From assembly GCF_000003605.2 (NCBI RefSeq), contig NW_003106600.1, positions 287,884-327,526 on the forward strand: a stretch of 39,643 nucleotides of DNA, given 5' to 3'. The position numbers were made by a program, and so were the translations under genes. Positions 1 to 39,643 of the stretch are shown here, in pieces. The DNA is from Saccoglossus kowalevskii. Its lineage: Eukaryota > Hemichordata > Enteropneusta > Harrimaniidae. A model generated the notes under the pieces. It was not told the DNA's origin, did no database searches, and worked only from the letters and a program-made list of their open reading frames with translations. Numbering within the stretch: position 1 is the stretch's first letter; every line of letters begins with the position of its first letter.

Positions 1-385
1 CTCTCTCAGATTTGTTTATTTTGTGATGATATCTTCAATTCTCTAATTTTGGTGAATATTTTTGTAATTTTTGGTAAAAAGTGATATTTTCGACTTCTTG
101 TTAAAAACCAATAGGTTAATTGCTTTGATATTACATATATAGATACTACATGTAGACCTTTCTCAGATTTGTTCATTTTGTGATGATATCTTCAGTTCTC
201 TAATTTTGGTGAATATTTTTGTCATTTTTGGTAGAAAGTGATATTTTCGACTTCTTGTTAAAAACTGTAAGTCCGATTGCTTTGATACTATTCATATTGT
301 TCATTTTCTAATCATGTCTTCAGTTCTTTAATTGAAATGTGCATTGCTAACAGCGGAGCTATCTCAGCCGATAGGCTGCTTGTTA
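1..385 (+). mobile_element. Right part of a non-autonomous transposon with 157-bp internal repeats (copy A)
   Basis: The first 385 bases hold consecutive copies of a unit in which GATTTGTT recurs at 9 and 166 (period 157). They are followed by a right end containing AGCGGAGCT and a small hairpin (CAGCC-GATA-GGCTG) ending in CTTGTT. The same right end closes the second copy at 8195, and the flanks diverge immediately afterwards, so the boundary near 385 is well supported. The left end lies outside the window. No coding capacity is seen. The architecture, a core of ~160-bp tandem repeats between conserved ends with a terminal hairpin, resembles pearl-type or Helitron-like non-autonomous elements of marine invertebrates. 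That family assignment is inference. Confidence 0.75.
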
Positions 386-3300
386 ATACTGCTTAAATTA
401 TTATGTTTATGCAGTCAGGAATATATTAAAAGGAAAAATTAATAATTCATCCCTACATATTGTTGGGCTTTTCCGGACAGTAAAATGTTATTTCTGAATG
501 TGAAACTTCCTGTTTAATCTGTAAATTCCACCTCATGTAAAATTGTAATCATGAACTTTTTTATTTGAAATACTTTTCTTAAAATAAAACCTAAGTAAGT
601 TGATATATATTTAAATGTCAAATATGAAATTAGTGTGACTTTCCGGCCCGCAACATGACATTTATATTATATTATATTGTGTTATGATTTATTCTTTTGA
701 GATGAGGGCTACTAATGCTTTCTTTATGATGCAAATAGAAATGTCAAAAACACTCTGATCAATCATTCTTAGGATATTTTCTTATTATAAAAAGAAAAAT
801 TGCTTTTATTTGATCAACATTCATTTAAAATGAAAAGGACATCCATGTTATTTTTTGCGGTTTCCAAAAATAACAAAGAGCAGAAGGCATTTTCAAAGTA
901 ATATTACTGTTTTGAAATGGCGCATTGTGGGATACAATGATGTGTGTACTTATTATAGTTCTCTAAATTCAAAGTATCATCCATTCAAATAAACTTGCTC
1001 TAGCTGCTCCCTGGGGTCTTCATCTTGGGATGAATTAGACATTATTTCTTTTACAAAAAATGAAATATTAAATAAATCAATATTGTTGCAAAAGGACAAA
1101 AACATTTTTACTGTTTCGATTATAAATAGAAAGCTAGAACCTAAAGTAAATAAATAGATGTCCATACCTTGTATTAGATGTACTTTGTGCCCCTCTTAAA
1201 ATATCAAAAACGAAAACAAAAGTATAGTGATATAGGAGCAAGGTACAAAGTCAATTTATTGATGTCACGAAAATATTGTATCAATGGCTACTTAATTCGC
1301 TATACATATGTCAGATTGTTGACTGTTCTTTTTTTGTAACCTAGTTTTTATAAATCACCAAAGTTTGACATCAGTTTGACTGATTTGTGACTTGTAAAAT
1401 ACATTGTGAATGTTATACTAAAATAATTGTGTTTACATTTCATTATAGAATAACTGACATTGTTGCTGTTTCATTATTCATCAAAATGTCTATACACATA
1501 AATCTTTTGTGAGCTGACAGGCTTCTCTCTGGGAAAAAAAAATTCCGGCCAATACATTATTCCTTCAAAACATATCAATTGCTAGATGGATTGAAAATGC
1601 TAAAACGGTTATAACAATATTTTTCGAAGCGAAACTATTTTACAATTGATTTACTGGTTTAAAAATGTTCTTATATTTCTGCTGTATGTTATTCCTGTAT
1701 TGATTGGTGTACTGGCTTCTCATCATCTTCATTTACATACCGGCTACGGGTACTTCTAATAAATCTATCCATATATTATAAAACCCATTTAAGCTTGACA
1801 AATCTCTTATCTCACAATTTATAACTTTTCATCACTTTTTATTTGCACTAAAGTAATCCTTTAAACAATTTAATATTTCTCTTTTTTTTTTGGTAAAAAT
1901 TTCAGAGACTCCTACAAGGATGTAATTTTTTATAAAAATGTTTATTGATCTTTTGAACACACAAGGCAACTTGTGTCCCATTTCACAAAATAAAATTATT
2001 TAACGAAGATAAAGATATCACATAAAAATACCTGAAACTGCGCAAAATATTGCACCTAAATTTGGCGGGAAAATTATGACGTTTAACAACTTGAACAAGT
2101 GTATAATTTGTTTTCTTGTACTTAAGAAATGTAGCAATTTTGCACAGCTGTTAATCTTAGTGATAAAATAGATATGTAATTAATCAATTCAACATGAGAA
2201 GCCAGCTTTATTTTTTATAAATCCAAGACAAATCAATTCCAGTTGAGGGAGTTTTCTTCTTCTAATTCAACAGTTTTAATGACTTAAAACAAATAAACAA
2301 GCTATTTGATATTCAGATTGCTGTGTTTCACTTGAGATTTTTGTTTATTTTTTTGGGAATCAGTTTGGATGATATTTCTGCTCCTTTTTGGTAGGCAAGC
2401 TTTTTCCCCCAAGTTTGTTTAAGTTATAACAAGCGAAAATCCAAACGATATGTCACTTTCCTTATCCATCTGTACCAGGTTGAATTAAAAAAAAAAAATC
2501 AGTTACCCATAGATATGGTTTATGGTTAGTTTATGAATATTTAAAAAAAATGTGCGACCAATCACAGCAACTGTGATTTATGTGGTACTGATGAGACTTG
2601 TGAATTTCAGATACCCCCCCCCCCCTCTCACCCGCTTTATGGCAACACTGCAACTGTTTTGGGAACAGTCGTAATATTCAATTCATCTCAAATCCATTAA
2701 CACTTAAAGGATAAATTGACTACCTGAATTATCATTGGACTGCAAATTTTACTCTAATTTTAATAATTGGCACTCACAGTGGAGACCTATCTGATACTCA
2801 AATAGAAATCAATGACAGCGTCTATTGATTTATTCTCCTTTCCGTCTGAGGCACATATAATACACATGTAGACAGGAGCCATACAATCCTGGAATATACT
2901 GGAAAGTTCTGGAATTTTATTTTATTCTCACTCTATAAACCTTTTATAGCCAACATTAGAATATCGTCACATGCTATTACTTTAAAACTAAACTTGGATT
3001 TGGTGAACAAACATATGTTATTTTGATTACATTCCATCTGCAATTACTTTGTTAGATCTAAGAGAATTTAATTTTACTGTCTGGCAATGCTTAAAACTAT
3101 AGTTGCACTTCCATTCATTATTCATTCATTATTGCTACTGACCTGGGTGGCCCTAATGTGATGTTCAGCTTGTTAAGATCCCCCAACCCATTAATAATAA
3201 ACACTGCAAGAGGAAGGAAGCAAAATGTGAGTGTTTCCATATTTTGTGTCTAGTTCTTAATAAATTTATAGTGTTGTCCTCAGACTTAATGATGAAACAC

Positions 3301-6300
3301 TGCATTCCATTCAAATTTTTCCACTTCAAAGAGCACGTTTTGCTTTCTTTCAAAGTTTTATACAGTAATTCTGTCCATCCATTTCGCTGTCGAAGGGCCC
3401 TTAACTTTTGATTTGTGAAGCCCTTAACTTACTCTAAACTGTAAAATTTGTTGTTAATTGATAATTTAATGTTTATTATTACAAAAAAATTGTCTGTGAC
3501 TTTGTGAAATTAGTTTCTAAAACTTCAGCTCCTATATTATGCTAGATAAGTGACCTCAATTATGATAAGTATTCGTCTGTCAAAGATCCAGAATTGTATT
3601 TAAATAATTTTATTATATAATACGTGCAATATGGGGCTTCTAGTATGGCCAGTGTTTTATTACAAGTATGTACTTTTACGATGTACAATTGTCATTGGGT
3701 TAAGTGGTTCCAATTGTGACAGTGCATATGAATGAGTTCTAACTACCGGGGTAATATCAGTCTAGTTCCTGTATGATTCTGTCAGATCTTTTCGTAGCCC
3801 ATTATTGGCTGTCTGTTGGTGTACAGTGACAAACATATTAAAGATGCATGTTATGTCCTCTGGCATGATTTCCCATTTTCCCTTTTACAAAGTCGTGCAA
3901 ATGCATTTTATCTCTGTTTAACTTTACATTTGAAGTGCAGTTTAGTGGAAATTCTACCGCTTCGTGTGTGAATGTAAAATTTAATGATTATAGCTTAAGG
4001 GATAAAAGTGGTTTATTGTTACTTTGCTCTGTAAACAAATAAGAATCAGACATGGAAAAATGTATCTGTTTTGCTTTTTTTGGGAGGGGGGGGGGTCTAA
4101 TTTAATTATTAAACTTAAACAGAATTAAAATTGAAAGTTTTCGTTCAGTTTGATTCAAAATATGTCTAAAAATCCTAATTCAAATGCGAATAGATTTTGA
4201 TTTTAATAGTTGAATCGTTACCATTTCAGTGTGTGATGGTATTTGGTTGACATTTTGGTGGTTCACCAGTAATGAGACTGAAATATGGAATAAATTATGA
4301 AAAATTCTCATTTTCTCCGCCCAAGTCATCACGCATGTGAACCATGAATAATTGGTGGAATAAGTACAATTTTTCATTTAGTTTACAAGAATAGTGAATC
4401 ACCATGGTTACGAATGAACTCGTATTCATAAATGCTAATCTAAATGGATTTTCCTACAGCTGCTATCTGCTATATATGGAGGGTATTGATTAATATGTTT
4501 TGATCTTTTGTATGATTTGTGTAGAATGGATACTAATTTCAACTCAATACTTTTATATCAAAGCTGAAATAAAGACGCAAGCTCTGAGCAAATTAGCTTA
4601 TGATCTCTTAATTCTCCTTATAAAAATTACATCTAGTTCTGCTGTTTCTGAGAAAAATAGAATGTCATCTCATCAGTAATCCAGTAATGTGTGTGTGTGT
4701 GTGTTTTTAAAGGTGGGGGGGGGGGTCTTAACTTGTAGATTTTTACCATGGCTAGTTTCCACATCTACATTCTTTTAAGCCTCAGAATTTCACCTTCCTC
4801 TAAACCAAACTCGCATTATTTTTTTCACATATTTTTATCAAGACCTGTAGGTAAATAGAAATTATAACTAACAAATATATTATACAAAAACTTTGCACTA
4901 TTCCTTCACAGTAGTATTTATTATTATTTTATATTTGCAACCAAGGCAATTACATCGCCTCTATTACAACCATGTTTCGCCATTCTTGTCGGCCTGCAGC
5001 AAGGGAGCAGATGTTACCAGTAACTCCAGCTGACTTCGCATCCCTCTCAACTGCCTCCTTCCATCTTGTTGGGTGCCTTCCTCTCTTCCACCGGCAGTAG
5101 TACAGCAATATATTGTTGGGTGCCTTTCTCTCTAAAAGCTAGCTTGTTTTCAGTGTTGCCATGCAACATAAATGTTAATTTAAACTTAGGGACAAACTTA
5201 TTTACGGTTTATTTCTAAAATCCATAAATTACACTTCTTTTTGACTTTTCGGTATACTATGCCCCGTTTTCAAATTTATCAAATATTTCCCAGGGAGACT
5301 TTTTCCTCACTACATTATTAATTGCCTCATATAACAGCCCAAAAGGTCATAGGTCAAATCAATCAATCTTCAAGACTGTTATTTTCATCATTAAAAGTTG
5401 TAACTAAAAATTATCTTCTAATTTAATATGCCAAATTTATTGAACAAAAAAATGGCCAATAATGTTCCTAAATGTGTCTGCAGATCATTTGAAACACTGT
5501 CTTGATGTAGTCTCTCTGTTGCCGAGTGAACTCAACAACAAACCACAAAACGGTGTCCCCTGGTAACAGAGGTCATGACCCAGTTACCACATAAATGTGT
5601 TCTGGAAACTGTGTGGATAAATAAATAATGCCTGTCAATTTGTAGAATTTGTTTCACAGAGGAAGTTTTTGCTCGGTCTTTCAGATTTGTGATATTAAAT
5701 TTTTTTTTATTATTCTTGTTTTCAAAGGGAAGGTGAAGTCCATGATTTTAACACTTGAATATTTCAGAGATTTTATTTTTGGTTCAGTATCATTGTCTCC
5801 TTATGATGACTTTAGGGCAATTTAATTTAATAAATAATGGGCATTATACTACAACTTTTGTTGAATTCAAGTTTTAAGATATTGTTGATTTATTTAAAGA
5901 AAGCTTTGTAACTTAGGTGGTCATTAGCTGCTGGGATTAGAATTCAGTAGTGAGGTTGCCAAAATATTTTCAATAGCGGTAATTGGCCAAATTATTTTGA
6001 AAGGAAGTGAAAGAAAAATTACAGGGTATGATTTAAATATAATGACTTAGGTTTGCCTTTCCCACTGAGAGTATATTTGGTACTAAATGGTTTTGACAAT
6101 TAGAACAACAATTCAACAGTATTATTAAACAACAGTCATTTGGTTTTCTGGTTGTTCCAGCTGAGAAAGTAGTGGGAATGTAGTTCAGAAATGGACAGCA
6201 ATTTGCAGGGTGGAGAAACTCTTGATTCCATGATATGTGTGAAGCGATGGGGATATTATATTACATGGTAGATAGTGACACTGATAATTGTCTGTTATAA

Positions 6301-7365
6301 ATACGGGAAATTATTTGATTATTCAAAATGGCAGAATATTTATGTAAATAATTATTGACCTACATGTATGTGATAATTCAAAATGGAGGATTTGGCCAAA
6401 CTTTACACCCACTATTCTACGCCAACCTCAAGATGGTAGTGACAAGAAGCGTATTTTTGTCTTGAAACAAAGTATTTGACGTCTATTATCTATAAACGCT
6501 ATCATATGAATTACATTGAGAAACCAATTTTGCTTTCTTTGATTAATAGGCTCTACCGCTATAGGCGATACATTGTAAAGTAAAATTGACCAATCATGTG
6601 TATTTTAACTAAATTCTCTCTTCTTTTATTCACGGTTCACAGACATCAACACAAAATCAGTAATCCATGTCCTGAATTGGCTTTTTGTGTGTGTACACAC
6701 GTATGAATTTGTGAATTCCATAAACCTTTGTATGGCGTGGGGGTTATTTTTTGAAATGTGCTTGTTGCAAACGCTAAAAAATGATTAATCAATAAAAGCA
6801 TTACTATAAGCTAAGACAACTTTCTGTTCTTATTCTGGTCCTCTTCTTGTGTTGAATCATGCATGTGATTACAGTTGATTGGCCAGTGTTACAATGTGAG
6901 CCAGTAATGAATGATTTCAATTCAAATTTTGCTTTTTTGCCAGATTTAATCCTCATAGTAACAACAAATAACAGTGGTGTTTGCTTTAATTTGACATGTC
7001 CAGTGTTAGAATTCTACAGCATGCATTTCTTGCTTATGACTGTTAGTCGTTCATTGTTAATTTTGTTAAATATTATTGCACGTAATCCCAAACACCTTAT
7101 TGTTACCTGTAGCCCTGTCAATCCTTTCAATTTTCATAGTCAAAATCATAGGATTGTTATATCTGTCCTTGGTACTATCATTGTTGTCGTCTGTTACATA
7201 AACGTTTTTCTTTTTCTTGTGGTTACAGTTTTTATCCAACTTTGCTCAAACTTGAATGTTACATGTATGTTATACAGTTTGGGCTTATGGCCAATTGAAC
7301 TTTTTCGTCTGTTATATGTTTATTTTCCAAGATATTTTTTTCTTTCTAATAGTTACGATATTTTT
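386..7365 (+). other. Ank: Intron upstream of ANK repeat 3 exon
   Basis: About 7 kb of AT-rich sequence without a recognisable ankyrin exon; I looked for the repeat 1-2 signatures and did not find them. It contains a poly-C run near 2615, a G run near 4087, a short GT microsatellite near 4690-4705 and a LINE remnant near 4950-5103 on the minus strand. The open frames here are short and have no recognisable domain. Confidence 0.7.
4950..5103 (-). pseudogene. LINE reverse-transcriptase ORF, 3'-terminal fragment
   Basis: On the minus strand about 50 codons ending in TAA at 4950-4952 read as the C-terminal tail of a non-LTR retrotransposon ORF2. A GRHPTRWKEAVERDAKSAGV segment is followed by a tail with GRQEWRNMV. 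Tryptophan-spaced tails of the W-K-E-A/D-V...W-R-x-x-V kind are common at the ends of CR1- and RTE-like ORF2 proteins. Nothing upstream continues the frame, so it is a 5'-truncated relic, as is usual for LINE insertions. The clade cannot be assigned from so short a piece. Confidence 0.6.
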
Positions 7366-8195
7366 AGCTCCGCTGTCGACTTTGTCGAGCGGAGCTCATC
7401 ATATGAGTGAGTGTCCGTTGATGTCAGTCGTCCATCGTCGTCCGTGTCAATGTTTTACTTTTTCGACTTCTTCTTGAAAACTACAAGCCTGAATGCTTTG
7501 ATACTTGGTGTAGACCTCTCTTAGATTTGTTCATTTTGTAATGATATCTTTAATTCTCTAATTTTGGTGAATATTTTTGTCATTTTTGGTAAAAAGTGAT
7601 ATTTTCAACTTCTTGTTAAAAACCGCAAGTCCAATTGCTTTGATATTATATACATAGGTACTACAAGTGGATCTCTCTTAGATTTGTTCATTTCATGATG
7701 ATATCTTCAATTCTCTAATTTTGGTGAATATTTTTGTCATTTTTGATAAAAAGTGATATTTTCAACTTCTTGTTGAAAACCGCAAGTCCAATTGATTTGA
7801 TATTACATACATAGGTACTACATATGGACCTCTCTCAGATTTGTTCATTTTGTAATGATATCTTCAATTTTGGTAAATATTTTTGTCATTTTTGGTAAAA
7901 AGTGATATTTTCGACTTCTTGTTAAAAACCGCAAGTCTGATTGCTGTTATATTACATAAATAGGTATTACATGTGGACCTTGTTAATTTCGTGGTGATAT
8001 CTTCAATTAGTTAATTTTAATGATTATTTTTGTCATTTTTGGTGAAAAGTGATATTTTTGAATTCTTGTTGAAAACAGCAAGGTCCGTTGCTTTGATACT
8101 ATACATATTGTTCATTTTCTAATGATATCTTCAGTTCTTTAATTGAAATGTGCATTGCTAACAGCGGAGCTATCTCAGCCGATAGGCTGCTTGTT
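7366..8195 (+). mobile_element. Non-autonomous transposon with 157-bp internal tandem repeats (copy B, complete)
   Basis: The left end at 7366 is an imperfect palindrome (AGCTCCGCT...AGCGGAGCT, 7366-7396). The core holds about 4.5 copies of a 157-bp unit; GATTTGTTCATT starts at 7524, 7681 and 7838, with decayed copies after that. The right end at 8161-8195 contains ACAGCGGAGCT, the inverted complement of the left AGCTCCGCTGT, then a hairpin and CTTGTT. The core units and the right end are nearly identical to copy A at 1-385. No protein is encoded, so it must depend on an autonomous partner elsewhere. Both copies have the same orientation. Its right boundary lies 40 bp before the repeat 3 exon. 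Confidence 0.8.
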
Positions 8196-8235
8196 GTTTT
8201 GTGTAATAACATATGTATTTATTTTTGATTTCCAG

Positions 8236-8334
8236 AAGGGAAACACAGCACTCCATATTGCATCTTTGGCAGGACAGAAAGACATTGTAAAAGTACTAGT
8301 AGAACATGAAGCTAATGTTAACGTACAATCACAG
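8236..8334 (+). CDS. Ank: Ankyrin exon: ANK repeat 3
   Basis: This 99-nt phase-0 exon between TTTCCAG and GTAAGA encodes exactly one 33-residue ANK repeat starting [14 protein letters not shown] and ending in NVNVQSQ. The wording matches repeat 3 of canonical 24-repeat ankyrins, so repeats 1-2 and the start codon are upstream of the window. ANK repeats form a helix-turn-helix solenoid that binds membrane proteins such as ion channels, exchangers and L1-type adhesion molecules. The acceptor is only 40 bp from the end of transposon copy B. The long open frame running in from upstream is fortuitous and crosses the transposon end. Confidence 0.95.
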
Positions 8335-11006
8335 GTAAGAATACTGTACAGCCTCTTGTCTTTTGCTGTTTTGTGTGGATGAAAATGAATTTACGAACAG
8401 AGTGCTGAACTGAGCATTTTTGGTATGTTACACAGAAGTGTTTACATTTGTTATTTGAATATTTGGTTACAGTCTATTTCAAGATGGTCTCCTTGTTGAG
8501 CACATTGCTTTAGGGAGATTCCTAAAACATGTTTACAACCTGCCCATTCCTTTTAAACAGTCATTACTTCTCCTGTGAATGGAGGTGATAAACAGCAACA
8601 TATTTACAGTTAATAAGCAAACAGAATTTATTCTAAGGGATAAACAAAGATTTGTTTGCGTCTATTTTTTTTATTATTCTGGAAAAAATTTTTGTTGAGA
8701 AAAATATTCTCACACAAATCTCAAACAAGTCAATTATTACAGTACCATAGTAAAAGCAGATAATTATATTTAAAACATAAATAACTCCATGCCTGTTGTC
8801 ACTCACAGTTGTCAAATTTGAAGCTATTTATAGCCCTAAATAGACTTGATTTCTTTGCAGTGTGTTGAACCAACCAGTGCCCATAGAGTGATCAACAACA
8901 TAAACTTTGTCTCCAAACTCACTATATAATTCATTTATTCAGTCTGTCTTTCATATCTCGTCTACTTATTAATCAGTGAAATAGTGTTTTAGAAAATCAC
9001 TATAATTCAATTCTGCATAATACAGTAGGCTCATTTGTACTCATCCACTTTGGTACGAGTTTAATATCCTGTTTGAAAATTGGTTTCATGTCAGGGGGCT
9101 CCACACCTCAACCTAGTTTAGTTGATTGTGTTCTTAGTTTCTACAGTGTATCTTACCTTGATTATCTGGTTTATATGTTCTGGACTAGATTTGAACAATA
9201 TGAATAACGCCTACCCGGTATTTGGATTAGGATCAGGTCATTTTGGAGCACTGGACCAATGCTGAACCAGTGCTGGGCTCGTACTGGACCAATGCTGAAC
9301 CAGTGCTGGGCTAGTACTGGACCAATGCTGAACCAGTGCTGGGCTAGTACTGGACCAATGCTGAACCAGTGCTGGGCTAGTGCTGGCCTAGTACTGGACC
9401 AATGCTGGGCTAGTGCTGGACCAGTACTGAACCAATCCTGGACCAATCCTGGACCAATGCTGAACCAGTGCTGGGCTAGTGCTGGGCTAGTGCTGGGCTA
9501 GTGCTGGGCTAGTGCTGGGCTAGTGCTGGGCTAGTGCGGGCCCAGTGCGGGCCCAGTGCTGGCCCAGTGCTGGCCCAGTGCTGGCCCAGTGCTGGCCCAG
9601 TGCTGGACTAGTGCGGGCCCAGTGCGGGGCCAATGCTGGCCCAGTGCGGGGCCAATGTGGGGACAATATTGGACATTGTCGGAAACTATTATGGACCATT
9701 ACTAAAAAATATGGCTGATCTCTATTTTAGATCAGTAACTTTGACTACAGCCATACTTAAACCTGTCAAAAACTATTGTGAACCATTTCTGCAATATTAT
9801 ATTGAATTTCCATTCCCGAGTAATAGCTAGGACAAAAAATTTACCAGGGTCAAAACAACTGAACCAATACTAGACACTGGAGTACAACTGTTAGGGCATG
9901 TACAGTTTAGTTATTTGCTGGGTTTTATTCTCACTTATTTTGCTGAAAACTAATGTGCTAAATTAAAGTCTAGTGATGAGAAAGAATTAACAACAGAATA
10001 TATTATTTCCTTCACAAATTTAAAATCTAGTACATATCCATGCAACATCAAATTAAATCCAGTGATGCCATAGTTGACTCCTACCGTATTTGCTTTATTA
10101 GTAGTGCATACACTTTAAGATGCTCTTGTAATAGAGTAAATATGGTATACAAAAAACAATCAACAAAAATTGAAACTGCCGTAAGTGGCGTTCATGTTAC
10201 TGGCACATGCGGAGAGTTGGGACTGAATTGGCATGTTCCGTAACAAGTACGTGAGCAGTCGTCACATGCCGAAAAAAACTTGATCTCTGCAAACATGAAG
10301 TATTAAAATTGTTGGCTTGTGCCGAGATCCTGTAATATAAACGTTGCTGTAAAGAACTGTTTATTGGTGATCTCTAGAAGTATGGAACAACCACCACCCC
10401 CTCCCTCTGGCACATAAGATCAACAGTACCACACATTGTAACCTGGCAACCTGAGTAACGGAAACTGTCTACTATTACCACATGTCAATAGTGATAACAG
10501 AAATATACTTCTTATCTGTAGAAAACATGTATATTTATTTGTGTATCCCTGTCTGCAGTTATATAACTTTAGTCAAAGAGTAATTTTATATGATGAAATC
10601 CTTCAGCTCACTGGTAGTAGTCTTTGAGATAATAAACAAATCTTGTTTTTAAATTAACCACTGTAATAGTTTTAGTGTTTGTTATCAGAAAACTTTACAG
10701 GAAATGGGTTTGTTTTACTAATGTGCTCAGCTAGCTGCATGACTGGAGATACTTTGAGAGGAATGAAATTCAGAGCTAAATGATGTAAATAAATGATGTT
10801 GCTCTTGAATACAGTTGTTTTGCATAACTTGACTATGCAAAAAAAACATCAGTCCCTAAAATTCCAGTTTATTCTGTAATTGATATTTTTTTCTTGACCG
10901 CGAAGTTGTACAGGGCAGTATGAGAAAAAACAGATTAATTTGACTGGAATTTAGTTTCACATTAATTTCTATTATTGATGAAAATTCTTTTTTTTTTTCT
11001 TTTCAG
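8335..11006 (+). other. Ank: Intron between ANK repeats 3 and 4
   Basis: A 2.7-kb intron bounded by GTAAGA and a long poly-T/TTTTCAG acceptor. Its main feature is the GC-rich minisatellite near 9247-9668. I see no other exon. Confidence 0.85.
9247..9668. repeat. Minisatellite, 11-bp units organised in 33-bp higher-order repeats
   Basis: The left part repeats a 33-bp block made of three related 11-mers (ACCAATGCTGA, ACCAGTGCTGG, GCTAGTACTGG). The middle is homogenised to GGGCTAGTGCT and the right part drifts to GGCCCAGTGCT and GGGCCAGTGCG variants. Because 33 is a multiple of three, long open frames appear on both strands, with Gln/Trp/Ser/Gly-rich products. These are artefacts of the repeat and not genes. 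Confidence 0.9.
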
Positions 11007-11105
11007 ACTGGTTTTACACCACTCTACATGGCAGCACAAGAAAACCATGAATCCGTGGTTCGATTTTTGCTAGTGAATGGAGCAAATCAAAGCCTTGCCA
11101 CCGAG
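11007..11105 (+). CDS. Ank: Ankyrin exon: ANK repeat 4
   Basis: A 99-nt phase-0 exon between a T-rich TTTTCAG acceptor and GTGAGA. It encodes one repeat beginning [18 protein letters not shown] and ending [10 protein letters not shown]. The YMAAQEN wording is specific to repeat 4 of canonical ankyrins. The exon boundaries fall at the repeat boundaries, as for its neighbours. Confidence 0.95.
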
Positions 11106-12081
11106 GTGAGATTATACTTTGGGATACTTTGCTTCGCACTGACATCCTCTCACTTGAGTATATTTGTCTAGATTTTAAACAAATTTTAACTCCTGTGTAA
11201 CTGTCAAATTGAACATTTTTCGATTCCATAATTTTCTATGCCAAAATCCTTTGCAATAATTTGGACATTTTTATGTTTTCTATAATTTTTTATGTATTTT
11301 CGAATTGTTTGGACATAAATTCCCCATTGGCTATAGGTCTTGGCATATTTTGTGATTTTGTACTTCAAAGAGTTAACAAACCAATACGAAAAACAGCTGA
11401 TGATTTTGTAAATTGTGTTAGCTTTTGGAAAGTGTTGAGACTTAAGAAAGGGAATATGTAGATTTCACAGTGTACAAAAGAATATACAATGGTGTTCAGC
11501 CTAGTATTGAAAATTTAACTATATGCTTCATTACAAACCACATTTATTTATGCACTGTATTCCCTTTTCTGTCCCTCTTGCTTAAAAAAACATTGGTAGA
11601 ACTTTGATAAAATATAAAATGATTAGCAGCTCAAAGGTCAAGGGTCAAATTACTAATAATTCCTGTTGGGACCATAACATGACTGATGTTTCCAAGCTGT
11701 TAGATATCTTGAACTTTGATCTTAAATGTCAAACAAAATTAGAAAAGTGTCCTATTTTTAAACAAAGTTGTGGTTTTGTAACATTTGTAACTTCTTATCC
11801 CACAAGATTTTGTGATTAAATTGAGGAAAATTATAACCTTTTAAGGAGGTCAGAGAAGTTGTGTAATAATAACGTAAGTTGTCAGAGGGACACCAACACC
11901 ACCTCCCGCCCCAACCCCCACATAAGAGATTTGTAGTTCTTGAACATTTTGGCAGTAATCTTCCTGTTTACAACTGACCTATAATTGTATCCATACACCA
12001 TGTTCCTTATTAAATAAAATAGTCTAAGCTGTAAGCATTATTTGTAGGATTTTAAAATGTTATTTATTTTTTATTTACTAG
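11106..12081 (+). other. Ank: Intron between ANK repeats 4 and 5
   Basis: An AT-rich intron of 976 bp with no tandem repeats or candidate exons that I could support. Confidence 0.85.
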
Positions 12082-12267
12082 GATGGGTTTACTCCATTGG
12101 CGGTTGCTTTGCAACAAGGACACGACAAAGTGGTGGCACTATTATTAGAAAACGACCGTGCCGGCAAAGTAAGACTTCCGGCTTTGCACATAGCGGCAAG
12201 AAAAGATGACACTAAGGCGGCTGCCTTATTACTTCAAAATGACCACAATCCTGATGTCACTTCTAAG
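12082..12267 (+). CDS. Ank: Ankyrin exon: ANK repeats 5 and 6
   Basis: A 186-nt phase-0 exon (62 codons) flanked by TTTACTAG and GTAAAC. It begins [18 protein letters not shown] and continues through [20 protein letters not shown] to NPDVTSK. The pair is four residues short of two full 33-mers because repeat 5 runs directly into the VRLPALHIA motif of repeat 6. The same contraction is a fixed feature of ankyrins in general, so it is not a deletion here. Confidence 0.95.
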
Positions 12268-12640
12268 GTAAACACATTTTCAGAAAGTTATCATTTCTCA
12301 TCCTTCCTTCCAGTGTGGCCCATATTCATACGCACTAAAACCCTTCCTTTCCCACACATTCTATTCCCATTGATGAAAGATGGCATGGTGTACATGTATG
12401 AGACAATCTAAAGACATCTTTCATTTCATCCATTAGAATATTACTACTAAGTTCTTGTATCTAAGTTACTTTTGTGAAATGTACTCCGTACTCTTAAAAC
12501 TAGTCCACACTTTTAGGAACCATATTGGGGGGAATGTATTGACACCAATTCCGTGATTGTGAACTTCCACCATATTTTCCTGTCCTACTGCTAGGATCAT
12601 TATGCCTTAGTACTCAATACCAACATATTATTGTTTTCAG
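12268..12640 (+). other. Ank: Intron between ANK repeats 6 and 7
   Basis: A 373-bp intron. In vertebrate ANK2 a 24-nt microexon can be inserted at this junction; I found no equivalent here. Confidence 0.85.
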
Positions 12641-12739
12641 AGTGGCTTCACACCATTGCATATTGCAGCACACTATGGACATACCAATGTAGCTACGCTG
12701 CTATTACAAAGAGGAGCTGCTGTTGATTTTTCAGCTCGG
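12641..12739 (+). CDS. Ank: Ankyrin exon: ANK repeat 7
   Basis: A 99-nt phase-0 exon between TTGTTTTCAG and GTAAGG. It encodes a repeat starting [20 protein letters not shown] and ending AAVDFSAR. The AAHYG and VDF wording identifies repeat 7. The fold is complete, with the TPLH turn and a hydrophobic LLL helix 2. Confidence 0.96.
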
Positions 12740-12977
12740 GTAAGGTTTTTTTTTCTATTGGAAAGTAATATTAGCACATCAATAAGCAGATTATTTGTTT
12801 CATATTGAGCAAATTATTAAAAATCATTCAGAGATTGTTATGTAGTCAATGATTGCAAATCATTTCCTGATATGTTCTTTGCTTTTTGCCCCAGATAATG
12901 ATTTCAGATCATTTTAAGATGATTGGATCTCGGCTTAATTGAATAATGATACACAATGATTTCAATTTTCTCCTTAG

Positions 12978-13076
12978 AATGGAATTACCCCATTGCACGT
13001 TTCTTGTAAGTGGGGTCGTGTCAATATGGTAACATTATTACTGGATAGAGGAGCCAAAATCGACAGCAGAACAAGG
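12978..13076 (+). CDS. Ank: Ankyrin exon: ANK repeat 8
   Basis: A 99-nt phase-0 exon between CTCCTTAG and GTAAGC, encoding [20 protein letters not shown] through AKIDSRTR. It matches repeat 8 ([10 protein letters not shown]...MVKLLLDRG) of other ankyrins. The 238-bp intron before it shows nothing notable. The intron after it is long and contains a candidate microexon at 13717. Confidence 0.96.
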
Positions 13077-15562
13077 GTAAGCCTTCATTCTTTATTTCGA
13101 GTTGATTTGAATTAATTCTAATTAATATGATCAGTATTAGGAAACCTTTACAGAGAACAAGATGCCACAAATGAGACAATTTTAATTGCCCCTTTCACAT
13201 TTGAGAAACTTATTAGGATGCCGCTATCTCCATTGTACAGCTTGCCATACTTTCCTTCTGATTTCAGCTTTATAATTTTTAATTTAGAAACTTTATTTTG
13301 TGTGTTAAAGCTTGAGAAAAAAGTTTAAACATTTTTATTGAGTAGTTTAAGCATGCTTTTCATTTGATTTTTACCTTAATTGCTGCTTTTATATTAAATT
13401 TGTTTTTTTTGTTTACCTGTTTAGTTTCCTGTCTATTTGCCTATTATTGCCTGCAAATTTATTTTCTCCTGTCATCCAAATTTTAAAAACCATGGCAGTT
13501 TTTATGGTGATATATATATATATTTTTGTATTGCTTCCTAAGTGATTTCTTATGCTCTGCAGCCTATTCTCCCTATTTCTTCTGTGGAATCATCTAACCA
13601 TTCAAAGAAATAGTTGGAATGTCCCATTGTGCAAGGGGATATAGGGTGAATAGGTTAATATTGCATGTGCTACCATTTTACATACTCTAACATGCATTTC
13701 TACACATTTCCCATAGAATCCATTGGAACTGGTGACAAAAGTGAGTTTTGTTGAGTTACTGAGCCTCTTTAATACGTGACTGGGTGCTCAAAATCAGCAT
13801 TTCACTCCTCTTCATCTACTGTATACTGCCCTCACTGGCAATGCTTGCACATTTGTCGGCCATGATGGATTTGACTACTTGCATATTAAAAAAAATATTA
13901 ACCTGTATTAGGAACTGATTTTGAATTTTGTGGGGAATAGAACTTCAGTAAATGCTAGTCTACTAATCCACCATGGCTTGTATGAATGCGATTCTCCATG
14001 ATTTTATCATGGAAGTGACAACAGAAATCTTGGAAGTTATAGAATGTAGCTACCTTGAAATCAGCAAAGGTGTGAGATATATTTAATCATGACAAGAATG
14101 GGAACTTAGATTATACACCATGCTGATTATTTTTGGAATTTTTCACCAAGTTAGGTGGTAATGCTCACTTGCATGAGGTATACATGAATCCTATTTGTTG
14201 ATATTGGAGAGAAGTGAAATATGAGTACCTAGGTGTATGTAAAATGAACCCTTACTTCGCTTAATGTCTACATTTCCCTATACATCACTAACTTATTTTG
14301 TTTTGGACTAAATTTAAATGAGTTTGCTGGAAGGAGCAGATAATTTGACTCGTTTATATTTCATTATCATTTGTTGTTGCCAGCTGTGAGATCTTTTACT
14401 CACTCATTCTTGCTCAGTTTTTTTTCGGCATTTTTGGCACATTAATAAAATGGAAAATATAAGTAGGAAATCCTAGATATCCAATTTTGACCCCTATTTT
14501 TTTAAAATATTTTTTATGAGAATGAAGTGTAAATTGTTGAGCTTAGTAAGGGATGTCCAAGTAGGATTGCATCAAAACTACTTCACTAACATATTTTACT
14601 CAAAAAATATGTTGTAGTGAATTAATAATAAATTGATGTCATTCTTATTTATTTATTTTGATCTTTTTTTTCTTGCTTATAACAAATCTTTACCAACAAA
14701 TATTTGGTGGGGAAACGTTATGTGAAGCGAGCTGAAGATCGTAGCTTCATTATTAATATATTCTGTTTTGTGTTGTGTTGTTATTTGTAAGTTGTAATTT
14801 TATGTCTGTGAAAAAAGTCAGTTCTGTCAAAATAACTTATTTGTTGTATAAGGCAATTTTTTGGGTATTTTCTGATTTCAAACTATTTTGGGTTTTTGGT
14901 GTCTAGATTTCTTGTCTCGCTTAATAACATAATACATTTTGCTCTATGTACAAAATTAAATACAACAACTTTTTTCATCAACTTTAAATTATAGAAAAAA
15001 GTGTTTCAAAGTAGTATTCTACATGTATCAGAATTGATGCACTCTTTCTCTTTCCATGGAAATAATTTTCTGACTGCTGCATGCTTCTATCATTGCATAG
15101 ACTCACAGTACCATAGTTTCACACATATTAGAAAAATAAATTCTAATGTGGTTGCCTAGAGACCATCTGATGTGTTTGCTTAGAGACCATCATGAATTTC
15201 AGAACGATGTCAATGCTTGTTTTTCTTTTTTTTACTGAAAAAGTATCTGCTCTCTGCTCCTTGCAAAATACGTATTAACATTTAGTCCTCAAAACCACTA
15301 GAAAAATGGGTAAAACAATTTACTATGCTCACTAATGTAGATGTAGTTGTAACATTTCCCACACAAATTGCTATACTTTTATTTTGGATGTTGTTTCTGA
15401 AAGTTTTAATTGGAACACAAAGCTACTGAAATCTGGAATTTCTGTCTGAAAAGAAAGAAAAAATTTTGTTGGAAATGTTGAGGTTCTTTGTTTTTAGGTG
15501 GTGGTGGGTATTTTTGGCTGATTTCAATGAAAATTAATTTTGTGTTTGAACTTTACCAACAG
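13077..15562 (+). other. Ank: Intron between ANK repeats 8 and 9
   Basis: A 2.5-kb AT-rich intron with a short TA microsatellite near 13510 and a candidate 24-nt microexon at 13717-13740. Otherwise I see nothing in it. Confidence 0.8.
13717..13740 (+). CDS. Ank: Candidate alternative microexon between ANK repeats 8 and 9
   Basis: A 24-nt open segment (NPLELVTK) lies between a pyrimidine-rich acceptor (CATTTCCCATAG) and a near-consensus donor (AAA|GTGAGT). It is phase 0 on both sides and sits between two phase-0 exons, so inclusion would add eight residues at a repeat boundary without changing frame. Vertebrate ankyrins are known to use 24-nt phase-0 microexons at ANK-repeat junctions, which makes this plausible. 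It is short enough to be a chance pairing of splice-like sites; RNA data are needed. Confidence 0.4.
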
Positions 15563-15760
15563 GATGGACTGACACCTCTTCACTGCGCTGCAAGGAGTGG
15601 TCATGACCAGTGTGTTGATTTGCTACTGGAGAGAGGAGCACCTATTTTGGCCAAAACTAAGAATGGTCTTGCACCTTTACACATGGCAGCACAAGGAGAC
15701 CATGTAGATAGTGCACGTTTATTACTCTATCACAAAGCACCTGTTGATGATGTCACCGTG
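15563..15760 (+). CDS. Ank: Ankyrin exon: ANK repeats 9 and 10
   Basis: A 198-nt phase-0 exon, two full 33-residue repeats. The first starts [20 protein letters not shown] and the second [20 protein letters not shown], ending APVDDVTV before [16 protein letters not shown] and HMAAQGDH are repeat 9 and 10 signatures. The acceptor is TTACCAACAG. Confidence 0.96.
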
Positions 15761-16247
15761 GTAAGTTCTAAAAAATGTGCTGATGCATTGTTAAGATTTT
15801 CCCATTGAATTTATTAAAATTTCCATGATGTAGTTGAACTTTGTTTTCACTTTCATCAAAGCCGGTGATTGCATGTTGAGTCCCTGGGGTTTTTCTATGA
15901 GCGCCACTAAGCGCCACTAAGTGGGGGAGATAAGATGTGGAGTTTTTGATAATTATAAGTTAAAATGGAGCTTCCTATGCCTTCCTTGGGGCCAAAATTA
16001 CTATCAGACAGGTCACAGTTGAAGACTGTTCCCACATCAGAATTTAATGGTTGCCAGAGGATCTGCTCCCCAGGGTAAGGGGGCGCATGGCCATTGCATG
16101 AGTCCTGTGCCCTCGTACCCTTGTTAAAAAAAGTCCTATTTTGTGGATTATGTTCATTAACTTGTCAATTCATTTGACGTGCAATTGGACGATATTGAGA
16201 TTTATCAAGTTAGCCACAGTTTGTATCATTTCTATATTTTCTTGCAG
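15761..16247 (+). other. Ank: Intron between ANK repeats 10 and 11
   Basis: A 487-bp intron with a small 11-bp direct duplication (GCGCCACTAA) near 15900. No exon seen. Confidence 0.85.
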
Positions 16248-16445
16248 GATTACCTGACTTCATTGCATGTAGCTGCTCACTGTGGTCATCATAAAGTAGC
16301 TAAATTGCTGTTGGATCGTAAGGCTAACCCTGATTCCCGTGCTCTCAATGGTTTCACCCCACTTCATGTTGCCTGCAAAAAGAATCGCATCAAAGTCATA
16401 GAACTATTATTAAAGTATGGTGCATCAATCCACACTGTTACCGAG
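16248..16445 (+). CDS. Ank: Ankyrin exon: ANK repeats 11 and 12
   Basis: A 198-nt phase-0 exon between TTTTCTTGCAG and GTAAGT. It encodes [20 protein letters not shown] and then [20 protein letters not shown], ending SIHTVTE. The DYLT start, HCGHH and ACKKNRIKV wording mark repeats 11-12. Unlike most repeats, the first has TSLH instead of TPLH, which is also common at this position in other ankyrins. Confidence 0.96.
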
Positions 16446-16790
16446 GTAAGTAATCATAAATACTTTATTTAAGTTGGAATTAATTTTTGCTGAAAAGACA
16501 TTTTGACTGTTTTGTATGAAATTTATTTTCACTAATTTTTGACAATTGAATGTAAAATGTAGGAAAAACAGTATGCACATGTATTTGCTGGATTTTATTT
16601 TCACTGAATCATTCCTTCAGCGAAAATAGCAAAAATGAATCCAAGTGAAAATAAAGTATTTTACAGTAGCCATTATCCTTGAATTGATGGTATGATTACA
16701 ACCCCTACAATGTCAGTTTTGTACTGACTTGAAATCAATTACTGATAAATCAAATTTCCATTTCATTTTATCGCATTGTTCTTTTTATAG
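16446..16790 (+). other. Ank: Intron between ANK repeats 12 and 13
   Basis: A 345-bp AT-rich intron. Nothing else is visible. Confidence 0.85.
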
Positions 16791-16889
16791 TCTGGTTTAA
16801 CACCATTACACGTAGCTGCATTTATGGGTCATGTACAGATTGTATTATTGCTGTTACAACATGGAGCATCACCTGACACAGCTAATGTG
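16791..16889 (+). CDS. Ank: Ankyrin exon: ANK repeat 13
   Basis: A 99-nt phase-0 exon between CTTTTTATAG and GTAAGT, encoding [20 protein letters not shown] through [14 protein letters not shown] is the hallmark of repeat 13. Confidence 0.96.
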
Positions 16890-17470
16890 GTAAGTTGTAT
16901 AATTCACTACTCTCTCCCAGTCTTAAACCACTACCTTCTAGTTCACTCTTTTAGTCTTTTTTGCTATTTTATCTGGCCAGATGACTACCTCTTCCGCCAT
17001 ACAGAGCCCGACCCCCACCCACCACTGTCATCTATTTCCCCTGTACACTGCATTTTTTCTAACCAACTGCCTATAGTCCACGCCACACCATGTTTATTCT
17101 GTCTTGTGTTTCCCTATTGTCTTTCTACGTACTATCCATGGTGTGGAGAGTTCGCTCCGCTCCGGTCTGTCCGTTCCGGTCTGTCCGCTCCGGTCTGTCC
17201 GCTCCGGTCTGTCCGCTCCGGTCTGTCCGCTCCGGTCTGTCCGCTCCGGTCTGTCCGCTCCGGTCTGTCCGCTCCGGTCAGTCCACTCCGGTCAGTCCAC
17301 TCCGGTCAGTCCACTCCGGTCAGTCCACTCCGGTCAGTCCACTCCGGTCAGTCCACTCCGGTCAGTCCACTCCGGTCAGTCCGTTCTGGTCAATCCGTTC
17401 TGGTCAAGAGTGAAGAATGGAATGTTAATTTATTTTTTGTTGGAGCTTACCTCTAATTTTGTTTTTACAG
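16890..17470 (+). other. Ank: Intron between ANK repeats 13 and 14
   Basis: A 581-bp intron, nearly half of it a 14-bp minisatellite ending about 65 bp before the next exon. Confidence 0.85.
17153..17405. repeat. Minisatellite, 14-bp unit, about 18 copies
   Basis: The unit is TCCGCTCCGGTCTG in the left half and TCCACTCCGGTCAG in the right half, with decayed copies at both edges. Fourteen is not divisible by three, so the array reads open in all three forward frames as Ser/Pro/Val/Arg-rich peptides. This explains three overlapping spurious open frames. The GC-rich array contrasts with the AT-rich intron around it. Confidence 0.92.
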
Positions 17471-17767
17471 CGTGGTGAAACAGCCTTACATCTTGCCGCA
17501 AGAGCCAATCAAATTGATATCATTCGTATCTTATTACGCAATGGTGCCCAGGTAGATGCAAGAGCACGCGAGAACCAGACTCCACTGCATATTGCTTCCC
17601 GTCTGGGTAACGTGGAAATTGTCTTATTACTGTTGCAACACGGCGCATCACCTGATGCACAAACAAAGGATATGTACACAGCCCTGCATATTGCGGCCAA
17701 AGAAGGACAAGAAGATGTAGCATCTGTCCTACTAGAACACGGTGCATCGCTATCCACAACTACCAAG
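17471..17767 (+). CDS. Ank: Ankyrin exon: ANK repeats 14, 15 and 16
   Basis: A 297-nt phase-0 exon, exactly three 33-residue repeats: [20 protein letters not shown], then [20 protein letters not shown], then [20 protein letters not shown], ending LSTTTK before [24 protein letters not shown] and [11 protein letters not shown] are signatures of repeats 14-16. It is the longest exon of the ANK region, and the two antisense open frames over it are shadows. Confidence 0.97.
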
Positions 17768-18046
17768 GTGAGTTAGAATATCTGTGCATTCATGATTATC
17801 AAATAAAGCCCTGATTTTATTGGTTATTTTGTATTTTTGAATACTGCAGCAAAATTACTTTTCTAGTATAGTAAGTAAATACGTATTGGTATATGACATG
17901 TGTACAAATAGCTGTGAAATTAATTTAGGTTCCAGATGCTGTTTATATTTGCATATCATAAACATCGCTACATTTTACTCTTTGGTACCATAAATGTCAT
18001 CATGAAGCAATTATCAGAAATTTTTTTTTTTTTTCACGAATAACAG

Positions 18047-18146
18047 AAGGGGTTCACTCCTCTGCATGTGGCGGCGAAGTATGGAAGTCTAGAAGTCGCA
18101 GCTTTGCTCCTCAAGAAAGTTTGCCTCTCCTGATGCAGCTGGAAGG
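18047..18146 (+). CDS. Ank: Ankyrin exon: ANK repeat 17, with a one-base insertion
   Basis: Bounded by AATAACAG and GTATGT, this exon is 100 nt instead of 99. It starts correctly as [20 protein letters not shown] and reads LLKK at 18107-18118, after which the frame shifts and TGA appears at 18131. Dropping one base in 18113-18121 restores the family wording FASPDAAGR up to the donor. The rest of the gene is intact and conserved, so a sequencing or assembly error is more likely than a null allele. A genuine polymorphism cannot be excluded. Confidence 0.9.
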
Positions 18147-18272
18147 GTATGTTACTGTGATACTTGGCGCGAATTCAAATGTTGGAAAAAAAGGCAAATT
18201 ATTAAAATTTTTAGGTCCGTTGTCATCATAAGATTTCTCACTTCAATGATATTTACATCTTGACTTTTACAG

Positions 18273-18371
18273 AATGGTTTGACACCATTGCACGTTGCTG
18301 CCCATTATGACAATGTCAATGTTGCTATGCTGTTATTAAAACAAGGTGCTTCACCACACGCTGCAGCCAAG
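18273..18371 (+). CDS. Ank: Ankyrin exon: ANK repeat 18
   Basis: A 99-nt phase-0 exon between GACTTTTACAG and GTAATT, encoding [20 protein letters not shown] through ASPHAAAK. The AAHYDN wording identifies repeat 18. Confidence 0.96.
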
Positions 18372-18570
18372 GTAATTTGTTATCTAGATCTTTTTTCTTC
18401 CTCCGACAACCAGAGTGAAAACCAATGCACGGCATAATATTTATTTACCAAAAAGGACTGCAAAAAGTTTGTCATGTTTGGCCTCTATTTCATCAGAACA
18501 GCCATAATGACATTATTCACATGATAGGTTTAATTTTACCAACTGTTTTCAACTTTTATTTTACTCTCAG

Positions 18571-18768
18571 AATGGATTTACTCCACTACACATCGCTGCC
18601 AAGAAGAACCAGATGGAGATTGCCACCACATTACTGGAATTTGGAGCCGAAGCAAATGCAACGACTAAACATGGAATTAGTCCAGTCCACTTAGCGGCCC
18701 AGGAAGGACACACAGACATGCTAACATTGTTACTGGCCCGTGGTGCTAAGCCAGACATTCCTGCTAAG
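18571..18768 (+). CDS. Ank: Ankyrin exon: ANK repeats 19 and 20
   Basis: A 198-nt phase-0 exon between TTACTCTCAG and GTAAAT. It encodes [20 protein letters not shown] and then [20 protein letters not shown], ending KPDIPAK. AAKKNQM and QEGHTDM are repeat 19 and 20 signatures. The second repeat has SPVH instead of TPLH. Confidence 0.96.
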
Positions 18769-19278
18769 GTAAATTGTCACTGCTTTTAGCATCCAGTCAA
18801 TTGTTTTCAACAATTTTTATCAAAAAGATTCGGAGATAAAAATTATGGCGTTCAGTGAGTTAAGCTTTTAATAATACCGTAATAGGTTTTTCATTTTTGT
18901 GAAGTTATTATAGGACACACATCCTGGTACTTTGCCTGACCCCTAAAGGTCACTCATCCTGGTACTTTGCCTGACCCCTAAAGGTCACTCATCCTGGTAC
19001 TTTGCATGACCCCTAAGGTTACTCTCTGGTTCTTTAATGGGGGGGGGCATATATTTACTATCAGAATTTCTTAATTATTTAACAATTTATCATATCCAAA
19101 CTTTTGAGAATTAATGTTGAAAGATACTACCCCCAGAATTACCAGGATGCCTGACTGTTAGGGGTCACCATGGGTTATGTGAACCAAATTTTCTGCAAAT
19201 GTATCCGTGCATTGGAAAATGTTTTCTTATTTCATCAGATATTTTCATATAGTTAATGCTTTCTCCTGAAATTCACAG
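18769..19278 (+). other. Ank: Intron between ANK repeats 20 and 21
   Basis: A 510-bp intron containing three tandem copies of a 35-bp unit (18916-19020) and a short G run near 19040. Confidence 0.85.
18916..19020. repeat. Three tandem copies of a 35-bp unit
   Basis: The unit starts CACTCATCCTGGTACTTTGC and continues CTGACCCCTAAAGGT. Copies lie at 18916, 18951 and 18986, the last slightly diverged. Confidence 0.9.
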
Positions 19279-19475
19279 AATGGTTTAACTCCATTGCATC
19301 TTGCGGCTCAAGAAGATAGAGTTAACTGTGCAGCCATATTGTTGAAAACGATGCTGTCATCGATGCACAGACTAAAGCTGGATATACTCCTTTACATGTT
19401 GCTTGTCACTATGGCAACATTAAGGTGGCAACCTATTTATTGCAGCAAGAAGCAAAGGTTAATGAAAAGACTAAG
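19279..19475 (+). CDS. Ank: Ankyrin exon: ANK repeats 21 and 22, with a one-base deletion
   Basis: Bounded by AATTCACAG and GTGAGA, it is 197 nt where 198 is expected. The first part reads NGLTPLHLAAQEDRVNCAAI-LLK. At the A run 19345-19348 one base is missing (AAAAC for AAAAAC). Adding it restores NDAVIDAQTK and then AGYTPLHVACHYGNIKVATY to KVNEKTK. Both halves carry repeat 21/22 signatures (AAQED, ACHYGNIK). A homopolymer sequencing error is the likeliest cause. As written the exon reads out of frame after codon 23. Confidence 0.92.
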
Positions 19476-19710
19476 GTGAGAAAAAATAATACCAATCCAA
19501 AGTTCAATTTTCTCTTGTTTGTCAGAATATTTATTTCAAGAGTTGCAATGTGTTTATAGTTGATCAATAAAGCTGTATTTTGGATAGGCTCATTTAGGTC
19601 ATTTTCCTTTGTGCATTTATCACTTGTCTTTGACACTTGTCTTATAATGTTTCAAAACAAGTTTTTAAAAATAAAAATTAAATTTGTATATTAATGTTAT
19701 TGTTTCGTAG

Positions 19711-19908
19711 GCTGGCCTGACTCCACTCCATCAAGCTGCCCAGCAAGGTCATGTTGCCCTGATTAATCTGTTACTACAGTACGGTGCTGACCCCAATGAA
19801 GTCGCCAATAACGGATACACAGCATTGGCCATGGCTAAGCGTCTTGGCTACATCTCTGTTGTAAATACTCTGATAACCGTGACAACAGTTACTACGGTAA
19901 CTACACAG
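19711..19908 (+). CDS. Ank: Ankyrin exon: ANK repeats 23 and 24 plus Thr-rich tail
   Basis: A 198-nt phase-0 exon between TGTTTCGTAG and GTAAGT. It encodes [20 protein letters not shown], then [20 protein letters not shown], and ends in a valine-threonine tail ([11 protein letters not shown]). HQAAQQGH and AKRLGYISV identify the last two of the 24 repeats. A Thr-rich tail follows repeat 24 in vertebrate ankyrins too. The solenoid stops here. Confidence 0.97.
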
Positions 19909-20198
19909 GTAAGTCTATGTCTGGAATTTTTCTACACCAGAAAATGGAATTATCGCAAGAATTACCGCAAATGCATACCAGTCAATCAATCAATCCCCAT
20001 ACTGCCTTCCAGCATACTTTGTGATATTTTCATAGTATTCATAAAACTAAGATGTACAATTTAATACACATTTATTAGATAACTTATGTTAAATCTTGTT
20101 CATGGTAGTGGTGATATGGTGGTGAGCAGATCACAAATTCCCACTCTATACAATGGAATGAATTCATCTCATTGCTTTGTATTCTTATCTTTGTACAG

Positions 20199-20277
20199 AC
20201 TGATAAAGAAGAAAAACTCAAAGTCTTGGTTCCAGAAACCATGCAAGAAACATTCATATCAGACTCTGAAGATGAAG
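20199..20277 (+). CDS. Ank: Ankyrin exon: acidic linker after ANK repeats
   Basis: A 79-nt exon (phase 0 in, phase 1 out) between TCTTTGTACAG and GTAAGT. It encodes TDKEEKLKVLVPETMQETF and ISDSEDE. The VPETM-(T/Q)E motif followed by an acidic cluster occurs directly after repeat 24 in vertebrate ankyrins, supporting orthology of the linker. It is probably disordered. Confidence 0.93.
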
Positions 20278-22590
20278 GTAAGTGTAGTAGAGTTGGATTT
20301 TTGGGAATATTTGTGTTTTTAAAAATGTTAGAAAAGGTAAAGACCCGAATTAACCACAAAGTATAGGGAATATTTAGTATTAATGGAGTTAGCTTGTAGC
20401 ATGCCATTGCAGCACATAGACTCTACTCTAATCTTATCAAATCTACTGCTTGTTATGTGTTCTTCACTTTGCCTGCCCTATTGTTTACGTTCGTACCATG
20501 TGCTTGATTGGTTGCAGCATTCTGCACAATTACAATTCATACTTTTTCTTTTCTAATGTGTATTTTTCAATAATTAATTTATTCCAGCACGTACATTTTG
20601 ATAATTTTATTAAATGTTTTGTTCAGTTGATCAGAGTAACTCTGGCTTATTTGGTGCTGTTTAAATCTAGTTTAACAAACGTACACAATTATGAGTACTT
20701 AATTTCACTGACCTTTAATTTCACCATTTGGTGTTTATAGTCTATTTTACTGGGTTCATAAACAGTTTCTATTGTTATTTTACATAGTTATGTGATTTTT
20801 ATTTAGTGGATTTAACAGCAAAATTATAACCCAGTGAAAAATAGATTTATGGTATCCTCAAATTCTCGCTGTACAGTGGCCATCATGTGCTACTCGTACA
20901 TCAAATACTGTATTATTACTACATCTTCTTTGAGCTTTCTTTTCCTGATGTATGTTTCGAAAGTTTGTTTCAGTTTTGGTCACATCAGTCTTCAATAAGC
21001 CAGTGTCACTTTTTATTAACATTCACTTATTTTAACTATGTGGTTAATGTTTGTAATATTGCTTTCTTGTTAATGCTTGCTGTATGTCCTGCACTGTATG
21101 TTGTCTTGTACATAGGTATGGATTCCATTATTTACCTTCCACAGTCACCTCTGTGGCTTCCTTCATATGCTGGACTTGATAAAACCTATAATAATACCAC
21201 CATGAACACATTTACGTTTCGTAAGTCTGTGTCATTTTAAAGCTGTCGCTACAGCTGTTGTGTTTTGTAGATGGTTTCATCACTTGAACGTCATCATTAT
21301 TTTGTTAATGTATAATGTTTGCAAATTTTCCATTTTGTTTGCAGTATGTTATTTTACTCTCTTTACTAGGGAGTCTAGTAATTTGGATTCCCTAGATAAC
21401 TAGAAGTTTTCTGTTAAAACTGTTACAACACTCAATAAATATTGCTGGCTAAATGCAAATGTAAAATTTTCACCAGTGATAAAATCTTGCAATTATTGAG
21501 ACGAATGTTAAGTTATATACCACCAATTCATAATAATCATTTGAACAATAAATTCAACTTTTGTCACTTTTAACAAAATAAAAAATGCATATTTCTTCTA
21601 ATTGTTTCCGAAACTGTTAATCACTTACTGATAATCCAGAATTTGAAATGAAATTATAAAAAATAAGTATGAGCAAAATGACATTTGATAGGTTAACAGA
21701 ATGTTCAGTGGCTTTGGTTGATTTATGCTGTTAACTGCTAATGGATTGGAAAGAGTTCTTTCAGGCCCCCTCACCCCTAACCTGAACCCTAACACTTCAG
21801 CCCCCTCAATGTAATTCAATATGCCCCTCCAAATGATTAAGTGACCTAAAGAGGGGTATATATAATTGAAACAGAGGAGGGGTACTTGAGGGTTAGGATT
21901 TGATTTACAGGTGAGCGGAGCCCTAAGGAACTCTTACGTCATAGGGATACTGCACTAGCTTTACTAATAGGTGGCTTAAGGTAACAGCAGCTAAGCCAAT
22001 GAAATGCAATGCTCATGTAGTATTCACTCCATGTGGCAAATATTTAGAAGTACTAACCCAACATGATGCTATTTTATTAAATGGATTCGCCCCTGGTGCA
22101 ATACTAATGAGTCTACATTAAGTACAATGTGTGGTTTTCTGAACATGAAAGACTCAGTCATGCATTGCCTTTTCCATCTAAACCCAGTGGTAGTAGCCTC
22201 AGTGTCTTAAAATTACATTCCCACTTTGCAAATTTACATCACTCTCACAAGCTAAAAATATCAAATAATATATTGTTGGAAGTTATCCTGCTCTCACTTT
22301 CCACACATTTCATTTGGAAGGTACTGGAGGTTCTTATCCTGTTGACTGTCTCCAAGGACAAACAAAGCCTTCTAACTTGGTGTTTATTTTTACAAATCTA
22401 CTTCAATTTAGAAGACCAATTTTTTCATTACTGATTCATTATCCCAACATTTGATTATATATTGGTCAAAGGAGGGTATTTTACAAATTTGCAAATAGTG
22501 AATGCAACTTTAATACGGTAATCCCTCATCTGCACAGAATAATCCTTCAGGGGCATATTGAAAGATGAAAATCATGTTGTAAATTTTTAG
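20278..22590 (+). other. Ank: Intron between the two linker exons
   Basis: A 2.3-kb AT-rich intron. It contains a candidate 105-nt cassette exon (21116-21220) and otherwise nothing I can support. Confidence 0.75.
21116..21220 (+). CDS. Ank: Candidate cassette exon in the linker
   Basis: A 105-nt open segment between TTGTCTTGTACATAG and a strong donor (TTTC|GTAAGT). It is phase 1 on both sides, which fits the flanking exons (20277 phase 1 out, 22591 phase 1 in). Inclusion would add 35 residues, beginning G-MDSIIYLPQSPLWLPSYAG and ending in an Asn/Thr stretch. Vertebrate ANK2/ANK3 have known alternative exons at this same DEE|GEDxMTGD junction, though of different sequence. The splice sites, phase match and open frame together are suggestive, not conclusive. 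Confidence 0.5.
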
Positions 22591-22715
22591 GTGAAGATAC
22601 TATGACTGGTGACATGCCTACCTTAACAGTGGACGAAATGAAAAACATGGCTGATGACTCCATGCCTGTTTTACAGTCAATGACCATAGAGGAAGTATGG
22701 ATGAAAAGTGATCAG
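22591..22715 (+). CDS. Ank: Ankyrin exon: acidic linker, second part
   Basis: A 125-nt exon (phase 1 in, phase 0 out) between TAAATTTTTAG and GTAAAA. It encodes GEDTMTGDMPTLTVDEMKN, MADDSMP and then IEEVWMKSDQ. GEDTMTGD is a well-conserved ankyrin motif and the MADDSMP stretch parallels the LGDDSLP of vertebrates. The linker leads into the DG-repeat exon. Confidence 0.93.
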
Positions 22716-23135
22716 GTAAAACTTCTCAAAAAGATTCTTGAATATTTGATAGTGTATGATGTCATTTCTTTTTTACTGGTTGAGATTTATGTGACATACA
22801 GAAGACATGAAAGCAAACATTCATTCACAGGAACAACAATTTGATTATGTAGATGTTTGTTGCCTAGAAGATAGCAAACCCCCCAAAAAAGTTATTTTAT
22901 TTATGGAGATCTACTGATGAAAACAAGAGTTATGTGTGAACACCTTCTGTTCACACACAGGATAGATTTTCTATTAAAATGTATGTATTTTAGGAAAGGT
23001 GTCTTCTTGGGACTATCAAGATAGTAAAGGACAGAAACAAAATCAAGTTTCACATTCTGACACAGCATTCTGCCATCAGACTGGTTAATACTGCTTCTAT
23101 GCTACAAATCTTAACATATTTGTTTTCATTTTCAG
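22716..23135 (+). other. Ank: Intron before the DG-repeat exon
   Basis: A 420-bp intron. No repeats or additional exon are supported. Confidence 0.85.
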
Positions 23136-25006
23136 AGTCGTCTTACCAACTATGCTTACCCACCGTATGCAGGAGGTGAATCACCAAGTTCTTCAGCAAG
23201 AGGTTCCATGCCAGGTTATTACAGATCTGCTGCATACACCTCGTACTCCTCCAAGACTGGAAGTGTAGAACCAGAAGTTTTGAAAGCTGATAGGGCTGTG
23301 CAGCAGTCGGCTGCACCTGGCATGGCTGAGACTGATATGGTAACAAAGACGACTGAAGTTACCATCATAACGACCTGGAGGACCGTCATCCGTAATAAAG
23401 ATGGTGAAATAATGAGGAAACCTGATGGGAATGTCGCACATGTTGGTGATCCGTTCCAGGATGAAGATGGGAAAGAAGTTGCCGGTAAGGTGTATGGACC
23501 AGATGGTAAACCAATGGAATACACCATATATCTGCAAATGATTAAAGTTCATCGCATTATGATCCGAGATAATGATGGCCATCCAAAGAAGACTCCAGAT
23601 GGGCGACCGATGTATGCTGGTGATCCAGTTGTTGATGAAGAAGGACGTGTAATTGAAGGGATGGTTTATGGTCTTGAAGGCGAGTCTGTCACATATGAAG
23701 ATTACTTATCCACAGCTGCTGAAACTAGGGAACCAGTACTTGGAGATGATGGTGAGGAATTGAAAACCGCTGATGGTCGTCCAATTCGACCTGGAGATCC
23801 AGTTATTGATGAGGACGGTAAAGTGGTCAAGGATTTGGTCTATGGTCTGGATGGCAAACCAGTACAGTACACTATGTTTTATACAACAGTCATCGTCACA
23901 CGTCAGATCATAAGAGGTCCTGATGGTCTGCCAATGTATACAGCCGATGGAAGACCGATTGTTGCTGGTGATCCGGTTGTTGACGAAGATGGTGTGGTAC
24001 GACAAGATATGGTCTATAACTTAGAAGGTAAACCTGTACCTGTATACGAATACTATATAACTACAATTACAAGGTCGGTAATCAAAGGTCCCGATGGAGA
24101 ACCACTGAAAACCGCTGATGGTCGTAACGTACATCCAGGTGATCCTGTCGTTGATGAAGACGGCAAGCTGGTGAAAGGTATGGTGTACAATCGTGACGGC
24201 AAACCAGTCAAATATACTGAATACTTTATTACTATTACTGTTACAAGAAAAATAATTCTCGGACCCGATGGTAAGCCGCTGAAAACCGCAGACGGAAGAC
24301 CAATGTATCCTGGTGATCCAGTTGTTGAAAAAGATGGTACTGTTGTACAAGGAATGGTGTATGGGGAGGACGGAAAGCCACTTCCTTATGAAGAGTTCTA
24401 CTCCACTAATGCCAATGCAATATTAAGAACCCCTGTGATTGGCCAAGACGGGGAGCCAATGATCACTAAAGATGGTAGAGTTATGTACGCTGGTGATCCA
24501 GTCGTGGATGATAACGGTAAAGTTTTGCATGGACTTGTGTATGGCTATGACGGTAGACCAGTTCCTTATAGCGAGTTCTACACGCACTCTACTCGAACTA
24601 CAACAACTACAACGACTACCACAAGTACAGTAACAAGAGTATCCGTGAAAGATAAAGACGGTTATCCGATGAAAACTCCAAAAGGTCAATTTATTTATGC
24701 CGGTGACCCCTACATGGATGAAGATGGGACTTATATTCCTGGGATGGTCTACGGCCACTACGGCCAACCGGTGACGTACAGCACCTTTTACTCTGAAACC
24801 ACAACCACCAAAATCTCTGTCGAACCTGTAATCGGGCCCGATGGAAAACCAATGAGACGACCTGATGGTAAAATCATCTATGTCGGTGATGCTGTTGTTA
24901 ATGAAAAGGGTCAGGTAATACCAGGAATGATTTACGGACCAGACGGTAAACCAGTTCCGTTTGTACAAGATAATGTTGCACCCATATCCATTCCAGTACA
25001 TGCTGG
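23136..25006 (+). CDS. Ank: Ankyrin exon: nine-copy Asp-Gly-rich repeat domain inserted before ZU5
   Basis: A 1871-nt exon (phase 0 in, phase 2 out) between TTTTCATTTTCAG and GTAAGT. The acceptor fixes the start: the frame opens SRLTNYAYPPYAGGESPSSS upstream of the first Met at 23208. About 80 residues of Ser/Thr-rich linker are followed by nine tandem modules, then a short tail ending PVHAG, which joins FLISFM of ZU5 just as xIHSG|FLVSFM does in vertebrates. Each ~58-residue module carries, in order, xxDGxP, K(T/P)xDGRPMY, (P/A)GDPVVDEDGxV, GMVYGxDGKPV and YxxFY. I do not recognise this domain. Repeated DG turns suggest short beta-hairpins. The DEDG clusters could bind cations, but that is speculation. 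The antisense open frames here are shadows. Confidence 0.95.
23370..24965 (+). repeat. Nine coding tandem repeats of about 58 residues (174 nt)
   Basis: Using the invariant Gly-Asp of the GDP motif as marker, copies recur at residues 80, 138, 196, 254, 311, 369, 429, 499 and 560 counted from the Met at 23208. That gives spacings of 58, 58, 58, 57, 58, 60, 70 and 61. Approximate unit starts are 23370, 23538, 23712, 23886, 24060, 24231, 24405, 24585 and 24795. Unit 8 is lengthened by a run of nine threonines written in mixed ACA/ACT/ACG/ACC codons. Unit 9 has GDA for GDP. Nucleotide identity between units is mostly low while the protein pattern is kept, so the array is old and constrained. Confidence 0.95.
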
Positions 25007-25671
25007 GTAAGTTGATATTGCATCGTTGTTATTTTTATTTTCAAAACGTGTAAATTGTATACAAGTGTGATGACGATGATTATACAACAACACCTTAGAA
25101 ATAAATGAGCATCAAAATCTCATTGAGAGCAAGTGAAAGAGCCATCAATGTAACCATTGTATTTGACCAGTAGAGCGTGTATCGTCTTGGATGAATGATG
25201 TTTAATTTGCCTGAAATAAAAAATTCACTTATGTAAATGAGAGGCATGTCTATTATCAAACTGTCATATTATAGTGTACAACAAATTACAACGTAGTTTA
25301 TTAGAGATATGATTCTCATGACGTAAATATGGCGTATTATAAATATGACATACTTTGTTTATTTGGTGAGACCAGTTTATAACATAACCGAAGATTTTCA
25401 TGAACACAAAAAACATACAAAATAGTCATTTTTATTGCAATATAGCGATTAATTATTAAAATATTACTTATGTTGGCCATAAAAAAAATGTCTAATTTAC
25501 CTAGTTAAGTGCATTGGCTACTTGTAGAGGTATATACCTTGCGAATCTAGTAAAACGTAACAAAGTAATTGTATGTATTTTCGTACGGATTTTCACTATT
25601 TATCTTGAAATTAAGAACAAATAAAATATTGTACTTGAATAATTCTCACTGTGATTTTTTTCCCTCGACAG
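25007..25671 (+). other. Ank: Intron between the DG-repeat exon and ZU5
   Basis: A 665-bp AT-rich intron; nothing else is visible. Confidence 0.85.
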
Positions 25672-25896
25672 ATTCCTTATCAGTTTTATGGTAGATGCTC
25701 GTGGTGGAGCCATGCGTGGTTGCCGTCTTCCTGGGCTTCGTATTATCGTTCCACCAGGGAAGGCGACCGGGCCAACTCGCATCACCTGCCGCATGATAAA
25801 GAGAATGAAACTAGTTAACCCACCCCCATTGATGGAAGGTGAAGCCCTCGCCAGTCGTGTACTGGAAGTTGGACCTTCTGGTGCTCAATTCCTCGG
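25672..25896 (+). CDS. Ank: Ankyrin exon: start of ZU5-N domain (spectrin binding)
   Basis: A 225-nt exon (phase 2 in, phase 2 out) between TCCCTCGACAG and GTAAGT. It encodes [18 protein letters not shown], then [15 protein letters not shown], and ends [22 protein letters not shown]. The Asp-Ala-Arg of FMVDARGG is the motif known in vertebrate ankyrins to be needed for beta-spectrin binding, and it is intact. Conservation is very high. Its last 25 residues resemble the optional exon at 27753. Confidence 0.97.
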
Positions 25897-26009
25897 GTAA
25901 GTTGAACAGGGGTTCGTCTGTTATAACATTGTTAGAAAAAAATATATATAACCCATTCCCTGATTGGCTAATAAGAGTAATGATATCTGTAATCCATATG
26001 TGTGGCAAT

Positions 26010-26091
26010 CTGAAATTGATGAATTGATCTGCCAATTGGAAACACTGTTACTGAAATTGATGAATTCATCTGCCATTTGGAAACACTGTTA
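26010..26091. repeat. 41-bp direct duplication
   Basis: Two adjacent copies start at 26010 and 26051 with CTGAAATTGATGAATT and end GGAAACACTGTTA. They differ at a few bases. Confidence 0.85.
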
Positions 26092-26882
26092 CATTCTTTC
26101 TACCAAGATGTTGTACATTATTGTCCTGTTGTATGTGGTAAGTGTTAGAGCATAGAAAGCTGTGTTGTGGATCTTCCTTGGTTTTTTGTTACCTTTGATG
26201 TCTACTAGGTGGAAGTCTGTGAAGAGACAGCATGTTGTGTTTCGTATCCATGCATGTTGTAATGGGATCATTGATTGTCTTTCTCTATTAACATAACAAT
26301 GTTCATTTCAAAATATATCCATTTTTCGGTTTCATTAATTCTTTTCTGCAATAAATTTCCTTACAATGTTTCCAAATTCCTTCATTATAAATTACTGTCC
26401 ATTCTTCCACTGTGGTTCTGTGATCCCCACAAAGTAATTGTTTTCTGTAGTGTTTACTTTTACCTATCCCTTTCGTTAGTCCTTGTGTGGTTCTATTACC
26501 CCTATAAATAAATAAATCATCTGATGCTCTATGGCCTTATCATTGGTATGAAGTAAAAGATTTGCCAGTACTTTCACAAAATGAATTACCATGACCACTA
26601 CACTGAACCTATCATACTACTGTTCTCCACGCTCAGGTTTTGTCACTTCCACTATTTAATGACTACCGGTATGTTCCTGGTATTGTGGTCCTGTCACCCC
26701 ATACAAAATGAATGAATCTGTCTCCCTCATTGGTGTTGTCACCCCACTGTCCCATATACTGTGGTGCTGTCGTCCCACTGATTCTTTGTTTTATTACCCC
26801 CACAGTTTAATGAATAAGTCCCTGATAATGTGGTCTTGTCTCTTTCTTATAAAATGAATGAATCTGTCACCCCACTGTACTT

Positions 26883-27130
26883 CACACTGAGGTGCTGTCA
26901 CCCCCTCCTCCACAAGTCAATGATTCTGTTCTCTACATTGGCGATGTCTTCCCACTCCTTCACACTGAGGTGCTGTCACCCCCTCCCCCACAAGTCAATA
27001 ATTCTGTCTCCTACATTGGTGATGTCTTCCCACTCCTTCACACTGAGGTACTGTCCCCCCCCCCACACACACACACAAGTCAATAAGTCTGCCCTCTATA
27101 CTGGTGATGTCTTCACACAGGTGCTGTCAC
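26883..27130. repeat. Tandem repeat, 78-bp unit, about three copies, in a degenerate pyrimidine-rich tract
   Basis: CACACTGAGGT recurs at 26883, 26961 and 27039. Units contain ACAAGTCAAT and GATGTCTTC blocks. Looser relatives of the pattern (CCCCACAATTTAATGAAT, GTGGT(C/G)TTGTC) extend left to about 26640. A run of C followed by CA dinucleotides lies near 27054-27077. Confidence 0.8.
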
Positions 27131-27191
27131 AATTTAATGATATTGATATTGTTTTTTTCACTTCCCTATACCCAATGAATGAATCTGATGT

Positions 27192-27443
27192 CACCCCCAC
27201 AATTTAATCCTGTACTGGTAGTTTTTGTTATCCCACACAAAAGTAATAAATCTGTTTCCTACTCTGTGGTGCTTGTTGATTCTTGATTTTTNNNNNNNNN
27301 NNNNNNNNNNNNNNNNNNNNNNNNNNNNNNNNNNNNNNNNNCACCCCCACAATTTAATCCTGTACTGGTAGTTTTTGTTATCCCACACAAAAGTAATAAA
27401 TCTGTTTCCTACTCTGTGGTGCTTGTTGAATTCTTGAATTTTT
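27192..27443. other. Scaffold gap (50 N at 27292-27341) with duplicated flanks
   Basis: The ~100 bp before the N run (27192-27291) and the ~100 bp after it (27342-27443) are almost identical. Both begin CACCCCCACAATTTAATCC, and the second copy carries one extra base in two places near its end. This pattern is typical of two contig ends that overlap but were not merged, so the gap is probably artificial and the true intron about 150 bp shorter. A real tandem duplication is the alternative. Confidence 0.8.
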
Positions 27444-27752
27444 CGCCATTGCTGTCTCCAGTGATTCGTTTTATTTGCAGTCTTTGTTACCATGGCTATT
27501 ATTGTGAGCCACATCATTATTAACCATCTAACTATAACTATCCTTTATCAACAATGAATGCTCTTTAAATCATGGTAACCATGGTAATGATATACTATCT
27601 TTCTGAATGTATGTACCAGATTAAATTTAACTTTTTGAGTTGCCTGTGATAAATGAATGCATCGTCTTGTTTCATCTCTTGTTTCTCTTTAACATTTACA
27701 ATTAATTCATCCTTCATCCTGTCTATCAATCCGCGAACTTGACTGCCAATAG

Positions 27753-27854
27753 GGGTTTAGGCAACAAAGTCTACTACCACCCTCCCCTCAATGAGGGGGA
27801 GGCACTTGTGAGCCGTATTGTTGAACTCGGCCCAGCACAAGAAAAATTCTTGGG
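27753..27854 (+). CDS. Ank: Ankyrin alternative exon inside ZU5-N (PPLNEGEALVSR)
   Basis: A 102-nt exon between ACTGCCAATAG and GTATGT, phase 2 on both sides, so it can be included or skipped in frame. It encodes GLGNKVYYHPPLNEGEALVS followed by RIVELGPAQEKFLG. Vertebrate ANK2 and ANK3 have an optional exon at the same place with the closely similar PPPLNEGESLVSR...LGPxGTKFLG, which strongly supports reality and ancient origin. The sequence also parallels the end of the preceding constitutive exon ([19 protein letters not shown]), so it looks like an old partial exon duplication. Confidence 0.85.
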
Positions 27855-29087
27855 GTATGTAGTGTCAACAATTCGTATCTACAGTTGTTACATTTACCAC
27901 TTTGATAGTGCTTTTTTCCTCCTTACCTTCTTAAAGTAGTGTTTTAACTCTCCTGCACGTTTGGGTAGTCCTGTCATGTGGTGTGTACGCAATTGTTGTT
28001 GATTTTCAGTTCATTATTCGAGACAGTGTTTATGATGTTTATTAAATCGTTACAGTCGTTGTGCCACTCTGTGTTTGATACAAGTCACATGCAGTGTATA
28101 CACAATGCATGGAACATGTATTGATTGTTCATTTAAAATAAAACGCATATTGCACCTCGACTGAAGTGACGTTGACTTTCAATGTTATGTGTTGCATGTC
28201 ATGCATGTTTATAGTTGTTTTGCTTCAACGCTTTCACCCCTATCTGTGAATGGTTTGACCTATATTATTACTGGCCCATTCCAGTGGCAGTTGTGAAACT
28301 GTTGGTTTTGTATTTCATTTTGTGATTTTTAAAATACCTTAAGTTTTTATGTTTATTTTTTTGTATGGGTGAATTTAAACATTGTATAAAATTTGGAGGT
28401 TAGCATCATTGGTTTATTCTAGTTTTAAAAATTGGTTTATTCTAGTTTTATGTCTGAACATAGTTTTATTCTAGTTTAAATGAAAATTGATTTATGTACA
28501 TGTTCCAGTCAGTGTATAATAAACATCTCAGCTGTGCATGTTTTGACCCCTCCACTTGTCAACATTGACCTTTGACCTCAATTTTCATCCCCGTTAACCC
28601 TCTACCTCAAATTTCATCTCTGTTCACCTTTGACCTCAAATTTCATCTCCGTTCACCTTTGACCTCAAATTTCATCTGTTCACCTTTGACCTCAAATTTC
28701 ATCTCCGTTCACCCTTGACTACAACCTTCATCAACATTCCTAAGTAGTCATTCAGGTATCTTTATTATATCAATATTTGAATAAAAAAACAGAAATTATT
28801 ATAAATTCTGGCAGGGAAATAAAAAGATTTGAAAAATTTAGTTATTTTCATCTCCAAATATCTGGCCAGACAGGTTTGATAAATAAAATTGATAAATCAG
28901 AAATTACAGAAATTTATTAAAACACAAATCCCACATTGGTGTGTGTTCTTCCAACTTAGCACTTCTAAAAATGCCTTTGTTTACTAAATAAATTATGGTT
29001 CTGTTTGATATTTATGTTTTTTATCATAAAAAATTCCAGTTTTTATAACTATTTTTATTTATTTTTTTAAATTCTATACGCTTTCAG
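27855..29087 (+). other. Ank: Intron within ZU5-N
   Basis: A 1.23-kb intron with three short GTTTTATTCTAGTTT repeats near 28410-28480 and a 29-bp tandem repeat at about 28560-28732. No other exon seen. Confidence 0.85.
28560..28732. repeat. Tandem repeat, 29-bp unit, about six copies
   Basis: The unit reads GTTCACCTTTGACCTCAAAT then TTCATCTCC. The edges are diverged and one copy is a few bases short. Confidence 0.85.
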
Positions 29088-29248
29088 TCCTGTGATTATC
29101 GAGATACCACATTTTGGTTCGCTGCGTGAAAAAGAGAGAGAAATTGTTGTATTACGTAGTGACAACGGCGAATCATGGAAAGAACACACATTGGAATCTT
29201 CAGATGAGTTAGTACATGAAACGCTTAATGGTACACTTGACGGAGAAG
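29088..29248 (+). CDS. Ank: Ankyrin exon: ZU5-N domain, middle
   Basis: A 161-nt exon (phase 2 in, phase 1 out) between CGCTTTCAG and GTAAGC. It encodes [20 protein letters not shown], then [20 protein letters not shown] and [26 protein letters not shown](L/I)VVLRS(E/D)NG and WKEH are conserved ZU5 strands of ankyrins. It joins either the constitutive or the optional upstream exon in frame. Confidence 0.96.
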
Positions 29249-29878
29249 GTAAGCGCTTTGAATGCTTGAGGAAGCTTTCAACGTTAAAGAGAGCTTTCCA
29301 TGCTTGAGGGAGCTTTCCATGCTTGAGGGAGCTTTCCATGCTTGAGAGAGCTTTCAACGCTAGAAGGAACTTTCCACACTAGAGACTTGTTTAAGACCAT
29401 CTTGTGTAATCTCGATAGAACATCAAATCTCAAACCATTCATTTTTGTTAATTATCAATTGCATTGTTTTCGTTTATATATTGTAAGAGACAAATATGTC
29501 CATGCAAAACTATTTTCTATTTCCACTGGAATTTTAACTAAAATATTCCTTGATTTTTAAAAAATTATTGCTGTCATGTTTCAGATCTGTCACTAATTTT
29601 CCAGACGACTGAGTTAAACATTCTGTTGCCATAATGCTAGTTATTTCTGTGCAAAACATTAACAACGTCTGTATTTTGAACTCTTAGTCTCTCATCATGC
29701 CATGAGCAAGAATGATTACAGTAGTCCTTCTCTGAACATGCTATGTTTTCTTGCAGTGTCTTATATGACCATATTCATTAAACCAATATTGCCTTTCCAG
29801 ATTTGGCATATATATATAATTTAATCATTGCCTAGTCTATAGTCCAGCAATTGTAATCACATTTTTATTGATTTCCAG
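29249..29878 (+). other. Ank: Intron within ZU5-N
   Basis: A 630-bp intron that starts with a short tandem repeat (29254-29385) running almost from the donor. Nothing else is visible. Confidence 0.85.
29254..29385. repeat. Tandem repeat, 19-bp unit, starting just inside the donor
   Basis: The unit is GAGCTTTCCATGCTTGAGG with variants CAACGCTAGAAGG at the edges, about six or seven copies. The array begins within ten bases of the splice donor at 29249. Confidence 0.8.
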
Positions 29879-30090
29879 AAATTGAATCATTGGAAGATTT
29901 AGTTGAAAAACGAATTTGTAGAATAGTTACCCGAGATTTCCCACAATACTTTGCTATTATCTCACGAGTACGTCAAGAAACGAATACAATTGGACCATCA
30001 GGGGGAATGTTAAGTTCAACAGTTGTTCCACAAGTACAAGCAGTGTTCCCTGAAGGTACTCTAACTAAGAAAATCAAAGTTGGTCTCCAG
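29879..30090 (+). CDS. Ank: Ankyrin exon: end of ZU5-N and start of ZU5-C
   Basis: A 212-nt exon (phase 1 in, phase 0 out) between TTGATTTCCAG and GTAAGT. It encodes [20 protein letters not shown], which ends ZU5-N, then [20 protein letters not shown] and [15 protein letters not shown], which open ZU5-C. The [23 protein letters not shown] motif is the standard start of the second ZU5 in ankyrins. Confidence 0.97.
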
Positions 30091-30845
30091 GTAAGTAAAT
30101 CACATGTTACATACTAGCCAGTCACATGGTACACACTAGCCAGTCACATGGTACAAACTAGCCAGTCACATGGTACAAACTAACCAGTCACATGGTGCAC
30201 ACTAGTCAGTCACATGGTGCACACTAGTCAGTCACATGGTACATACTAGCCAGTCACATGGTACACACTAGCCAGTCACATGGTACAAACTAGCCAGTCA
30301 CATGGTACAAACTAGCCAGTCACATGGTACACACTAGCCAGTCACATGGTACATACTAGCCAGTCACATGGTACATACTAGCCAGTCACATGGTACATAC
30401 TAGCCAGTCACATGGTACACACTAGCCAGTCACATGGTACACACTAGCCAGTCACAGGGTACACACTAGCCAGTCACAGGGTACACACTAGCCAGTCACA
30501 GGGTACACACTAGCCAGTCACAGGGTACACACTAGCCAGTCACAGGGTACACACTAGCCAGTCACAGGGTACACACTGGCCAGTCACAGGGTACACACTG
30601 GCCAGTCACAGGGTACACACTGGCCAGTCACAGGGTACACACTGGCCAGTCACATGGTGCACACTGGCCAGTCACATGGTGCACACTGGCCAGTCACATG
30701 GTGCACACTGGCCAGTCACATGGTGCACACTGGCCAGTCACATGGTGCACACTGGCCAGTCACATGGTGCACACTGGCCAGTCACATGAGAGATGTGAGC
30801 ACGATGCATAACTTCTAATGGTGTCTTCAATATTCTCATTTATAG
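30091..30845 (+). other. Ank: Intron almost filled by a 22-bp minisatellite
   Basis: A 755-bp intron, about 90 percent of which is the minisatellite described separately. Only the donor region and the last ~55 bp are unique. Confidence 0.9.
30105..30788. repeat. Minisatellite, 22-bp unit, about 31 copies
   Basis: The unit is CAGTCACATGGTACACACTA followed by GC. Variants are arranged in blocks: CATGGTACAAACTAGC copies on the left, CAGGGTACACACTAGC then ...CTGGC in the middle, and CATGGTGCACACTGGC on the right. The block structure indicates successive local amplifications. Confidence 0.95.
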
Positions 30846-31050
30846 GCCCAACCAATTCCAGTAGACATCATCAAGAAAGTCCTTGGTAACCGTGTAATGG
30901 TGAGTCCCATAGTGACAATAGAACCCAGGAGAAGGAAATTCCATAAAGCTATTACAGTAACAATTCCTGTTCCATCAGCAACGACGCAAGGTGTTATGAA
31001 TGGTTATGGTGGTGATACGCCAACTCTTAGACTTTTGTGCAGTATTACAG
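30846..31050 (+). CDS. Ank: Ankyrin exon: ZU5-C domain, first part
   Basis: A 205-nt exon (phase 0 in, phase 1 out) between CTCATTTATAG and GTGAGC. It encodes [20 protein letters not shown], then [23 protein letters not shown], a short variable loop ([14 protein letters not shown]) and [11 protein letters not shown]. The EPRRRKFHK and [10 protein letters not shown] strands are among the most conserved in ankyrins. An internal ATG|GTGAGT near 30899 resembles a donor, but using it would lose the core of the domain. Confidence 0.97.
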
Positions 31051-31307
31051 GTGAGCAATTAAAATATGAATATTATCCAATTTGATGCAATTCATTTGTT
31101 TCATTAATGTAGCTGAAATGTGCCAGTTTTTCGCAATGTCATGTTCAATGTCATTCCATTTAATATATACAACTCAACGATTAATTGTTGCATGGCAACT
31201 GTGATGCATAATCTAATACAGACAGTGGTGGTCATATTGATTTGTACACTATCCTAAAATTACCACGAGTAGCATGAGTAAATATGTTTCAATGTATTTT
31301 TTATTAG

Positions 31308-31404
31308 GTGGCACTCAACCCGCACAATGGGAAGACATTACTGGCACAACACCTCTTACTTTTGTCAATGAGTGTGTGTCATTTACCACCACAGTATCTG
31401 CAAG
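31308..31404 (+). CDS. Ank: Ankyrin exon: ZU5-C domain, last part
   Basis: A 97-nt exon (phase 1 in, phase 2 out) between TTTTTTATTAG and GTATGT. It encodes [20 protein letters not shown] and [12 protein letters not shown], with the split Arg leading to RFWLMDCR of [10 protein letters not shown]-(T/S)TPLTF is a signature of ankyrin ZU5-C. The 257-bp intron before it has nothing notable. Confidence 0.96.
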
Positions 31405-32500
31405 GTATGTATTGTATCAAACTTTATACCGCATTAACTTTATCAGATGCACTTGAATATTAAAACTGTTAATGACCTCACCTGAGGGCATTATAAACAA
31501 TTATTGCCCATCAAGTGACTGTTATTGACCTGAAGCTGAAGGCCAAGGAAAATAATAGTAATTCTTGGTATCAACACAATCCAAGGATAAGAACAGTAAG
31601 TATTAAAGATAACTGCCAGAACCCAAATGATGTTAGATGAAAATTACACATCGAAAAATGTTGTTCACCTTTTTATCGTCAACAACCTGTGTCATAGCAA
31701 AACGGAGAATTAAGACTGTGGCAAGAATTGTGCAAGGAGATGTAAAAATTAATAGTGAACATGATTGTGATCATGTGTTCACTTTTGACAAATAACACTG
31801 ACATTGTAATATTAAATAGCATAGTTGTCACATTAAAATCATTCAAATTCATCTAAAGATGCTGAACATCCGTGGCAATGGGTGATGTCCCGTACACTGT
31901 GCGAGTGCTGCAAAAATCTAATGATTTGATTTTGAATTAGGTTTTTATAGCGTAATGTCAAAATTCTGATTTTTGAGTGGGGTATAATATTGTGTTAAAT
32001 TATCTTTACTTTAGCACATTATTATTATCTCCTAAAATACTTTCGCATTTGTCAAATCCCATGTGACGTTTTTGACGTCACACCGATGCTATGACGCTTG
32101 TTTGTCCTGTTTTTTTTACATTTGATTTCACATCAATTGCAGGATCTCGTAGTACAAGCAAAATGGTTTCTTGTTGGACTTGGTGAAATAAATCTTTCTG
32201 TAGAATCATGCTATGTCATTGGAGTATGAAAATATGTAGTGGCAAATATTTGTGCTACATTTTTGGTGGAAAATAATTTACCTGAAAATTATAAAGGCAC
32301 ACACTTACGGATATTCATAGATTATTACATAAAAGTATTTGAATATGAAAAAAAAAGGAAATCATAAAATTTATGATTCAGACTTAATGATAAACGTATT
32401 CTACTCAAAGAGGGCGCTATATATTATATGGTCTTTCTCACAAATGCATGTAATACTTTACGATAGTTTTATAACTTAGTTTCTTGTAATTCTGCTTCAG
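31405..32500 (+). other. Ank: Intron between ZU5-C and UPA
   Basis: A 1.1-kb intron with no tandem repeats and no candidate exon that I can support. Confidence 0.85.
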
Positions 32501-32729
32501 GTTTTGGCTCATGGATTGTCGAGAGATAAATCAAGCCAGTAACTTTGCTAGAGAGCTATATCATGAAGTGACAGCGGTGCCGTTCATGGCAAAATTTGTC
32601 GTGTTCGGAAAGACACATGACCCGATTGAAGCCCGAATTCGAGTGTTCTGTATGACTGATGATAAGATGGATAAAACATTAGAAAGTCAAGAACATTTCA
32701 CTGAAATAGCTCGTAGTAGGGATGTGGAG
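32501..32729 (+). CDS. Ank: Ankyrin exon: UPA domain, first part
   Basis: A 229-nt exon (phase 2 in, phase 0 out) between TTCTGCTTCAG and GTAAGA. It encodes [20 protein letters not shown], then [34 protein letters not shown] and ARSRDVE. UPA (shared with UNC5 and PIDD) packs against the ZU5 pair; FWL-DCR, MAKFVVF and CMTDDK-DKTLE are conserved. Confidence 0.97.
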
Positions 32730-33193
32730 GTAAGACTTTTAATTTCTGTACGTTCGTTTTAACAAGATTCATTCTTCCTAAAATGACATTGCCGATTATT
32801 CCTTTCAAAGTTTTGTCTGAAATGGGGACTTGAATGTTGGTGTGTGCGTGTACGCCCGTTCAATGTCATTTCTCAGAATGCCTAGATCAACTTAAAGTCA
32901 CGTCATGATGATAGTTTAGTTTATTTTATTTTATTTATGATAGTTTATTGAAACTTTTCATCAATCATTCAATCAAACTTTTGACGTATTGACATCTCTT
33001 ATGGTGGGTTAAATAATTTTTATCTCTAACTAGAATTTTTTTCGCTTGGCTCATTTTGTTATTTCTTTGAATATTTTTTTAAAATTTGCCATTCTTTAGA
33101 AGCCTTCAGTGTAATTAATTTATCATTATTAATTCATGTACATATATACATTTGAGGACACTGTTTTCACCTATGCTTTCCTATACCCTCAAG
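32730..33193 (+). other. Ank: Intron within UPA
   Basis: A 464-bp T-rich intron. Nothing else is visible. The acceptor (TTTCCTATACCCTCAAG) is a less usual AAG but is fixed by the reading frame. Confidence 0.85.
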
Positions 33194-33445
33194 GTTTTAG
33201 ATGGCCGACCACAATACCTAGAACTTGCTGGTAATTTAGTGCCAGTACAAAAATCTGGAGAACAGCTTCATCTCAATTTCCACGCCTTCCATGAAAACCG
33301 CCTGCCATTCTTCACCCGTGTGCGCGACCAGGGACAGGAGCCTTGTGGTAGACTATCGTTTATGCGGGAGCCAAAAGTTGGCCGTGGATTACCTCCGCAG
33401 AAAGCCATCTGCAATTTGAATATAACTATTCCTGAGTATGTTAAG
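33194..33445 (+). CDS. Ank: Ankyrin exon: UPA domain, second part
   Basis: A 252-nt phase-0 exon ending at GTAAGG. It encodes [20 protein letters not shown], then [39 protein letters not shown] and [12 protein letters not shown]. The VLxGKPxY start, GNLVPxxKSG, ENRLPF and CNLNITxP are conserved UPA motifs. The Met codon at 33152 in an upstream frame is intronic. This is the last exon with clear family homology in the window. Confidence 0.97.
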
Positions 33446-34429
33446 GTAAGGTAAACCATTTGTCACTACTGACTTTTCTTCCAGTGCGAGTTAATTAATT
33501 ATTTGTGTATTTTTAAAGGTGTACGTCTCATGAATGTTTGTTACTGACTTTCAGATGAAGCTTCAGGTTCCTTTATGCATAGTTTCGTTACATGGCATTT
33601 CAAAGATGACATTTTGTGGATGAATATCATGTTTCTTATCATAGATGTGCTTCACTTTGCATTTTATGTGATGTTTGTTGTCTTGTTTACAATGTCCCTG
33701 CATTTTGAAACAATTGTATTAATAGTGTTGTTTTTTTTAGTTCAGCAATAGAAGCTTATTTGTTTTAATTGCTTGAAGGACTCCAATGTATCTTGTGAAG
33801 AAATTTATGAATATTCTGTGACCCTTTAATTCAGTTTCTCTATATACAACTTATCTGTCCAATCTGACTCTTGCTTCTTAAGCTATGCTACGCACAGCGG
33901 CCAAGCCAGCACGGTGATGAGCCAAGCACGGCGGCCAAGCCAGCACGGTGATGAGCCAAGCACAACTATTGAAACTTGACGATACAATGGAATCAAGCCT
34001 TGTTTGCATTTAAGTTCATTTCTTAATTATGAGGCACAACAACAAAAAGTTTGTGTTTCTGGTGTTCTTGTGATTGCAACAATCAAATGTGATCAAAACA
34101 ATCAAAAAAAAAAAATTTGTATTGTAATTCAAATAGAATTACAACAGCTGTATTTTTATTTCGATTACACCAACGCAAATTGGTACAATTACCAGCATAA
34201 AAAAATATACATTCACCAAAAAAACCCACCAGAAACATTTTTTTGTTGCTGAGTCTTTGTGTTTTTGATTTTCTGCACCTTAGACTTCTTGCTTTGCTTT
34301 TCTTTTCTTTTTAAACTGCTGGGCTCTCGTTGCTTCCTTGCATTTTGAATGTAGTATTACTGTGTGGTAGGCAGGCCTAACAGTGAAACTGACTTCTCTC
34401 TTCTCACCACTTATCAATTCATGGAAAAG
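33446..34429 (+). other. Ank: Intron after UPA
   Basis: A 984-bp intron with a perfect 34-bp tandem duplication (33898-33965). No candidate exon is supported. Confidence 0.7.
33898..33965. repeat. 34-bp tandem duplication
   Basis: Two copies, at 33898 and 33932, each starting CGGCCAAGCCAGCACGGTGA. The locally high GC stands out against the AT-rich intron. Confidence 0.85.
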
Positions 34430-34468
34430 GTCAAAAAAGAAGATGACACAACAAGTAGTGAGGATGAG
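34430..34468 (+). CDS. Ank: Candidate small exon: acidic linker after UPA
   Basis: A 39-nt phase-0 segment between a pyrimidine-rich tract ending in GGAAAAG and GTAAAT, encoding VKKEDDTTSSEDE. The preceding exon ends in phase 0 with EYVK. Acidic small exons directly after UPA are typical of ankyrins, which makes this the most plausible of the downstream candidates. Confidence 0.55.
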
Positions 34469-36028
34469 GTAAATTAAAGCTTTGATCTAGTGCCTTATCC
34501 AATAATGATGTCACTTCCTGTTTATTCAGGTGCATTGTGGGATTTGATGGTGAATTTCCATCATTCATTTAGATTGAATTTTTTAAAAAATTCGTTTGAG
34601 TTTTCAAATCTGAATTTTTTTATCCAAGGATATTTTTCAAAAAATGCACCTTGAATCGACACACACTGCATCATGTATTACTGGGCTAGTTGCGACAAAG
34701 AAATCAATGCCTTATATATGCTATATACTTCACTATTAAATCTTGCATGCATGCATGTAGACGATTACTGATTAATCTATATTCAGTTATTGATTTTATT
34801 TTGAAATTGAATTTATTATCCTTACTTAAGAACGAAAAGACCATAAATAAACTCAATTTAATGTTGGCAACTCTATTGTAGAAGTTTTTGTCTGACAGAC
34901 ATATTTAAATGTTTGACACTTTTCCTGTCAGGTTTGACCTCACTAAAATTTCTAAGCATTTTTGTCATTTTCTGATATTACTTTGATTTCTATGTTAATT
35001 TGGATCAATCAGACAAAACTTGAGATTGTTTGTTTCCATGGAAAATTGTTATACTTAACATGACTTTGAAAATTGGTCTTGCCTGAAATTCTGTACTACA
35101 TAAGGTGTTGGTTACTTTGATAGATTATGCACTACTAAAAGTAACAATATGAATAAATTTGTGTTTGTTTCATAGTTTTCTCTAATATTGATATGTACAT
35201 CGGGTTATGGGTCATTTTTAACAAAAAACATTGTTGTCAAGCTTAAAATAATATACATTATAATTATGCAAATTAATGGTACGTACCAAAAATTCAAAGT
35301 GCATGTGCATTTAAATGAATACTATTTTGTGAACAATCAAAACAATGTTTTTACAATGACTAGACCAGTACGTATACTTATGGAGAAAATGTTTAAAATA
35401 CATATGAATATTGTCGCTTTAGAATTCAGCACTTTTTTTCTGTGCATTATAATGTTACTGTTAAAAATTTATGCTAGTAAACTACGCAAACAATAGCAAT
35501 ATATCTGATATGCACCTGGGCATTATGTTATGTATGTACCTAGGCATTATTAGCTTATACACAAATATTAATCACATGCACACAGTAGTATATTGTAATT
35601 GGCAGTTAGTGTGTTTTGATCATGTATAATGGACTGAGCATGTTATATACTGCCCGTAGTAGTAGTAGCAGCAGCAGCGTTGATTTCATCCAGCTTTGGC
35701 TCTGCTCACTGAATGCGTTCAATCCAACCGCATGCAATCAACATATCCTTCCTTACAGTATTCTGCTCTTGATCATGCTTTCCTATCCCGTCCTGTCATT
35801 TCCTATGTGTGCTGTGATAGGTTGTGATTGTTGTCATGGTTACATGGAGGTTGTTGTCCTCGGTTAACAGTGCTTAGTGTTCCTCATCATAGTAATCCAA
35901 AATAATAAACATCATTTCCATGCTGCCTCCCAATTCTCGTCAGGCGGCTGAATATATATGTTTGTTTTGTTTGTGAATGGATGTCTGATATGCAAATTTT
36001 ATTTCTTTGTCTGCGATTGCTTCTATAG

Positions 36029-36049
36029 GAGACTATGGAAAAGGGAGAG
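36029..36049 (+). CDS. Ank: Candidate microexon ETMEKGE
   Basis: A 21-nt phase-0 segment between TTGCTTCTATAG and GTAGGG, encoding ETMEKGE. It would extend the acidic linker without changing frame. Too short to be certain. Confidence 0.4.
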
Positions 36050-37055
36050 GTAGGGGTTGAGTTTGTTGTCAAGGGACTTTTGTATTTTTGCGTGGGCTGT
36101 CTGAATTTTGTGGTTATTTCAGACCCTCCCTTGGCCATTTGTTGATGTACTTGTTTTCACCCTCCTCAGTTGCATTCTAGTGTGTATGTGTATTGTCGCT
36201 TCTTGTATTTGCTGCTGTCACCTCCATATGCAATGTTCAGACAGTCCACTCTCATGTTAGCTAGTTTCAAAATCTTGCTCAAGAAGTTGCTCGATTTATT
36301 CATAATTGCATTGTTTCTGAATATTAATAAATCATTCATTGCAACAATGTTTACAAAATTAATGATAGTTTCATAAAAGTTTCTCAAGATTTATCAAACA
36401 GTTAGGGGAGCTTTTTCAAATATGCTAGTTATACAGGTGTATCATTTTCATATTTATACCTCTTTATTAATAGTGTGTTAAATAATTACTTATCTGACCT
36501 TCTCTGAAACTAGTAGTACTATGTCTGTTTTAAGTAAATGTTTGAGTGTCTTACTAACATTGTAGTTGCATGGTAGATATTTTTGAAATGGACATATTAT
36601 AAATTTGTGTCTCCCCCCTATACTAAAATAGAAAATCAACTGTATCCATGTTTGTGTTGGTTACGAATGATGTCATATTGCAGTATTTTCTTAATCACTG
36701 ATATCAGACAGATACAAATAAATGGCGAGTCATAAAGTCACATGATATGACATGTAGAATTTTGCGTCTTTGAAAAGATTTGTTATGTGATCTTTATTTT
36801 CAATTCTATAGTGACTGTATTTGCTTTATTGAAGTGCATTTAAAAAGCACACATAAAAAAAAATACAATTATTGTATGCTCAATCACTAAAATTTGACTT
36901 ATTTTTGACCATCATAGACGTACCTCAGTGTGTTTTTACCAAATAAAGCATATACGGTATATTACATATAACAGTAAATTGATGTATTCGTAACAAACTC
37001 TTCTCTACAAGTTTATGATGTAGTCTTAACCTCCTTATATATATATAAAGTACAA

Positions 37056-37354
37056 GTAACCCTTTCAGTGCTGAAGACTTTTCTATAATATTTAAAAATC
37101 AAATTTCATAATTTCTTTACTTATTTATTTTCTAATTTTGAATCATATTGATGAAACTAGCCTGTCTCTATCAGCCATGATTCAAATGTCTGCACAATCT
37201 TGGTTTATATAATCATGCCATAATATTATTTATGGAATTTGATCAACTGCAGCCATGACAACGGCAGCCATGACAACGGCAGCCATGACAATGGCAGCCA
37301 TGACAACGGCAGCCATGACAATGGCAGCCATGACAACAGTGGTGAAAGGGTTAC
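37056..37354. mobile_element. Possible MITE with 12-bp terminal inverted repeats
   Basis: GTAACCCTTTCA at 37056-37067 and its exact reverse complement TGAAAGGGTTAC at 37343-37354 enclose 299 bp of AT-rich sequence plus the 15-bp minisatellite. No target-site duplication is evident, so this may be chance. Confidence 0.25.
37249..37338. repeat. Minisatellite, six copies of a 15-bp unit
   Basis: The unit is GCAGCCATGACAACG, with T for C at position 14 in copies 3 and 5 and a final A in copy 6. It sits inside the possible MITE. Confidence 0.95.
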
Positions 37355-37466
37355 TCTAGCTGTTAATTGGTATTAACAAATGTGTCATAAAATATCTTGG
37401 AATTATTTACTAACTATAACTATGACTAACCTACTTATTCTTTGTAACTTTTCCCATTATTCATAG

Positions 37467-37484
37467 CGGGAAATTTTTGAACAG
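37467..37484 (+). CDS. Ank: Candidate microexon REIFEQ
   Basis: An 18-nt phase-0 segment between a good acceptor (CTTTTCCCATTATTCATAG) and CAG|GTACTT. It encodes REIFEQ. The acceptor is strong and the donor moderate. Confidence 0.3.
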
Positions 37485-38813
37485 GTACTTATTCGTGTGC
37501 ACATATTCACCCCCCCCCCCACCCGAGTATAATCCCATCCTGCTGTAATTACCAAAAATTGTATCTCAAACCTTAAATCTTCCCGTCTGAAATCATATTA
37601 AAATGTGTATATTTATTGATTTAATTCGTCTGTATCGATATAATTGAGTTCAGATATTTGTCTTTATTCATTTTCCATGTAACTCAGGAAACCAGAAAAC
37701 CTTTAACGCCGGTATGAACTAGTCTTTTACCCACTCCCAGTAAAATTCATTGAATGAAAATTGCAGTTTATTTTTCAAGCATGTATGTAGCAAAATTATT
37801 TTGGTTTTAGTCAGTGGAACAAACTCAAATTCAAGATAAATTATTTGCAATTGCTCGTCTATAGTTGTAGCGACTGATTGTTCCTCATTGCTACTAATAT
37901 TATACATTTGATGCCTCACTATAGATTACTGTAGAACCATTTATTTTCACTATTTTGATAATTTGAGTATATTCACTGAGTTTTGAATTCATAAATTTGC
38001 CAAAGAAACAATGCATTATATTATTTTACCTGTTGACATGCTTTTAATTTAGCGTATTTTACTAATTTTTAACAAAATAAAACCCAGTGAATAATTAATG
38101 TATTAGCAGTATTGTAGAAACTAACTTGTTTTGTCTTGTAATGTTCTGTGCATGTTTGTTTGTTGCATTCTGTTTATTGTCTCCAGTAATGTCACAGTTT
38201 ATGCAATGCAGAACCTGTCCAGTAATGAAGTTGTATTTATTCTCATCTACTGTATATTCTACTTTACCACAACTTTTCAAATTCGGTTGTTAAAATATTT
38301 ATAGTTAAATTCACTTCTTTGGAATGGTGATTAACTTTTTAAAAAAAACCCATTGAATCACTGTGATATTACTGACGACCACGGTTTCTGCGTAGAATCT
38401 AGAAGAACACGTGCTGCATGCAGGTTTGGAATTTATCATTTTTTTTCTTGTATTTATATGAATTTCAGGCAAGATGGTTGGGTTGTTGCGGCAGACAAAA
38501 TAATAAATTCACGTCTGCCATGGTATTATGATTTATCTTATCTCCAAGATTCCAATATTTATATTAAATTTTATTCAAGTGAAAATATTCATTCTATTCT
38601 GGTTACTTGAAATTATCACAAATTAGTTGATTTGTTATGACTTTAAGTCATAAAAGGAAGCTTGTGCTATTTTGGACAATTTTGTTTCAATAATATGTAG
38701 TGAATTGAGTGTTTTACAGTACAAACATCTTGCCTGAGCTCTACCACATGAAAACTTCACTTCCAAATGTCAAAAACTCTGTTTTTTGTTTGCCTGTCAA
38801 TTGGACCTTGTAG

Positions 38814-38861
38814 TCTGAAATGTACATTCTTACTCCTGTTGAGGAGGACTTTAATCTTGAG
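38814..38861 (+). CDS. Ank: Candidate small exon SEMYILTPVEEDFNLE
   Basis: A 48-nt phase-0 segment between TTGGACCTTGTAG and a consensus donor GAG|GTAAGT, encoding SEMYILTPVEEDFNLE. Of the far-downstream candidates it has the best donor and the longest open peptide. Confidence 0.45.
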
Positions 38862-39031
38862 GTAAGTTGTCAAACAGTCTAAAGAACTTTCATTTTCAGC
38901 TAAAATTAGGAGATCATTGAATTGTAATATGATTGGTTGATTTTATTGTCATGTGATCAGCTAAATTGCAATTCTGATTGGATAGTTTTTCAACTTATTG
39001 ACCAATCAGCAATCTTCTTTGTATTTCAAAG

Positions 39032-39052
39032 GAGGAAGCTATCTGGTTTGAG
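39032..39052 (+). CDS. Ank: Candidate microexon EEAIWFE
   Basis: A 21-nt phase-0 segment between TCTTTGTATTTCAAAG and GAG|GTTTGT, encoding EEAIWFE. The donor is weak. Confidence 0.25.
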
Positions 39053-39398
39053 GTTTGTTGCACAGAATGTCTTTTATTCTTTTTTCACTTTAAGAATAAA
39101 TTTGCATGTTTTTCTTTTTGCCGAAAATGAAAAGTGAATTTGCCAGCATGTACAAGAAAAAGAAAAACGTCTGTTTGGTTTTCAATATTACCCCTAGTGT
39201 GAAATTTTGTCATTAAGAATTATGATTTATTGGCAATTGTATATGTGCTTCATTACCACTTGTTTTAACAATTGTTTTAGCCAATCACATTTCTGGAGAA
39301 ATGCATTTTACTCCTAAGATCATTGATATGCATGGCTGAAATGAAAGTTTTTTGGTTGAACTTAACCACATCTTGTCTCTTTTTACCTGCAACAACAG

Positions 39399-39425
39399 AA
39401 GGAATTTGAAAAATTTGCTGACGAG
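39399..39425 (+). CDS. Ank: Candidate microexon KEFEKFADE
   Basis: A 27-nt phase-0 segment between CTTTTTACCTGCAACAACAG and GAG|GTGAGA, encoding KEFEKFADE. Both sites are good. It would continue the acidic linker toward the death domain. Confidence 0.45.
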
Positions 39426-39588
39426 GTGAGAATCGGGCCCATATTTCAGTGACACGTTTTTTGTGCTCTTATTTTGATTTTTACAAGTGTGAGGTTTTGT
39501 TCACAATTGTTTGTGCTCCCCTTCACCACAGTACCGTTAAAGTTCCAATACAAGTTACTATTTTGTTCATGAGAGTAGATTATGCAAA

Positions 39589-39643
39589 GTCAAAGGACAG
39601 CTATCAGCTTAACTAATGTCAAAAGACAGTCATTAGCTTAACT
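39589..39643. repeat. 29-bp tandem repeat at the window edge
   Basis: GTCAAA(G/A)GACAG...AGCTTAACT occurs at 39589 and again at 39618, running out of the window. There may be more copies beyond. Confidence 0.7.

Follow-up and report, generated by a model that had tools for sequence, protein, structure and literature searches.

Vertebrate ankyrins carry a linker between the solenoid of ANK repeats and the first ZU5 domain, which is given as residues 848 to 960 in AnkB and 874 to 984 in AnkG (PMC3663501) and is described as disordered in both proteins (PMC5779224). The autoinhibitory segments lie in the first part of this linker (PMC3663501, PMC5779224), and one of those in AnkB has been named AI-c (PMC5779224). 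Another source of extra length is the giant exon, which has a mean size of 8103 ± 4850 bp and encodes sequences in which S, E, T, D, K, and P account for more than 55% and S plus E for about 25% of the residues; the repeats encoded by the giant exon of fly ankyrin have been postulated to serve as a spacer (PMC5135030). According to the same source, giant exons precede the death domain in vertebrates and follow it in protostomes and echinoderms. An earlier, sequence-only reading of the DNA described here had placed them simply after UPA, which is correct but needs the side of the death domain to be specified, as this depends on the lineage.

In the acorn worm Saccoglossus kowalevskii, an ankyrin gene contains a single long exon that encodes nine tandem Asp-Gly-rich modules, located in the linker between the ANK repeats and ZU5. 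The features of this locus (Table 1) are numbered by their positions in the window, the whole stretch of 39,643 nucleotides that was analyzed, which is part of contig C133. The vertebrate ANK1, ANK2, and ANK3 linkers occupy the same place and share with the acorn worm protein the AI-c/EDTMTGD segment on one side and the pre-ZU5 segment on the other. However, the linker of AnkB and AnkG is disordered and consists of about 110 to 140 residues (PMC3663501, PMC5779224), whereas that of the acorn worm has about 690 residues and includes nine modules. The contrast drawn at the outset with a short vertebrate linker is therefore borne out: the array is far longer than the AnkB and AnkG segments delimited in PMC3663501.

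Table 1. Features of the ankyrin locus (window positions)
Feature	Position	Strand	Details
Last ANK-repeat exon	19711..19908	+	Open frame, acceptor, donor GTAAGT; ends in phase 0
Linker exon TDKEEKLKVLVPETMQETFISDSEDEG, match to AnkB AI-c	20199..20277	+	1 spare base at end
Linker exon EDTMTGDMPTLTVDEMKNMADDSMPVLQSMTIEEVWMKSDQ	22591..22715	+	Starts with 2 codon bases, ends in phase 0
Array exon	23136..25006	+	1871 nt; 623 full codons, with 2 bases left over at 3' end
N-terminal part of array exon	23136..23372	+	79 aa, Ser/Ala/Thr/Tyr-rich (composition), no repeats
Nine tandem modules	23373..24989	+	539 aa as cut
Pre-ZU5 segment DNVAPISIPVHA and first 2 bases of Gly	24969..25006	+	Alignment to Ankyrin-2, -3, and -1
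First ZU5 exon, ending in QFLG	25672..25897	+	Starts with third base of a codon
UPA domain, two matches	32577..33436 (32577-32732, 33185-33436)	+	PF17809

The assignment of the array exon relies on its neighbors. Upstream, the window region 17474-17773 has its best match in an Ankyrin-1/Ankyrin-2 chain (E = 2.6e-156), and the last ANK-repeat exon shows homology to the last part of the ANK repeats of AnkB (PDB 5y4f). The first linker exon aligns with PDB entries 5y4f and 1n11, and the N-terminal half of the second one aligns with AnkB; together, they match AnkB across EDTMTGD and as far as the solved fragment extends (5y4f, E = 3.9e-21). The boundaries of the last ANK-repeat exon and of the first linker exon were read by hand. 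Downstream, the end of the array exon, DNVAPISIPVHAG, runs in frame into ZU5 in the same way as DNVALSSSPIHSG, DNVNLVSSPVHSG, and DNISPVASPVHTG in the human Ankyrin-2, Ankyrin-3, and Ankyrin-1 chains, respectively, and the pre-ZU5 segment joined to ZU5 matches these three chains with E-values of 4.8e-39, 6.7e-38, and 3.8e-33. Of the ZU5 domains, the first (PF00791) was located, at C133:313565-313786, its match overrunning the end of the exon into a stop, and PF17809 is found at G000:C133:320460-320615 and 321068-321319. Based on its continuity with the pre-ZU5 segment and ZU5 downstream and with an AnkB-type linker upstream, the array exon is assigned to the coding sequence of a canonical ankyrin. 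These alignments, in frame on both sides, support the initial proposal of an ankyrin with a repeat domain that sits between its ANK solenoid and ZU5.

In the genome, UPA_2 matches are found at the array locus only (2 matches from 3 candidates scored). One canonical ankyrin is thus seen, and a divergent second copy may have escaped the search. There are at least 32 ZU5 matches genome-wide, mostly off the ankyrin contig, and at least 55 matches to the Death domain (PF00531), with none of these 55 in the covered part of C133; the death domain of ankyrins is reported to be hard to identify (PMC5135030). A run of 50 N at window positions 27292-27341, probably an assembly gap, lies past the first ZU5 exon and ahead of UPA.

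The array exon is bounded by an acceptor (TTTTCAG) and a donor (GTAAGT) and lies within an open frame of 631 residues (23115-25010). Counted at the exon ends, the spare bases number 0 (19908), 1 (20277), 0 (22715), and 2 (25006), so that the junctions 22715|23136 and 25006|25672 of the sequence-only reading agree with the exon phases. The ZU5 exon at 25672 requires two bases, and among the four exons checked, the array exon alone supplies them; its omission, whether by itself or together with its two neighbors, results in a frameshift. Since it is the only one of the four that joins ZU5 in frame, its inclusion is probably constitutive, as judged from the phases. That the array exon belongs to a separate gene or is an unused frame outside the ankyrin mRNA is barely conceivable: the conserved pre-ZU5 segment is encoded, in frame, by this very exon, and if the exon is left out, the reading frame of ZU5 cannot be reached from any of the three exons checked upstream.

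Like the array exon, the giant exons of AnkG and AnkB, fly Ank2 L/XL, and worm unc-44 are long single exons of an ankyrin gene, with repeats in a subset of them. However, giant exons are located after UPA and are rich in S, E, T, D, K, and P, whereas the array exon is located before ZU5, spans only 1871 nt, and is rich in G, V, D, and P. The six residues typical of giant exons make up 42.3% of the array, with S plus E at 8.0%. Furthermore, giant exons are optional in vertebrates, whereas the array exon probably is not. Place, length, and composition therefore rule out that the array is the long exon of a giant ankyrin. Two overlapping frames on the plus strand, C133:358937-360970 and 360948-361766 (678 and 273 aa), are found about 31 kb past the end of the window. 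They contain internal repeats, with 58.6% and 57.1% of S, E, T, D, K, and P and 30.1% and 31.5% of S plus E, respectively. By composition, these frames may represent a conventional giant exon of the same ankyrin.

The modules start at positions 23373, 23547, 23721, 23895, 24066, 24240, 24420, 24630, and 24813 and are 58, 58, 58, 57, 58, 60, 70, 61, and 59 residues long, in that order. The last recognizable residues of the module, KPVPF, end at 24962, and, with the unit boundaries used here, unit 9 overlaps the pre-ZU5 segment with its tail. The consensus is xTRxxIxGxDGxPMKTxDGRxxYxGDPVVDEDGxVxxGMVYGxDGKPVxYxxxYxT, with a mean column identity of 63% and eight columns (D10, G11, G19, G25, D26, G33, Y41, and G45) that are invariant in all nine units. 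Five of these are Gly, so the suggestion of five glycine turns per module is right at the level of sequence. In held-out searches with trimmed units, in which each unit was scored by a hidden Markov model of the other eight, all nine obtain 65.1 to 100.6 bits, whereas the best of 1,000 shuffles per unit reach 7.6 to 14.1 bits, and none attains the score of the real unit. Held-out units score so far above shuffles that the nine-unit array is not due to chance. Unit cutting and the held-out searches thus confirm nine regular modules of 57 to 61 residues (8 of the 9 units). A single 70-residue unit exists, as had been noted, although it is unit 7 in the present cut and was counted as unit 8 in another phase; its additional residues lie in the Thr run between modules.

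At the DNA level, the repeats are strongly diverged. With 50 codons of each unit aligned, the mean pS between units is 0.72, near saturation, and the mean pN is 0.34; pS is the larger of the two in all 36 pairs, which are not independent but agree in direction. Identity between units is 38% at third, 61% at first, and 73% at second codon positions. Units 3 to 6 are the most alike (58 to 66% amino acid identity), whereas units 1 and 9 share 40% to 52% with the others. The saturation of pS, together with its excess over pN in all pairs, shows that the array is old and that its protein sequence is kept by purifying selection; saturated synonymous sites also rule out a recent tandem duplication of units. 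Tandem Repeats Finder reports no row inside the array, as expected with such saturation. Elsewhere in the window, outside the described exons, tandem arrays are present at 17156-17406 (14 bp), 9251-9654 (11/33 bp), and 30100-30788 (22 bp), the first of them within three overlapping long frames beside an ANK exon.

The module is undescribed as far as Pfam, NCBIfam, and PDB were searched. Pfam searches with the array exon return six families at E-values up to 10, none over its curated cut-off; the best are DOCK-C2 (E = 8.8e-5, 22.9 of the 33.6 bits required) and YkoP (E = 2.1e-4, 21 of 27 bits). The nine single units likewise hit six families, one member each, with a best E-value of 0.035 and none over the cut-off. 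NCBIfam contains no family for the array, and the best match among PDB sequences (E = 0.5) is not convincing. The 23 PDB profile matches at E-values up to 5 were rejected as resemblances over 22 to 24 residues only, the best one (E = 0.0029) being to 22 residues of a ribosomal protein, followed by EZH2 chains from 0.017. Six PHROGs families were dismissed because the likeness is short; the best E-value, 5.8e-4, is obtained twice, for an internal virion protein and for a family of unknown function, over 39 and 28 residues. For the N-terminal part of the exon together with the preceding exon, PDB yields a single unrelated match (E = 0.34). In these libraries, the module is indeed unlike any named repeat family, as had been supposed. 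Among the open-licence PMC papers listed, no title or abstract opening mentions a repeat array between ANK and ZU5. In PMC5135030, linkers are described as trimmed before phylogenetic analysis, so such an array could sit unremarked in public gene models. Cation coordination by the DEDG clusters, also suggested initially, is not supported: the EF-hand, DxDxDG, TSP3-like, and RTX patterns, which are blind to other kinds of metal site, match nowhere in the 623-residue exon product. DxDG occurs seven times in it.

The array is found once in the 572-Mb genome of 4830 contigs (1 match from 3 candidates with the whole array as the query). A two-unit query retrieves five pieces of the same array and two matches on contig C1491 with E-values of 6.77 and 7.55; both queries give a single locus, and no wider family was found in this genome. 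The C1491 sequence (G000:C1491, L029:1186-3093, minus strand) is a 636-residue open frame with proline-rich stretches. It has many xDGRPI turns, like the ankyrin array, but in a rhythm of 8, 16, and 24 residues, and its only Pfam match is a sub-cut-off one of the FlgE D1 type (E = 0.0012).

Outside this genome, Asp-Gly-rich repeats that resemble the module are encoded by bacterial plasmids. In tblastn searches, 7 of 72,556 plasmid records match the array with 23 to 28% identity (best E = 3e-8, at 23.1%). One of their products is named TrbI/VirB10 and the others are hypothetical; two were inspected, WP_045861752.1 from Teredinibacter (TrbI/VirB10 family) and WP_015068613.1 from Alteromonas (hypothetical). 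The Teredinibacter repeats share DGxxxxTxDGRxxY...VDExG with the module over about 30 residues, and hhalign aligns 30 of the 58 columns with a probability of 93.3% and a score of 34.1, which none of 100 column shuffles attains (mean 9.5, highest 15.3). The Teredinibacter profile comprises eight units cut by eye, and the pair was picked as the best match. Such scores could point to true homology with TrbI/VirB10-type repeats, for example, by transfer. However, repeat E-values are inflated, and the match covers only half of the module: the bacterial arrays belong to plasmid proteins, have another period and other spacers, and lack the GMVYGxDGKPV half. The bacterial pieces also pass the Pfam cut-offs of families as unlike as FlgE D1, FliC, DUF3659, and CopK, none of which appears for the acorn worm array, indicating that these repeats are unspecific. 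Short turn-rich repeats readily converge, as seen in the C1491 array and in the GPDGKP linker of a viral contig. Homology is thus quite unlikely, and the likeness probably reflects shared turn chemistry. None of 50,697 phage records matches the array. With units 4 to 6 as the query, a collection of genome contigs gives 35 pattern matches and no relatives; among 114 stretches of viral contigs retrieved with units 6 and 7, one is a relative, the low-complexity GPDGKP linker just mentioned. A bacterial or viral origin of the array was set aside on these results.

In a crude Chou-Fasman prediction, strand and turn alternate along most of the module; three residues at the MKT position form a helical patch, and two further columns are helical singly. 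The array contains no cysteine, and G, V, D, P, and T are abundant in it. Invariant D-G and Gly residues with strand-like stretches between them favor a hairpin fold, and the rod of small β-hairpins proposed at first is plausible. We infer, with about even confidence for fold, inclusion, and role taken together, that the array is a modular spacer of folded hairpin modules in an always-included ankyrin exon. Each module would fold as a small set of β-hairpins closed by Asp-Gly turns, and the Thr-rich linkers of variable length that join the modules might serve as hinges, as suggested by the location of the sole length outlier, the 70-residue unit, in one of them. With the exon, the linker reaches about 690 residues, compared with about 138 in AnkB (828-965). 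Both the pre-ZU5 segment and the part adjacent to the ANK repeats, which has an autoinhibitory role in AnkB, are kept, with the nine modules in between. The array would then determine how far the membrane-bound ANK solenoid lies from the spectrin-bound ZU5-ZU5-UPA unit. Conservation of the autoinhibitory first part of the linker, with the array in the second part, makes a spacer the simplest reading.

A loose or disordered Gly/Asp-rich spacer, an analogue in the linker of the giant-exon repeats, is unlikely. Vertebrate linkers at the same place are described as disordered (PMC5779224), and the array, rich in G, V, D, P, and T, is near the disorder boundary in hydropathy (0.440, with the boundary at 0.429). 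However, this measure does not discriminate, as the linker-like N-terminal flank (0.443 against 0.413) exceeds its own boundary by more than the array does. The strict unit length, the invariant Gly, Asp, and Tyr residues, the content of Val (11.3%) and Tyr (6.9%), and purifying selection all argue against disorder, as does a composition remote from that reported for giant exons (PMC5135030). Folding of the modules back over the ANK groove, as an extension of autoinhibition, is most unlikely. AI-c and AI-b bind the ANK repeats in AnkB and AnkG (PMC3663501, PMC5779224), and AI-c is conserved in the acorn worm, but the array lies downstream of these segments, and the known groove binders are disordered peptides rather than repeated modules.

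The main rival to a spacer of folded modules is a multivalent docking array, in which each module would bind one copy of a partner, providing nine sites next to the membrane. Conservation goes beyond the turns, with VY at columns 40 and 41, TxDGR, YxGDPVVDE, and eight invariant columns, and a pure spacer would permit more change than purifying selection has allowed. Such strong column conservation fits a binding surface equally well, as a spacer needs no strict sequence. Nevertheless, the conserved residues could serve folding alone, and no binding family scores over its cut-off; docking therefore appears possible but somewhat unlikely.

Vertebrate ankyrin is lengthened by optional exons behind UPA, whereas the array lengthens the acorn worm protein before ZU5. 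Only one canonical ankyrin is seen in this deuterostome, and an obligatory array would alter its ANK-ZU5 spacing in every context of use. It would also offer a natural experiment on the importance of linker length; a new fold would add one more repeat family. That the modules form a new folded family, that a nine-module strut is a constant part of the hemichordate ankyrin, and that this is a second, independent lengthening of ankyrin, here in the core protein, is a tentative proposal to which we give slightly less than even weight.

The same assembly includes a mitochondrial contig (C4830), recognized by a Pfam match to COX1; the names of its other genes are our own assignments. On this contig, COX1 has an inverted orientation, and ND2 lies ahead of ND1. 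Five AGA codons are read as Ser, none of the 11 gene frames counted contains AGG, and ATA and AAA are found at sites that we take to be those of Ile and Lys, respectively. The code and the gene order are most likely of the Saccoglossus type: for the S. kowalevskii mitochondrion, AUA is reported to encode Ile, AAA Lys, and AGA Ser, with AGG left without assignment, along with an inversion of COX1 and a transposition of ND1 or ND2 (PMC3121625).
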